Source of the DNA: Bacteroides caecigallinarum
GTDB lineage: Bacteria; Bacteroidota; Bacteroidia; Bacteroidales; Bacteroidaceae
DNA length: 55,077 nt
Reading direction: 5' to 3'
NCBI RefSeq assembly: GCF_021530995.1
Contig: NZ_JADYTF010000007.1
Coordinates: forward strand, 1 to 55,077
Positions 1-55,077 of this stretch are shown one piece after another (position 1 is the stretch's first letter; the number at the start of each line of letters is the position of its first letter). Below the pieces are notes generated by a model, which saw only the letters and a program-made list of their open reading frames with translations, had not been told where the DNA came from and did no database searches. The position numbers and the translations under genes were made by a program.

Positions 1-88
1 CATATATTATGTGCCAAAGTTTTCTTTTTGAGCAGGAATAAACAACATATCTCATTAAATAACATGTAAAAATCTGTTTTTTCATTTA

Positions 89-119
89 TTGTTGTTTCGG
101 CGGAAAAATATTATCTTTG
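89..119 (+). promoter_or_regulatory. Promoter of the radical SAM/flavodiiron pair
   Basis: A perfect Bacteroidetes -7 box, TATCTTTG, lies at 112-119, with TTGTTG at 89-94 in the -33 position (spacing about 18-20). The expected transcription start is only about 10 bases before the ATG at 138. A TTG in the same frame at 117 falls inside the -7 box, so it cannot be the start codon. Confidence 0.65.
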
Positions 120-137
120 CTGAGTATTTTTAGTCAG

Positions 138-1067
138 ATGGATAATAAAATAAGATATAATGATTTCGGATGTTTTCTGGCGAAACACTTTCCGTTTAAA
201 GTTCAGAAAATTTCAGTCAACGCAGGCTTTACATGTCCTAACCGTGATGGTAGTAAGGGATATGGGGGATGTACTTATTGTAACAACCAGACATTCAATC
301 CGGAATATTGCCGGACTGAGAAGTCTGTGAGACAGCAACTTGAAGAGGGAAAGGAGTTTTTCTCAAGAAAGTATCCCGAAATGAAATATCTTGCTTATTT
401 CCAGGCTTATACCAATACGTATGCTGAGTTGGAAAAACTCAAGGCGATGTATGAGGAAGCACTTTCTGTAGATGGAGTAGTGGGGCTGGTTATTGGTACA
501 CGTCCGGACTGTATGCCGGATTCTCTATTGGATTATCTGGAAGAGATAAACGGCAGGACTTTCCTTTTGGTTGAGTATGGCATAGAAAGCACTAATGATG
601 TCACGCTGAAACGCATAAACCGCGGACATGATTTTGCATGTACTGCCGATGCTGTGAGACGTACTGTTTCAAGAGGTATAATGACAGGAGGACACGTTAT
701 ATTGGGACTACCCGGCGAGGACAAAGACATGATTATACGTCAGGCTGAAGATATATCGTCACTGCCGCTCACTACGCTGAAGATGCATCAGCTGCAGCTG
801 ATAAAGGGAACAAGAATGGCGCACGAGTATGATGAATGTCCTGAAGACTTTCATCTATATACTGCCGACGAGTATATCGATCTTGTATTGGATTATATTG
901 AGCATTTGCGTCCCGACCTGGTATTGGAAAGGTTTATATCGCAGTCGCCGCGCAATTTGCTTATTGCTCCTGATTGGGGACTGAAGAACCATGAATTCAC
1001 TGCGAAGCTGAAGAAGAGGATGATTGAGAGTGATTCGTATCAAGGGAAAAAATTAGTCAACATATAA
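138..1067 (+). CDS. TIGR01212-type radical SAM protein
   Basis: Resembles the YhcC/TIGR01212 family of radical SAM proteins, whose substrate is not established. The cluster cysteines are Cys33, Cys45 and Cys48 with CX11CX2C spacing (motif starting TCPNRDG and ending GGCTYC), unlike the usual CX3CX2C but as in the YhcC and Elp3-like branch. A Gly-rich segment (GHVILGLPGED) follows, as expected for S-adenosylmethionine binding in the barrel. The ATG at 138 was chosen because the upstream TTG lies inside the promoter. The product is 309 residues, normal for the family. The flavodiiron gene follows after 20 bases, so the two are probably co-transcribed. Family assignment is firm; molecular function is unknown. 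Confidence 0.88.
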   Translation: MDNKIRYNDFGCFLAKHFPFKVQKISVNAGFTCPNRDGSKGYGGCTYCNNQTFNPEYCRTEKSVRQQLEEGKEFFSRKYPEMKYLAYFQAYTNTYAELEKLKAMYEEALSVDGVVGLVIGTRPDCMPDSLLDYLEEINGRTFLLVEYGIESTNDVTLKRINRGHDFACTADAVRRTVSRGIMTGGHVILGLPGEDKDMIIRQAEDISSLPLTTLKMHQLQLIKGTRMAHEYDECPEDFHLYTADEYIDLVLDYIEHLRPDLVLERFISQSPRNLLIAPDWGLKNHEFTAKLKKRMIESDSYQGKKLVNI

Positions 1068-1087
1068 ATAACAAATTCATAATAAAA

Positions 1088-2278
1088 ATGGAAATTAAAG
1101 GTAAAGTACATTACGTAGGTGTGAACGACCGCACCAAAGCATTGTTCGAAAATCTTTGGCCGTTGCCATACGGCGTGTCATACAACTCTTATCTGATAGC
1201 AGATGATGAGATGGTGGCATTGGTGGATACAGTTGATGTTGCATTCTTCGAAGTATATCTGAAGAAAATCCGCAGCATTATCGGCGACCGTAAAATCAAT
1301 TATCTTATTATAAACCACATGGAACCTGACCACTCAGGCTCTATCGCTCTTATCAAACAGTATTATCCTGAAATCGTTCTTGTAGGAAACAAGAAGACTT
1401 TCGAAATGGTGGAAGGATATTATGGTGTGACTGGCGACCGCTATGTGGTAAATGACGGTGACTTCCTGAAACTTGGTTATCATAACCTCCGTTTCTATCT
1501 GGTTCCTATGGTTCACTGGCCTGAAACAATGGTTACATACGATGAGACTGACGGAATCCTGTTTGCTGGAGATGCTTTCGGATGTTTCGGAGCTTTGAAC
1601 GGTGGATGCATCGACAGGAATATCAATACAGATATCTATTGGAACGAAATGCGCCGTTACTATGCTAACATCGTTGGTAAGTTCGGAAATCCTGTACAGA
1701 AGGCTTTGCAGAAACTTGGCGGATTGACTATCAACACTATCTGTTCTACTCATGGACCTGTTTGGGAAGAAAAGATTCCTCAGGTTATCGATATGTACGA
1801 CAAGATGAGCCGTTACGAAGCTGAAGAAGGTGTTGTGATAGCATACGGAACTATGTACGGCAATACAGAGGAACTGGCTGAGGCAATTGCTGAAGAACTG
1901 AGCCGTCAGGGTATCAAGAATATCATCATGCACAACGTATCTCACACTCATCATTCATACATCCTGGCTGACGTGTTCAAGTACAAAGGTCTTATTGTGG
2001 GATGTACTACATACAACATGAACCTTTATCCTGAAATGGAATCGCTGTTGAGCAAGATAGCTGCCCGCGAAGTGAAGAACCGTGTGATGGGCTACTTCGG
2101 TTCATATACTTGGGCAAGTGCAGCAGTGAAGAAGATTGGCGAATACACTGAAAAGCTGAAGTTCGAGGTTGTAGGCAACCCTGTAGAAATGAAGCAGGCT
2201 ATGAAGCAGGACAACTATGCTCAGGCAAAAGAACTTGCAAAGGCTATGGCTGACCGTCTGAAAGCTGACAGAAAGTAA
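1088..2278 (+). CDS. fprA: Flavodiiron protein (FprA-type flavoprotein)
   Basis: Cytoplasmic flavodiiron protein, a family that reduces O2 to water or NO to N2O using reduced rubredoxin or flavin partners. The N-terminal metallo-beta-lactamase domain (about 1-245) keeps all seven diiron ligand positions: His77, Glu79, Asp81 and His82 in NHMEPDHSGS, His143 in VHWPETM, Asp162 in AGDAFG and His222 in STHGP. The C-terminal flavodoxin domain starts near residue 249 with the FMN-binding loop AYGTMYGNTEE. The length of 396 residues is typical, with no extra C-terminal rubredoxin. In an anaerobe the likely role is oxygen detoxification; NO reduction cannot be excluded. It sits 20 bases after the radical SAM gene and ends before a bidirectional hairpin. 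Confidence 0.93.
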   Translation: MEIKGKVHYVGVNDRTKALFENLWPLPYGVSYNSYLIADDEMVALVDTVDVAFFEVYLKKIRSIIGDRKINYLIINHMEPDHSGSIALIKQYYPEIVLVGNKKTFEMVEGYYGVTGDRYVVNDGDFLKLGYHNLRFYLVPMVHWPETMVTYDETDGILFAGDAFGCFGALNGGCIDRNINTDIYWNEMRRYYANIVGKFGNPVQKALQKLGGLTINTICSTHGPVWEEKIPQVIDMYDKMSRYEAEEGVVIAYGTMYGNTEELAEAIAEELSRQGIKNIIMHNVSHTHHSYILADVFKYKGLIVGCTTYNMNLYPEMESLLSKIAAREVKNRVMGYFGSYTWASAAVKKIGEYTEKLKFEVVGNPVEMKQAMKQDNYAQAKELAKAMADRLKADRK

Positions 2279-2305
2279 TCGGGCTTTATTGATATAATAA
2301 GTAAG

Positions 2306-2343
2306 CAGGCTGTTACGTGAGTTTTGGTACATGTAACAGCCTG
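2306..2343. terminator. Bidirectional terminator hairpin
   Basis: Perfect 11-bp inverted repeat (CAGGCTGTTAC at 2306-2316, GTAACAGCCTG at 2333-2343) between two convergent genes, the flavodiiron gene and tyrA. T-rich sequence follows on the plus strand. Confidence 0.75.
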
Positions 2344-2351
2344 TTAATTTA

Positions 2352-3125
2352 TTATTTTATATTGTTTCGAATCTTGCTAAGATAGGCATGCATGCCCTCG
2401 GCATCCTTACGGCTTATTATGTCAAGAAGCTCATTCAGTTCGGTACGTATTCCTTCCACCTGTTTCGGGGTACGTGGGTTGAACAGGATTTCCTGAAGCA
2501 GATAATCGTCTTCGTTGAGTACTCCCTTCGCTATTGCCATGTGGCGTTTGAATGTTGTACCGGGGGCGTCCTGATGTTTCATTACTGCAGCAAACACGAA
2601 TGTAGAAACGAACGGTATTGACAGTGAATATGCTACAGTATCGTCATGCTCATCGAATGTATATTCGAAAATGTTGAGTCCAAGTCTTTGGTAAAGGTCC
2701 TTGAAGAACACTTTGCCCAGACAGTCGCCTTCCTTTATTATTATGGCATTCTCTGTACTCAGCTGGTCGAGGTTGGCAAATGTAGGACCGAACATAGGGT
2801 GGGTTGATACATATCTGAAACCGCTGTTGTCGTAGAATTCCTGAAGACCGGTCTTTACTGATGCAATGTCGCTTATGATACAGTCCTGCGGAATTACCGG
2901 CAGTACCTGATGGAACGCGTCGAGTGTGTATTTCACTGTAGCTGCATTTATTACGAGCTCTGGTCTGAACTCTTTAATCTCATCAAGAGATGTAAAGCGC
3001 TGGCAGTTGTACATGAAGCGCAGGTTCTGGGGTTTTACATCGTAAACTGCTACTTCGTGGTCGAAACTTAATACATCGGTAAAGAAGGAGCCCATTTTTC
3101 CGGCTCCCAATATTAATATACGCAT
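2352..3125 (-). CDS. tyrA: Prephenate dehydrogenase
   Basis: Converts prephenate to 4-hydroxyphenylpyruvate with NAD(P)+, the tyrosine branch of aromatic synthesis. The N-terminus has a Rossmann fold with the dinucleotide loop GAGKMG at residues 7-12, followed by the STHPMFGP segment (around residues 106-113) typical of the prephenate-binding site. At 257 residues it is short and has no ACT or chorismate mutase domain, so feedback control by tyrosine must come from elsewhere. It is the last gene of the four-gene operon, 12 bases after the DAHP synthase/chorismate mutase gene, and shares the attenuator upstream of pheA. Confidence 0.88.
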   Translation of the reverse strand: MRILILGAGKMGSFFTDVLSFDHEVAVYDVKPQNLRFMYNCQRFTSLDEIKEFRPELVINAATVKYTLDAFHQVLPVIPQDCIISDIASVKTGLQEFYDNSGFRYVSTHPMFGPTFANLDQLSTENAIIIKEGDCLGKVFFKDLYQRLGLNIFEYTFDEHDDTVAYSLSIPFVSTFVFAAVMKHQDAPGTTFKRHMAIAKGVLNEDDYLLQEILFNPRTPKQVEGIRTELNELLDIISRKDAEGMHAYLSKIRNNIK

Positions 3126-3137
3126 CGTCTGATATTT

Positions 3138-4205
3138 TTATTTGTTTATTATTTCCATCTGCTGACGTACACTTTCTTCGTGTATGGCTTCGAATACATG
3201 TTTTACAAATTCAGAATCCATTCCGCATAATGAGCCTTGTGCTCCGCGCTTGTCGAGAATTTCATTGTAACGTCCTGTCTGGAGGATTGTCATATTGTGT
3301 TCTTTCTTGAATGTTCCGATTTCGCGGCATACGCGCATACGTTTTGCCATAATCTCCATCAGTTCGTTGTCGCATTCATCAATCTGACGTCTCAACTCGC
3401 TAAGGCTTTCTGTAGTCTGGTGTTCTTTACGGATAACCAGCAGATTCAGGATATAGTCGAGAACGTCAGGAGTTACCTGCTGTGACGCGTCGCTCCATGC
3501 ACAATCAGGGTTGCAGTGTGATTCTACTATCAGTCCGTCGAAACCTAGGTCCATAGCCTGCTGGCAGAGTGATGCGATGAGTTCACGCTTTCCGCCGATA
3601 TGGCTTGGGTCGCACAGGATAGGGAGGTTAGGAATGCGTCTTCTCAGTTCGATAGGGATATGCCATTGTGGAAGATTGCGGTAAATTTTCTTGTCGTATG
3701 ATGAGAAGCCGCGGTGGATTGCTCCGAGGCGTTTGATACCTGCATTGTTGATTCTCTCCATCGCTCCGATCCATAGTTCCAGATCAGGGTTTACCGGATT
3801 TTTTACATATACAGGAATGTCAACTCCCTTCAGGGCGTCTGCAATCTCCTGTACAGCAAACGGATTGGCTGTGGTACGCGCACCTATCCACAATATATCT
3901 ATACCGGCTTTAAGGCATTCGTAAACATGCTTTGCTGTTGCAACCTCTGTAGAAACATACATGCCGGTCTCTTTCTTCACTTCTTTAAGCCATGCCAGAC
4001 CGTCAACTCCAACACCTTCGAAGCCTCCCGGTTTGGTACGTGGTTTCCATATTCCGGCGCGGAAAATTTTTGTGCCGTTGTTAGCCAGCTGCTTTGCTGT
4101 GCTCATTACCTGTTCTTCTGTTTCTGCGCTGCAAGGTCCTGCAATTATCAAAGGACGTTCTTCTGATACGCCTTCCAGTCTGATAGGTTCTAATTCGAGT
4201 GCCAT
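3138..4205 (-). CDS. DAHP synthase / chorismate mutase fusion
   Basis: Bifunctional enzyme of the shikimate pathway. Residues about 1-260 form a 3-deoxy-7-phosphoheptulonate synthase of the short KDPG-like type, with the AGPCSAE motif at 22-28, KPRTKPGGF near 53-61 and a DPSHIGGKRE segment. Residues about 270-350 form an AroQ-type all-helical chorismate mutase (LRRQIDECDNELMEIMAKR, then KKEHN). The fused order, synthase then mutase, is common in Bacteroidetes; the mutase often also serves as the allosteric domain in such fusions. The enzyme condenses PEP with erythrose 4-phosphate and converts chorismate to prephenate, feeding the flanking pheA and tyrA products. It starts 37 bases after the aminotransferase gene. 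Confidence 0.92.
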   Translation of the reverse strand: MALELEPIRLEGVSEERPLIIAGPCSAETEEQVMSTAKQLANNGTKIFRAGIWKPRTKPGGFEGVGVDGLAWLKEVKKETGMYVSTEVATAKHVYECLKAGIDILWIGARTTANPFAVQEIADALKGVDIPVYVKNPVNPDLELWIGAMERINNAGIKRLGAIHRGFSSYDKKIYRNLPQWHIPIELRRRIPNLPILCDPSHIGGKRELIASLCQQAMDLGFDGLIVESHCNPDCAWSDASQQVTPDVLDYILNLLVIRKEHQTTESLSELRRQIDECDNELMEIMAKRMRVCREIGTFKKEHNMTILQTGRYNEILDKRGAQGSLCGMDSEFVKHVFEAIHEESVRQQMEIINK

Positions 4206-4242
4206 AGTTGTAATCTTTTAGTAGTTATTTGTATTTGTTTTT

Positions 4243-5427
4243 TTATTTCATATTCTTTATTCTCTCAAGTGCTTCTGCCAGCTTTTCTTCTTTGGCGCAA
4301 AGCGAAATGCGGATATATCTCTTTCCGTTGCTTCCGAAGATGAATCCCGGTGTGATGAATACTCTTGCCTGGTGCAGAACTTTTTCTGTCAGTTCCTCTA
4401 CATCGTTGTATGATTCAGGTATCTTGCCCCAGAGGAACATTCCCACCTGATTATGGTCGAATGTACATCCCAGTTCGTTCATTATTTCTTCGGCAAGCTT
4501 TCTGCGACGGCTGTAAACATTGAAGTTGGCTTCTTCATGCCATTCGGCACTGTTGTTATATGCTTGTGCCGCTGCGAGCTGCAATGGACGGAAAGTTCCG
4601 GAGTCAATATTACTCTTGATTTTCAGAATCCACTGTACGAAAGTGGCGTTAGTAGCCAGCATTCCCACACGCCAGCCTGGCATGTTGTGGCTCTTACTCA
4701 TGGAGTTGAATTCTATACAGCATTCTTTTGCTCCCGGAACATTGAGTATGCTTATCGGTTTTTTATTGAGTATGAAGCTGTATGGGTTGTCGTTCACTAC
4801 TACGATGTTGTGTCGGCGTGCGAAATCAACAATCTTTTCGTAAAGTTCCATTGTGGCATTTGCCCCTGTAGGCATATTAGGATAGTTGGTCCACATGATT
4901 TTCACTCCTGTAAGATCCATCTTCTCCAGTTCGTCGAAATCAGGCTGCCAGTTGTTGTCCTCGCGAAGGTTGTAGTTGATTATTTCGCTTCCAAGTATTT
5001 TGTTCAGCGATGTATAGGTAGGGTAGCCTGGATTTGGAACCAGAACCTTGTCGCCCGGATTAACCAAGGCCAGTGTCACGTGCAGAATACCTTCCTTTGA
5101 ACCGATAAGAGGCTGTATCTCTGTGGCTGGGTCGAGATCTACATTATACCATCTTTTATACCAGTCTGCCATGGCTTTTCTCAGTTCAGGTATTCCCACT
5201 GTAGGCTGGTAGCCGTGAGCATCAGGTTTCTTGGCATTTTCGCAAAGGACATTGATCGTTTCTTCTGATGGCGGCATGTCAGGGCTGCCTATTCCGAGGC
5301 TTATCACGTTTTTACCTTCGGCATTCATCTGTGCCACTTCCTTCAGTTTTCTGCTGAAATAGTATTCGCTGACATTTGCCAGTCTGTCGGCCGGCTGTAT
5401 CTTATATTGTTGATTCTCCTTCTGCAT
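4243..5427 (-). CDS. PLP aminotransferase of the aromatic operon
   Basis: Fold type I PLP-dependent aminotransferase of 394 residues. The PLP lysine is in SMSKSHNMPGWR, the aspartate that binds the ring nitrogen in VVNDNPYSF, and the carboxylate-binding arginine near the C-terminus in RYIRISL. Relatives are annotated as aspartate or LL-diaminopimelate aminotransferases. Its place between pheA and the DAHP synthase suggests that it makes phenylalanine and tyrosine from their keto acids, or acts on prephenate; the sequence alone does not separate these. The start overlaps the end of pheA by 26 bases, indicating translational coupling. Confidence 0.85.
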   Translation of the reverse strand: MQKENQQYKIQPADRLANVSEYYFSRKLKEVAQMNAEGKNVISLGIGSPDMPPSEETINVLCENAKKPDAHGYQPTVGIPELRKAMADWYKRWYNVDLDPATEIQPLIGSKEGILHVTLALVNPGDKVLVPNPGYPTYTSLNKILGSEIINYNLREDNNWQPDFDELEKMDLTGVKIMWTNYPNMPTGANATMELYEKIVDFARRHNIVVVNDNPYSFILNKKPISILNVPGAKECCIEFNSMSKSHNMPGWRVGMLATNATFVQWILKIKSNIDSGTFRPLQLAAAQAYNNSAEWHEEANFNVYSRRRKLAEEIMNELGCTFDHNQVGMFLWGKIPESYNDVEELTEKVLHQARVFITPGFIFGSNGKRYIRISLCAKEEKLAEALERIKNMK

Positions 5428-6244
5428 ATTCTCCTAAAATTTTAAGTGCTTTTGTAAGTGGTGTAACAGCGTCTATAGACTGTTTGTATCTTAAATAATC
5501 ATTGAACATTACGTCAACGTAGAACATATATTCCCATTCTCGTCCGATGATCGGCAGTGACTGTATCTTTGTGAGGTTTATCTTATAGAATGAGAAGATT
5601 GACAATACCTGTGAGAGGCTTCCTTCGCTGTGTGGGAGCGAGAATACTATGTTTGCCTTGTTCACTTTAGAGCGGTCTTTCAGTTCGTCGGCCAGCCATG
5701 GGTTGCTGATGACGAGGAAACGTGTGAAGTTGTGCTTGTTTGTTTCTATTCCTTCTTCCAGGATTTTCATGTCATAAAGTCCGGCAGCGTATTTGGAACA
5801 GATGGCTGCATGTCCTCTCAGATTGTTTTTTCTGATATTTTCTGCACTACCTGCTGTATCTTCCGTTTCTACTACTTTCAGTTCCGGATGGTTGTGCAGG
5901 AAGTCGCGGCACTGAGCCAAAGCAACCGGGTGTGAGTTTACTTCTGTGAGGTCTTCCCAGTTATCCTCCGGCAAACACATGATGCTGTGGCTTATTCTGA
6001 GTTTGTGTTCTCCTATGATAGTAGCACCACTTTCACGAAGCAGCTCATAGTTGTGCAACAAGCTTCCCGCTATTGTGTTTTCTATTGCAATCACGCCTAT
6101 CACGTCGCTGTCCTTCTTCATCTGTGCAAACACTTCCTCAAATGTGTTGCAACAAATAAGTTCTATCTCTTCATCTTTAAAATATTTGTGGGCAGCTATG
6201 TCGTGATACGAGCCCTTTACTCCTTGAATTGCTATCTTTCTCAT
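5402..6244 (-). CDS. pheA: Prephenate dehydratase
   Basis: Converts prephenate to phenylpyruvate, the committed step to phenylalanine. The catalytic domain (about 1-185) carries the ENTIAGSL segment at 55-62 and the diagnostic TRF motif at 174-176 (HNFTRFLVIS). A C-terminal ACT domain spans about 197-265. The usual regulatory ESRP motif reads QSLP here (228-231), so feedback by phenylalanine may differ from the textbook enzyme. No chorismate mutase domain is fused; that activity lies in the downstream DAHP synthase protein. It is the first structural gene of the operon and begins 16 bases after the attenuator's T tract. Confidence 0.93.
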   Translation of the reverse strand: MRKIAIQGVKGSYHDIAAHKYFKDEEIELICCNTFEEVFAQMKKDSDVIGVIAIENTIAGSLLHNYELLRESGATIIGEHKLRISHSIMCLPEDNWEDLTEVNSHPVALAQCRDFLHNHPELKVVETEDTAGSAENIRKNNLRGHAAICSKYAAGLYDMKILEEGIETNKHNFTRFLVISNPWLADELKDRSKVNKANIVFSLPHSEGSLSQVLSIFSFYKINLTKIQSLPIIGREWEYMFYVDVMFNDYLRYKQSIDAVTPLTKALKILGEYAEGESTI

Positions 6245-6260
6245 CTTTATTTATACCATT

Positions 6261-6294
6261 AAAAAAAATCCCGCCTCATACAGAAGCGGGATTT
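6261..6294 (-). terminator. Attenuator terminator before pheA
   Basis: Read on the minus strand, the arms AAATCCCGCTTC and GAGGCGGGATTT form a 12-bp stem (one T-G pair) with the loop TGTAT, running into eight T residues. It ends 16 bases before the pheA ATG, so it must be bypassed for the aromatic operon to be expressed. Together with the Phe/Tyr-rich leader ORF upstream it forms an attenuator. Confidence 0.88.
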
Positions 6295-6352
6295 CGTTAT
6301 TTTATTTTGTATTGATTATCTTACGTATCTGGCACATACGACTTCCCGCTTC
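6283..6352 (-). promoter_or_regulatory. Antiterminator pairing of the phe attenuator
   Basis: GAAGCGGGA (6352-6344), inside the leader ORF just after the Phe/Tyr codons, is a perfect 9-base complement of TCCCGCTTC (6291-6283), the 5' arm of the terminator. A ribosome stalled on Phe or Tyr codons would leave the first segment free to pair with the second and block the terminator. A ribosome that translates through would cover the first segment and let the terminator form. Confidence 0.8.
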
Positions 6353-6414
6353 ACTTCATTGCTAAAGTAAAAGTAATAAAAGAAAAAGAAGAAATATGTA
6401 GCGAATGTTGTCAT
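6316..6414 (-). CDS. Phe/Tyr-rich leader peptide (pheL-like)
   Basis: A 32-residue ORF with ATG at 6414-6412 and TAA at 6318-6316. It starts MTTFAT and then has an unbroken run, YFFFFFYYFYF (residues 7-17), followed by a charged tail ending ARYVR. It holds eight Phe and five Tyr codons in all, with both Phe codons (TTC, TTT) used. It lies about 25 bases downstream of a predicted transcription start and upstream of a terminator before pheA. These are the parts of ribosome-mediated attenuation, as in enterobacterial pheL, though the peptide is not recognisably homologous. The mix of Phe and Tyr codons fits an operon making both amino acids. No Shine-Dalgarno is visible, as usual in this phylum. 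Confidence 0.88.
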   Translation of the reverse strand: MTTFATYFFFFFYYFYFSNEVKREVVCARYVR

Positions 6415-6442
6415 ATAATACTTTTTGTTATCGTTTCCAGTG

Positions 6443-6471
6443 CAAATGTAATACTTTTCTTGAAAAAACAA
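6443..6471 (-). promoter_or_regulatory. Promoter of the aromatic operon
   Basis: On the minus strand, TACATTTG (6450-6443) matches the -7 consensus, with TTG (6471-6469) 18 bases upstream. The predicted start leaves about 25 bases before the leader peptide ATG at 6414. Confidence 0.65.
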
Positions 6472-6570
6472 GAATATCATGAAAATTTTCTTCAAAATTT
6501 TTAATTTTAGAGCATTATTACCTTATTTTGTAATGCTGGTTTAATATTTATAACACATTGAATAATCATT

Positions 6571-7740
6571 ATGAAGTATAATTTTGATGAATTGATTGAC
6601 AGAAGAAATACAAACGCTGTCAAGATTGACGAAATGAAAGATATATGGGATAGGAATGATCTTATCCCGATGTGGGTAGCCGATATGGATTTTGCTACAC
6701 CCGATTTTGTGGTTGATGCTGTAAAGAAACGTTGCGAACATCCTGTATTCGGATACACGGCAAAGTCGGACGGTTATTATAACTCTATCATAAACTGGGT
6801 TAAGGCTCGTTATGGTATGGAGATTGAGAAAAAACACATCAATTACGTTCCCGGTATAGTTGCCGGTTTGGGAATGGCATTGAATTGTTTCACCTCTCCT
6901 GGCGATAAGGTTATTATAATGCCGCCCGTTTATCATCCTTTTGCATGGCTCACTAAGAGAAATAACAGGCAGTTGGTGGAGTGTCCTATGATATTTGAGA
7001 ATGGTGAGTACCGAATGAATCTCGAACTTCTTAGAAGCATAAAGAAAGGAGTGAGGGTACTTATTCTCTGTAATCCTCACAATCCGGGTGGGGTAGTATG
7101 GAAAAGGGAGGAACTTGAAGAACTGGCTGAGATTTGTGCTGAGGATAATATTTTGGTGTTTTCTGATGAGATACATGCCGACTTGACGCTTCCTCCACAT
7201 AAGCATCTTCCTTTTGCAATGGTATCAGAGAAAGCGAAAAAGAATTCGGTAACATTTATGGCTCCAAGTAAGACATTCAATATGCCCGGTGTTGCAGCAT
7301 CGCATACCATAATATATAATGATGCCTTGCGTGGAAAATTTGAGACTTACCTTGAAGCAGGTGAGTTGAATGCGGGACATGTGTTTGCCTTTCCAGCTGT
7401 TGAGGCTGCGTATTCCAACGGGACTGAGTGGCTCGACCAGTGCCTGGATTATATTCAGGGAAATATAGATTATGTTGACTCTTTCCTGAAAGAAAATGCT
7501 CCTAAAATAAAGGCTATACGCCCTATGGCTTCGTATCTGATATGGCTTGACTGTCGTGAACTTGGGTTGAACCATGAAGAATTGAATTCATTCTTTGTTG
7601 ATAAGGCGGGACTTGCTCTGAATGATGGAGAAATGTTTGGTCGTGAGGGTGCCGGATTTATGAGAATGAATGTTGGTACGCAGCGTTCGGTAGTAGAGCT
7701 TGCGATGAATCAATTGGCTGAGGCTTATAAAACTTTATGA
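6571..7740 (+). CDS. PatB/MalY-type C-S lyase
   Basis: PLP-dependent fold type I enzyme of 389 residues, PatB/MalY branch, which cleaves C-S bonds in cystathionine and cysteine-like substrates (cystathionine beta-lyase type). The N-terminal signature PMWVADMDFATPD is characteristic. Also visible are CNPHNPGG, FSDEIHADL (Asp for the PLP nitrogen), the PLP lysine in APSKTFNMPG and a C-terminal MRMNVGTQR arginine for the substrate carboxylate. Likely roles are methionine synthesis or cysteine turnover. It stands alone between the aromatic operon (divergent) and a strong terminator. Confidence 0.86.
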   Translation: MKYNFDELIDRRNTNAVKIDEMKDIWDRNDLIPMWVADMDFATPDFVVDAVKKRCEHPVFGYTAKSDGYYNSIINWVKARYGMEIEKKHINYVPGIVAGLGMALNCFTSPGDKVIIMPPVYHPFAWLTKRNNRQLVECPMIFENGEYRMNLELLRSIKKGVRVLILCNPHNPGGVVWKREELEELAEICAEDNILVFSDEIHADLTLPPHKHLPFAMVSEKAKKNSVTFMAPSKTFNMPGVAASHTIIYNDALRGKFETYLEAGELNAGHVFAFPAVEAAYSNGTEWLDQCLDYIQGNIDYVDSFLKENAPKIKAIRPMASYLIWLDCRELGLNHEELNSFFVDKAGLALNDGEMFGREGAGFMRMNVGTQRSVVELAMNQLAEAYKTL

Positions 7741-7760
7741 TCTGACTTGTAAAGATATAC

Positions 7761-7805
7761 AAAAGCCGGAAATGCAGAATTTGTTTTCATGCATTTCCGG
7801 CTTTT
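7761..7805. terminator. Strong bidirectional terminator
   Basis: Perfect 16-bp stem: AAAAGCCGGAAATGCA at 7761-7776 and TGCATTTCCGGCTTTT at 7790-7805, with a 13-base loop. The A- and T-rich ends would terminate both strands, serving the PatB gene and the convergent TPR gene. Confidence 0.88.
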
Positions 7806-7843
7806 GATTGTTTATATCTGTGCTACTCTGAGTATTCGGAATA

Positions 7844-7897
7844 GTGTTTAAACAGTATTTAAGAGGTGTTTAAATACCATTTAAATGGTGTTATTAG
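7844..7897. repeat. 22-bp direct repeats with GTTTAAA cores
   Basis: Two adjacent 22-base units beginning GTGTTTAAA (7844-7865 and 7866-7887) and a partial third unit (7888-7897) that runs into the TPR stop codon. Each unit contains palindromes such as TGTTTAAACA and ATTTAAAT. The first unit closely resembles the sequence inside the hairpin at 36553-36600. Confidence 0.6.
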
Positions 7898-8847
7898 TAA
7901 ATACCTACTTTGTTTTCCTGAGAGAAATTATTGAAATTTCCATTTATCATATTTTCGCTTTCTGGGTTGAGTTCGATAGCCTTCTTTAAATCCTCAACCG
8001 AACCATTCTTGTCTCCTTTCAATAATTTGACACGACCTCTTTCCTGATACAGTCTTGCATTCTCTGGTGATAGTTCCAGAGCTTCGTCGTATACGGCAAT
8101 AGCCTGATCGAATTCTTTGTTTTCCAATAGAGCTGTACCTTTTATTATATAAGCCTTTTCATTGAAAGGATTTAGAGAAAGAACTTTATCAAGGTATGAT
8201 ATTCCTTCTTCCGTATTTCCTGTTGCTGCACAGATTTCACCTTTCAGGACCAATGCGTCTTCGTCGTCACTGTCTTTTGATAGAATAGTATCGAGATCCT
8301 CTGACGCTTCTTTGGCCTGGCGCATATCCCATAAAATTTCAGCTCTCAGCTGATATGCTTCTTTGAAGTCTTCATCTATGGTAATAGCTTTTGTAAGCAT
8401 TACTATGGCTTGAATATAATCCTTTGTTCCCTTTTCAGCTCTGGCAGCCATGTAGAATGCTGTTTTGTTCTTGTCGTCAAGTGCGATTGCTTTTTCACAG
8501 GCTTCCTTCATTGCCGGATAATCTTCCTGAATGAAGCATACACTTGCCAGCGAAAGAAGATTTTTGGTATTGTCAGGTGCAATTTCTGTCAGTCTGTTAT
8601 ACACTTTTCTTGCTTCATCAGTTTTACCTGTCTGAAGGTAGGATGCAGCAAGAAGTTCCATAGTTTCCTCGTCTTCTTTTAATGCTGTAGCTTCTTCAAA
8701 GCATTTGATGGCATACGGCAATTGTCTGATATTGCGTGCTCTGATACCGTCGTATTTTAGAATTTCGAAATTTTTCTTTTCCTGTTTCTCCTGTTCGTTG
8801 CTTTCATTTTTCTTGTTTCCTCCGAACAGGGATGATAATAGACTCAT
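7894..8847 (-). CDS. Tetratricopeptide repeat protein
   Basis: Protein of 317 residues with a short charged N-terminus (about residues 8-26, rich in N, K, E and Q) followed by about seven or eight TPR units from residue 40 to 300. Repeats are recognisable by patterns such as YAIKCFEEATAL, DEARKVYNRL, QAIVMLTKAI, EGISYLDKVLSLNP and QAIAVYDEALELSPENA. No signal peptide or membrane segment is seen, so it is probably cytoplasmic. TPR proteins act as scaffolds; no partner can be named. It has its own promoter, placed between it and the tRNA operon terminator. Confidence 0.85.
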   Translation of the reverse strand: MSLLSSLFGGNKKNESNEQEKQEKKNFEILKYDGIRARNIRQLPYAIKCFEEATALKEDEETMELLAASYLQTGKTDEARKVYNRLTEIAPDNTKNLLSLASVCFIQEDYPAMKEACEKAIALDDKNKTAFYMAARAEKGTKDYIQAIVMLTKAITIDEDFKEAYQLRAEILWDMRQAKEASEDLDTILSKDSDDEDALVLKGEICAATGNTEEGISYLDKVLSLNPFNEKAYIIKGTALLENKEFDQAIAVYDEALELSPENARLYQERGRVKLLKGDKNGSVEDLKKAIELNPESENMINGNFNNFSQENKVGIY

Positions 8848-8875
8848 AATTAATACATTTATTTGTTAGTGTCTG

Positions 8876-8906
8876 CAAAAGTACAAAATTCAATTATGAA
8901 TACAAA
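8876..8906 (-). promoter_or_regulatory. Promoter of the TPR gene
   Basis: Minus-strand TACTTTTG (8883-8876) with TTTG (8906-8903) 19 bases upstream: a near-perfect Bacteroidetes promoter, butting directly against the terminator of the tRNA operon. Confidence 0.7.
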
Positions 8907-8940
8907 AAAAAGAGAATGCCATGTTAGACATTCTCTTTTT
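8907..8940 (-). terminator. Terminator of the tRNA operon
   Basis: Perfect 12-bp hairpin AAAAAGAGAATG / CATTCTCTTTTT (8907-8918 with 8929-8940), followed on the minus strand by a T run. It ends the tRNA Cys-Cys-Lys unit two bases after the tRNA-Lys 3' end. Confidence 0.82.
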
Positions 8941-8941
8941 G

Positions 8942-9014
8942 TACACCCTCAGGGATTCGAACCCTGGACCCACTGATTAAGAGTCAGTTGCTCTACCAAC
9001 TGAGCTAAGAGTGC
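8942..9014 (-). tRNA. tRNA-Lys (anticodon CTT)
   Basis: 73-base cloverleaf with D-arm AGCTCAGTTGGTAGAGC, anticodon stem-loop ACTGA-CTCTTAA-TCAGT (anticodon CTT) and T-arm CAGGGTTCGAATCCCTG. The acceptor stem pairs GCACTCT with AGGGTGT and the discriminator is A. CCA is not encoded. Confidence 0.95.
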
Positions 9015-9029
9015 ATTGCCTGTTGTTTG

Positions 9030-9101
9030 AGGTTCCTGGCGGATTCGAACCGCCGTACACGGTTTTGCAGACCGCTGACTAAGCCACTCATCCAAGGAAC
9101 C
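9030..9101 (-). tRNA. tRNA-Cys (anticodon GCA), copy 2
   Basis: 72-base cloverleaf with anticodon loop CTGCAAA (GCA), T-arm GGCGGTTCGAATCCGCC and acceptor GGTTCCT/AGGAACC. The discriminator is U, the known identity element for bacterial tRNA-Cys. CCA is not encoded. The sequence is identical to the other copy at 9130-9201. Confidence 0.95.
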
Positions 9102-9129
9102 GTAGCAATCAATTTTTTCAGTAAAGTGG

Positions 9130-9201
9130 AGGTTCCTGGCGGATTCGAACCGCCGTACACGGTTTTGCAGACCGCTGACTAAGCCACTCATCCAAGGAAC
9201 C
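9130..9201 (-). tRNA. tRNA-Cys (anticodon GCA), copy 1
   Basis: Identical 72 bases to the copy at 9030-9101, separated from it by 28 unrelated bases. It is the first gene of the three-tRNA transcript. Confidence 0.95.
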
Positions 9202-9237
9202 GGAAGACATTTGATGTTGTTTTTCTCAAATGCGATG

Positions 9238-9267
9238 CAAAGGTACTGCTTTTTTTTAAATATGCAA
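9238..9267 (-). promoter_or_regulatory. Promoter of the tRNA operon
   Basis: Minus-strand TACCTTTG (9245-9238) with TTG (9267-9265) 19 bases upstream, directly before the first tRNA-Cys. Confidence 0.7.
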
Positions 9268-9292
9268 TACTTTGCCTAAAAAATATTCATTT

Positions 9293-9445
9293 TTATTTCT
9301 TCTTGCATGTGTCTTTTAATGTACATCCTGTACATGAACCGCATTCTGGCTTACCTTTGCCTGATAATAATTTATATATGCGTAGCCCAATGAATGCTAC
9401 GCATATAGTTATTATTATATATATGATTATAGTCTGTATGTCCAT
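9293..9445 (-). CDS. FeoB-associated Cys-rich membrane protein
   Basis: A 50-residue protein whose ATG (9445-9443) directly follows the feoB stop codon, so the two are translationally coupled. One membrane helix (about residues 5-22, Ile-rich) is followed by a basic stretch and a Cys cluster, CGSCTGC (35-41) and a further Cys47, then a KKK end. This matches the small Cys-rich partner found downstream of feoB in Bacteroidetes and Firmicutes (Pfam FeoB_associated). Its job is unproven; the cysteines suggest iron binding or assembly at the FeoB channel. Confidence 0.85.
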   Translation of the reverse strand: MDIQTIIIYIIITICVAFIGLRIYKLLSGKGKPECGSCTGCTLKDTCKKK

Positions 9446-11926
9446 TTATAAGAAGATTTTTCCAATTTGAAATACCAGGAATGAAACAATCCATGCCAAT
9501 ACAGTGGTATAAGTGGCGGCAAATAGTGCCCATTTCCAACTACCGGATTCTTGTTTTATAGCTACTATCGTAGCAACACAAGGGAAGTATATCAGAGTGA
9601 AAAGCATATAACAGAAGGCCACTAGAGGAGTGATGTTGAGACGCTCGGCAAGATTGGCACTGTCCACTTCCTCATCGTCTGCATATAGCACTCCAAGTGT
9701 ACTTACCACAAGTTCCTTTGCACCCACTCCAGATAAGATTCCGATACCCATCTTCCAGTCGAAACCAAGAGGTTCAATCACCGGTTCTATGGCTTTACCT
9801 ATTTGTCCGATGTATGAGTTTTCCTGTTGCTCTGCTTGGGTAGAGTATTGTTCATGGTTGGGATAATATCCCAAAAACCATATAATGATGGATGCCACCA
9901 TTATTATTCCTCCCATCTTTTTGAGATACTGAACACCTTTCTCCCATGTGTGTCTTAATACTGATTTGGCTGTAGGCATTCTGTAAGGAGGAAGTTCCAT
10001 TACGAATGGAGTGTCGTCACCTTTTACGATAAATTTGCTAAGTACTCTTGCCATGATAATAGCTAACAAGATACCTATACTGTAAATGCCTAGCAGGACA
10101 AGGCTGGCATGGCTTGGAAAGAATGCTCCAATCAAAATAAGGTATATCGGCAAACGTGCACTGCATGACATAAGTGGAGTGATGAGCATTGTTACCAGTC
10201 TTGACTTGCGGCTTTCAATGATGCGGGAACCCATTATGGCAGGTACGTTACATCCGAATCCCATAATAAGAGGGATAAATGATTTTCCGTGCAGCCCCAT
10301 TTTATGCATTATCTTGTCCATGATAAATGCTGCGCGTGCCATATATCCTGAATCTTCCATAATTGATATGAAAGTATATAATATGAGTATGTTAGGCAGG
10401 AACACTATTACTCCTCCTACACCTCCTATGATGCCGTCTATTACCAAGTCTTTCAGTGGTCCGGCAGGTATGAACGATTCGGCGGTCTGAGCTATCATGC
10501 CTACCAGCCATTCTATGGCTTGCATGGGGTAATCACCTATTACAAATGTACCTTCAAACATTATGTACAGGAATACGAAGAATATAGGGAACCCCCATAT
10601 CCTGTGGGTTACTATGCTGTCCACTATTCGGGTGAACATTTCAGTGTTTTGGTTGTTGTCTGTGTATGTTTCTTTCAGGGCACCAGAGATGAATCCATAT
10701 TTGGCATCCGTGATGGCTTGTTCGCTGTCTTCATTAAGTACAGTTTTAATCCTTTCTGCTTCTTTGTTTCTAATGTCGATTATTGTGTCAGCATTAGGCA
10801 TGTCGGATATTATACGGCGCTCTATATCCTTGTCGTTCTCCAGCATTTTTATAGCCAGGAAACGCGTAGAGTATTTATGTCTGATATTCTCTATTTTGCC
10901 TATTTCCTTTTTTACGGCTTCAATACTCCTTTCTAGTTCAGGACCGTGGTTGATGTGTATATGGCGTATGAAGTTTTTTGGTGTAAAGTCATTTTCCTCT
11001 TCCTTGTGACTTCCGTATTTATGGTCGGGTACGTATGCGTCGTGCCATTTGCGGTATTCTTGAAGAGCTTCATTCTGTATTTCTTCCTTCTGGCCCATAA
11101 AGTCGGCACCTTCGTATAGTCCGATGATTACATGGAACAATTCATCAATACCTTCACCTGTACGACTTATTGTTGGCACAGCAGGAACACCAAGCAGCTG
11201 GCTTAATTTCTTTATATCAAGTGTGTTGCCGCTACTCTGCAACGCGTCATACATGTTTAGTGCTATTACCATTCTTACGTTCATGTCAATCAGCTGCGTT
11301 GTGAGGTATAGATTACGTTCTATATTGCCTGAGTCTATAACGTTAATTATCACGTCCGGAGTTTCTTCTATAATATGTTTTCGGACGTAAAGTTCTTCAG
11401 GGCTATATGCAGACAGGGAATATGTCCCTGGTAAATCTATTAGTTTGAAATGGTATCCCTGGAAATCGAAAAAACCTTCTTTGGCGTCTACAGTAACTCC
11501 ACTATAATTACCTACATGTTCGTGTGAGCCTGATGCTATGTTGAAAAGCGATGTCTTTCCGCAGTTTGGATTTCCCACCAATGCTACGTTTATTGTTCGT
11601 CTTTTCCCCTGTGCAAGGGCTTTCATCTGTTCTTCAGTTACAGGAATGTTTTCCGATATTGGGTCATACAGCGATATGTCAGAGTTTGTTTTACGTGCTT
11701 CTTCTTCACTGATAATCTCAATCATTTCCGCTTCCTGTCGGCGTAATGATATTTCATATCCCATTATCTTATATTTAATAGGGTCTTTGAGAGGAGCATT
11801 TAGTATAACTTCTACGGTTTTTCCTTTTATGAATCCCATTTCTATTATTCTTCTGCGGAAACCTCCGTGTCCCAATACCTTTACTATGACTCCTTTTTCT
11901 CCTGTTTTGAGTTCCGATAATTTCAT
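9446..11926 (-). CDS. feoB: FeoA-FeoB fusion ferrous iron transporter
   Basis: Inner-membrane Fe(II) uptake protein of 826 residues. Residues 1-74 are a FeoA (SH3-like) domain starting MKLSELKTGEKG. A FeoB G domain follows with G1 GNPNCGKTS (about 118-126), G3 DLPG (164-167) and G4 NMYD. The C-terminal half has Gate-type membrane segments (MGFGCNVPAIMGSR, PLMSCSARLP). FeoA fused to FeoB is the usual Bacteroides form. The start at 11926 was chosen because an upstream in-frame ATG lies on the far side of the -7 promoter box at 11944-11951, and because the FeoA domain begins exactly at this Met. It is divergent from tilS and coupled to the small Cys-rich gene. Confidence 0.94.
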   Translation of the reverse strand: MKLSELKTGEKGVIVKVLGHGGFRRRIIEMGFIKGKTVEVILNAPLKDPIKYKIMGYEISLRRQEAEMIEIISEEEARKTNSDISLYDPISENIPVTEEQMKALAQGKRRTINVALVGNPNCGKTSLFNIASGSHEHVGNYSGVTVDAKEGFFDFQGYHFKLIDLPGTYSLSAYSPEELYVRKHIIEETPDVIINVIDSGNIERNLYLTTQLIDMNVRMVIALNMYDALQSSGNTLDIKKLSQLLGVPAVPTISRTGEGIDELFHVIIGLYEGADFMGQKEEIQNEALQEYRKWHDAYVPDHKYGSHKEEENDFTPKNFIRHIHINHGPELERSIEAVKKEIGKIENIRHKYSTRFLAIKMLENDKDIERRIISDMPNADTIIDIRNKEAERIKTVLNEDSEQAITDAKYGFISGALKETYTDNNQNTEMFTRIVDSIVTHRIWGFPIFFVFLYIMFEGTFVIGDYPMQAIEWLVGMIAQTAESFIPAGPLKDLVIDGIIGGVGGVIVFLPNILILYTFISIMEDSGYMARAAFIMDKIMHKMGLHGKSFIPLIMGFGCNVPAIMGSRIIESRKSRLVTMLITPLMSCSARLPIYLILIGAFFPSHASLVLLGIYSIGILLAIIMARVLSKFIVKGDDTPFVMELPPYRMPTAKSVLRHTWEKGVQYLKKMGGIIMVASIIIWFLGYYPNHEQYSTQAEQQENSYIGQIGKAIEPVIEPLGFDWKMGIGILSGVGAKELVVSTLGVLYADDEEVDSANLAERLNITPLVAFCYMLFTLIYFPCVATIVAIKQESGSWKWALFAATYTTVLAWIVSFLVFQIGKIFL

Positions 11927-11943
11927 GCTTTTACATTTTTCGG

Positions 11944-11974
11944 CAAAGATACAGGATAGTAATTGTATATGCAA
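11944..11974 (-). promoter_or_regulatory. Promoter of feoAB
   Basis: Minus-strand TATCTTTG (11951-11944) with TTG (11974-11972) 20 bases upstream. It starts the transcript about 14 bases before the FeoA start codon. No clear iron-responsive operator could be recognised. Confidence 0.68.
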
Positions 11975-12015
11975 GCTATTTAGATTGTTTTTAAATAATA
12001 AACTCTCTGGTTTGA

Positions 12016-12047
12016 TTTGTATTGTAGATGTAAAAATGCTACATTTG
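12016..12047 (+). promoter_or_regulatory. Promoter of tilS, nearly leaderless
   Basis: TTTG (12016-12019), exactly 20 bases, then TACATTTG (12040-12047): an ideal match. Only four bases (cact) separate the -7 box from the ATG at 12052, so the mRNA would have little or no 5' leader. Confidence 0.72.
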
Positions 12048-12051
12048 CACT

Positions 12052-13335
12052 ATGTTAAAACGTAAAGTAGAAAAATATATAAACGAAAAGGAGCTATTCG
12101 GTTTTAATGACAAGTTGATTGTGGCTCTAAGTGGCGGTGCAGATTCTGTAGCATTGCTTAGAATACTTTTGTCGCTGGGATACAATTGTGTAGCAGCACA
12201 TTGTAACTTCCATTTGCGTGGACAAGAGTCGGACAGAGATGAAGCTTTTGTAAGAAAACTGTGCGCAGAGCTTTCAGTCCCTCTCGAAGTTGTACATTTT
12301 CAGACGGTCGTTTATGCTACAGAAAATGGATTGTCTATTGAGATGGCTGCTCGCGAGTTGAGATATGGATGGTTTGAAGATATTAGAAAGAAGTATGGAG
12401 CATCTTATATTGCTGTGGCACATCACAGGGATGATAGTGTGGAAACATTCCTTCTAAATCTCTCGCGTGGTACAGGTATAAACGGACTGAAAGGTATAAT
12501 GCCTAAGAATGGTTTTGTAGTCCGTCCTTTGCTTGATGTGGGTAGGGGAGATATTTTAGACTATCTGCAATATTTAAGGCAGGACTATGTTACTGATAGC
12601 ACGAATCTGGAAAATATATATACACGTAACAAGATAAGGCTCGACATAATACCATTATTCCAACAGATAAATCCTTCATTTTGTGATTCACTTGTGGAAA
12701 CTGCGTCTCGTCTGGCGGATGTTGCAGCGATATATAAAGGAGCGATAACAGATGCTTTGGAACGTGTCATGGAATCACAGTATTCAGTCTCTATTGAAAA
12801 ACTAATGAGGGAGATCGCTCCGCAGGCAATTTTGTTTGAATGGCTTTCACCGTTGGGTTTTAATTCTGCACAAATTAAAGATATAGAGAGAAGTTTGAAG
12901 TCAACTTCGGGTAAAATTTTTAATTCTCCAGACTGGATTTTGTTAAGGGACAGGGACTTTCTTCTGCTAAAATCCAAAAATATGGTCGAGGATGTATATG
13001 AACTTAGAACCAGACTTATTAGTGTTGATTCTGGGTTTAAGGTTCCCAGGCGTAATGATGTAGCATATTTGGATGCAGGGAAATTGTGTGGTGATTTGAG
13101 GCTTAGAAAATGGCACTCGGGAGACAAGTTTGTTCCGTTTGGAATGAAGGGCTTTAAGAAAGTACGTGATTATTTGCGGGACAGAAAGATATCATTGTTT
13201 GAGAAAGAGAATATTATGGTTGTTACTTCCGGCGAAGAGATAGTATGGGTAGTGAATGAAAGGACTGATAACCGTTTTCGTGTTGACAGTAAGACAGATA
13301 ACGTGTTGGAGATTCAAGTGTTGCCGGTCAAATAA
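12052..13335 (+). CDS. tilS: tRNA(Ile)-lysidine synthetase
   Basis: Modifies C34 of the CAU-anticodon tRNA-Ile to lysidine so that it reads AUA; essential in most bacteria. The N-terminal PP-loop ATPase domain has SGGADS at residues 27-32, followed by HCNFHLRGQESDRDE and the AHHRDD motif that places the tRNA. A substrate-recognition middle domain and a C-terminal TilS domain (LRKWHSGDKFVPFGMKG region, about 345-365) complete the usual architecture at 427 residues. It is a single gene, divergent from feoAB, and its promoter abuts the start codon. Confidence 0.94.
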   Translation: MLKRKVEKYINEKELFGFNDKLIVALSGGADSVALLRILLSLGYNCVAAHCNFHLRGQESDRDEAFVRKLCAELSVPLEVVHFQTVVYATENGLSIEMAARELRYGWFEDIRKKYGASYIAVAHHRDDSVETFLLNLSRGTGINGLKGIMPKNGFVVRPLLDVGRGDILDYLQYLRQDYVTDSTNLENIYTRNKIRLDIIPLFQQINPSFCDSLVETASRLADVAAIYKGAITDALERVMESQYSVSIEKLMREIAPQAILFEWLSPLGFNSAQIKDIERSLKSTSGKIFNSPDWILLRDRDFLLLKSKNMVEDVYELRTRLISVDSGFKVPRRNDVAYLDAGKLCGDLRLRKWHSGDKFVPFGMKGFKKVRDYLRDRKISLFEKENIMVVTSGEEIVWVVNERTDNRFRVDSKTDNVLEIQVLPVK

Positions 13336-13544
13336 TGATATTGATTGTCGTATTTTTTTATCTTAATGTAAAAAAGAAACCAGGCAATAGATAATAAGAT
13401 ATAAGACTATATACTTTTTAGTTAAATGATGTAAATTAGGACGATGACGATGATGTAATTCCAAGTTTTTATATTTACTTTGAAGATACTAAGCGGTTTA
13501 TTATAAACGGTTTTGGTAATTAAAAATTTAATAAATTATAATTT

Positions 13545-13721
13545 ATGAACGAATTAATTGTAAAGATTCAGGAATTGAGCGAAGCTCTAATTGCTGATGC
13601 TACTCAGCAAGCTGAAAAAGGTAACAAAGCAGCCGGAACACGTGCACGTAAGGCTTCTTTGGATTTGGAAAAAGTGTTGAAAGAATTTAGAAAAGCTTCT
13701 TTGGAAGAATCTAAAAAATAA
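13545..13721 (+). CDS. Histone H1-like (Hc1 family) small protein
   Basis: A 58-residue protein starting MNELIVKIQELSEALIAD, with a Lys/Arg/Ala-rich second half (GNKAAGTRARKASLDL, then LKEFRKASLEESKK). Composition and pattern match the Hc1/histone H1-like DNA-binding proteins common in Bacteroidetes. It probably coats or bends DNA, but this is inference from the family. The 209 bases between tilS and this gene are AT-rich with no other ORF; a weak -7-like TTACTTTG occurs near 13472. A terminator follows directly. Confidence 0.8.
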   Translation: MNELIVKIQELSEALIADATQQAEKGNKAAGTRARKASLDLEKVLKEFRKASLEESKK

Positions 13722-13745
13722 TGTTTGGGCAACGCTTTATTTAGG

Positions 13746-13787
13746 GGTTGTATTACTTCGGTCTAGTGGGAGTGATACAACCTTTTT
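13746..13787 (+). terminator. Terminator after the Hc1-like gene
   Basis: A 12-bp stem, GGTTGTATTACT (13746-13757) with AGTGATACAACC (13771-13782), one T-G pair, followed by five T residues. Confidence 0.85.
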
Positions 13788-13860
13788 GTTTAATGTATTA
13801 TAGATGTTTGAATCTGTAATATAGGTTGAGATATTGACTCTGCAATTTCAGGTTTTATAT

Positions 13861-13867
13861 AGGAGGT
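13861..13867 (+). promoter_or_regulatory. Consensus Shine-Dalgarno AGGAGGT
   Basis: AGGAGGT ends four bases before the ATG at 13872. Such a strong match is unusual in this phylum, where most genes here show none. It confirms the start codon of the large kinase gene. Confidence 0.6.
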
Positions 13868-13871
13868 CGGA

Positions 13872-16800
13872 ATGAAAAGATTTTTCGGTGGGTTTATAAC
13901 TTTGTTTATTATTGTTTTTTTCGCTTCATGTCATAGATATGTAGTGAAATATGATTTAGTCTCTAAAGTTGATTCTTTGAATAATCTTTCGTATCGTATG
14001 CGCTATAAGAATCTTACCGAATCAGCATATCTAGCAGAGAAAGCCTATAATATGGTTTCTTCAGACTGTTCAAACTATCCGGAGGTGTTGAACAATCTGG
14101 CATTTTGTGCATATATGAATATGGATTTTGTGAAATCCATGGAATTGTTTTCAAATGTTATCAGTGTTTCTGATAATGAGATAGAATGTTTGGTGGCTGA
14201 TGTCGGATTGATGAAGATATGTCAGAGGACATCTTCCAATAAAGAATTTTATGATTATAGAAACCGTGCTCAAAGGCGTATAAAGCGAATTATGCAGGAT
14301 AGAGTGATTGAGACGGATTCTACTCTTTCTGCACGGTTTAATTATGCTTTGTCCGAGTTTCATATTACTTCCGGTGTTTATTTTTATTATTTGCAGCAGG
14401 AAAAAGAGTCATTAGCCGAAATTGATGCAATAGATATTGATAAGATAGAGTCTGACACAGCACAGTTTCTTAATTATATGTACATGCGAGGTTCAGGAGG
14501 TATGTATTCAGCTTCCACACCTGAAGATGTTGTCATAGGCGAGTTCGGCTATCTAATGGATTGTCTGAGAATATCTCATGAACAAGGATATAAGTATTTT
14601 GAAGCCAATGCTTTGCAGGCTATGGCTGAAATTCTGAATTTCAGATCTAACAGAACTTTAATCTCAGAGAGACGTAAAGGATGGCTTGAAGTTGTAAATG
14701 AAGATGATTGTCCTATAGACAGCTTGCCGTTGAATATGTCTGAACGTGCTTTGGAATTGTTTAAGGACTATGGTGATTGGTATCAGATTTCAGGTGCTTA
14801 CAGGACTATGGCTACTTATTATAATTATATAGGAAGCCCAGAAAGGGCATTGCCATTACTTGACACCGCATTGCAATATGTAAACAAACATCATGAGAAG
14901 TATTATGCATGTACAGATACGACTGACAGGCTTAAAACATATGACAGGTATTTTCCATACTCATTGGAGCTGAAATGGATTAACAATGATGGGATAATGA
15001 CTGTTCCTGAGTGGATTGCCAGATTGAGAGAACAGCTTAGCCGTACTTATTCGGCTATGGGGATGAAACCTGAATCTGATTATAACAGAAACATATACCT
15101 TGATATTCTTGACTACACACGTCAGGATAAGGAACTGGAAAGCAGGTATACTGCATTGGACAGGGAATCGTATCTGCTTAATGTCCTTTTGATAATGGTT
15201 ATACTTGGTTTCTTTATTTTGGCTATAGTACTGATAATGTTGAACAGGTTTTGGCGTATTCGCAACAATCTGTATATTGATAAACTGAATAAGGTTCTGC
15301 TTGTCTGTCGCAATACTACAGCTGCCATTCCGGAAGAGGCTTCGGATTCGGAAGAAGTCGTAAAGATGGTCGAAAACGCTGTAAGACCTGATGTCTTGAG
15401 TATTACTGCATCAGATGATTTGTGGATTGAACTTGTTTCTTCTGCAGATACAGACGATAGACCGGAATGGATTGTTTCAGGAAAACTTCCAGTTTTTGAA
15501 TTGATAGCTCCTGGTAAGGATATACCGGTAGGAAAAATGTGGCTCAAGAAAAATGGTAAATTAAGACGTGATGAAATGTCGATGATGAGGCTTATAACGC
15601 CTTATATGGCATGGACTATAGAAAACGGACTTAATCTTATGATGTTAGCCGATACCAGAATACGCTTGGAACAGGAGGAATATATACACCGTTTACATAT
15701 AGAAGATAACAAAAGGCAGAATGAAACTAAAAAAGCATGTGTAGCCATTGTTAATGGTATAGTCCCATATATAGACAGAGTGATAAACGAAGTCGCAAAA
15801 CTTAGGAATGCATCATTCGCAAGAGATAATGATATAAGAAACGGTAAGTTGCAATATATAGAAGAACTGTTGTCAAAAATCAATGATTATAATGACATAT
15901 TGGCTGTATGGATAAAAATGAAGCAAGGCGATATAAGTCTGAATATAGAGAATTTTTCGCTTGACAGTTTGTTTGATGTTATTGAAAAAGGAAAACATTC
16001 GTTTGAGGTTAAGAAACAGCGTCTTGATATTGAAAAGTCTGATCTTGTGGTGAAAGCTGATAAGTCTCTGACTTTGTTTATGATAAATACTCTTACTGAA
16101 AATGCACGTAAATATACTCCGTATGGTGGGGAAGTAATAGTGTCGGCTAGTGAAGGCGATGATTATGTGGAAGTTTCTGTAAAAGATAATGGTCCGGGGT
16201 TGTCGAAATCTGATGTGGAGCATATATTGAATGAAAAAGTATATGATTCCGGTAAAATTGGTATAGATACTGCATGTGATATGGAGGAACTTGCAAAACA
16301 GAAAGGACATGGATTTGGTCTTATGAATTGCAAGGGCATAATAGAAAAATATAAAAAGACAAGTCCTGTATTTGGGGTATGTAAGTTCGGGATTGAAAGT
16401 GAACCAGGCAAAGGAAGCCGTTTCTATTTCCGTCTTCCTAAGGGAGTAAAGAAGATATTATCAGTCATCATTTTTCTTATTTCATTCACACATGTATTTG
16501 CTGAATCGACAGATACTTTTGTCTTTAAGGATAAAGCACCTATTACAGATGAAGCATATATCGTGACAGGCTACGACAGTCTTCTTTCCATAGCGAATGC
16601 TTTTGCCAATATGGTTTACGAAAGCAATGTAAGGGCTGATTATGATAAGGCTCTTGTCCTGGCCGATAGTGCCTTCTATTATATGAATATGCACTATCAA
16701 AAGTATTCCGGCAAGAAAGGCCCTTTGCTTGATACGAACAGTCAGGAAGAGGCCCCTGAGCTGGTATGGCTAAATGAAAAGTTTGACACAGACTATTATA

Positions 16801-18308
16801 TTATCCTTGATGTAAGGAATGAGGTAGCCGTAGCGAGCCTTGCAGTGAAAAATTTCTCAAAATATTATTATAACAACAAGGCTTATACTACACTTTATAA
16901 GCAGATAAGCGAGGATAAATCTTTGGAACAGTATTGTCAGAAAATGCAGAAATCTGCCAATAACAAAATTGTAGCTATAATGCTTTTTGCTGTATTGATA
17001 GTTGTTGGTCTTGTGGCATATTATGTTATCTATTTGAGGCGCATGCTCCATTACCGATATAATATGGAACAGGTTCTTACCATAAATCAGACTGTTTTTT
17101 CGGTTTCTGCTTCGGGTGATACACTAGAGAACACGTCTGAGATATGTACTCGGACCGTCAGTTCTTTGTTTCGTGATGTAAATGAACTTATAACTATTGA
17201 TAATCTAGTGATTGGGATATTTGATGAATCTGAGAATAAACTGTTTTTTTCATGGTATTCTGATTGTGATGATGAAATCCTTTTTGAAAAACTTAATAAG
17301 TCGTATATTAGCAAAAGTGTAATTTATGACGAGGAAAAACAATGGATGGTTTTACCTTTGCGTGTGGATTCTGCTTCAGGAGCAAATTACATAGGAGTGA
17401 TAGGACTGAAATGTATTGATAAATCCGTTCGTGAGGAAGACCGTATTTTACTTGAACTTGTGAGCGAATATCTTGGTGTGGCATTATATCATACGATAGT
17501 TCAGGTGGAGAGGAGATTCCAGGATATAGAACTGGCTAAAGATGAAGCAGCCAGAGCTGAACATGAAGAAAACACGCTTCATGTCCAAAATCTTGTTCTT
17601 GATAATTGTCTTTCAACTATCAAACACGAAACAATATATTATCCGGGACGTCTGAGGAAGATTGTAGAGCAGGTGAGAGCTGAATATTCTTCAAACTCTG
17701 ATGGTAAAGAAATGGATAAAAGTCTTCAGGATATGGAAGAACTCGTGTCTTATTATAAAGAAATATTTACACTTTTGTCGTCGAATGCATCACGTATGTT
17801 GGACGGAGTTACATTTAGACGTTCATTGATAAATGTTTCAGACCTTATAGCTTATGCGGATAAGTATTATAGGAAGTTGGTAAGGCGTATGACTGTTTAT
17901 CCTTCTTTGAAGATTGATATGGAATGTGAATGCGTAATATCAGGTGATGAAATTTTGCTTCGTTTTATATTGGAGAATCTTTTGGATGAGGCATTGCGGT
18001 ATAATTCTGATGGTGAAATAATTCTTTCTGTAAGTAAGGATGGATGTTTTGCCAGATTTGAATTTACTGACAGGCGACGTAACTTTAAACAGGAGGAACT
18101 GAATCTGTTGTTTTATCCTGACAGTGCAAAAGTTAAAGTGTCTGAATATGGTGATACTCTTTCCGGAGCAGAGTATCTGATATGCAAGCAGATTATAAGA
18201 GATCATGATGAGTTTGCAGGAAGAAGAGGATGCCGTATCAATGCCAAAGTAGCTGATGATGGTATAGGATTCTGTGTGTGGTTTACCATTCCATTGAGTA
18301 GTAGATAA
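13872..18308 (+). CDS. Double-module sensor histidine kinase-like protein
   Basis: A 1478-residue inner-membrane protein made of two kinase-like halves. Half 1: lipoprotein-type signal (FFASC), helical TPR-like sensor region to about 430, membrane helix 433-457, dimerisation-like helices near 600-690 and an intact ATPase (N-box Asn744 in TENARKY, G1 DNGPGLS at 772, G2 GHGFGL at 812). At the expected phospho-acceptor site (KKACVAIVNGIVP) there is no histidine. Half 2: membrane or signal-like helix 859-877, second periplasmic region, helix 1032-1056, GAF-like region and a helix with His1252 (STIKHETIYYP), but a degraded ATPase (Glu1373 for the N-box Asn; no glycines after Asp1400). It resembles Bacteroides proteins with DUF5112/DUF5113 domains (recalled, not checked). 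Its regulator follows after 29 bases. Confidence 0.82.
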   Translation: MKRFFGGFITLFIIVFFASCHRYVVKYDLVSKVDSLNNLSYRMRYKNLTESAYLAEKAYNMVSSDCSNYPEVLNNLAFCAYMNMDFVKSMELFSNVISVSDNEIECLVADVGLMKICQRTSSNKEFYDYRNRAQRRIKRIMQDRVIETDSTLSARFNYALSEFHITSGVYFYYLQQEKESLAEIDAIDIDKIESDTAQFLNYMYMRGSGGMYSASTPEDVVIGEFGYLMDCLRISHEQGYKYFEANALQAMAEILNFRSNRTLISERRKGWLEVVNEDDCPIDSLPLNMSERALELFKDYGDWYQISGAYRTMATYYNYIGSPERALPLLDTALQYVNKHHEKYYACTDTTDRLKTYDRYFPYSLELKWINNDGIMTVPEWIARLREQLSRTYSAMGMKPESDYNRNIYLDILDYTRQDKELESRYTALDRESYLLNVLLIMVILGFFILAIVLIMLNRFWRIRNNLYIDKLNKVLLVCRNTTAAIPEEASDSEEVVKMVENAVRPDVLSITASDDLWIELVSSADTDDRPEWIVSGKLPVFELIAPGKDIPVGKMWLKKNGKLRRDEMSMMRLITPYMAWTIENGLNLMMLADTRIRLEQEEYIHRLHIEDNKRQNETKKACVAIVNGIVPYIDRVINEVAKLRNASFARDNDIRNGKLQYIEELLSKINDYNDILAVWIKMKQGDISLNIENFSLDSLFDVIEKGKHSFEVKKQRLDIEKSDLVVKADKSLTLFMINTLTENARKYTPYGGEVIVSASEGDDYVEVSVKDNGPGLSKSDVEHILNEKVYDSGKIGIDTACDMEELAKQKGHGFGLMNCKGIIEKYKKTSPVFGVCKFGIESEPGKGSRFYFRLPKGVKKILSVIIFLISFTHVFAESTDTFVFKDKAPITDEAYIVTGYDSLLSIANAFANMVYESNVRADYDKALVLADSAFYYMNMHYQKYSGKKGPLLDTNSQEEAPELVWLNEKFDTDYYIILDVRNEVAVASLAVKNFSKYYYNNKAYTTLYKQISEDKSLEQYCQKMQKSANNKIVAIMLFAVLIVVGLVAYYVIYLRRMLHYRYNMEQVLTINQTVFSVSASGDTLENTSEICTRTVSSLFRDVNELITIDNLVIGIFDESENKLFFSWYSDCDDEILFEKLNKSYISKSVIYDEEKQWMVLPLRVDSASGANYIGVIGLKCIDKSVREEDRILLELVSEYLGVALYHTIVQVERRFQDIELAKDEAARAEHEENTLHVQNLVLDNCLSTIKHETIYYPGRLRKIVEQVRAEYSSNSDGKEMDKSLQDMEELVSYYKEIFTLLSSNASRMLDGVTFRRSLINVSDLIAYADKYYRKLVRRMTVYPSLKIDMECECVISGDEILLRFILENLLDEALRYNSDGEIILSVSKDGCFARFEFTDRRRNFKQEELNLLFYPDSAKVKVSEYGDTLSGAEYLICKQIIRDHDEFAGRRGCRINAKVADDGIGFCVWFTIPLSSR

Positions 18309-18337
18309 AAAGTTTATATTGGATAAAAGATATATTT

Positions 18338-19060
18338 ATGGAAAAATTTAAAGTAATAATAGTAGAAGACGTAAAACTGGAATTAAAAGGAACAGAAGAG
18401 ATATTCCGTCATGAGATACCAAATGCGGAAGTTATAGGCACTGCCATGACAGAAGCTGAATTTTGGACATTGATGGAGACAAAGACTCCGGATATGGTGT
18501 TGCTTGATTTGGGATTGGGAGGGTCCACCACTATAGGTGTGGAAATATGTGCCAGACTCCATAAGGAAAGACCTGAAATAAAGGTTCTGATATTTACGGG
18601 CGAGGTGCTGAATGAGAAGTTATGGGTTGATGCTCTTAATGCGGGAGCCGATGGTATAATCCTAAAGACAGGAGAACTGCTTACGGCTGTTGACGTACAG
18701 GCTGTTATGGAAGGCAAGAAACTTGTCTTCAATTATCCTATATTGGAGAAGATTGTTGCACGTTTCAAACAGAGTGTGGCTGCCGAGCAAAGACGTCAGG
18801 AGGCAATTATTAATTACGATATTGATGAGTACGATGAGCGTTTGCTTCGTCATCTGGCATTAGGTTATACCAAGGAAATGATTACTAATCTCAAGGCTAT
18901 GCCTTTCGGGGTGAAATCTATAGAAAAACGGCAGAATGAATTGATAAACAGATTGTTCCGTTCTGATGAAAGGATAGGAGTAAATGCTTGTAGGCTTGTG
19001 ACACGTGCTTTCGAGCTTAGAATTCTTGATATAGACAATCTTGAACCTGATGAGGAATAA
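18338..19060 (+). CDS. Response regulator with LuxR-like output domain
   Basis: A 240-residue regulator. The receiver domain (1-120) keeps Asp11, the phospho-acceptor Asp57 (VLLDLGLGG), Thr87 and Lys110. The C-terminal part (about 165-230) looks like a divergent NarL/LuxR helix-turn-helix (YDERLLRHLALGYTKEMITNL...GVKSIEKR), so it probably binds DNA. It lies 29 bases after the double kinase gene and overlaps the next gene by 11 bases, so the three form one operon. Target genes are unknown. Confidence 0.86.
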   Translation: MEKFKVIIVEDVKLELKGTEEIFRHEIPNAEVIGTAMTEAEFWTLMETKTPDMVLLDLGLGGSTTIGVEICARLHKERPEIKVLIFTGEVLNEKLWVDALNAGADGIILKTGELLTAVDVQAVMEGKKLVFNYPILEKIVARFKQSVAAEQRRQEAIINYDIDEYDERLLRHLALGYTKEMITNLKAMPFGVKSIEKRQNELINRLFRSDERIGVNACRLVTRAFELRILDIDNLEPDEE

Positions 19061-19754
19061 AAATATTATACATCCTGCCACTGTCTTTTTTCTGCTTTGG
19101 TGGCTAGTGGCATTATTGTCATGGATAGGCAGCGTCTATGCATGGGAAGGTGTAAGAAATATAATCAGTACTGAAGCATTGAGGTGGTTCCTCAGGTATA
19201 CGGAAGAAAATCTGATGTCCTCGCCTGCGCTTTATCTCGTTATAATTTTTTTTATGTCATTCGGACTGTTTGTACATTCCGGCATGAGTGATGTGTTTTT
19301 GCGTATTTTTAAGCATGATCGTAAGCTGTCCGGTAAAGAAAAAAAATCGTTGGTGGCATCTGCTATTGTTGCTATTGCCTATTTTATTTTATATGCAATC
19401 TTGGCATGGGGACCATGGAATATCGTGCGTGGTGTAACAGGAAGATATGTTGATTCTCCTCTGCACGATGGGGCATTCTGCATATTGTCAATAGGTATAG
19501 GTATTACTTCAATGGTTTACGGATATTCTTCAGACCGATATAGGAATGATACGGATATTGTAAATGGTATGTCATATTTGTTTTCCCGTCTTCCGTCATA
19601 TCTTGTTTCATTGTTTTTCGTTATACAGTTTATGGTTGTATTCAGTTACAGTGGTTTGCCTGTATGTATGGGAATAACAGATGTAGCGCTTGATTTAGTT
19701 TATTGGATATGTTGTATTGTCCCTTTATTATGGGCTTATTATAAACAGACTTGA
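19050..19754 (+). CDS. AbgT-like short membrane protein
   Basis: A 234-residue protein with about six hydrophobic helices. Its first 60 residues (HPATVFFLLWWLVALLSWIG, then EALRWFLRYTEENL) resemble the start of AbgT-family transporters, which export p-aminobenzoyl-glutamate or sulfonamides and are about 500 residues long. This protein is less than half that size and then departs from the family as far as can be judged, so transport function is doubtful. The ATG at 19050 overlaps the regulator gene (ATGAGGAATAA), implying coupled translation with the two-component system. It could be an accessory sensor or inhibitor; this is speculation. Confidence 0.55.
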   Translation: MRNKNIIHPATVFFLLWWLVALLSWIGSVYAWEGVRNIISTEALRWFLRYTEENLMSSPALYLVIIFFMSFGLFVHSGMSDVFLRIFKHDRKLSGKEKKSLVASAIVAIAYFILYAILAWGPWNIVRGVTGRYVDSPLHDGAFCILSIGIGITSMVYGYSSDRYRNDTDIVNGMSYLFSRLPSYLVSLFFVIQFMVVFSYSGLPVCMGITDVALDLVYWICCIVPLLWAYYKQT

Positions 19755-19807
19755 ATTAAATATAATTAAAATGACATTAATATTTCCGATATTAAATTCT
19801 AATGATA

Positions 19808-19815
19808 TAAATTTG
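19808..19815 (+). promoter_or_regulatory. -7 box of the TlpA-like lipoprotein gene
   Basis: TAAATTTG matches the -7 consensus, 29 bases before the ATG at 19845. A TTTC near 19783-19786 could be a weak -33 element. Confidence 0.5.
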
Positions 19816-19844
19816 CAAACAATAATTTTATATTTAAAACAGAA

Positions 19845-20945
19845 ATGAAAAAAGGATTACTATTTGCTGCAGTTGGTGTGATGGCATTGGCTGCATGTCA
19901 GGAAAAAGGTGGTTATACCATCAACGGTACTATCGCCGGAGCTAAGGATGGCGAATATGTTTATATGCGTTATTACGATGGAAGAGAAGCTTTCACATTG
20001 GATTCTGCCATAGTAAAGAACGGTAAGTTTGAGTTCAAGGGAATGCCTGATTCGGTCTTTGCCCCAAAGTTCATAATATACGGTAATGAAGATCAGAATA
20101 TCAATGCAACAGTTTTTGTTGAAGATGGTACAATCAATGTTGATATGGCTGAAGGAAATTCTAAAGTTTCAGGAACTCCATCAAACGATGCTTTTGCTGC
20201 ATTTATAGAGAAATATTCAGGTTTTGAAAATCAGATGACTGCTATTGCTACTACTTTCCGTACAGATACTACTCTTACAGATGTACAGAAAGATTCATTG
20301 GTTGAAGCTTACGATAAAGTATCTGAAGAATGCATGGATTATGTTTATGCACAGACAGAAGCAAACATCAACAATGCTGTAGGTGCCTATATGTTACAGT
20401 CTAATGGACTTTCATTCGAAGTGGAACAGGCAAATGCCTTGCTTGAAAAGTTGCCTCAGAAGTTCCTTGCATCTTCGGCAATGACACGTTTGAAAGAACA
20501 TGTTGACAATGCAATGAATACAGTTGTTGGAAAGAAATATATTGATTTTACAATGAATACTCCTGAAGGTGAAACTGTAAAACTTTCTGACTTTGTAGGT
20601 AAGAACAAATATACTCTTATTGATTTCTGGGCTAGCTGGTGCGGACCTTGCCGTCAGGAAATGCCTAACGTGGTAGATGCATACAAACAGTTCAAGTCTA
20701 AAGGTTTCGGTATAGTAGGTGTGTCTTTGGATAAAGATGCTGACAAATGGAAACAGGCTATCAAGGATTTGAACATTACATGGCCACAGATGTCTGACCT
20801 TAAGGCATGGCAGTGTGAAGGTGCTAAGTTGTATGGTGTACGTGCTATCCCTGCTACAGTTCTTGTTGATCAGGAAGGAAACATTGTTGCCAGAGATTTG
20901 CGTGGCGAAGATATTGCTGCTAAATTGGAAGAACTGTTGAAATAA
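19845..20945 (+). CDS. TlpA-like thiol-disulfide oxidoreductase lipoprotein
   Basis: A 366-residue periplasmic lipoprotein: signal peptide with lipobox ALAAC (Cys18), an N-terminal DUF4369-like beta domain (YTINGTIAGAKDGEYVYMRY), a helical linker and a C-terminal thioredoxin fold from about residue 230 with the redox motif ASWCGPCRQEMP and a cis-Pro site (RAIPATVLVD). Proteins of this type reduce disulfides in the cell envelope, for example for cytochrome c maturation. It stands alone, with its own promoter and a strong terminator. Confidence 0.9.
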   Translation: MKKGLLFAAVGVMALAACQEKGGYTINGTIAGAKDGEYVYMRYYDGREAFTLDSAIVKNGKFEFKGMPDSVFAPKFIIYGNEDQNINATVFVEDGTINVDMAEGNSKVSGTPSNDAFAAFIEKYSGFENQMTAIATTFRTDTTLTDVQKDSLVEAYDKVSEECMDYVYAQTEANINNAVGAYMLQSNGLSFEVEQANALLEKLPQKFLASSAMTRLKEHVDNAMNTVVGKKYIDFTMNTPEGETVKLSDFVGKNKYTLIDFWASWCGPCRQEMPNVVDAYKQFKSKGFGIVGVSLDKDADKWKQAIKDLNITWPQMSDLKAWQCEGAKLYGVRAIPATVLVDQEGNIVARDLRGEDIAAKLEELLK

Positions 20946-20965
20946 TTTCGGATACCATGAGCAAT

Positions 20966-21004
20966 AAAAAAACGAAGAGACTTTTTCAGTCTCTTCGTTT
21001 TTTT
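20966..21004. terminator. Strong bidirectional terminator
   Basis: Perfect 17-bp stem, AAAAAAACGAAGAGACT (20966-20982) with AGTCTCTTCGTTTTTTT (20988-21004), and a 5-base loop, between the convergent TlpA and DUF1573 genes. Confidence 0.9.
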
Positions 21005-21005
21005 A

Positions 21006-21404
21006 TTATTTTACGTCAGCCGCCGGCATCATATCGCCTTTGACAATAAGGCGTGTAATCTCGGACTTACCGTTAGTGCGCAGTGTAATGGTTTTCTGGA
21101 ATCTTCCTGGAAACTTGCCTGCACCGTTATAAGTAACAATTATCTCACCGCTTTCGCCTGGTTTGATAGGTTCTTTAGGATACTGCGGAACTGTACATCC
21201 ACAAGTCGCTATAGCCTGGTGAATAACTAGAGGACCGTCGCCTACATTGGTGAATTTGAATGTACATGTCACTTTCGGACTGCTCTCGGAAAAACTGCCG
21301 AAATCATGTGTCGTTTTCTCAAATTTTATTTCTGCCGTTCCGGCAGCCATTACCATTATTATACCCATAAAGAGCATTAAAGTGGTAAGAATAAACTTCC
21401 TCAT
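21006..21404 (-). CDS. DUF1573 secreted protein
   Basis: A 132-residue protein with a cleavable signal peptide (about 1-20, ending VMAAGTA) and one DUF1573 domain of immunoglobulin/MSP-like beta fold (THDFGSFSE, FTNVGDGPLVI, ATCGCTVPQYP, KPGESGEIIVTY). The ATCGCTVP motif with two cysteines is characteristic. Such proteins are abundant in Bacteroidetes and are exported to the periplasm; their function is not established. It is monocistronic as far as seen. Confidence 0.88.
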   Translation of the reverse strand: MRKFILTTLMLFMGIIMVMAAGTAEIKFEKTTHDFGSFSESSPKVTCTFKFTNVGDGPLVIHQAIATCGCTVPQYPKEPIKPGESGEIIVTYNGAGKFPGRFQKTITLRTNGKSEITRLIVKGDMMPAADVK

Positions 21405-21507
21405 ATACTTCTATTTTATATTAATCGTTGCGAATTTAGTTTATAATTCAATCTGTAAATGTTTTTAATCACTTAAATTAACAGAACAAGTCCCTATATT
21501 GTTCAAT

Positions 21508-23724
21508 TTAACCTCGGTTTACTTGTTTTACGCCTTTCACTGTTCTGAGTTTCTTTATAAGAGCCTCCAGTTTGGAAATATCGTCCACCATTACCGTAAG
21601 CATACCGGAGAACAGTCCGTCGTGAGAATCCACACTTATTGATCTCAGCAGAATGTTGTTTTCTTTGTTGATGATAGAAGTGATGTTTGTCACAATTCCG
21701 ATATCATCATGACCTACGATGCGAAGCGTGATAGGGTATTGTTTGCCCTGACTCTTTCCTGCCCATCTTGCCCGTACTATACGGTATGGGAAGCGCGCCT
21801 TCATTTCCGGAGCGTTAGGACAGTCGCAGCGGTGAATCTTGATTCCTCCTGATATGGTCACGAAACCGAATACATCATCACCATAAATAGGATTGCAGCA
21901 TTTTGCAAGATTGAAGTCTATTCCTTTCAGATTCTGGTCTATTACCAGCACATCATCTTTGAAATAGTCCTTAGTGTCGGCTGTCTGCTGCAGGTTGTAT
22001 CCTTCAGCACTTCTGTAGATTACTTCCTCACGCTGTTCAGTCTCGCGTTTCTGCATCTCCAGATATTTGTCTATTATACTGTTTATATCACTGCTTTCAT
22101 CGGATATACTCTTATAAAAATCGGTAACGCTCTTGAATCCCATTTTCTTGATTAGTCTCATCAGTATGGATTCGTCGTATTCAATCTTTTTGTTCTTGAA
22201 CTTACGCTCCAGAGTTTCTTTGGCAAACTGTGTCTGTCGTGCTGCAATTTCTTTCAGCGCCTGTCGTATTTTTGTTCTGGCTTTCGATGTGGTGACAAAA
22301 TTCAGCCAGTCTTGTTTTGGAGCCTGAGTGTTAGAGGTCATAATCTCCACCTGGTCTCCGCTGTTAAGGACTTGTTTCAGCTGGACATTCTTTCCGTTTA
22401 CCCTTGCACCTATACACTTGCTTCCCAGGTTTGTATGAATTGTAAAAGCAAAGTCGAGTACCGTGGCTCCCTGAGGAAGTTTGTAGAGGTCGCCTTTTGG
22501 AGTAAATACGAATACCTCATCCTTGTACAGGTCGAGTTTGAACTGATCCATGGCCTCTATGTCGCTGTCTGCATTTTCCAGAGTCTCGCGTATGGAGTTT
22601 AGCCATTCGTCAAGTCCTGTCTCGCCTTTTATACCTTTATATCTCCAGTGTGCGGCAAGACCTTTCTCGGCTATTTCGTCCATTCTTTCCGTACGTATCT
22701 GTACCTCCACCCATTTTCCTTCAGGACCCATAACGGTGATGTGTAGCGATTCGTACCCGTTGCTTTTAGGCACGGACAGCCAGTCGCGCAGACGTTTAGG
22801 GTTAGGCAGATACATGTCTGTCACAATCGAATACGCCTGCCAGCATTCCTGTTTCTCCTTTTCCAGTTCAGAGTCCAGGATTATTCTTATGGCAAACAGG
22901 TCGTAAACACCTTCGAACGGACAGCCTTGTTTTTTCATTTTTTGATATATGGAGTGGATGGACTTGGTTCTTCCCTTCATATGGAATTTCAGTCCGGCTT
23001 CCTCCAGTTTCTTCTTTATAGGCTCGATAAAAGCGTCTATATATCTGTCGCGCGCCTGTTTTGTAGCGTTCAGTTTATCCTTGATATGATAATAAATGTC
23101 ATGCTGTGTATATTTCAGAGAGAGATCCTCAAGTTCTGACTTTAATTTATATAAACCCAGCTTGTGCGCCAGTGGGGCATACAGATATGCAGCTTCATTA
23201 GAAACCATGATTCTGGCTTCATCATTCTCTGAGTCCTTTATCTGTCGCATCAGGTTCACCCTGTCGGCAATTATGATGAGAATGACTCTCATGTCTTCTG
23301 CAAACGATAGCAGAAGGTTTCTGAAGTTTTCCGATTCTATAGTCGGACTTTTTGCATAAAGTTCATTGATTTTTACAAGACCTTTGATTATTCCGGCTAC
23401 ATCTTCCCCATATTCGTTTTTTACTTCATCAAGAGTGCAAAGATTGTATTTCACAGATTCGTGAAGCATTATACCCAGTATGGAGGCACGGCGCATACCT
23501 ATCTCTTCGGCCACAATGACGGCTGTCTGCATGTCTTTTATTATAGGATTCATTCCAAATGCATTTCTCGGAATACCCCCGTTTTTCATCACCTTTATAA
23601 GATGCGATTTTATCTTTCTGCAATCGTCCTTTTGTAGAGTATCTTTTGATAGCCTTAGTAGTTTTTTATATAATGTAAAGAGTAATTCTTTTTCATCGCT
23701 GTTAAAAAAAGCTGTTTCTTCCAT
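21508..23724 (-). CDS. RelA/SpoT-family (p)ppGpp synthetase
   Basis: Stringent-response enzyme of 738 residues. Order: HD hydrolase-like domain (about 25-180), synthetase domain (about 210-350, with VPKSNGYESLHITV and VEVQIRTERMDE), TGS (about 380-440, DLYKLPQGATVLDFAF), helical region, a zinc-finger-like segment (CCNPIYGDD, HRCDCPNA) and a C-terminal ACT domain. In the hydrolase motif the usual HD reads HE (88-89) and the usual ED reads KY (92-93), so ppGpp hydrolysis is probably lost and the protein would act as a RelA-like synthetase. A 15-residue longer start at 23769 is possible; the shorter start was preferred because a promoter-like TACCTTTA lies between the two. Confidence 0.88.
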   Translation of the reverse strand: MEETAFFNSDEKELLFTLYKKLLRLSKDTLQKDDCRKIKSHLIKVMKNGGIPRNAFGMNPIIKDMQTAVIVAEEIGMRRASILGIMLHESVKYNLCTLDEVKNEYGEDVAGIIKGLVKINELYAKSPTIESENFRNLLLSFAEDMRVILIIIADRVNLMRQIKDSENDEARIMVSNEAAYLYAPLAHKLGLYKLKSELEDLSLKYTQHDIYYHIKDKLNATKQARDRYIDAFIEPIKKKLEEAGLKFHMKGRTKSIHSIYQKMKKQGCPFEGVYDLFAIRIILDSELEKEKQECWQAYSIVTDMYLPNPKRLRDWLSVPKSNGYESLHITVMGPEGKWVEVQIRTERMDEIAEKGLAAHWRYKGIKGETGLDEWLNSIRETLENADSDIEAMDQFKLDLYKDEVFVFTPKGDLYKLPQGATVLDFAFTIHTNLGSKCIGARVNGKNVQLKQVLNSGDQVEIMTSNTQAPKQDWLNFVTTSKARTKIRQALKEIAARQTQFAKETLERKFKNKKIEYDESILMRLIKKMGFKSVTDFYKSISDESSDINSIIDKYLEMQKRETEQREEVIYRSAEGYNLQQTADTKDYFKDDVLVIDQNLKGIDFNLAKCCNPIYGDDVFGFVTISGGIKIHRCDCPNAPEMKARFPYRIVRARWAGKSQGKQYPITLRIVGHDDIGIVTNITSIINKENNILLRSISVDSHDGLFSGMLTVMVDDISKLEALIKKLRTVKGVKQVNRG

Positions 23725-23853
23725 GACTTTATCCTTTTTCTTGTGTGTAAAGGTAGTTTTTTTCTTCATTATATTAGTTATATTTCGTCCTTTTTTATAA
23801 TTTTGAGCAGATTTCTATACTATTGAACGAATTCATTACTTAATTTATACAAT

Positions 23854-25374
23854 ATGTTAACACAAGAAGACAAAGATTTATTGGCTAAGAAAGGCATTTC
23901 CGAACAACAGATTGCCGAACAGTTAGCTTGTTTCGAAAAAGGTTTCCCTTTTCTAAAATTATTTGCAGCTGCATCAGTAGAGAACCGTGGTATAATGCTT
24001 GCGGGTGAAGAAGCACAGAAAACATATCTTGCAGCTTGGGATGCATATAAGCAAGACGATAAGAAAATAGTCAAATTTGTACCTGCGTCTGGTGCTGCCA
24101 GCCGTATGTTCAAGAATATGTTCGAATTCCTTGGCGCAGATTATGATGTTCCTACAACCGATTTCGAAAAGAAATTCTTTAACAATATCAAGAATTTTGC
24201 TTTTTATGCCGACCTTGATGCTGCTTGCGTAAAGAACAACGGTAAAGGTATTGAGGCTTTGATTTCAGAAGGCAACTATAAAGCTGTTGTTGCTAATCTT
24301 CTGGAATCTGCCGGCTTGAACTACGGAGCATTGCCAAAAGGTTTGCTTAAATTCCATAAATATGAAGACGGCGTTCGTACTCCGCTCGAAGAGCATCTTG
24401 TAGAAGGAGCTTTGTATGCTGCCGGAAAGAGTGGGGAAGTGAATGTACATTTCACTGTATCTACAGAACATCGTGAACTGTTTGCAAAACTTGTAGATGA
24501 AAAGGTTGCTCAGTACGCTGCTAAATATGGTGTAAAATACAACATCAGCTTCTCTGAACAGAAACCAAGCACAGATACAGTTGCTGCAGATATGGAGAAC
24601 AAACCATTCCGTGATAACGGCAAACTTTTGTTCCGTCCGGGCGGTCACGGCGCATTGATAGAAAACCTGAATGACCTTGATGCAGATATAGTATTTATCA
24701 AGAATATAGATAATGTAGTTCCTGACAGACTGAAGGGTGATACAGTAACTTATAAGAAGTTGCTTGCCGGAGTTCTTGTAACACTTCAGAAACAGGCTTT
24801 CGAATATCTTCAGCTGCTTGACAGCGGTCATTATCGTCATGATGAATTGGAAAATATCATCCGTTTCGTACAGCAGCAGCTCCACTGCCGCAAGGATGAT
24901 ATAAAGGATATGGAAGATGCCGACCTGGTAATTTACCTGCGTAAGAAACTTAACCGTCCTATGCGTGTCTGCGGTATGGTTAAGAATGTGGGCGAACCTG
25001 GTGGTGGTCCGTTCCTTGCTTATAATCCTGACGGAACAGTTTCATTGCAGATTTTGGAAAGTTCACAGATTGACATGAACGATCCTGAAAAGAAAGCAAT
25101 GTTCGAAAAAGGTACACACTTCAATCCGGTTGACCTGGTTTGTGCCGTTCGCGACTATAAGGGCAACAAGTTCAATCTTGTGAATTATGTTGACAAGGCT
25201 ACAGGATTTATTTCATATAAATCAAAAGGCGGCAAGGAACTTAAGGCACTTGAACTTCCGGGATTGTGGAATGGCTCAATGAGTGACTGGAACACTATCT
25301 TCGTTGAAGTTCCTTTGAGCACATTCAATCCGGTTAAGACTGTAAATGACTTGCTGAGAGAACAGCACCAGTAA
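23854..25374 (+). CDS. DUF4301 family protein
   Basis: A 506-residue cytoplasmic protein of the Bacteroidetes family DUF4301. Visible segments include VPASGAASRMFK (about 74-85), LPKGLLKFHKY, RPGGHGALIENLNDLDADI and VCGMVKNVGEPGGGPF. The first and third resemble the nucleotide- and sugar-binding loops of nucleotidyltransferases such as UDP-sugar pyrophosphorylases, so a GT-A-like fold is likely; no substrate can be assigned. It is probably well expressed. It is divergent from the relA-like gene and ends at a strong terminator. Confidence 0.85.
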   Translation: MLTQEDKDLLAKKGISEQQIAEQLACFEKGFPFLKLFAAASVENRGIMLAGEEAQKTYLAAWDAYKQDDKKIVKFVPASGAASRMFKNMFEFLGADYDVPTTDFEKKFFNNIKNFAFYADLDAACVKNNGKGIEALISEGNYKAVVANLLESAGLNYGALPKGLLKFHKYEDGVRTPLEEHLVEGALYAAGKSGEVNVHFTVSTEHRELFAKLVDEKVAQYAAKYGVKYNISFSEQKPSTDTVAADMENKPFRDNGKLLFRPGGHGALIENLNDLDADIVFIKNIDNVVPDRLKGDTVTYKKLLAGVLVTLQKQAFEYLQLLDSGHYRHDELENIIRFVQQQLHCRKDDIKDMEDADLVIYLRKKLNRPMRVCGMVKNVGEPGGGPFLAYNPDGTVSLQILESSQIDMNDPEKKAMFEKGTHFNPVDLVCAVRDYKGNKFNLVNYVDKATGFISYKSKGGKELKALELPGLWNGSMSDWNTIFVEVPLSTFNPVKTVNDLLREQHQ

Positions 25375-25395
25375 TTTTGAGGAATTATAATAAAT

Positions 25396-25447
25396 AAAAT
25401 ATGCATGCAGAGTGGCATTTCCCACTGTCTGCATGCATATTTTTTTA
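25396..25447. terminator. Bidirectional terminator
   Basis: A 16-bp stem, AAAATATGCATGCAGA (25396-25411) with its complement at 25428-25443, plus an inner GTGG/CCAC pairing and a T run. It serves DUF4301 and the convergent GNAT gene, whose stop codon lies at its edge. Confidence 0.85.
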
Positions 25448-25945
25448 TTCCACATCAATCGCCATTATATAATCATTCATATAGTAACCTCCTCCAATGT
25501 CGAAATCACCCTCCGAAACTTTTTTCATTCCCATGTGAAGATAAAACCCCAAAGCCGGATTGTGGCGGTTCACGTTCAGCTCCATTCTGCATGGTTTCCT
25601 GTTTATTTCTTTTACTGCTTCCTTGGCTTTGCAGAACAGTTGTTTTCCTATATGCTCTTTTTGAAATTCAGGCAAGACGTAGATTTTCTGCAGATGAAAC
25701 AGGTCTTCGCCTTCCTTCTGTATTGACACATATCCGGCAGGCCTGTTGTCCGAGTATGCCAGATAGTAGATATGTCCTTCTTCCGTCATCTGTTTTAAAA
25801 GATTTTCAGGCGAATACATCCAGTCCATCATGTAGTCAATCTGTTCTTTTGTCAGGATATCCTTGTAAGTTGCGGGAAATGCTATCCATGCCAACTCGTT
25901 TATCAGCTTGATATCCTCTGTAGTAGCTTTTCTAATGTCAGTCAT
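25445..25945 (-). CDS. GNAT family N-acetyltransferase
   Basis: A 166-residue acetyl-CoA-dependent transferase. The GNAT core is clear: IYVLPEFQKEHIGKQLFCKA (motif A, with the Q-x-x-x-I-G pyrophosphate loop) and NPALGFYLHMGM (motif B). Beta-4/5 LAYSDNRPAGYVSIQ precedes it. The substrate is unknown; relatives act on proteins, amines or antibiotics. It is a single gene with its own -7 box. Confidence 0.88.
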   Translation of the reverse strand: MTDIRKATTEDIKLINELAWIAFPATYKDILTKEQIDYMMDWMYSPENLLKQMTEEGHIYYLAYSDNRPAGYVSIQKEGEDLFHLQKIYVLPEFQKEHIGKQLFCKAKEAVKEINRKPCRMELNVNRHNPALGFYLHMGMKKVSEGDFDIGGGYYMNDYIMAIDVE

Positions 25946-25972
25946 ATATTCTTGTTTTTAGTTGTACTCTCG

Positions 25973-25980
25973 CAAAAATA
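25973..25980 (-). promoter_or_regulatory. -7 box of the GNAT gene
   Basis: Minus-strand TATTTTTG matches TAnnTTTG, 28 bases before the GNAT start codon. No clear -33 element. Confidence 0.45.
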
Positions 25981-26045
25981 CGTTTTTATCGGGCTGATTG
26001 TAGCCGGACTTTAGTTAATTGTATTAAAAATAGTAAAATATCAAG

Positions 26046-26064
26046 TACTTTGTAATACAAGGTA
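26046..26064 (+). promoter_or_regulatory. Candidate PadR operator
   Basis: A 19-bp inverted repeat, TACTTTGTA-A-TACAAGGTA, with eight of nine arm pairs matching and TGTA-A-TACA at its centre, the sort of site PadR regulators bind. It sits where the -33 element of the padR promoter would be, suggesting autorepression. Confidence 0.5.
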
Positions 26065-26077
26065 ATCTAATTATACA

Positions 26078-26085
26078 TATATTTG
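26078..26085 (+). promoter_or_regulatory. -7 box of the padR-pspC operon
   Basis: TATATTTG at 26078-26085. A GTG codon in the padR frame begins at 26085 at the end of this box, so translation must start later, at the ATG at 26115. Confidence 0.6.
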
Positions 26086-26114
26086 TGCCATACAAACAAA
26101 GTAATAATAAAATC

Positions 26115-26462
26115 ATGAATGTAGATAATGTAAAATCTCAGATGCGAAAGGGTATGCTTGAGTACTGCATTCTCCTGTTGTTGCACAGAGAACCGTCTTA
26201 TGCATCGGATATAATCCAAAAACTGAAAGATGCAAAGCTTATAGTAGTGGAGGGTACGCTTTATCCCTTACTTACCAGACTGAAGAATGATGGTCTCCTT
26301 TCGTATGAGTGGGTTGAGTCAACTCAAGGACCACCACGTAAATACTACAAACTGACCTCTGATGGAGAAGGGGTATTGTCCGAACTGGAAACAGCGTGGG
26401 ACGAGCTCTCCAATACGGTAAATCATTTAAGGAACGAACTTTTAACAATTGAATCAAAATGA
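26115..26462 (+). CDS. PadR family transcriptional regulator
   Basis: A 115-residue winged-helix regulator: MRKGMLEYCILLLLHREPSY, then GTLYPLLTRLKNDGLL (recognition helix) and GPPRKYYKLTSDG (wing). Length and motifs are typical of the small PadR class, which usually represses a neighbouring membrane or transport gene. The start at 26115 follows from the promoter position. It overlaps the PspC gene by four bases (ATGA), so the pair is translationally coupled, a common arrangement in Bacteroidetes. A palindrome upstream is a likely self-operator. Confidence 0.88.
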   Translation: MNVDNVKSQMRKGMLEYCILLLLHREPSYASDIIQKLKDAKLIVVEGTLYPLLTRLKNDGLLSYEWVESTQGPPRKYYKLTSDGEGVLSELETAWDELSNTVNHLRNELLTIESK

Positions 26463-27532
26463 AAAAGACATTGACAGTTAATTTAGGCGGCACTGTTTAT
26501 CACATAGATGAAGATGCATATGTATTGTTGGATAACTATCTGAACAATCTGAAATATCATTTCCGCACAGAGCCCGATGCCGATGAAATAGTCAGGGATA
26601 TGGAGAACCGTATAGCGGAACTGTTTTCGGAATATATCTCTCATGGCCAGCAGGTCATCACTATAGAAAATGTGGAAGAAGTTATAGCGCGCATGGGTAA
26701 GCCTGAGGAAATCAATTCGGAAAGCGACTCAAACGATAATGCCGATGAATCGTACAGAGCGTCGGATAACGGCGGGTCGTCTAAACGTCGTCTGTTCAGA
26801 AATCCTGACGACAAGATTCTTGGCGGTGTGGTATCTGGGCTTGCCGCATATTTCGGATGGGACGTGGCATGGACACGTATCGCTGTACTGGTTTGCGGCA
26901 TATTCCTGCATGGGTTTATATTGGCATATATCATAGCTTGGATTATAATTCCTATGGCACGTACTGCAACCGAGAAACTTCAGATGAAAGGTGAACCTGT
27001 TAATATGGAAAATATAGGGAAGACTGTGACCGACGGTTTTGAAAAGATGAACGACTATGTCCATTCAGACAAACCGCGTTCGTTTGTTGAGAAATTGGGA
27101 AATATATTTTTCTCGGTACTTGGTTTCATCGTAAAGCTGGCATTTGTCATATTGGCTATATGTTGTGCTCCTGTGGTGATAGTAGGCTTGATTGTGCTTT
27201 TTGCTTTGCTGATGGCCGCTACCGGAGTTTTGGTCAGTGTTCCAGCATTCTTCTATGAGGCTTTGCCTTACATCAACTGGGATATGGTTGGAACATCTGC
27301 GGGACTTGCTGTCACTATGGTTGTTTGCGGATTGTTGCTGATAGGAATACCTGTAGTTGGAATTATCCATCTTATACTTCACATTACCGGGAAGAAAGAG
27401 CCTATGTCCATTTCCATGAAAGTTGTTTTGATCTTGTTGTGGATAGTCGCGGCTTCTGTAAGTATAGTGTTGGTTTCGCAGGCACCGTTCATTATTCACC
27501 CGACTCATCTTCTGTTCCACAGAATATTGTAA
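26459..27532 (+). CDS. PspC domain membrane protein
   Basis: A 357-residue inner-membrane protein. A soluble N-terminal domain (1-85, MKKTLTVNLGGTVYHIDEDAY) is followed by a linker and a PspC domain (about 117-165, NPDDKILGGVVSGLAAYFGWD with a following membrane helix), then four further hydrophobic helices. PspC proteins sense or stabilise the membrane under envelope stress in other bacteria; here no pspA or pspB lies nearby. Control by the coupled PadR regulator is likely. Confidence 0.87.
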   Translation: MKKTLTVNLGGTVYHIDEDAYVLLDNYLNNLKYHFRTEPDADEIVRDMENRIAELFSEYISHGQQVITIENVEEVIARMGKPEEINSESDSNDNADESYRASDNGGSSKRRLFRNPDDKILGGVVSGLAAYFGWDVAWTRIAVLVCGIFLHGFILAYIIAWIIIPMARTATEKLQMKGEPVNMENIGKTVTDGFEKMNDYVHSDKPRSFVEKLGNIFFSVLGFIVKLAFVILAICCAPVVIVGLIVLFALLMAATGVLVSVPAFFYEALPYINWDMVGTSAGLAVTMVVCGLLLIGIPVVGIIHLILHITGKKEPMSISMKVVLILLWIVAASVSIVLVSQAPFIIHPTHLLFHRIL

Positions 27533-27560
27533 TTCATAAGTATAATATTTTCGGAAAAAT

Positions 27561-27600
27561 GTTATCTTTGCAGACATAATGTTATCTTTGCAGATATATA
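27561..27600 (+). promoter_or_regulatory. Tandemly duplicated -7 boxes before purT
   Basis: Two copies of a 20-base unit starting GTTATCTTTGCAGA (27561-27580 and 27581-27600) place perfect TATCTTTG boxes at 27563-27570 and 27583-27590. No good -33 box is seen for either. The arrangement looks like a recent tandem duplication giving two start sites. Confidence 0.6.
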
Positions 27601-27619
27601 GACAAAAAATTTTATAATT

Positions 27620-28789
27620 ATGACTAAAAAAATACTTTTGCTTGGCTCCGGAGAATTGGGAAAGGAGTTTGTAATTGCCGCCAAGAGATTGGGACAGTAT
27701 GTGATTGCATGTGATTCTTATGCCGGTGCACCCGCAATGCAGGTTGCCGACGCGTGTGAGGTGTTCAGTATGCTTGATGGCGATGCGCTTGACAAGGTTG
27801 TAGCAAAATATCGCCCTGACATTATTGTACCTGAAATTGAGGCTATTCGTACAGAACGTCTTTTCCATCTGGAGAAAGAAGGTATTCAGGTTGTTCCAAG
27901 TGCAAGAGCCGTGAACTTTACTATGAACCGTAAGGAGATACGTGACCTTGCTGCAAAAGAACTTGGACTTAAGACTGCCAAATATTTCTATGCCAAATCA
28001 TACGAAGAACTTAAAGAGGCTGCCGAGAAGATAGGTTATCCTTGTGTTATCAAACCATTGATGTCTTCTTCCGGTAAGGGACAGTCTGTAGCCAAAGGCC
28101 CTGAGGACTTGCAGTATTCATGGGATTATGGATGCAGCGGAAGCCGTGGCGACATCAAAGAGCTAATTGTAGAAGAGTTCATCAAGTTCGACAGCGAGAT
28201 AACACTTCTTACAGTAACTCAGAAAAACGGTCCTACATTGTTCTGTCCTCCTATAGGACACGTACAGAAGGGAGGCGACTATCGCGAAAGCTTCCAGCCA
28301 GCACGTATCGCTCCTGAACATTTGGCTGAGGCACAGCAGATGGCTGCAAAAGTAACTGAAGCCCTTACCGGTTACGGACTTTGGGGAGTGGAATTCTTCT
28401 TGAGCCATGACAATGGTGTTTATTTCTCAGAACTTTCACCACGTCCTCATGACACAGGTATGGTGACATTGGCAAATACACAGAACCTCAACGAATTCGA
28501 ACTTCATCTGTATGCTATTCTTGGATTGCCTATACCGGGAATTACTCAGGAACATATAGGTGCAAGTGCGGTAATTCTTTCACCGATAGCAAGCAAGGAC
28601 GCTCCTCGCTATAAGGGTATAGAGAATGTATGTTCCCAGCCTGACACATACTTGCGTATATTCGGCAAGCCATATACAAAACTTAACCGTCGTATGGGAG
28701 TAGTAGTTTGCTATGACAAGGTAGGAGGTAATCTTGATGTACTGCGTGACAAATGTAAGTCACTGGCTGATAAGGTAGAAGTATATTGA
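27620..28789 (+). CDS. purT: Formate-dependent GAR transformylase
   Basis: Phosphoribosylglycinamide formyltransferase 2 makes formyl-GAR from GAR, formate and ATP in purine synthesis. It is a 389-residue ATP-grasp enzyme: N-terminal Rossmann-like domain ([12 protein letters not shown]), ATP-binding core ([15 protein letters not shown], then [14 protein letters not shown]) and the metal-binding end [26 protein letters not shown], written here as pieces VEFFLS and [12 protein letters not shown]. PurT is distinguished from PurK by this last motif and by length. It is a single gene with a duplicated promoter. Confidence 0.93.
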
Positions 28790-28847
28790 TACGTCTAAAT
28801 AGAAAATAAACGGAAATTAAATGCGTGCTAAACGCAGAATGTTAGAC

Positions 28848-28891
28848 AAACGCCCGCTGAACACTAGATGAACCCGGTGTACGGCGGGCGT
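28848..28891 (+). terminator. Terminator after purT
   Basis: A 9-bp GC-rich stem, AACGCCCGC (28848-28856) with GCGGGCGTT (28883-28891), and an inner CAC/GTG. The surrounding 28790-28957 region otherwise holds only AT-rich sequence with several short TTAG/CTAA inverted repeats and no gene. Confidence 0.65.
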
Positions 28892-28957
28892 TATTGTTTT
28901 AGGTAGCATTTAGAAACCGTTTAGTTTCTGTTAGAATACCATAGACTACATGTTCAC

Positions 28958-31168
28958 TCATGCATAACTGTGCATACCTCCAAGTATAAAGTTTACTCCG
29001 AAATAAGTAATCAGCACCGATATGAAAGCCAGTATGCAGAAACGGTGGAAGAACATCGGGCTTTTGAAAAAACGGATTGATTCGGTATGCAGTGCCGAAG
29101 AGTAAATCAGCATCGTTATGAGTGCCCATACCTCTTTAGGATCCCAGCCCCAATATCTTCCCCACGACACGTTTGCCCATATTGCTCCGATAAAAATCCC
29201 GAACACTAGCAGGAATACTGCCGGATAAAGGATTATGCGGCTGTTGTTTTCCAGATTGCAGACCTCATTGCTCCTGTTTCCGCTTCTGTGAAGAATTTCG
29301 GCAGAGATTCCGTTCAGCATCATGATGGCAAACAGGGAGTAAGAAATCATGATGGACATAACGTGTATGCTCAGGAGAGGCGATGACAGAACCGGCATAA
29401 GCGGTGTTATGGCAGGATTGCTGTCGCCCATCATTGCGACCAGCAGTGCGAGTCCGGAAATCATATAGCCTACCGATACGGAATTGTTCATGCGTCTGTA
29501 GAAAATAATGCTGAACAGAATTGAAACTACTGACATTATCAGCATCGTTTCAAAACCGTTTGAAACAGGTATGTGTCCGCTTATTATCCATCTCAACGCA
29601 ATAATTCCAAACACGTATCCTAGGGTAGGGAACAGCAGTATAAACAGGCAGCGGTTTGTTCCGCTCTTTCTCTTTCTCTTTCCCTTTACCACATTATAAA
29701 TCTGGAATATGTAGCCGAATATGCCTATTGTGAGACAGAACATGGCGAGCAGTTTCAGATTGGCAAATGAATTGTATATCCTCTCTGCCTTAAATTCTGT
29801 GTCCGATGGCAGCGAGTTCCCGGCTTCCTTTTCCTGAAACTTTATGATTTTGTCTGTCAGTTTTTCCGTTCCGTCAAAATCTTTCATTGCCACTTTCTCT
29901 GCGATATAGTTCATGCTGTATCTTATGAACAGCCATTTGTCGCGCTCAATGTCCGATGGCAGATTGTCGGGAATTGAGTACCATGTATATGCACCTTTCT
30001 CATTGTCGAATACCGGATATATCTTCAGAAGATTTCCGGTACATAATGAGCTTATCAGACTGAATTTCTCCGCTGCCTCTTCCAGTTCGCGGATGCGCTT
30101 TCTGTCTTTCTCGGTTTTCAGCTTATTGTCTATTTTAAATCCGTCTGTCCCTATAAAGTCCGTCAGTTTGGCATACTTGCTTTCTACGCCCAGTACTTTC
30201 TGAACATATTTACTTTTTATGCGGATAAATGGCTCTTCTTTCCAGTAGTCGTAATAGAAGAAACATCCCGTCAGTACTTGTTCTGCCGACAGATCTTCGT
30301 AGCTTTTCTCTCCGTATATCTTCTTTGTGAAATCAATGGCAAGGGTTTGCAGTGGGGCTATCCGGCCGTTATAATTTACGCGTATGTTTCCGAAGATTTC
30401 AGCTGTACCGGCAGGGAGAGTAGGTGGCAGTTTGTTTTCGGCAAACAATGACGCAAATGGTATGATGAGTAATATGAACACTGCAGAAATCCTTTTCTTA
30501 AAAGCGGATTTCTTTTCAAAGAAGAACAGTATCATTGAAAGAAAGAGGAGTAAATATCCCGTGTAAGTGACGGCAATGCCAATCGGGTCGTGGCTTACGT
30601 AAAGTGTGCTTCCCTTCCCGTCGGCATCATATCCCGACTGGTAGAAACGGTAGCCTTTATGCTTGAATATACGGTTCATCGAAACTGTTCCTTCCGTATC
30701 CGAACCGTCGTGTATTGAGATTGTGCTTACATAATCCATTGGTGTTGTCGTGCCTGAATAGTATTCTGTTCGGAATTCCTTAAGCGAAATACAAAAAGGT
30801 AGTTCATGTTCGGTTTCGTCTGTCGTCTTGAAACTCTGTCTCGGATTTTCGTCCATTCTGAGATGTATGCTACCTTGCAGTCCTGAAGTATGGGTTATTA
30901 ATGCACCAGCCAGTATAATGATGAAGGAGGCATGCATACAGAGAGTGATTATCCGTCTGTGAAGTTTCCGCTGTAGAATATAGATTATGCCTGATGCAGC
31001 GGCTACGAACCATAATGCTATGAAAAGTGGATTGGAATAGAAATATTGGTTGACAAATGATGTGCCGTATGTCTTTTCTGTTATTGTAGCTGACACCATT
31101 ATTATTATCAGCAGTGACATTGTGATGATGGTAGTGCTTTTGGAGATTTTCAGCAGCTTGTTAATCAT
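28958..31168 (-). CDS. Cytochrome c biogenesis protein CcsBA (ResB-CcsA fusion)
   Basis: A 736-residue System II haem exporter and cytochrome c synthetase. The N-terminal ResB/Ccs1 part has three early membrane helices, a large periplasmic region (about 100-190) and a fourth helix. A periplasmic linker (about 245-460) follows, then a CcsA part with many helices and the tryptophan-rich WWD haem-binding loop (WGRYWGWDPKEVWAL, near 670) flanked by conserved histidines (LSIHVM and HTESIRFF). It attaches haem to CXXCH motifs on the periplasmic side. It lies downstream of a di-haem protein gene that needs exactly this activity, separated by a 244-base region with a palindrome array. Confidence 0.92.
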   Translation of the reverse strand: MINKLLKISKSTTIITMSLLIIIMVSATITEKTYGTSFVNQYFYSNPLFIALWFVAAASGIIYILQRKLHRRIITLCMHASFIIILAGALITHTSGLQGSIHLRMDENPRQSFKTTDETEHELPFCISLKEFRTEYYSGTTTPMDYVSTISIHDGSDTEGTVSMNRIFKHKGYRFYQSGYDADGKGSTLYVSHDPIGIAVTYTGYLLLFLSMILFFFEKKSAFKKRISAVFILLIIPFASLFAENKLPPTLPAGTAEIFGNIRVNYNGRIAPLQTLAIDFTKKIYGEKSYEDLSAEQVLTGCFFYYDYWKEEPFIRIKSKYVQKVLGVESKYAKLTDFIGTDGFKIDNKLKTEKDRKRIRELEEAAEKFSLISSLCTGNLLKIYPVFDNEKGAYTWYSIPDNLPSDIERDKWLFIRYSMNYIAEKVAMKDFDGTEKLTDKIIKFQEKEAGNSLPSDTEFKAERIYNSFANLKLLAMFCLTIGIFGYIFQIYNVVKGKRKRKSGTNRCLFILLFPTLGYVFGIIALRWIISGHIPVSNGFETMLIMSVVSILFSIIFYRRMNNSVSVGYMISGLALLVAMMGDSNPAITPLMPVLSSPLLSIHVMSIMISYSLFAIMMLNGISAEILHRSGNRSNEVCNLENNSRIILYPAVFLLVFGIFIGAIWANVSWGRYWGWDPKEVWALITMLIYSSALHTESIRFFKSPMFFHRFCILAFISVLITYFGVNFILGGMHSYA

Positions 31169-31254
31169 ATATAGCGAATGTCTGTTTGAAAGACTGTCCT
31201 CCGATGTGTTGATAGGGGGACAGTCATAATTTTAAAATTAAGAGTTTGTCTTGT

Positions 31255-31341
31255 CCGACACGTGTCGGTCAATCGTCTGACACGTGTCGGACGATTGACT
31301 GACAGCTGTCAGACGATTGTTTGACACGTGTCAAACGATAG
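31255..31341. repeat. Array of four 14-bp palindromes, 22-bp period
   Basis: CCGACACGTGTCGG, CTGACACGTGTCGG, CTGACAGCTGTCAG and TTGACACGTGTCAA start at 31255, 31277, 31299 and 31321, exactly 22 bases apart. The 8-base spacers are tcaatcgt, its reverse complement acgattga, and acgattgt, so larger nested hairpins can form. It fills much of the 244-base gap between the di-haem gene and ccsBA. It may be a terminator, RNA-processing site or operator array. The rest of the gap shows no ORF and no clear promoter. Confidence 0.85.
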
Positions 31342-31412
31342 TGATTTCAGTAGTAAATATAACCGGAGATTTGAATAACCCTTCCTTAATATTGATTATC
31401 ATTCACAGGAAA

Positions 31413-33089
31413 TTAAATTGAATCGATAAACTTTACTATTGCGTCTCTGTCTTCTTTTGATAACTCCCTGAATTTCTGCACGGTATAGTATGCATCACTC
31501 TTTTCGTTGCCATGCCACATGATTGCTTCTATTACGTTGCGCGCACGGTTGTCATGAAGTCTGTCGGCCGTAGGCGAGCCTGTACATCTCTGGTGCAATC
31601 CTCTTCCCCAAAGCGGAGTTGTCCTGCACCATCCTGTGCGTATGTCGTTCACCATGTATAGCTTGTGCTGAATCATGTCCGAGTAAGGCCATATCTTCTG
31701 GTTAGGATATTTAGGAAGGCGGTTGTCGCCTTTGCTGAAAACGCCGTTAGGGTCGTAGAAATTGTCGTCGCCAGTAGTCCATGACGGTTTGTGGCAGTAT
31801 GTGCAGCCTATCTGTTCGAAGAGTTCTTTACCCTTCAGTACATCCGGGTCGTCAACATTTCTTGCTGCCGGCACTGCAAGGCCTCTGTGCCATACCATGA
31901 AGTCCACATAGTCATCATCACTCATTTCCACGTCAAGTTCTTTCGAGGTGAGATAAGCATAAATGGCAGCTTCAATGTCTGCCGGATTATCACTAGCGGG
32001 GTGCCATGTAGGATGGTTCTTTTCCGGGTCTGCCTGCTCTATATAATCCTTATATCCGGCCTGTACTTCAGGGTCTTTTGCAGAATATTTGGCGTATGTT
32101 CCTGCTGCGTCAAGGTAGTGGTATCTTCTGTTTGTTCTTGTCACGTTTGTGATATTCCACAAAGCGTTTGATCCTGCGGCGTCCTGCAAAGGTCCGCGGC
32201 TAAGGGCGTATGTGAACTTGAATGGATGCTCTTCTTTCACTGTTCCTGGAAGAACATCTGTCGGCTTTGAGTTGCTGTACTGTTTCACCCACTCTCCGTT
32301 CTTGAAGAATGCCGGGTTTATTCCGTTTGGCAAAAGTCCGTCGGCTTCTTGTTTGGCATATTCGGCTTTCAGGTCCTCACCGGAGATGGCATCAAGAAGT
32401 CCTGTTCCATAGATACCAATAGTTGATTCTATCCTCACATCATAGTCTTCGGGCAGGGTATATCCCTGATTGACTACATAAATTGCTTCTTTAGGTATTT
32501 TAACCTCGGGATATTGCAGTTCGTATTTCTCTCCGTCGGGGAATGTGTTGTTCCACTGGTCTGTATGGTTTTTCCATTCCACAGTTATCTTGCTTTCGTC
32601 CAGAGGAGCCTTGAATGGTTCCACCGCATGTGTCTGTGGCATACCTGCAAGCCAGCTTACGTATGCGTCTGTCTGTGGATTATAAACTACCAGCAGACAT
32701 CCGTTTCCTATGCTGTTTGTTTCGAATGTTCCGGCAGGAAGTCTCTTCCCGTGTCCGTATCCTGGGTGGCAGTGTATACACGATGTTCGTATGTACACAG
32801 GACCTAGTCCGTTTCTCACTCCGTCATGATTACTCATGAAAGGTTTTTCAAATAGTGCTTCTCCGTTCTTGAACTGGCTGTCCATGCCGGCCTGTTCTAC
32901 TGCCGGAGTTGGTTGTTCTAAGGCATTAGAGGTTGCCAGAAAAGCTGTGCCTAATTCACCGCCTGTGTAGTACCATTCAGGAAGCTCACCTGGCTGGTTG
33001 CCGTTATCCGGTGTGTCGCCGGTATTGTCCTGGCATGCAGTCAGTCCGGCAAATAACGCTGTACTTGCAAGTAAATAAAATTTCTTCAT
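31413..33089 (-). CDS. Di-haem oxidoreductase lipoprotein (DUF1111)
   Basis: A 558-residue exported protein of the di-haem thiol oxidoreductase/peroxidase-like family (DUF1111). It has a lipoprotein signal (AGLTACQ, Cys19) and two haem c motifs, CIHCH (about 104-108) and CTYCH (about 418-422). Segments such as NGLGPVY, TPLWGRGLH and HDNRARNVIEAI(M)WHGNE are typical. It resembles MauG and cytochrome c peroxidases in fold class; the substrate is unknown. In proteobacteria this family occurs with imelysin-like proteins in iron-regulated operons, and here imelysin is the gene before it. CcsBA downstream would attach its haems. Confidence 0.9.
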   Translation of the reverse strand: MKKFYLLASTALFAGLTACQDNTGDTPDNGNQPGELPEWYYTGGELGTAFLATSNALEQPTPAVEQAGMDSQFKNGEALFEKPFMSNHDGVRNGLGPVYIRTSCIHCHPGYGHGKRLPAGTFETNSIGNGCLLVVYNPQTDAYVSWLAGMPQTHAVEPFKAPLDESKITVEWKNHTDQWNNTFPDGEKYELQYPEVKIPKEAIYVVNQGYTLPEDYDVRIESTIGIYGTGLLDAISGEDLKAEYAKQEADGLLPNGINPAFFKNGEWVKQYSNSKPTDVLPGTVKEEHPFKFTYALSRGPLQDAAGSNALWNITNVTRTNRRYHYLDAAGTYAKYSAKDPEVQAGYKDYIEQADPEKNHPTWHPASDNPADIEAAIYAYLTSKELDVEMSDDDYVDFMVWHRGLAVPAARNVDDPDVLKGKELFEQIGCTYCHKPSWTTGDDNFYDPNGVFSKGDNRLPKYPNQKIWPYSDMIQHKLYMVNDIRTGWCRTTPLWGRGLHQRCTGSPTADRLHDNRARNVIEAIMWHGNEKSDAYYTVQKFRELSKEDRDAIVKFIDSI

Positions 33090-33143
33090 AAGTTAGTTAT
33101 TTTACATTTAAAGGATGTTTAATACATGTCTATGTTTTGTTAA

Positions 33144-33187
33144 ACAGTGAAAGGTGTATAACACTATGGTTACACACTTTACACTGT
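33144..33187 (-). terminator. Imperfect hairpin between imelysin and di-haem genes
   Basis: Inverted repeat of about 19 bases per arm with three mismatches, outer arms ACAGTG/CACTGT and inner GTGTGTAAC/GTTATACAC. No T run follows on the minus strand, so it is more likely an RNA stability or processing element than a full terminator. Confidence 0.45.
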
Positions 33188-33205
33188 AACTGTAAATATT
33201 TATTA

Positions 33206-34396
33206 TTAATTTTCATTCAATACGTTTGCTGCTTCACTAAGTGTATTTGATACTTTAGCCACTGCTGCTATGGCATCTTTGGTAGTCTGGCTTGTAGCAT
33301 TCTTTGCGAATGGTTCAGGAATTTTCTCTATAGATGTTATTGCGGCTGCTATAGCGTCTTTTACAGCTTTATCTTTTTCGGCATTTACCGATGCGATGAA
33401 GTCGCTCACGGACTTGTCTCCGTCGTTGCTGCCTTCGTATGCATTTTTGATGCTTCGGATATTATCTGCAAAGTCAACAATAGAGTTGAGACTGTATGGC
33501 GATTCGATATAGTTCTTATCCTCTTCGCTACTTCCGTTGGCAGGACGTCCCATTTTCTGTTCAGCCACTTCGTCGGCAATGTCGATGCAGCCTTGAAGGA
33601 TTTCCTGAGCGGCATCAGTGTAATTGACGTATTTGCTACCGCCTTGACCTGCATTTAGCATGCTTTCTCCGTAATTGAATGTCGGTTCAAGTTCGTTGTC
33701 GGTAAGTATTGTCTGTTTTTCGGATGATACATTGTCCATGCCTGCCCATGAAGCTTCGAGGCGTACACACTGGAAGCACAGGTCTTCAGCCACAGCTGCC
33801 ATGTAAATCATCTGGTTTTTGTTTAGTGAATTTACGTCTCTTGCCGATGACTTGTCGCCTGATGCGTTGAGCTGGAAGAGCATATACTCAATGGCATGGA
33901 AACCAAGCAGACCGTATCCCAGGTTTGCGCTTACGTATGCTCCACCTCCTTCACCGATAGCGTTCATCATGCCCTGGTTGTTGAGCAGCTGTTCCAAAGC
34001 CACCTTGTCAAGAGGCCATGAGTCGATATGCGGGTCGATGTTATAATCGGCTGCTGCGCCGAAAAGAAATGCTTCGCTCAGTTCCCAGTATTTTCTTGAT
34101 TCCTTCCAGTAGTTGCCTGCTTCTGTAATCTTTTCCTGGGCACCGCTCTTGTCGCCGTCAAATTTGTCTTTCGCTTCATTGCAGGCATTCATCAGTTTGA
34201 TGGCCGCATCAGCCATACTCTTGTAGGTTGTGATTACGGTGTTGTTCACGTAGGGAGTAACAGCATCTTTCAGTGTCTGCTCCTTTGCAGACAATTCGCT
34301 TGGGTTTTCACCATTGTTTTCATCGCACGATGTCATTGATGTTGCCATGATAGCACTCATTGCTATAAAGGCAGAAGTCTTTAAAATACTTTTCAT
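33206..34396 (-). CDS. Imelysin-like lipoprotein
   Basis: A 396-residue periplasmic or surface lipoprotein of the imelysin (M75) family. The signal peptide ends in the lipobox MTSC and the mature helical protein contains the family motif GxHxxE as GFHAIEYMLF, with IDSWPLDK before it. Imelysin-like proteins are implicated in iron uptake (structural work on the family; EfeO is a relative) and are not proven proteases. The ATG at 34396 was chosen because the signal peptide starts there; the in-frame ATG at 34423 would add nine residues without a signal-like character. It lies between the porin (43 bases) and the di-haem gene (116 bases). Confidence 0.87.
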   Translation of the reverse strand: MKSILKTSAFIAMSAIMATSMTSCDENNGENPSELSAKEQTLKDAVTPYVNNTVITTYKSMADAAIKLMNACNEAKDKFDGDKSGAQEKITEAGNYWKESRKYWELSEAFLFGAAADYNIDPHIDSWPLDKVALEQLLNNQGMMNAIGEGGGAYVSANLGYGLLGFHAIEYMLFQLNASGDKSSARDVNSLNKNQMIYMAAVAEDLCFQCVRLEASWAGMDNVSSEKQTILTDNELEPTFNYGESMLNAGQGGSKYVNYTDAAQEILQGCIDIADEVAEQKMGRPANGSSEEDKNYIESPYSLNSIVDFADNIRSIKNAYEGSNDGDKSVSDFIASVNAEKDKAVKDAIAAAITSIEKIPEPFAKNATSQTTKDAIAAVAKVSNTLSEAANVLNEN

Positions 34397-34439
34397 TTTA
34401 GTTGTTGAATTAAAGTTATACATGTTTGTTTTTTGTGGA

Positions 34440-35732
34440 TTATCTTGTGAAGAATCCTGCGTAGGCTATGCCAAGCGATACGGCAGGCTCGTTATTGTAA
34501 ATATCTTTCAGAAGTCCTATGGAATATTCCCCCTTGATGACAATCTGTTTCATTGGGAAATAGTTGATACCTGCAGCTATGCGGTTTCTTCCGCAGTATT
34601 CGTATTTCAGTCCGCTGGTTTTGTGCATTGAGTCATAATAATCATATCTCCCGAAGATGTAGAATTTCTGGTCTTTGGCTCTTGTTTTTTCAAACTGTGA
34701 GAAAAGGTCATATCCGGCCTCTATTCCGGCGGCAATGGCGTCAGATGCTACTGCCTGTTTGGGAGAAGGGGAGTTGCTGCTCATTCCCATATTGTATTCG
34801 CTTATCAGCTGAGCGTCGGACAGATGGCCATAGTCGAAGTTACCTCTCACTATCCAGTTATGACCGTTATATCCGAAGTCGAATGCTCCGATAGCTACTG
34901 TACCTTTTACATTCTTGAACTTCTCCTTTTTGCTTCTGCTCAGAGTGTTGCTGAACGAGTTGCCTACATATCCGCTCACTGAAAGTCGAAGTCCTTTAAT
35001 AGAATAATTATCCACTCTGAAAGCTCCAGCCATGGCGTTTGCAATCTTGAATTCATATGGGCTTCCTGCTCCGCCTTGAATCCAGTTCATACGGTTGAAA
35101 CGATCGGAATCAAGTCCCGGCAGTAACATGGCCTCGTATCTCCATTTTCCTGCCTGTCCCCAAAGACTGATTCCTGTTTCGTGCCATGTACAAGGCATAA
35201 TAGTGTTTTCACCCTCCGGACGGTAGACTCCGAAGAATTCGGTTGGCATATGATGCTGGTTTGTCCCTCCCACAGGTACTATGATATGTCCCATCTTGAT
35301 ATTGAATTCCTTACAGAAAGATTTCTGAATCCAGAACTGTTCGAGTGCCACTTCGCCTCCGCGTTCTATTTCGCTCTCGTATTCGCCGGCTTCTTCCTCT
35401 TCTATTTCAACGGCACTTTCAGTTCCTCCGTGCTCGAACTCGATTTCACTTCCCAGCGACCATCCTTTGCCGAAGTCGTAACCTACGTAGAATACCACAT
35501 GCGGAAGGTCAAATCTGCCGTGGCTTTCACCCTTATAGTTCTTCGCGTCTGTATATCTGAGATAGTTGTCGCTGAAGAAGTTTCTGCTGTATGCAGCCTC
35601 GCCATATCCTCCGAATGTAAGTCTGCTTTCTTTCTTTTCCTCTTTCTTGTTTTCTGCACTGTTGTCGGCAAATGCGGCATTGAGTGTAAGGGCCGAGAAC
35701 ACGGCCGTAAATAAGATTCTTCCTGTTGCCAT
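34440..35732 (-). CDS. Outer-membrane porin-like beta-barrel protein
   Basis: A 430-residue outer-membrane protein: signal peptide (1-22, ending NAAFA), then alternating beta strands such as FGGYGEAAYSRNF, GRFDLPHVVFYVGYDFG, KFYIFGRYDYYDS and an aromatic end, GIAYAGFFTR. The pattern resembles phosphate-selective porin O/P types. An unusual acidic, Glu-rich stretch (about 109-127, EIEEEEAGEYESEIERGGE) sits in an early loop and could gather cations. As first gene of a unit with imelysin and the di-haem protein, a role in passage of iron or another metal is plausible but inferred. Confidence 0.8.
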   Translation of the reverse strand: MATGRILFTAVFSALTLNAAFADNSAENKKEEKKESRLTFGGYGEAAYSRNFFSDNYLRYTDAKNYKGESHGRFDLPHVVFYVGYDFGKGWSLGSEIEFEHGGTESAVEIEEEEAGEYESEIERGGEVALEQFWIQKSFCKEFNIKMGHIIVPVGGTNQHHMPTEFFGVYRPEGENTIMPCTWHETGISLWGQAGKWRYEAMLLPGLDSDRFNRMNWIQGGAGSPYEFKIANAMAGAFRVDNYSIKGLRLSVSGYVGNSFSNTLSRSKKEKFKNVKGTVAIGAFDFGYNGHNWIVRGNFDYGHLSDAQLISEYNMGMSSNSPSPKQAVASDAIAAGIEAGYDLFSQFEKTRAKDQKFYIFGRYDYYDSMHKTSGLKYEYCGRNRIAAGINYFPMKQIVIKGEYSIGLLKDIYNNEPAVSLGIAYAGFFTR

Positions 35733-35767
35733 GATTTTATGTCCTTTTATAGTTTTTTAAGTCATGG

Positions 35768-35798
35768 CAAAGATATCGGCTTTTATACGTTACGTCAA
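35768..35798 (-). promoter_or_regulatory. Promoter of the porin-imelysin unit
   Basis: Minus-strand TATCTTTG (35775-35768) with TTG (35798-35796) exactly 20 bases upstream. Confidence 0.72.
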
Positions 35799-35846
35799 TA
35801 CCTATAAATTGGTAAAATTATACTTAAAAATACCTATAAGTAGGTA
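35798..35846. promoter_or_regulatory. Twin operator-like 17-mers, 32 bp apart
   Basis: ATACCTATAAATTGGTA (35798-35814) and ATACCTATAAGTAGGTA (35830-35846) share 15 of 17 bases. The second is a perfect inverted repeat, TACCTA-TAAG-TAGGTA on the plus strand. TTACGTCA and TGACGTAA flank the pair outside. The first site touches the -33 box of the porin promoter; the spacing is three helical turns. The regulator is unknown. Confidence 0.6.
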
Positions 35847-35872
35847 TATGACGTAATCAAATTGGAGATTTT

Positions 35873-35904
35873 TTTGTTATTTATGCAATATATACTTAAA
35901 TTCG
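35873..35904 (+). promoter_or_regulatory. Promoter of the HdeD-like gene
   Basis: TTTG (35873-35876), 20 bases, then TAAATTCG (35897-35904), one mismatch from the -7 consensus, 28 bases before the ATG at 35933. Confidence 0.5.
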
Positions 35905-35932
35905 TGTTGACAATAAAAACAAAATTTTGGTT

Positions 35933-36514
35933 ATGAGAAACTTTAATTACTATGCGTTGAGCAGTATATGTGCTCTTATAATAGGCATTCTGTTAGTGGT
36001 ATGGCCAGGCGAAGCAGTACGCTATCTTGTTATAACAATTGGAGTACTGTTCATGCTACCCGGGCTTATAGGTGTGTTTGGATATCTGGCAACTGCAAAG
36101 CGTAGGCAAGAGGCCGGCATAAAATCTGTATTTCCGGTTGCTGCGGTAGGTAGTGCTTTGTTGGGATTCTGGCTTATGATTATGCCTGACTTTTTCATTA
36201 CCACTTTGATGTATGTACTTGGTGTATTATTGGTGCTGGCAGGACTTTCTCAATTGTTTAATTTCATATCGGTACGCAGTATCACCAAAGTGCCGTTTCT
36301 GATGTATGTAGTTCCTGTATTGGTATTATTGGCTGGTATAGTGGTTTTGGCAAATCCGTTCCAGGCTGCAACACTTCCTTTTACCATACTTGGTGTTTCC
36401 GCTATAGTCTATTCTCTTACTGACCTGATAAGGCTGATACGTTTTAAGAAAAAAGTAATGAAAGAAGAGGAAAACATAGTAGATATAACTCCGATTGAAG
36501 AAATCAAGGATTAA
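35933..36514 (+). CDS. HdeD-like (DUF308) membrane protein
   Basis: A 193-residue inner-membrane protein with six predicted helices and a charged cytoplasmic tail (KKKVMKEEENIVDITPIEEIKD, given here as KKKVMKEEEN then a short acidic end). The repeated helix-pair pattern (LIIGILLVVWPGEA, GVLLVLAGLSQLF, ILGVSAIVYSLTDL) matches the DUF308/HdeD family, linked to acid resistance in enterobacteria and unknown elsewhere. A TTG at 35927 in frame is less likely than the ATG at 35933. It shares a divergent promoter region with the porin operon. Confidence 0.82.
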   Translation: MRNFNYYALSSICALIIGILLVVWPGEAVRYLVITIGVLFMLPGLIGVFGYLATAKRRQEAGIKSVFPVAAVGSALLGFWLMIMPDFFITTLMYVLGVLLVLAGLSQLFNFISVRSITKVPFLMYVVPVLVLLAGIVVLANPFQAATLPFTILGVSAIVYSLTDLIRLIRFKKKVMKEEENIVDITPIEEIKD

Positions 36515-36552
36515 AATCTGGAATCAGGTAATTTTTTCAATCTCTTATAACA

Positions 36553-36600
36553 TTAAACAGCGTTTAAACAGTACTTAATTACCGTTTAAACGCTGTTTAA
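36553..36600. terminator. Long perfect hairpin with GTTTAAAC motifs
   Basis: A 17-bp perfect stem, TTAAACAGCGTTTAAAC (36553-36569) with GTTTAAACGCTGTTTAA (36584-36600), between the convergent HdeD-like and AraC genes. It probably terminates both. Its sequence belongs to the same repeat type as 7844-7897 (shared GTTTAAACAGTAyTTAA). Confidence 0.72.
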
Positions 36601-36618
36601 GTTATTACGAATCTTTTT

Positions 36619-37470
36619 TTATAATTCAGTGTTTCTGTATTGTTTAGGCGACATGCCTGTATATCTTTTGAAATATTTTCCGAAGAAAGAGATGTCAGGG
36701 AAGTTCAGCGAGTAGGCTATCTCCTGAATCGTCATTTCCGTAGATTTCAGTTTTGCTTTCGCATCATTTATAATGAATGAAGATATGATGTCTGTCAGGG
36801 TCTTTCCCGTAATCTTCTTTATTGTAGTGCTAAGGTGCTGTGGCGACAGATGCATCTTGTCAGCATAAAAACTTACGTTTCTTTCCGTATGATAGTTCAT
36901 TACCACAGTTCTGACAAGTTCTTTCACTATTTCCTGGTTTCTGTTATATTGCTGGTTTACACTCTTTCCGTTCTTAATCAGATTTCCAAGTCCCAAAATC
37001 AGCTGTGTGAAAGTCAGTGCTGCCTGCTCCTGTGTGATAATATTGACTGATATGTTTTTTGCTTTGATAATTATCCTCATATAGCTGTACATGAGGTCAA
37101 ATGCTTTTTTGTCAAGTTGCAAAACAGGCTTTTCGAAAATAAAAGGGGTGTATTCTATTGATTTTGAGAATAGTGACGAGCTCCTCACAAGCTCTGTGGC
37201 AAATCCGGCAAAAATGAATTTACAGTCATCACTTTGTTCCAATACCTGAAAATAAAGGTCCGGCAGCAATATAAGCAATGTCCCTTTTTTCATTGTGTAT
37301 TGTGTGAGATGTACTGTTATTGAACATGTTCCCTTGAAACATAACAGAAACATATATCCCGGAACCTTTGACGGAGTCTTGAACAGATGTTTGATATTTC
37401 CTGTAATATCCATTCCTGCCATCAGGCCTATGTTTTGAGGTATATAATCCAGTTTTTCTAAATGTGTCAT
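36619..37470 (-). CDS. AraC family transcriptional regulator
   Basis: A 283-residue regulator with an N-terminal cupin-like sensing domain (about 10-150) and a C-terminal double helix-turn-helix (about 185-280): NVSFYADKMHLSPQHLSTTI, then IQEIAYSLNFPDISFFGKYF and the family signature KRYTGMSPKQYR. The ligand is unknown. It has a strong promoter of its own. Targets may be the convergent HdeD-like gene or the aquaporin upstream; no site could be matched. Confidence 0.9.
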   Translation of the reverse strand: MTHLEKLDYIPQNIGLMAGMDITGNIKHLFKTPSKVPGYMFLLCFKGTCSITVHLTQYTMKKGTLLILLPDLYFQVLEQSDDCKFIFAGFATELVRSSSLFSKSIEYTPFIFEKPVLQLDKKAFDLMYSYMRIIIKAKNISVNIITQEQAALTFTQLILGLGNLIKNGKSVNQQYNRNQEIVKELVRTVVMNYHTERNVSFYADKMHLSPQHLSTTIKKITGKTLTDIISSFIINDAKAKLKSTEMTIQEIAYSLNFPDISFFGKYFKRYTGMSPKQYRNTEL

Positions 37471-37495
37471 ATTTTATGCTTGTTTCTATGTCAAG

Positions 37496-37527
37496 CAAAA
37501 TTACTTGATTATATATTAAATCCCAAA
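37496..37527 (-). promoter_or_regulatory. Promoter of the AraC gene
   Basis: Minus-strand TAATTTTG (37503-37496) with TTTG (37527-37524) exactly 20 bases upstream. Confidence 0.72.
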
Positions 37528-37583
37528 AAAAGACCCATTTTTCTTTGTTTTTGCCCTTTTATTTTATCATAAATGTATTTGAC

Positions 37584-37634
37584 AAAACAAAAAACCTTGT
37601 ACTGGAACTATGTTTTTGTTCAAATACAAGGTTT
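37584..37634 (-). terminator. Terminator of the aquaporin gene
   Basis: A 10-bp stem, AAACCTTGTA / TACAAGGTTT (37592-37601 with 37625-37634), followed on the minus strand by TTTTTGTTTTG. Confidence 0.8.
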
Positions 37635-37658
37635 ATGTGATAATAACTTGCCGGACTT

Positions 37659-38348
37659 TTAACGTTTGCCTCCGCCTATGAATTTCCATACTAGTGAGCT
37701 GAATGCCGCACCAACCAGCGGCGCTACGATGAACAGCCAGAGCTGGCTGAGTGTCTGTCCGCCTTCCATGATGGCCGGACCTATACTTCTTGCCGGATTT
37801 ACAGATGTTCCTGTAATAGGGATACATACAATGTGTATCAGTGCCAGTGTCAGTCCGATTGCCAGTCCTGCCATGTTTCCTGCGCCTTTCTTCTCGTCAG
37901 TCGCACCCAATACCACTAGTACGAATATGAAAGTAAATACCGCTTCGGCGATGAATGCCTGTGCTGTTTCTCCGTTGTCGAAAGTGTTGGCTCCTGTCAT
38001 TGTAGGTCCTGCGTGTCCGCCGGTTCCAACCAGTATCGACAATATCATAGCCCCTATGATAGCTCCTACAATCTGGAACACTATGTACATAAAGGCGTCT
38101 TTGGTATCAATCCTGCCACTTATCCATGCTCCGAAAGTGATGGCAGGGTTTATGTGGCATCCGGAAATGTTTCCAATACAATACGCCATGGCTACTACTG
38201 ATAAACCGAAAGCTAACGCAACTCCGATAGTTCCTGTTCCTGCACCTACTATGTCGGCTGTACCGCCGGCAAATACTGCACTACCACATCCCAGCAATAC
38301 AAGGACCATAGTGCCTAATAGTTCTGCAATGTACTTTCTCATAAACAT
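37659..38348 (-). CDS. aqpZ: Aquaporin Z-type water channel
   Basis: A 229-residue six-helix channel of the major intrinsic protein family. Both NPA boxes are intact: SGCHINPAITFG and TGTSVNPARSIGP. The filter residues His (LIHIVCIPITG), Thr and Arg (NPARS) match the water-selective AqpZ type rather than glycerol channels. The start could also be the second ATG, at 38342 (MRKYIAE), which gives the more usual N-terminus. A single gene with its own terminator. Confidence 0.92.
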   Translation of the reverse strand: MFMRKYIAELLGTMVLVLLGCGSAVFAGGTADIVGAGTGTIGVALAFGLSVVAMAYCIGNISGCHINPAITFGAWISGRIDTKDAFMYIVFQIVGAIIGAMILSILVGTGGHAGPTMTGANTFDNGETAQAFIAEAVFTFIFVLVVLGATDEKKGAGNMAGLAIGLTLALIHIVCIPITGTSVNPARSIGPAIMEGGQTLSQLWLFIVAPLVGAAFSSLVWKFIGGGKR

Positions 38349-38449
38349 AAGGTTTTATAGGTTTATGTCTATAAATGTACATATTTTTCTTTGAAAATAG
38401 AAATTAAAAGCCTGTTTTAACACAAAATCAGGTATTTGCTTTCTTTATG

Positions 38450-39238
38450 TTATATCAGCAACAAGCTTACCGCCATTATTGCCATACCGGAGATTACACC
38501 GGTAATTCCCCAATGGTGATGTCCGTACTTTTCTGTGCTTGGCAGCAGCTCATCGAATGATATATATACCATGATTCCTGAAACCAGAGCCAGAAGCAGC
38601 GCATTGATTGAAGGAGTCCAAAAGGGGATGAGGAAAAGTATTCCTATCAGTGCGCCGATAGGTTCAGCCATTCCCGACAGGAATGAATACCAGAATGCCT
38701 TCCTGCGGCTTCCTGTGGAGTGATAGATAGGAACAGACACAGCCACGCCCTCAGGTATGTTATGTATGGCTATTGCAAACACAATAGGTATGGCTATTTC
38801 AAGGTCGGTAAGTGCCGATGTAAATGTTGCAAGTCCTTCCGGGAAATTATGTATTCCTATGGCAAGTGCCATCATTACTCCCGTCCGCTTCAGCTTCTTG
38901 TCATTGCCTTGCGACGAATGTATCTCATGCGGATTCTCATCTTCAGGAACCAGAAAGTCTATAAGTGCTATAAGCCCTATACCTATGAAAAAGGCCAGGA
39001 GCATATATACCGAAGCTTCGCGTTCGCTGTATATTCCGCTGAGCAGATGTACGGATTCCGGCATAAGTTCCATGAATGATACATAAATCATTACTCCTGC
39101 CGACAGTCCCAGTGACGCCGACAGAAACCGTGTGTCTGTCTTTTTCGACAGCAATGCTATAAGGCTGCCTATGCCGGTTGACAGTCCTGCTATAAGTGTA
39201 AGCCCGAAGGCCAACAGCATGTCGTTGTTGGTTATCAT
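38450..39238 (-). CDS. zupT: ZIP family metal transporter (ZupT-like)
   Basis: A 262-residue inner-membrane importer of Zn2+ and other divalent metals. Eight hydrophobic helices are visible, with the ZIP binding motifs IGIHNFPEGLATF and IAIHNIPEGVAV in helices 4 and 5, and a short loop with acidic and His residues (EDENPHEIHSS). The ATG at 39238 was chosen because the longer frame begins with a TTG inside the -7 promoter box. A single gene divergent from the cobalamin group. Confidence 0.9.
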   Translation of the reverse strand: MITNNDMLLAFGLTLIAGLSTGIGSLIALLSKKTDTRFLSASLGLSAGVMIYVSFMELMPESVHLLSGIYSEREASVYMLLAFFIGIGLIALIDFLVPEDENPHEIHSSQGNDKKLKRTGVMMALAIGIHNFPEGLATFTSALTDLEIAIPIVFAIAIHNIPEGVAVSVPIYHSTGSRRKAFWYSFLSGMAEPIGALIGILFLIPFWTPSINALLLALVSGIMVYISFDELLPSTEKYGHHHWGITGVISGMAIMAVSLLLI

Positions 39239-39265
39239 CTTTATTTGGTGTTTAATTATATCCTG

Positions 39266-39273
39266 CAAATATA
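39266..39273 (-). promoter_or_regulatory. -7 box of zupT
   Basis: Minus-strand TATATTTG, 27 bases before the zupT ATG; it rules out the upstream TTG start at 39268. No clear -33 box. Confidence 0.55.
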
Positions 39274-39355
39274 ATAACCATAAATATCAGAAAAAAGTTT
39301 GGTGAAATAATATTTTTTTACGTCAGACTATATATTTACTTAATTGGTTTATTCG

Positions 39356-39363
39356 TACTTTTG
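39356..39363 (+). promoter_or_regulatory. -7 box of the cobQ operon
   Basis: TACTTTTG, 28 bases before the cobQ ATG. The -33 region is weak (TTTA near 39335). The 123 bases between zupT's promoter and cobQ are too short for a complete cobalamin riboswitch and show no B12 box. Confidence 0.55.
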
Positions 39364-39391
39364 CGACCGTTTAATAAATGAATAAAAAATA

Positions 39392-40891
39392 ATGACTATA
39401 CATATCAAACGATTACACCCTTTGATGCTGGCGGGCACAGGCAGTGATGTTGGTAAGAGTGTTCTGGCAACGGCATTGTGCAGGATTTTCTTGCAGGACG
39501 GTTATCGTCCGGCTCCTTTCAAGGCACAGAATATGGCTCTCAATTCGTATGCCACTCCCGAAGGGCTGGAAATAGGCAGGGCGCAGGCTGTACAGGCTGA
39601 AGCTGCTGGAGTGCCGTGTCATACGGATATGAATCCTCTGCTGCTGAAACCGAGTTCGGACCATACGTCGCAAGTGGTATTGAACGGAAAACCTATAGGT
39701 AACCGCAGTGCATACGAATATTTTCGCAAGGAGGGAAGGGACGAGCTGCGCCGTGAGGTATGTGCCGCTTTCGACAGGCTGGCGGCACGTTATAATCCTA
39801 TAGTGATGGAAGGCGCGGGAAGTATCTCTGAAATTAATCTTAGGGATACGGATCTTGTCAATATGCCGATGGCAAGGTATGCCGGTGCGGATGTAATTCT
39901 GGTGGCGGATATCGACCGTGGCGGTGTGTTTGCCAGTGCTTACGGCTCTATTGCACTACAGTTGCCGGAAGACCGCAAGCGCATAAAGGGAATAATAGTA
40001 AACAAGTTCCGTGGCGATTTGCGCCTGTTTGAATCAGGTGTGAAAATGATGGAGGAGACTTGCGGTGTGCCGGTGCTTGGCGTGATTCCTTATTATAAGG
40101 ATATCTATATAGAAGAGGAGGATTCTCTGGAATTGCAGCAGAAACAGCGTGCGGCAGTAAGCGGAAAGGTTAACATTGCGGTCGTCCTGTTGCGTCATTT
40201 GTCAAACTTTACTGATTTCAACCGTTTGGAGCGGGACGAGCGTGTCAATCTGTATTATACCAATAATACCGAGGAGATAAGCAAAGCTGACATAGTGATA
40301 TTGCCCGGAACAAAAAGTACTCTGGATGATTTGCTGGAGCTGCGCCGGAACGGGGTGGCCGAGGCTGTAGTCAGGGCGGCACGAAACGGAGCAACCGTTT
40401 TCGGTATCTGTGGAGGTTATCAGATGATGGGACTGTATGTAGAAGATCCGGACGGTGTGGAAGGAGGAATAAACCGTTTGCCGGGACTTGGATTGTTGCC
40501 TGTTTCTACTGTCATGCATTCGGAAAAGGTTACCCGTCAGACTGAATTCAGATTTCAGGCCCCGGACGGAGATATCTGCAAAGGGTATGAGATTCACATG
40601 GGACAAAGCATTTTATCGGCTGACAGTGATGCAGTTCCTTTGAATTATCTGCAGGATGGAACAGCCGAAGGATGGAGAGTGGGAGAGAAATGTTTTGGTA
40701 CGTATATGCATGGTATATTGGATAATGAAGCTGTTGTCAATTATCTGTTGGCGCCTTATACAAACTTAGAAAAAGGGAATATATCCGATTATCTATCATT
40801 TAAGGAAGAGCAGTATGACAGGCTTGCCGCTCATGTTCGTTCGCACATAAATATGCCATTGTTGTATAAAATACTTTCAGATAATGATTAA
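39392..40891 (+). CDS. cobQ: Cobyric acid synthase
   Basis: A 499-residue enzyme that amidates four side chains of adenosyl-cobyrinic acid a,c-diamide using glutamine and ATP. The N-terminal dethiobiotin synthetase-like ATPase starts MLAGTGSDVGKSVLATALCR (P-loop) and contains FKAQNMALNSY and EGAGSISEINLRDTD. The C-terminal class I glutaminase has the nucleophile in FGICGGYQMMG and a His in CFGTYMHGILDN. Typical length. The next gene overlaps by eight bases, so cobQ-cobD-cbiB is a coupled operon. Confidence 0.95.
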   Translation: MTIHIKRLHPLMLAGTGSDVGKSVLATALCRIFLQDGYRPAPFKAQNMALNSYATPEGLEIGRAQAVQAEAAGVPCHTDMNPLLLKPSSDHTSQVVLNGKPIGNRSAYEYFRKEGRDELRREVCAAFDRLAARYNPIVMEGAGSISEINLRDTDLVNMPMARYAGADVILVADIDRGGVFASAYGSIALQLPEDRKRIKGIIVNKFRGDLRLFESGVKMMEETCGVPVLGVIPYYKDIYIEEEDSLELQQKQRAAVSGKVNIAVVLLRHLSNFTDFNRLERDERVNLYYTNNTEEISKADIVILPGTKSTLDDLLELRRNGVAEAVVRAARNGATVFGICGGYQMMGLYVEDPDGVEGGINRLPGLGLLPVSTVMHSEKVTRQTEFRFQAPDGDICKGYEIHMGQSILSADSDAVPLNYLQDGTAEGWRVGEKCFGTYMHGILDNEAVVNYLLAPYTNLEKGNISDYLSFKEEQYDRLAAHVRSHINMPLLYKILSDND

Positions 40892-41903
40892 AGGACACGG
40901 TGATGATATTTTTCAGTACAGGAATGGAATCCGTATGAATTTCAGCTCGAATGTTTATGGAAATGTTTCTCATGACGGGCTTAATGCCTATTTGTGCAGT
41001 GTGATATCATGCATACGTTCTTATCCTGAACCGGAACCATATTCCCTGGAAAGATTGTGGGCGGAGCAACTGGATATTGTGGATGCTTCGATTTGTGTCA
41101 CAAACGGAGCTACCGAGGCTATTTATCTTATAGCCCAGTCTTTCAGGGAAAGCCGTTCGGTAATTCTGATGCCTACATTCAGCGAATATGCCGATGCGTG
41201 CAGGTTGCATTCGCATGATATCATAAAGGCTTATTCTTTTGAGCGGATGGATATTTCCGGTTGCGATATCTGCTGGATATGTAATCCTAACAATCCTACG
41301 GGGAGAGCTGTGGATGTGGATGAGCTCCGTAAGATGATAGTCAATAATTCGGGATGTCTGTTTGTAATAGACCAGTCGTACGAGGCGTTTACAGCTGTTT
41401 CATTATTATCGGCCAAGGAAACTGTTATGTTACCGAATGTGCTGTTGCTACATTCCATGACGAAGCATTTTGCCATTCCGGGGCTCAGATTGGGTGGAGT
41501 TACCGGAAATCCGGAACTGATAAACCGCTTGAAGAAGTGCAAGATGCCGTGGTCTGTCAATTCTCTGGCTATATCGGCGGGCCATTATCTGCTGACTCAT
41601 CATGATGAGTTTGAAATTGATTTGCCTGCGTTGCTCCGTGAGAAAGACCGTGTGGCTTCTGCTCTGGAAATGACAGGGGAGATGGATGTCATGAAATCTG
41701 ACACTCACTATATGCTTGTGTGCCTGAAAAAAGGTAAGGCTTCGGAACTGAAAACTTTCCTGGCAGAGGAAAAAGGAATATTGATTCGTGACGCTTCGAA
41801 TTTTGATGGACTTGATGAACGCTTCTTCAGGATTGCCGTACAGATGCCTGAAGAAAATGATGAACTGATTAATTGTATTAAAGAATGGATTTGCATACGT
41901 TGA
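40884..41903 (+). CDS. cobD: Threonine-phosphate decarboxylase
   Basis: A 339-residue PLP enzyme related to histidinol-phosphate aminotransferase. In this context it is expected to decarboxylate L-threonine phosphate to (R)-1-amino-2-propanol phosphate for the nucleotide loop of cobalamin. Visible: NFSSNVYGN at the N-terminus, CNPNNPTGR, the VIDQSYEAF aspartate, and the PLP lysine in SMTKHFAIPGLRLGG. It overlaps cobQ by eight bases and cbiB by 19. The alternative, an aminotransferase, is less likely given its neighbours. Confidence 0.9.
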   Translation: MIKGHGDDIFQYRNGIRMNFSSNVYGNVSHDGLNAYLCSVISCIRSYPEPEPYSLERLWAEQLDIVDASICVTNGATEAIYLIAQSFRESRSVILMPTFSEYADACRLHSHDIIKAYSFERMDISGCDICWICNPNNPTGRAVDVDELRKMIVNNSGCLFVIDQSYEAFTAVSLLSAKETVMLPNVLLLHSMTKHFAIPGLRLGGVTGNPELINRLKKCKMPWSVNSLAISAGHYLLTHHDEFEIDLPALLREKDRVASALEMTGEMDVMKSDTHYMLVCLKKGKASELKTFLAEEKGILIRDASNFDGLDERFFRIAVQMPEENDELINCIKEWICIR

Positions 41904-42841
41904 ATGTATTGTTGCCGTTGCTTGTGGGAGTAGTGTTGGACAAGTTGTTGGGTGACCCTCTTTGGCTGCCTCATCCTGTGGTAGGTTTTGGAAATATGAT
42001 TCGCTTTTTCGAACATAGACTGAATAGTGGACGTTTCCGCCGTATCAATGGAGCGTTTACGGCGTTGCTGCTTATTGCAGTTGTTTTTACAGCGTCCTAT
42101 TTTCTCCTGAAATATGTTTCTTCATGTAGTAACTGGGCTAGTGTGCTTCTTTCGTCAGTCGCGGTGTTCTATTGTCTGGCAGGAAAAACATTGATAGACG
42201 AGGTCAGGATGGTGTTCGATGCCATGGAAGTGTCGCTTGAAAAAGGCAGGAATCAGGTTGCACGTATTGTGGGTAGGGATACAAACGAACTTGACGGTCA
42301 GGAAGTACGTGCCGCTGCATTGGAAACTCTGGCCGAAAATCTGAGTGATGGGGTGATTGCTCCGTTATTCTGGTTCATGCTGCTGGGGGTACCGGGCATG
42401 CTGACGTACAAGATGATAAATACTCTTGATTCGATGATAGGGTACAAGAACGAACGTTATCGTCTGTTCGGATATTGTGCGGCAAAGATTGATGATATCG
42501 CCAATTTTATACCGGCACGTATCACTGCTTTTCTGATGGTAATGGCTTCCGGACGTCCGTCGCTGTTGAGATTTGTGCTTCGTTACGGGCATGAACACGC
42601 AAGTCCTAATTCAGGTTATCCGGAGGCAGCGCTTGCCGGTATCTTGAATTGCCGTTTTGGAGGTCCTCACAATTATTTCGGGGAATTGGTGTATAAACCA
42701 TTTATCGGCAGTAACAATCGTCAGTTTGTACGTGAGGATGTCGATGTGGCTATCCGTATAAACAGGATTTCGGAAGTTTTTATGATTATCATAGTTGCCG
42801 CCGTGATTTATATGTCGTCAGGGGTTCTTCCTGTATCGTAG
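41885..42841 (+). CDS. cbiB: Adenosylcobinamide-phosphate synthase
   Basis: A 318-residue inner-membrane protein that joins aminopropanol phosphate to adenosylcobyric acid. Family motifs: LLGDPLWLPHPVVGFG near the N-terminus, RDTNELDGQEVRAAALETLAENLSDG, listed in part as RDTNELDGQEV, and HASPNSGYPEAALAGIL with GGPHNYFG. Four or five membrane helices. It overlaps cobD by 19 bases and ends eight bases from the convergent cobC, with no terminator between them. Confidence 0.94.
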   Translation: MDLHTLNVLLPLLVGVVLDKLLGDPLWLPHPVVGFGNMIRFFEHRLNSGRFRRINGAFTALLLIAVVFTASYFLLKYVSSCSNWASVLLSSVAVFYCLAGKTLIDEVRMVFDAMEVSLEKGRNQVARIVGRDTNELDGQEVRAAALETLAENLSDGVIAPLFWFMLLGVPGMLTYKMINTLDSMIGYKNERYRLFGYCAAKIDDIANFIPARITAFLMVMASGRPSLLRFVLRYGHEHASPNSGYPEAALAGILNCRFGGPHNYFGELVYKPFIGSNNRQFVREDVDVAIRINRISEVFMIIIVAAVIYMSSGVLPVS

Positions 42842-42849
42842 TCTGGGTA

Positions 42850-43395
42850 TCAGAACTCCGTTTCTACGATTTCACCGTAAGAGGGCTGTTTGCTGAATCC
42901 GTTCTCGAATGTTGCCATACCGGCATAAATCATAGCACATACTATGCTTCCGCCGTGGGAGAAAACTACGATTTCGTTTTCTTCCTTTTTAAGAATGTCA
43001 TCAATAAAGGATGATATCCTGGAATATTGCATCTCCAGAGATTCGCCGTTAGGTGCGGGAAGATGGAGGTAGTCGTCTAACCACCGGGACAGATATGGAT
43101 CGTCTATCTCGTCATAACGCTTCATCTCCCAGTTGCCGAAATTCATCTCCATAAGCCGCGGGTCATGGACAGCTTCCTTGAAGCCGCAGAACCCGGCAAG
43201 CCGTGTGCAGCGTGAGAGTGGACTGGTATATGCTTTCTGGAATGAGTATTTCTTTAGCTGTCCGGCGCATCTTAATGCCTCTTCTTCAAATGAAGCTTTT
43301 AACGGTACATCAGTCTGGCCGTAACATGTTCCCGGGATTACATCCGGGGCGGTATGTCTCACCCATACTATTTTCTTCTTTTTTCCTGTACTCAT
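42850..43395 (-). CDS. cobC: Alpha-ribazole phosphatase (histidine phosphatase)
   Basis: A 181-residue histidine phosphatase. The catalytic RH motif is in VWVRHTAP, the second His in VFSHGGSIVC, and the Arg/Glu pair in SRCTRLA and MEMNFGNWE. In this context it should remove the phosphate from alpha-ribazole 5'-phosphate or from adenosylcobalamin 5'-phosphate. It is the last gene of the cobU-cobT-cobS-cobC group, 13 bases after cobS. Confidence 0.87.
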   Translation of the reverse strand: MSTGKKKKIVWVRHTAPDVIPGTCYGQTDVPLKASFEEEALRCAGQLKKYSFQKAYTSPLSRCTRLAGFCGFKEAVHDPRLMEMNFGNWEMKRYDEIDDPYLSRWLDDYLHLPAPNGESLEMQYSRISSFIDDILKKEENEIVVFSHGGSIVCAMIYAGMATFENGFSKQPSYGEIVETEF

Positions 43396-43408
43396 CGTAT
43401 TTAGGTTT

Positions 43409-44161
43409 TTATCGGATCAATCCTGAAACTATTGCAATGGAGAACCACATTGACAGTTCACATATCAGAAATGACGCTCCGCAACAATCGCCTGTATATC
43501 CACCCAATCGTTTTCGCAACAGGTGTTGTATATAGATAAATACCAGTATCGGAACCGGCAGTGTTATGAAGAAACTGTGAGGCATGAATACAAGCGGAAG
43601 CAGTCCTCCGATGGCTGATGCTGTTTCTTCCTTATAGTTTTGTCTTGAGTATATAACCTTTGCTTTGCTTTCTTCTTCTTCTTTACGGGCGTAAGGCAGC
43701 AGCCATAGTATATGACTGCATACGAATTTACAGTAAGAATCGCAGCATAGCAGTATAAACGGAGTGTATGACGGATTTATGGAACTCAGGAGCTGGTACC
43801 CCAGAAGATAGTATATGATTAATCCCAGGACACCGTATGTACCGATATGGGAGTCTTTCATAATTCTGAGAGTGCTCTCCCTGTCTCTTCCGCCTCCAAA
43901 GCCGTCGAAGAAATCGGCAAGTCCGTCTTCATGCAATGCTCCGGTTATGAGAAGACGGACTGTAAGCGCCGCTATTACCGCTATTGAGACCGGAAGTATC
44001 TGGCTGACACCCCAGAAACATATCGCCATGATACCGCCCGTGAGCCATCCGCTGAAACTCCAATAGCTGACTACATGTTTGAAACATTCGTCCGGTACGC
44101 TTTTGATTTTCCAGAACGGCAGACGGGTGAAGAATATAAAAGCAGCAAGAATCTGATTCAT
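43409..44161 (-). CDS. cobS: Adenosylcobinamide-GDP ribazoletransferase
   Basis: A 250-residue polytopic membrane enzyme that joins alpha-ribazole to adenosylcobinamide-GDP, the last step of cobalamin assembly. Diagnostic motifs: FFTRLPFW at the N-terminus, ALHEDGLADFFDGFGGG (acidic metal site), MKDSHIGTYG and GGYTGDCCGA near the C-terminus. It lies 28 bases after cobT. Confidence 0.94.
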   Translation of the reverse strand: MNQILAAFIFFTRLPFWKIKSVPDECFKHVVSYWSFSGWLTGGIMAICFWGVSQILPVSIAVIAALTVRLLITGALHEDGLADFFDGFGGGRDRESTLRIMKDSHIGTYGVLGLIIYYLLGYQLLSSINPSYTPFILLCCDSYCKFVCSHILWLLPYARKEEEESKAKVIYSRQNYKEETASAIGGLLPLVFMPHSFFITLPVPILVFIYIQHLLRKRLGGYTGDCCGASFLICELSMWFSIAIVSGLIR

Positions 44162-44189
44162 TCCGATAGTCTTTTTTAGTCTTTAGAGT

Positions 44190-45230
44190 TTAAAAGTATT
44201 TTGTTATAGACGCTTTTTTGAATGAGTCCATCTCATTCAGCATTCTGACTGCAGAATCTACTATAGGGTAGGCGCAGACGGCTCCGCTTCCTTCGCCCAG
44301 ACGAAGATTGAGATGAAGCAGCGGTGATGCTTTGAGATGTTCCAGCAGAATACGGTGACCGGCTTCATCACCCTGATGACAGAAAATGGCGTATTGCAAA
44401 ACTTCAGGATAAAGTTTTGATGCTGCCAGTATGCAGTTACTCATAATGAATCCGTCAACAAGAATAATCATCCTGAGTTCGGCGGCTTTAAGCATTCCTC
44501 CTACAGCCATTACCATTTCGTATCCTCCAAACCGGCAAATGATTTCTTCGGCAGTATGCTCTCCCTTGAAATTGTCCTGTGCCTGTTTCAGGACCTGATA
44601 TTTGTGCTCAATGCCTTTGGCATGCAGTCCTGCTCCGGCACCGATACATTGCCTCAATGGTATATTCGCGAAAGATGACATCCAGAGCGATGAGGCTGAC
44701 GTGTTTGCTATACCCATCTCGCCGAAGCTTACTATGTTGCATCCTTTGTTATGGGCCATTTCCACGCATTCAGCTCCTCTCTCTATGCACAGTTCCATTT
44801 CTTCTTTGGTCATTGCCGCCTCATGAAGATAATTGCGGGTACTCTTTCTTACCTTCATGTTGATTATTCCACGGTCATAAGGCAGGTCATAATCTACTCC
44901 GGCATCTACCAGCATCAGTTCAAATCCATGCTGTCGGCACAGGAAGTTTATTCCAGCACCACCATCCAGGAAATTATATAGTTGCTGCCATGTTATTTCT
45001 TTTGGAGAGACGCTAACTCCTTCTTCCACTATACCGTGGTCGCTGGCAAACAGAATGTTGTATGGATTGCTTAAACGTGGAGAAAGTGTATGCTGGATCA
45101 TGCAAATCTGTTTGGCAAGCTCTTCTAGTCGGCCCAAAGAACCTTTTGGTTTTGTAAGATTGTCTATTTTGTCGATTACTTCCAGTTCAAACTGCGGATC
45201 GTGTATTGGTTTGATATTAAACTCTTTCAT
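44190..45230 (-). CDS. cobT: Nicotinate-nucleotide--dimethylbenzimidazole phosphoribosyltransferase
   Basis: A 346-residue cytoplasmic enzyme that makes alpha-ribazole phosphate, activating the lower ligand base. Motifs: [54 protein letters not shown] and the catalytic Glu region [17 protein letters not shown]. The ATG at 45230 ([11 protein letters not shown]) was preferred over a longer frame from 45272 that would overlap cobU by 28 bases and add a Lys/Asn-rich tail. Confidence 0.94.
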
Positions 45231-45244
45231 TTTCTGATTATTTT

Positions 45245-45751
45245 TTATTTTATCTTCATTGGAATACCACAAACCATGAAAATCACTTCATCGGCTTTCG
45301 AAGCTACATACTGGTTTGCAAATCCTTGGACATCTGTGAATTTGCGCTGTATCTCATTCTCTGATACTCCTCCAAGACCTATCTCGTTTGTCACGAAAAT
45401 GAATGTCGCGTCCTGAACGGTAAATTTGTCGAACTCTGCTTTTATTGAGTCCAGTGTTTTCTGGACATCATGATGCTTGAAGAAGAAATTAGTGCACCAA
45501 AGTGTGATACAGTCTATCACGATAACCCTTCCTTCCAGATTGTACTTGCTTAGTTCCATTTCTTCCTCTATATTAGTCCATTCCGGACCACGATTTTGCT
45601 GATGGCGCAATACGCGCTGGCGGAACTCCTCATCCCATATCTTTGCTGTGGCAAGATAGACAGGCCTGTCCGTTAGCTGATGTGCAAGCTTTTCAGCGTA
45701 TGTACTCTTGCCGGAGCGTTGTCCTCCGGTTATTAGAATAATTTTTTTCAT
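45245..45751 (-). CDS. cobU: Adenosylcobinamide kinase/guanylyltransferase
   Basis: A 168-residue bifunctional enzyme that phosphorylates adenosylcobinamide and then transfers GMP to it. P-loop GGQRSGKS (9-16), the guanylylated His in VLRHQQNRG, and [18 protein letters not shown], shown here in part as [11 protein letters not shown]. Standard length. It begins 19 bases after the stop of the OmpR-family regulator, with no terminator or -7 box between, so it is probably read from the regulator's promoter. Confidence 0.94.
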
Positions 45752-45770
45752 AGCTTTCTGTAAATAATAC

Positions 45771-46472
45771 TTACTGCCCTACAGTAAGCATAAGTCCAAC
45801 ACCTCTTACTGTCTTGATCTCTACCTGAGGGTCGTTTTCGAACAGCTTTCGCAATTTTGTGATGAACACATCAAGACTTCTCGAAGCGAAATAATCATCA
45901 TTCTTGTCCCAGCAACGGTTCAGGATAACCTCTCTTCTTACCACTTCGTCTTTGTTTTCGGCAAGCAGTTGCAGAACCTGTGCCTCTCTTGCAGTCAGTG
46001 TAGTGTTATTGCCAGATTCATTGTTGTGCAGCGTAGCGTGTCCTGCATCAAGAGTATATTTCCCGAACTTGCACATTCCGCTTTCATCGCGTGTTTTCGA
46101 GCCTTCCTTCATTTTCAGTATAGCGTGCAGATGGGCATCCAGCTCGTCAGGGATGAACGGTTTCTTCACGTAGTTGTTCACACCAATGTCATAACCTTTT
46201 CTGACGTCCTTTGGCGATGTAAGTGCAGAGGCAAAAAGAATAGGGGTGTCGCCGTCAGTCTCCCTGATATGGCGTACCATTTCGAAACCATCCATTACCG
46301 GCATGTCTATATCCGATATGATGATGTCAGGATGATGCTCCTCCCATGCCTGCAAGCCTTCCTTGCCATTGAAAGCGGTGATTACCTCATATCCGCCAAT
46401 TATATCCTGTAGTCCGCTTTGGACTATGTATGAAAGATTCTTGTCGTCTTCTACTAATAACAGTTTTATCAT
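45771..46472 (-). CDS. OmpR-family response regulator
   Basis: A 233-residue regulator. Receiver domain with Asp9/Asp10, phospho-acceptor Asp54 (IIISDIDMPVMDG) and Lys104 (YVKKPF). The C-terminal winged helix (about 140-230) has LTAREAQVLQLLAENKDE, SRSLDVFITKLRKLF and VRGVGLML. The ATG at 46472 (MIKLLLVEDDKN) is preferred to an upstream in-frame start. Its likely partner kinase lies three genes upstream, beyond two PH-domain genes. OmpR-type regulators bind direct repeats about 11 bases apart, as seen at 49989 and 52287. The cobUTSC genes follow directly. Confidence 0.92.
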   Translation of the reverse strand: MIKLLLVEDDKNLSYIVQSGLQDIIGGYEVITAFNGKEGLQAWEEHHPDIIISDIDMPVMDGFEMVRHIRETDGDTPILFASALTSPKDVRKGYDIGVNNYVKKPFIPDELDAHLHAILKMKEGSKTRDESGMCKFGKYTLDAGHATLHNNESGNNTTLTAREAQVLQLLAENKDEVVRREVILNRCWDKNDDYFASRSLDVFITKLRKLFENDPQVEIKTVRGVGLMLTVGQ

Positions 46473-46493
46473 TGTTCTTCTGATTTTTCTACA

Positions 46494-46501
46494 CAAAGAT
46501 A
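46494..46501 (-). promoter_or_regulatory. -7 box before the response regulator
   Basis: Minus-strand TATCTTTG, 21 bases before the regulator ATG, in a 92-base gap after the YdbT-like gene. The -33 region is poor. It would give a regulator-cobUTSC transcript separate from the kinase. Confidence 0.55.
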
Positions 46502-46564
46502 TTTAAAATATCGTATTGTCTGTTTATTTGTAAAATAAAAATTGAATAGAGCTGAAAATATGAT

Positions 46565-48064
46565 TTAATCATTATGACTCTTGAGTAACAACAGCTCATA
46601 TATCTCCTTTGCCTCCTGCTCTTTCAGATTCATTATGATGAACGATGTTCCATTGGTGGAAATCACCAGTTTCACCCTGTGATAATATGGTGTGAAAGGA
46701 GTGGAACCCATACGTACTACCTCTATATTGTCATACTTCACATAATTATAAATCTCGGCAAACTTTCCGTTGCTTATTTCCATATAGTCCTCTTTGAGGG
46801 TGATATGGCTTCTGCGTACAGCAAGAAATCCCTTGGCAAGCGAAACCAGCATATAAGCTATGGGAGCAAAAAGCCAGATGTACTGTCCGTAATAGCACAA
46901 GACTATGGCTACTGCCAGCGAAATCAGAATGTCGAATCTTATGGTGTAGCCAAGCAACCCATAACCGGAGCGGGCAGAAATGACAATGGGCGAGGATGTA
47001 TAGTCTTTCCCAAGCCACCAGCTCAGGAAGTTTCCGTCATGCGACGAACCGTAAATCTTTACGTCGGCACCTTTCTTTTCGTCTGTGGCATTCAGTGCCT
47101 GCCTGACCATTATAGTGCAGCATCCCAACCAGTTTTCAATGATATTCCTTTTCACGTAAAGTGTACATACCTTGTCGAATGAGAACCGGCTGCTGTTGCG
47201 CGTAATCAGTCCGCTTTCGAAGAAAAGCTGTTTTTCGCCCATACGTATATCCATATTGAAGTATTGCAGGAAAACCTTTCCCATCCACAAGATCAGTATT
47301 ACTAAGTACAATATCACGATGACCGTTAATACAGCTGTAACAGAGAATGCTGAAGAATCGGCATGTGTCTCTACATAGTCAATGAAATAATTTGCAGCCT
47401 TATCGTTGACGGAAGTTATCTGATTGTACAGCGTGGCAAGCACACCGAACAGCACAGCCATGCCTTTCAGGTGATTCTGGCAGAGAGCACCTTTAATCAG
47501 ATTCAGGTTGCTTACCTCCAGTTTCACGGTCTTGCTGTTTGCTGTAGCCACTTGTTCCGTAGCTACTGTCTCTTTCACTTCCTCCTGTGTATTCTCCTGA
47601 ATCTCCACACGGCTTAACAGAGCATCCCAGTCGTCATCGTCAAGGATGAGTTCTATCTCTTCAGTCCGCGATGCAAGCGTGTCGAACGAGATGCCTTTCA
47701 TATCAAGCATACGATAGATGAGACCGCTCTTGGTACGTAAAGACTGAATCTTATTCAGAGGGATGCTTGTCCTTTCATGCTGTATTACACCATGGATAAA
47801 AATCAGATTACCGTCCTCGACGTAATATTTCTTGAAATAGAAGCTTAGGAATGCGGTTATCAGCGATAAGGCAATGAATCCTGCCAGATAGGACAGAAGC
47901 ATTATTATGTATTCCATGACAGAAGTTTCATCGGACGAATCGAATATCCTGACAGTGAAAAGTATCAGGATAAGACTTGCATAGCTTCTCAGAGCCTTCA
48001 CGAAGAAAATCACGAAAGCGCTTTTGCTCATCCTGCGCGGTATTGAGAAATCATTTATTTTCAT
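46565..48064 (-). CDS. PH domain membrane protein, YdbT-like
   Basis: A 499-residue inner-membrane protein with three bacterial PH-like domains (bPH2, formerly DUF304) and about six membrane helices arranged in pairs. Repeated signatures are the basic-aromatic strand patterns ERTSIPLNKIQSLRTKSGL, NSSRFSFDKVCTLYVKRN and YNYVKYDNIEVVRMGSTPF. It overlaps the YdbS-like gene by 14 bases. Such YdbS/YdbT pairs occur widely in bacteria; their role is not established, though a link to the envelope or to toxin sensitivity has been suggested for relatives. Confidence 0.82.
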   Translation of the reverse strand: MKINDFSIPRRMSKSAFVIFFVKALRSYASLILILFTVRIFDSSDETSVMEYIIMLLSYLAGFIALSLITAFLSFYFKKYYVEDGNLIFIHGVIQHERTSIPLNKIQSLRTKSGLIYRMLDMKGISFDTLASRTEEIELILDDDDWDALLSRVEIQENTQEEVKETVATEQVATANSKTVKLEVSNLNLIKGALCQNHLKGMAVLFGVLATLYNQITSVNDKAANYFIDYVETHADSSAFSVTAVLTVIVILYLVILILWMGKVFLQYFNMDIRMGEKQLFFESGLITRNSSRFSFDKVCTLYVKRNIIENWLGCCTIMVRQALNATDEKKGADVKIYGSSHDGNFLSWWLGKDYTSSPIVISARSGYGLLGYTIRFDILISLAVAIVLCYYGQYIWLFAPIAYMLVSLAKGFLAVRRSHITLKEDYMEISNGKFAEIYNYVKYDNIEVVRMGSTPFTPYYHRVKLVISTNGTSFIIMNLKEQEAKEIYELLLLKSHND

Positions 48065-48566
48065 TTCTTATGCTTTCTGTTATAAGTGCCTTAATATCGT
48101 TTGCTTTCTCTTCAGTCAGTCCCGGAATGCTGGTAGCTTCAAGCATCTGCGCACCGTTTACGATGTCAATGGCATAAAGCCCGAAAATGCGTGTTATCGG
48201 GTTCTGGCGTACGCTGACCTGCTGTATCTTACAGAAAGGAATCGTAATTACGGAAGGGAATATGATTCCTGAACGGTATGTGATGTCATGCTCGCGGATG
48301 GCGAATCCTTTGTAGGCATAGGCCTTGGGAAGTAGAAAAAGATTTACAATCATAGCTGTCAGGAAAACACATTCTATGCCGATTGTCATTGCCACACGAC
48401 AGGTGAACTCCTCTGCCAGAAGGAGCAGAAGTGTGAGTCCCATAAAGATGATATAAACCAATACTGTTTTTACTATCTGTACTTTCAGGTATTTCTTTTC
48501 CAGCGGAGTATAAATGAGGTTCTCCACCTTGTCTATGTTATCAAAGTTCAATTGTCTGTTTGTCAT
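48051..48566 (-). CDS. PH domain membrane protein, YdbS-like
   Basis: A 171-residue protein with two adjacent membrane helices (about 32-75) followed by a bPH2 domain (ITYRSGIIFPSVITIPFCKI, QQVSVRQNPITRIFGLYAI). This is the short partner of the YdbS/YdbT pair. It lies 18 bases after the histidine kinase gene and overlaps its partner by 14 bases, so all three are one transcript. Confidence 0.83.
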   Translation of the reverse strand: MTNRQLNFDNIDKVENLIYTPLEKKYLKVQIVKTVLVYIIFMGLTLLLLLAEEFTCRVAMTIGIECVFLTAMIVNLFLLPKAYAYKGFAIREHDITYRSGIIFPSVITIPFCKIQQVSVRQNPITRIFGLYAIDIVNGAQMLEATSIPGLTEEKANDIKALITESIRNENK

Positions 48567-48584
48567 ATTATTATTGATTTTGGT

Positions 48585-49907
48585 TTATTCCTCACTGTCT
48601 GTCAGAGGCAAATATATTATAAATTCGGTAAACTCACCCTCAATGCTGTTAACAAATATCTTCCCGTGATGTGCCTTTACCACCTGATCGACAAAGCTCA
48701 GTCCGAGTCCGAAGCCCGATGCGCCGTTTTTGCGGCTACGCTTTATTGCGGACGCGCGTTCAAACTTCTGGAATATCAGATGAATGTCTTTTTCTGAGAT
48801 ACCGAATCCGTTGTCGCGTATCTTCAGCATAGTGTATCTGTCGTCCTGAGCAGTGCTTATTCTTATCTCCACGCTTTCATCCGAATATTTTATGGAATTG
48901 TCTATCAGGTTGCTCAGTACCTCTTCCAGATATTCAGCGTCGGCATAGGCAGTTTCGGCTTTTATTTCTGTAATGAAATTCACTGTCTTTTGCGATTTCG
49001 CCTTGAACTTCTCGGTCAGTTTCTCTATTATAGGAATAAGCTCAACTTCTGTTCTGTTCATCTCCAGTTTATGGTTTTCCAGCTTGGAGATTGTCAGCAC
49101 TTTATTTGTAAGGGCAAGCAGATGGTCTGCCTCGTTTTCGGCAATGTCGAAATATTTGTCCTTCATTTCCTGCCTGTTGTCAAGCTTTCCGCTTCTGAGG
49201 AAATTCAGCGCCATGATGATGGAAGTAAGCGGAGTTTTCATGTCGTGTATCATGGCGTATGAGAAGTCTTCGCGAATCTGGAAAATCTTTTCGAAGCGTG
49301 AAATGAATCTTACCTGATAGCTGATGCAGACGATTACGAGTAGCATGATGATGAATGTACCGGCAAGCATCAGGCCCATACGCTCTAAAAAAGTCTTATT
49401 AGGATTGGTGATGATGAGCTGGACAACCTGTGTATAATCCGATCGGATAGGAAAGTATTTGGGTTTGACAGCCATAAAGGACGGTTCTTTTTGGGTGCCG
49501 ATACCGTTTATCTTTTCTCCCGTCTTTAAATTTATAATGTCAATATAATATTGGTTCCCTAATCCGTTTTGGGTTAATAATTCGGCAGTAATGGAATCAA
49601 GATTGTGCAACGACATCGGATATCCCATGTCTGAAAGCCGTTCATAAAAATATGTCATTGGAGGAATGGTGTCGTTTGTAGGTCCGCTCATGATTTTTGT
49701 TCCTTTGGGAGTTTGTCCGAATCTCATATTTCCTTCTTCCTCCAAGGCTTTTTCAATGGTAGCATAACCTTCATTCAGAATGTCGTTTTTTATCAGTTCA
49801 TACGAATTGTATATCCATATCATCTGCAAAGCCATAGCCCCGACAAGTCCTACGACAGACAGTATGGTGATGAATAATATGTTTTTCTTACGTTTTGAAG
49901 TCTCCAT
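48585..49907 (-). CDS. Sensor histidine kinase
   Basis: A 440-residue inner-membrane kinase. Helix 1 at about 10-31, periplasmic sensor 32-177 without a recognised fold, helix 2 at about 178-197, then a HisKA domain with His221 (YAMIHDMKTPLTSI) and an ATPase with N-box NLIDNSIKYS, G1 RDNGFGIS and G2 SGFGLGLSFV. No HAMP domain is evident. It heads the operon with the YdbS/YdbT pair and, further on, the OmpR-family regulator that is its probable partner. Confidence 0.92.
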   Translation of the reverse strand: METSKRKKNILFITILSVVGLVGAMALQMIWIYNSYELIKNDILNEGYATIEKALEEEGNMRFGQTPKGTKIMSGPTNDTIPPMTYFYERLSDMGYPMSLHNLDSITAELLTQNGLGNQYYIDIINLKTGEKINGIGTQKEPSFMAVKPKYFPIRSDYTQVVQLIITNPNKTFLERMGLMLAGTFIIMLLVIVCISYQVRFISRFEKIFQIREDFSYAMIHDMKTPLTSIIMALNFLRSGKLDNRQEMKDKYFDIAENEADHLLALTNKVLTISKLENHKLEMNRTEVELIPIIEKLTEKFKAKSQKTVNFITEIKAETAYADAEYLEEVLSNLIDNSIKYSDESVEIRISTAQDDRYTMLKIRDNGFGISEKDIHLIFQKFERASAIKRSRKNGASGFGLGLSFVDQVVKAHHGKIFVNSIEGEFTEFIIYLPLTDSEE

Positions 49908-49944
49908 ATATGATATTATATGACTTTTTAATGGTTTTTCAGTG

Positions 49945-49952
49945 CAAATATA
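49945..49952 (-). promoter_or_regulatory. -7 box of the kinase operon
   Basis: Minus-strand TATATTTG, 37 bases before the kinase ATG, with a weak TTTA in the -33 position. The triple 11-bp repeat at 49989-50021 begins 37 bases upstream, so it could also act on this promoter. Confidence 0.55.
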
Positions 49953-49988
49953 ATATTATGATTGCTAATATAAACCATAAATTGAAGT

Positions 49989-50021
49989 ATTAACCTAAAG
50001 ATAACATAAGGATAACGAATG
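49989..50021 (+). promoter_or_regulatory. Triple 11-bp direct repeat, site 1
   Basis: Three head-to-tail 11-mers: ATTAACCTAAA, GATAACATAAG and GATAACGAATG. The core (A/G)(A/T)TAAC recurs exactly every 11 bases, the spacing used by OmpR/PhoB-type regulators. The last unit starts 28 bases before the -7 box at 50039. The same element occurs at 52287-52319. Confidence 0.8.
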
Positions 50022-50038
50022 ATTTGATTGTATCACAT

Positions 50039-50046
50039 TATATTTG
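50039..50046 (+). promoter_or_regulatory. -7 box of the ABC operon
   Basis: TATATTTG, 38 bases before the ATG at 50085. There is no -33 element at the right distance (TTTG at 50023-50026 is only 12 bases away), which fits a promoter that needs an activator bound at the adjacent repeats. Confidence 0.65.
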
Positions 50047-50084
50047 CAGTGTGATAAAGAATAAAATGAAAAAATGCAATAGAC

Positions 50085-50690
50085 ATGAAAGCACTTAAAA
50101 AATATTTTAGCGGACAGTCATCCGGAAAAGGAACATTGATTTTGTACGGAAGAGGCTCTGAAGGGGAGGAAGTGATGATAGACATCACAGAACCTAAAAG
50201 AATAAATCTAAAAGCAATAGTGGCATTCATTATTATCCTGCCGGTTATGATGTGGCTGTTTTCTGCCATTTATGGAACTGAAAGTCTGAATGTAACTTCA
50301 GAGAATTATTTCAGTAAAGGCAGGTATGTCGTATTTTCCAGTGTGCTTTGTGGTATTTTATTGAACTGGTTAATTCAGGCCATCGTTTATATTATAATCA
50401 ATCCTCGGTCATATAGTAAATTTGCAGTAATACATAATAAGCGAAACCATACCATACGTTTCTTTTATAAAGGAGATGTGAGGATAATTCATTTCCGTAT
50501 AGCTAATATCCTTGCACATTGTGTATGCGGATATATCCCTTTGCTGTTAGGTTTTATAATAGGTGATATTTCTATATGTTACTTTGGTCTTTTGTCAATC
50601 GTCTTCTTCTTTGATGAAACCAGTCTTGTATGGAGACTGCGCCGTTACAGCGGACAGGCTTTGTGCAGGTATAAGTCAGATAGAGAATAA
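50085..50690 (+). CDS. Unrecognised membrane protein of the ABC operon
   Basis: A 201-residue protein I do not recognise. A basic, Gly-rich start (MKALKKYFSGQSSGKGT) leads to two helices (about 45-65 and 85-105), a soluble stretch with HNKRNHTIRFFYKGD and two further helices (about 148-175). No metalloprotease HExxH or other catalytic motif is present, although the layout is reminiscent of small M50-like proteins. It is the first gene of an operon with an ABC permease and ATPase (12-base gap), suggesting an export accessory or immunity role; this is inference. Confidence 0.6.
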   Translation: MKALKKYFSGQSSGKGTLILYGRGSEGEEVMIDITEPKRINLKAIVAFIIILPVMMWLFSAIYGTESLNVTSENYFSKGRYVVFSSVLCGILLNWLIQAIVYIIINPRSYSKFAVIHNKRNHTIRFFYKGDVRIIHFRIANILAHCVCGYIPLLLGFIIGDISICYFGLLSIVFFFDETSLVWRLRRYSGQALCRYKSDRE

Positions 50691-50702
50691 CTATCCGAGA
50701 TT

Positions 50703-51644
50703 ATGACAGAAGGTTTATTACTCTATATGAATCTACGCTCAAAACAGATTGTGCGTCTATTTGCAGGTATCGGACCGTTCCGGTGTCTGTTTCTTATCGG
50801 TATTGCTGCCATACTGTTTTATGCTTTTACGAAAGTAACGAGTGTATGGGTATTGCCAGTATGTTATCTGCTTATGCTCTGGCTGTATCATAACAATAGA
50901 AAAGACAAGGAGTTTCTGTCTTTACAGATGCATGGAATCAAAAGATTGTTTACGGCAGAATATTTATTGCTCGGTTTACCGTTTATTACTTCGGGGATAA
51001 TTGCTGCAAATTACATTTCTTTACCGCTTATCATACTGATTGCGGTAGTTATGCCGTGGATTCACCCTGTAAGGTTTCATTCTATAATTCTGCCTATGCC
51101 CTTATTATACTGTGGGGATTTGTTGTATAGAAGGATGTTCCGGAAACAAGTACTACCGTATGCGGTATTGCTCTTTCTGTCTTTCATGGGAGTACTGCAT
51201 GACAATATCAATCTCTGTAAAGTATGCCTGATACTGTGGGGAGCTATTCAGGGAACTGCTTATATGGTGACGCCACCGAAGCATGAACTCTCTGTCTATA
51301 ACAGTTTCGGAATGTATCAGCTGATACTGGTCAAATCAGGGCTGAGGAATATCTTTATAACCATGTTCCCGTTCATTGTACTTATTCTTGTGCTGATACA
51401 CGATACAGAAGCTATACTTTTCTGTCTTGTATTGTTTTCTTCGACATTGTTATACCAGTTGAATATGGGCATGGCAAGATTCTCCTTTGAGACACAAACA
51501 GTAATGGGAATATATTGGCTGCTATTCCCGTTGCCGTTGTTTTTAGTTTCGATTATAACCCCAGTCGTACTGATACTTTATTTAGCTTTGAATATAGGCC
51601 TTACACTTTCTGTAAAGAAAAAATATAAACATATATGGAACTGA
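50703..51644 (+). CDS. Putative ABC transporter permease
   Basis: A 313-residue protein with about eight to ten hydrophobic helices and little polar loop sequence. No clear sequence motif; the call rests on its size, topology and a 10-base overlap with the ABC ATPase gene that follows. It would form the membrane channel with that ATPase. Substrate unknown. Confidence 0.65.
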   Translation: MTEGLLLYMNLRSKQIVRLFAGIGPFRCLFLIGIAAILFYAFTKVTSVWVLPVCYLLMLWLYHNNRKDKEFLSLQMHGIKRLFTAEYLLLGLPFITSGIIAANYISLPLIILIAVVMPWIHPVRFHSIILPMPLLYCGDLLYRRMFRKQVLPYAVLLFLSFMGVLHDNINLCKVCLILWGAIQGTAYMVTPPKHELSVYNSFGMYQLILVKSGLRNIFITMFPFIVLILVLIHDTEAILFCLVLFSSTLLYQLNMGMARFSFETQTVMGIYWLLFPLPLFLVSIITPVVLILYLALNIGLTLSVKKKYKHIWN

Positions 51645-52291
51645 TATATATAAAAGATTTGAGCAAGGCATACGGTAAGACGAGAGTGCTTGACAACCTT
51701 TCCGTCTCTTACGAATCCGGGAAAATCTACGGACTGGTGGGAGAAAACGGAGCCGGGAAAACTACACTCTTCAATTGCATTATGGGAGTAATCGATTACG
51801 ACGGTGAAATAAGGAAGTCATCCAATATGGCCGTTGGCTATATGCCGGCTGAAAGCTTCTTCTACTCCCTTATCACAGGAAAGGAGTATCTTGAGTTCTG
51901 TGTTAAGGCAAAAGGGAAGAAGATGGACGCTAAAGCCATAGATTCCTTGAATAAAGTCTTTCAACTGCCATTGGAAAGATTCGCTTCAGACTATTCCACC
52001 GGGATGAAGAAGAAACTTGCACTTATGTCCCTGCTCCTTCAGGATAATGACCTGTACATCCTTGACGAACCTTTCAACGGGGTAGATCTTTACGGATGTA
52101 TCCAACTTAAAAGAATCATACGCGAACTGAAGGACAAAGGGAAGACTGTCATAATATCATCGCATCTTATCAATACCTTACACGAACTGTGTGATGAGAT
52201 TGATTTCCTGGATAATCATACCATCCGGAAAAGATATATTCAGGCATCAATTGATGAGATTGAGCAGGATATTCTTAACAGGAAACATTAA
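51635..52291 (+). CDS. ABC transporter ATP-binding protein
   Basis: A 218-residue nucleotide-binding subunit. Walker A GENGAGKTT (36-44), a signature reading YSTGMKKKL instead of the common LSGGQ, Walker B DLYILDEPFNGVD, and the switch His in IISSHL. The pattern fits the drug/peptide export class (CcmA/DRA-like). Its stop codon lies inside the first unit of the second triple repeat, so the downstream promoter overlaps the end of this gene. Confidence 0.92.
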   Translation: MELIYIKDLSKAYGKTRVLDNLSVSYESGKIYGLVGENGAGKTTLFNCIMGVIDYDGEIRKSSNMAVGYMPAESFFYSLITGKEYLEFCVKAKGKKMDAKAIDSLNKVFQLPLERFASDYSTGMKKKLALMSLLLQDNDLYILDEPFNGVDLYGCIQLKRIIRELKDKGKTVIISSHLINTLHELCDEIDFLDNHTIRKRYIQASIDEIEQDILNRKH

Positions 52292-52319
52292 CCTAAAGAT
52301 AACGTATTGATAACATAAA
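52287..52319 (+). promoter_or_regulatory. Triple 11-bp direct repeat, site 2
   Basis: ATTAACCTAAA, GATAACGTATT and GATAACATAAA in tandem, each 11 bases. The first unit is identical to that of site 1, and the last unit again starts exactly 28 bases before a -7 box (52337). It begins in the stop codon of the ABC ATPase gene. Confidence 0.8.
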
Positions 52320-52336
52320 CTGTTGTTCCTAGCGCA

Positions 52337-52344
52337 TACCTTTG
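52337..52344 (+). promoter_or_regulatory. -7 box of the retropepsin-like operon
   Basis: TACCTTTG followed by gcagt, as at the first site. No -33 element is seen. The start codon at 52513 is about 165 bases away, so the transcript has a long AT-rich leader in which I see no gene or clear structure. Confidence 0.65.
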
Positions 52345-52512
52345 CAGTATAAGTCATTAATCTTGCAAAACTTATATGTAATATAGATTTTATGTAGCAA
52401 CATATTATAGTGAATATAGCGAATTTGTTGTAAAATATATATTGACAAATTACCCTGTTTACTCAACTTAAAGATAATTCTTTTCAATGAATTTATATAA
52501 AAAAATAAAGCA

Positions 52513-53472
52513 ATGAAGAAAAAGACAAAACGTAATTTGATTATCACGGCGATATTAATAGTATTAATCAGTGCAATAATTGCTTGGCTTGCTTATCCGT
52601 TCGTCCGTTATAGTTCACATACACTTGCTTACCGTTCAACTCTACCGGAAAATGCTTGCTATCAATATCCAATTCAATACAGTGAAGAGGGGTGGTTTTT
52701 GATTGATTGTGTCATTAACGGCAAATATAAAGTACCTCTCCGCATCGACACGCAAGCAACGAGTCTCATGCGAGAAGATTCCATCCATGCGTATAGTGGC
52801 GAATACTGGGGAAATCTGCCTATTAAAAGTACCAATGCTTATCAGAAAAAAGATTCGCCTGAGTTGTATACATTTACTTCTATTTCTTTTGGTGATGCAT
52901 GCATACAAGAACCAATGTTTAACAGCATCAGTAAGGATAATATAATATACAACGTAATAGATGAAGGCATTTTCGGAACTGAAATGTTGGCTATCGGCAC
53001 ATGGAAATTTGATACAGAAACTGGAATGATGACACTTTTTCATTCCAATAATAAAGACCTGTTGGCAAAGGAAACTATAGGTATGATTTATTATCCTCAA
53101 GGTCTTCGTGAAGATTCCATTCCGATTTATATTGAAGGAATAAATGATAAAGTATGCTTTACACTCGATATGGGTTATGCTGGAGTATTAGAAATAAATA
53201 ACGCTCTTGCAGATCGGCTTAAAACGCATTTCCACTATAAAGAAGAAATCACGAAGCACGGAGAAGAATTAACTGATACACTTTCTATTTTCAAGATCCC
53301 TGTTACGATTGCCGGAACACGGATTGATTCTTGCGAGATTGTGAACAGCCGCATTGTGAATGCCAACTATATCGGAGCCGAATTTATGCACCATTGCAAT
53401 TTTGTATTACATCATTCCCTTAATGAACATGGCAAGCCGAATAAAGATCTCTATCTGAAAGTGAGAGAATAA
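52513..53472 (+). CDS. Membrane-anchored retropepsin-like protein
   Basis: A 319-residue protein with a basic N-terminus, one membrane helix (about 9-30) and an outside domain that reads as a two-lobed aspartic protease. Lobe 1: LRIDTQATSLM (Asp79) and the hydrophobic-Gly site GIFGTEML. Lobe 2: CFTLDMGYAGVLE (Asp219) and YIGAEFM. Both Asp are kept, but the canonical D-T/S-G-A reads DTQA in lobe 1 and DMGY in lobe 2, so activity is uncertain; it may bind rather than cut peptides. It follows the ABC operon and precedes a paralog. Confidence 0.68.
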   Translation: MKKKTKRNLIITAILIVLISAIIAWLAYPFVRYSSHTLAYRSTLPENACYQYPIQYSEEGWFLIDCVINGKYKVPLRIDTQATSLMREDSIHAYSGEYWGNLPIKSTNAYQKKDSPELYTFTSISFGDACIQEPMFNSISKDNIIYNVIDEGIFGTEMLAIGTWKFDTETGMMTLFHSNNKDLLAKETIGMIYYPQGLREDSIPIYIEGINDKVCFTLDMGYAGVLEINNALADRLKTHFHYKEEITKHGEELTDTLSIFKIPVTIAGTRIDSCEIVNSRIVNANYIGAEFMHHCNFVLHHSLNEHGKPNKDLYLKVRE

Positions 53473-53498
53473 CTGAACAAAAAACAAATTCTAATTAT

Positions 53499-54728
53499 AT
53501 GATAAAAAAATATTTTCGCTATTTATTCCGCATACTGTCAATCCTATTTATTTGTGTGCTTATATATCTTGTTTACATAATCTTTTGGATTAGAAATTTC
53601 AATGTAGAACAAAGCAAAGCTGTTGAAAATATAAGTGTAGATTTACACCAGACCTTCCCGATAATCCGTGATCCGAACGGTTGTTTTGGAGTCGTTGCTA
53701 CAGTAAACGATCAATATACTGATACACTCTTATTTGATACACAAGCATCTACTTCGCTTGCCAAGCAAGAAGTTCTTGACCGATATGAAGCGGAATACTG
53801 GAAGCGAAAGCCTATGCCAACGTTTAACTTCTACAAACAAGCCTACTTCTCAAAACTATATAAAGTGAATGATATCACTCTTGGAAATGGAAAATTGGAA
53901 GGAGTTATTTTCACGTCAGTCCCGAAAGATAATGGTATGTATAATGCGCTTTACAGACCTGTATTGGGACGAGCCATCATGGAAAACATAGGTTGGAAAT
54001 TTGATATGGATAATAATGAGATGGTTATGTTCGCACTTGACAATGAGCAGTTGTTGCAACATGAGAGTAAAGGATTCACTCTTACAAAGGAATCTGTAAA
54101 TGATTTACAGCTGTATAGTGAACAGACCGATACTTTGAACGTGATGTTTGATTTAGGTTCGAATTATGACATCATAATAGACAAGAACGTTTATGAGACA
54201 CTACGAAAACGCCAAACACCGAGAATGTATATCAACTATCGTAGAGAGGGGCTAACCGATACCATTGCGGAGTTTCATGATATTACCGTGTTTTGTAATG
54301 GGATAGCCATACCAGACTGTACGTTAAGTTACATACCATCAATTGACAGAAATGTTGCTGGCAACATCTTTGCCGGAAAGATCAATTTCATACTTGCTAA
54401 TGGAGATCTATATATCAAAAAACGTACTGATGGGGCACTTCAGCCCATTAAAGACGGGCTGCCTTCACTCGGTTTACGCCTTAATGTCCGCAACAATACT
54501 ATTTGTGTTACGGCATTGGAAATAAATGGACCGGCAGAAAAAGCAGGGTTAATGTTAGGTGATAAGGTTATTGCTATTGATAAAGGAGCAATCGAATTCG
54601 ACATAATGTCCGTTTCAAGCGGCAGATTAGAATCATATATCCGACAAGCAAAGAGCCTTACTTTGGAGATAGAGCGTAATGGGGAAAGGAAGATATTTGT
54701 TATCATGCGGAAAAGGATAAGTATCTAA
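53499..54728 (+). CDS. Retropepsin-like protein with PDZ domain
   Basis: A 409-residue paralog of the preceding protein. N-terminal membrane helix (about 8-31), lobe 1 with LLFDTQASTSLA (Asp80) and PVLGRAIM, lobe 2 with VMFDLGSNYDIII (Asp218) and NIFAGKINFIL, then a C-terminal PDZ domain (about 324-405; ALEINGPAEKAGLMLGDKV). The first motif again reads DTQA, while the second is a fair DLGS. Retropepsin-like proteins with PDZ domains occur in Bacteroidetes, usually with DTG. The PDZ domain suggests recognition of exported C-termini. It starts 26 bases after its paralog. Confidence 0.72.
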   Translation: MIKKYFRYLFRILSILFICVLIYLVYIIFWIRNFNVEQSKAVENISVDLHQTFPIIRDPNGCFGVVATVNDQYTDTLLFDTQASTSLAKQEVLDRYEAEYWKRKPMPTFNFYKQAYFSKLYKVNDITLGNGKLEGVIFTSVPKDNGMYNALYRPVLGRAIMENIGWKFDMDNNEMVMFALDNEQLLQHESKGFTLTKESVNDLQLYSEQTDTLNVMFDLGSNYDIIIDKNVYETLRKRQTPRMYINYRREGLTDTIAEFHDITVFCNGIAIPDCTLSYIPSIDRNVAGNIFAGKINFILANGDLYIKKRTDGALQPIKDGLPSLGLRLNVRNNTICVTALEINGPAEKAGLMLGDKVIAIDKGAIEFDIMSVSSGRLESYIRQAKSLTLEIERNGERKIFVIMRKRISI

Positions 54729-54750
54729 CTTGTCTTTGGTTGAATAAATA

Positions 54751-55077
54751 ATGGAGGATAAAAAGGTTATGTTTATGTGTTATATTGAAAAGAAAAATAG
54801 AATACCTCTTTGGGGTGATTTGCTGCTTTTAATTTTGGGTTTCTTTTTTGGAGCCTTGATAGCAGAGGAATGCACTTTGTCTTTATTGGGCTCAACTGGT
54901 TATGAAAACGACCAATATTATTTGTTGTCTGCTATACTGTCCTGTTCAATGGTGTCTTTGGTTGTCTTGTTTTTGCATTGTATCATAGACAGACGTCCTT
55001 TAAGCGAACTTGGCCTGTGTTCTTATAATAAGTTAAGAAAATTTTCTAAGATTATTATATTGTGGACTGTTATAGTA
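54751..55077 (+). CDS. CPBP intramembrane protease-like protein (partial)
   Basis: The window ends inside this frame after 109 codons. Two hydrophobic helices are visible (about 19-42 and 55-75), followed by the segment IIDRRPLSELGL, typical of the start of CPBP/CAAX intramembrane proteases, and a third helix beginning. The catalytic EExxxR motif would lie beyond the window, so the call is provisional. It begins 22 bases after the PDZ protein gene. CPBP proteins often process or give immunity to exported peptides. Confidence 0.55.
   Translation, partial: MEDKKVMFMCYIEKKNRIPLWGDLLLLILGFFFGALIAEECTLSLLGSTGYENDQYYLLSAILSCSMVSLVVLFLHCIIDRRPLSELGLCSYNKLRKFSKIIILWTVIV

Follow-up and report, generated by a model that had tools for sequence, protein, structure and literature searches.

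We identified upstream of the pheA operon of Bacteroides caecigallinarum a leader which, with a probability of about 0.9, is an attenuator of the trp/phe type, in which ribosomes would control transcription in response to phenylalanine and tyrosine together. This reading is based on the anatomy of the leader, its conservation, the co-variation of its strands 2 and 3 and the geometry of the ribosome in a folding model. The leader is located on the minus strand of the stretch of DNA analysed here (55,077 nucleotides, referred to as the window) and precedes four genes, among which are those for DAHP synthase and for enzymes of both the phenylalanine and the tyrosine branch.

Anatomy of the pheA leader and its operon

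The elements of the leader and the genes behind it are the following:

6443..6450, minus strand: promoter -7 element TACATTTG, TAnnTTTG type, read from the sequence
6316..6414, minus strand: leader ORF MTTFATYFFFFFYYFYFSNEVKREVVCARYVR, 32 codons plus stop, read directly and kept in relatives
6394..6399, minus strand: strand 1, ACATAT, at the start of the Phe/Tyr run (fold; own-versus-swapped pairing among loci)
6364..6396, minus strand: control codons YFFFFFYYFYF, 11 consecutive Phe/Tyr codons (translation and genome-wide run scan)
6344..6352, minus strand: strand 2, antiterminator segment GAAGCGGGA, read directly; co-varies elsewhere with the terminator arm
6334..6339, minus strand: GTATGT, partner of strand 1 (sequence, fold and own-versus-swapped pairing)
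6283..6291, minus strand: strand 3, TCCCGCTTC, 5' arm of the terminator and partner of strand 2 (fold; co-variation)
6265..6295, minus strand: intrinsic terminator hairpin of 13 pairs with a 5-base loop (fold and terminator scan)
6261..6268, minus strand: T8 tract, read directly
5402..6244, minus strand: pheA, prephenate dehydratase (PF00800, E 3.5e-56)
4243..5427, minus strand: class I/II aminotransferase (PF00155, E 2.4e-63)
3138..4205, minus strand: DAHP synthase-chorismate mutase fusion (PF00793 and PF01817)
2352..3125, minus strand: tyrA, prephenate dehydrogenase (PF02153, E 8.4e-09)

The leader ORF starts with an ATG at 6414 and its stop codon ends at 6316. It is preceded by TACATTTG, which we take to be a promoter element of the Bacteroidota TAnnTTTG type. 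Strand 2 lies within the ORF, 11 bases 3' of the last Phe/Tyr codon, and is exactly complementary to strand 3 over 9 bases. Three to four residues of the T8 tract double as terminator stem, which leaves a free U tract of 4-5, and the ATG of pheA (6244) follows 16 bases past the last T. The first-pass annotation had described the promoter, the 32-codon leader with its run of 11 Phe/Tyr codons, the 9-base complement, the T8 tract and the distance to pheA, all of which are borne out by direct reading. The terminator that it had given as 12 bp is present as a hairpin, but comprises 13 pairs when the closing G-T pair is counted.

The predicted fold of the leader RNA was matched or bettered by one of 200 shuffled sequences. 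A terminator scan of positions 2200-6600 yielded four sites against 4.1 expected from shuffles, so finding a site in this region means little by itself. The pheA-leader terminator, with its 13 pairs, is the sole site on the minus strand, and the other three have 5 pairs and are on the plus strand. An ordinary terminator of an upstream gene was rejected, since the gene next door (6571-7740) is on the plus strand and runs in the opposite direction. A run of nine Phe/Tyr codons occurs at this leader alone in the 3.73-Mb genome; seven-codon runs were found at four other places, none of them leader-like. Dinucleotide shuffling of the upstream regions of the genus set (defined below) gave at least nine Phe/Tyr codons within 12 codons in one of 2,300 shuffles (none of 2,280 in an earlier run). 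Based on the genome scan and the shuffles, a chance run in AT-rich DNA was rejected as well. An Rfam search of the whole window at gathering scores returned three tRNA matches and no riboswitch or T-box, and identity of the leader with either of the latter was therefore rejected. The three tRNA genes lie in a row at 8942-9201 on the minus strand, and two of them score alike.

The four genes of the operon are closely spaced, with one overlap and otherwise gaps of less than 40 bases. The top NCBIfam match of pheA is a prephenate dehydratase (under its cut-off) and the top matches of tyrA are prephenate dehydrogenases (under their cut-offs). Joint control of the four genes, as proposed in the first-pass annotation, fits this gene order.

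From this layout we infer transcription start, leader translation, stalling, sensing of both amino acids and read-through as the steps of the following model. RNA polymerase would start near 6436, and a ribosome would follow on the leader ORF. With ample charged tRNA-Phe and tRNA-Tyr, the ribosome would clear the 11-codon run and get to the stop codon, where it would cover or have passed strand 2 (GAAGCGGGA); strand 3 (TCCCGCTTC) would then pair with strand 4, and the terminator formed in this way would halt transcription before pheA. Upon shortage of either charged tRNA, the ribosome would stall in the run and leave strand 2 free to pair with strand 3 once the latter is made. The predicted outcome is read-through and transcription of pheA, the aminotransferase, DAHP synthase/chorismate mutase and tyrA.

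Spread of the leader and the amino acids it probably reads

The occurrence of the leader was surveyed in four sets of pheA loci. The genus set (genus and near kin) contains several copies of some genomes and had 86 distinct upstream sequences before locus L187 joined; its 115 loci became 114 when L120 (37 nt of upstream DNA) was left out, and again 115 with L187. The order set (other Bacteroidales, 67 loci) consists of the 67 matching genomes besides the window's own, with L188 and L189 added and with L043 (contig ends inside the gene) and L149 (only 15 nt upstream) excluded. The set for the rest of the class (59 loci) is without G208 and L251, which are partial matches, and without G455, a genome of the same class from the phylum search. 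Outside the class, 26 of the 95 matching genomes were examined, namely the three best-scoring ones and 23 chosen to spread over families.

A leader was scored when a short ORF before pheA contained at least six Phe/Tyr codons within some stretch of 12 codons, or at least eight at the stricter threshold. At the lower threshold, leaders were found at all 115 loci of the genus set, at 60 of 67 in the order set (seven without), at 41 of 59 in the rest of the class (18 without) and at three of the 26 loci examined outside the class. Dinucleotide shuffles reached this threshold in 3.6, 6.6, 6.6 and 1.3% of cases (genus, order, class and outside, respectively). The stricter threshold retained 115, 48, 27 and 3 loci, with 0.04, 0.2, 0.08 and 0% of the shuffles. 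A TAnnTTTG element was present at most 82 nt before the leader start at 111 of 112 genus-set loci and at 57 of 92 other loci, compared to 5-6% of mononucleotide shuffles. A terminator-like hairpin followed the leader at 215 of 219 leader loci (a count without shuffle control), and the median distance from the terminator to pheA was 30 nt. Within the genus the peptide is also conserved 3' of the Phe/Tyr run (SNEVKRE). Beyond the genus the leaders, which range from 10 to 42 codons, are alike in little but their Phe/Tyr content, and the nucleotide sequence of the run drifts.

Several individual loci deserve mention. The laboratory strain Phocaeicola vulgatus ATCC 8482 has the leader as well (L069). 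At ten loci (L136, L138, L146, L154, L170, L171, L174, L178, L194 and L219) leader and terminator are separated by more than 120 nt (at most 281) from the start that the alignment assigns to pheA, a gap that could fit an extra small gene or a second element. The three leaders outside the class (L214, L226 and L230) belong to the three best-scoring pheA genes there, the other 23 examined being without a leader, and each has a DAHP synthase match close by (for L230 at only 31% identity). They could be explained by transfer of the complete unit or by an origin further back in time. L193 and L199 contain short ORFs before pheA (MKLTQTYFWFYPASKREG and MKLTQTYFWFYPTLSTGG) with a YFWFY run; they stayed under the threshold and were counted as misses, but might be leaders whose short run includes a Trp codon.

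The codons point to tyrosine being read alongside phenylalanine. All 114 leaders of the genus set have at least two Phe and at least two Tyr codons, and every one of them contains YFYF; among the other leaders, 87 of 93 have at least two codons of each kind. The genes behind the leader were surveyed in 41 operons, those of the window and of 40 hand-picked relatives, some of them chosen because they are without a leader. Of the 32 operons with a leader, 31 have a DAHP synthase gene no more than about 5 kb further downstream, as opposed to one of the nine leaderless operons (Fisher p 8e-7, uncorrected for phylogeny). The association is in line with a switch for the first enzyme common to both branches. 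L446 (G122, a genome of 1.2 Mb) has the complete pheA-aminotransferase-DAHP synthase-tyrA operon and no leader, a possible case of loss of control.

The alternative that survives best, which we nevertheless consider unlikely, is that phenylalanine alone is sensed and that the Tyr codons, one base apart from Phe codons (TTY to TAY), are tolerated neighbours of no regulatory weight. Phe codons do outnumber Tyr codons in both sets (736 to 514 and 471 to 332), the first gene of the operon encodes an enzyme of the phenylalanine branch, and the leader of enterobacterial pheA senses phenylalanine only. Moreover, the tyrA genes detected show no association with the leader, being present in 15 of 32 operons with it and in four of nine without it; the underlying tblastn search had one diverged query and a low sensitivity. 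The near-universal presence of Tyr codons, the YFYF motif throughout the genus set and the association with DAHP synthase, which both branches have in common, argue against this alternative and for sensing of both amino acids.

Of the 93 leaders outside the genus set, 27 carry a Trp codon in or beside the run, and tRNA-Trp may thus be sensed too in some families. The excess of Trp codons is small (27 of 1,501 in or near the run, 280 of 24,805, or 1.1%, in the DNA before the leaders and 20 of 3,002 in other frames), and the case for Trp sensing is weak.

Co-variation of the pairing strands and modeled position of the ribosome

For the pairing tests, the 101 loci with a terminator outside the genus set were reduced to 93 by removal of near-duplicates. 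Up to 45 bases after the run were paired with the 5' arm of the terminator, and the duplex energy with the locus' own arm was compared to that with swapped arms. The mean energy of strand 2 with its own strand 3 was -15.05 kcal/mol, against -9.7 kcal/mol for swapped arms (n = 93), and none of 20,000 permutations, which ignore phylogeny, was as low. The own arm was the best partner at 20 of 93 loci and within the best tenth at 62, a ranking to be expected with a CCCG core common to many arms. Control segments gave -4.9 kcal/mol with the own arm when taken before the leader (n = 93) and -1.3 kcal/mol when taken from the stretch that separates strand 2 from the terminator (n = 18). Among 60 representatives with few common 9-mers, a set in which the effect of phylogeny on the permutations is reduced, the values were -14.74 for own and -9.60 for swapped arms. 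Examples of strand 2/3 pairs are GGCAGGA/TCCTGCC (L039), GACCGGGA/TCCCGGTC (L040), CGAGGCTT/AAGCCTCG (L045) and GGGCTCAA/TTGAGCCC (L047). The alignment of relatives that the first-pass annotation had suggested as a check thus turned out in its favour: the leader ORF, the run and the complementarity are conserved, with changes on both sides of the pair. Pairing of strands 1 and 2, i.e., of the start of the run with the sequence after it, likewise showed a preference for the own locus (0 of 20,000 permutations). In the window locus this pairing is formed by ACATAT and GTATGT.

The median distance from the last Phe/Tyr codon to the start of the antiterminator segment behind it is 10 nt, and at 92 of 93 loci this segment reaches the zone from -33 to +15 nt around the end of the stop codon. 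A folding model was used in which the RNA is truncated before strand 4 and the ribosome leaves free only the RNA from 14 nt past the start of its A-site codon. When this codon belonged to the run, the predicted antiterminator fraction was 0.75 (mean of the locus maxima), compared to 0.15 when it was the stop codon. The difference between the two was at least 0.2 at 91 of 93 loci and at 110 of 112 in the genus set. At the window locus the fraction was 0.8 along the entire run and 0.0 at the stop, and over 91 loci the antiterminator was lost at a median of two codons past the last Phe/Tyr codon. This modeling suggests that the position of the ribosome would decide the structure of the leader. 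The trp/phe attenuator layout recognized in the first-pass annotation was confirmed for leader, antiterminator and terminator, and the folding model agrees with it as regards ribosomes in the run and at the stop codon.

The antiterminator is also predicted to form without a ribosome (0.61 on average and 0.80 at the window locus), and in the truncated RNA the 2:3 pairing beats the 1:2 pairing on average even in this state. An untranslated leader is therefore not predicted to terminate at equilibrium. Termination in the untranslated leader is part of the classic scheme, from which the present leader departs at equilibrium; kinetics could alter the outcome for RNA without a ribosome. The run state exceeded both the stop state and the no-ribosome state by 0.2 at only 23 of 93 loci and at 11 of 112 in the genus set.

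The ready formation of the antiterminator in this state, together with the length and structure of the leader, would suit a premature terminator under another sensor, such as a riboswitch or an RNA-binding protein, with the ORF being incidental. We regard such a sensor as very unlikely. The window is without an Rfam riboswitch or T-box at gathering score, the codon run is common across families and keeps its Phe/Tyr content while its nucleotides drift, and the antiterminator begins directly behind the run, at the median distance given above. Less probable still is a function for the small hydrophobic peptide itself, with the hairpin as the ordinary terminator of a small RNA gene: conservation within the genus, including SNEVKRE behind the run, is in line with it, but other families share little besides Phe/Tyr content over a wide range of lengths, the 5' arm of the terminator co-varies with the segment after the run, and pheA follows closely behind the terminator.

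Other amino-acid leaders and comparison with known systems

Leaders were also observed before other amino-acid operons. In the genome of the window, a His leader (MIFTTALHHHHHFLTK) followed by a 12-bp terminator precedes hisG (L291), an Ile/Val/Leu-rich leader (MKATNIIINLAVLHIIRVVVLEPRGEEGSCM) with a strong terminator precedes ilvD (L342), and a Trp leader (MRTSLVNTFFWWHHLQLQKS) with a terminator precedes the first trp gene (L396). The last of these matches the Bacteroid-trp family RF01692 with 51.8 bits (gathering score 49); trp gene names were inferred from position and a trpA match. In the same group of genomes, an ORF with a His run (at least four His in 12 codons) was found before hisG at 28 of 30 loci, an ORF rich in Ile/Val/Leu (at least seven in 12 codons; without shuffle control) before ilvD at 30 of 30, and an ORF with Trp-Trp before the first gene of the trp cluster at seven of seven. 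An ORF with at least eight Thr/Ile in 12 codons was not found before thrA at eight loci. Three of these eight (L403, L405 and L406) have a conserved G+C-rich block with the exact sequence GGGATGACCCC approximately 160-205 nt before thrA, and the regions upstream of thrA in L403-L406 gave no Rfam match at gathering score. The block is possibly another regulatory RNA.

Because his, ilv and trp leaders occur in the same group of genomes, ribosome-mediated attenuation looks common among amino-acid operons of the Bacteroidales. For the pheA leader we propose, at roughly even odds, an ancestral attenuator of the whole class Bacteroidia which integrates the charging levels of tRNA-Phe and tRNA-Tyr (and perhaps, in certain families, that of tRNA-Trp), sets the expression of DAHP synthase and both branches, and persisted while DAHP synthase remained part of the operon. 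If this is true, and with the his, ilv and trp leaders, ribosomes would trail polymerases closely enough for attenuation throughout the Bacteroidia. Attenuation needs a ribosome close behind the polymerase, and transcription-translation coupling in Bacteroidota thereby becomes testable, as does a mechanism for the control of phenylalanine and tyrosine synthesis in gut Bacteroidales.

Among known families, the enterobacterial Phe_leader (RF01859) resembles the present leader in its leader peptide with Phe codons, its alternative hairpins and its terminator before pheA. It matches on the right strand and at the right place with 27.7 bits (E 0.015 for 501 bases), half of its gathering score of 55, and differs in that the operon described here holds both branches and DAHP synthase. 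Thr_leader reaches 28.7 bits at the pheA leader, about half its cut-off. Bacteroid-trp (RF01692), from Bacteroidetes, likewise attenuates an operon for an aromatic amino acid by means of a leader peptide, but has Trp codons and belongs to another operon; the 25 matches with E values up to 10 at 6150-6650 do not include it. With no Rfam model reaching its threshold, the pheA leader could be added to Rfam. As for reading more than one amino acid, the ilv and thr attenuators of E. coli are multivalent, for other amino acids and in other bacteria than here. The abstract of Vitreschak (2004) reportedly mentions Bacteroidetes/Chlorobi, so that an earlier prediction of a pheA attenuator in this group may exist. 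The leu/phe leader of Lactococcus lactis (RF01743), named in a table of PMC2864571, is a further precedent for more than one amino acid, again with other amino acids and in other bacteria.

The first-pass annotation had called classical attenuation in Bacteroidota little described, which is contradicted by Bacteroid-trp, given as one table row in the main text of Weinberg 2010 (PMC2864571), and by a paper on Flavobacterium psychrophilum (PMC9723704). The latter reports clues to leader peptides upstream of amino-acid operons and, before pheA, a structured element that is conserved in the family (Flavobacteriaceae) and has no Rfam match. This element and the leader described here are very probably one regulatory element in two different orders; the section describing the former is without codons, amino acids, co-variation or distribution beyond the family. 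In the part of the literature surveyed, and apart from this paper, no Phe/Tyr leader of Bacteroidota was met. ORFs reminiscent of leader peptides in general are mentioned in the transcriptome of B. thetaiotaomicron (PMC7366714, the part consulted). In the main texts consulted, no word starting with 'bacteroid' occurs in Naville and Gautheret (PMC2965389), 'phenylalanine' is absent from PMC4833913 and 'leader' is absent from PMC8305728, which deals with his genes. A pheA attenuator is thus not wholly new, with the Bacteroidetes trp leader in Rfam and the Flavobacterium pheA element in print. New here are the spread over the class, the evidence for pairing, the combination of two amino acids and the co-occurrence with DAHP synthase.

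Enterobacteria use a separate Phe attenuator and TyrR control. One leader for two amino acids, placed before one operon with the first enzyme and both branches, would be a tidy alternative to this enterobacterial scheme.
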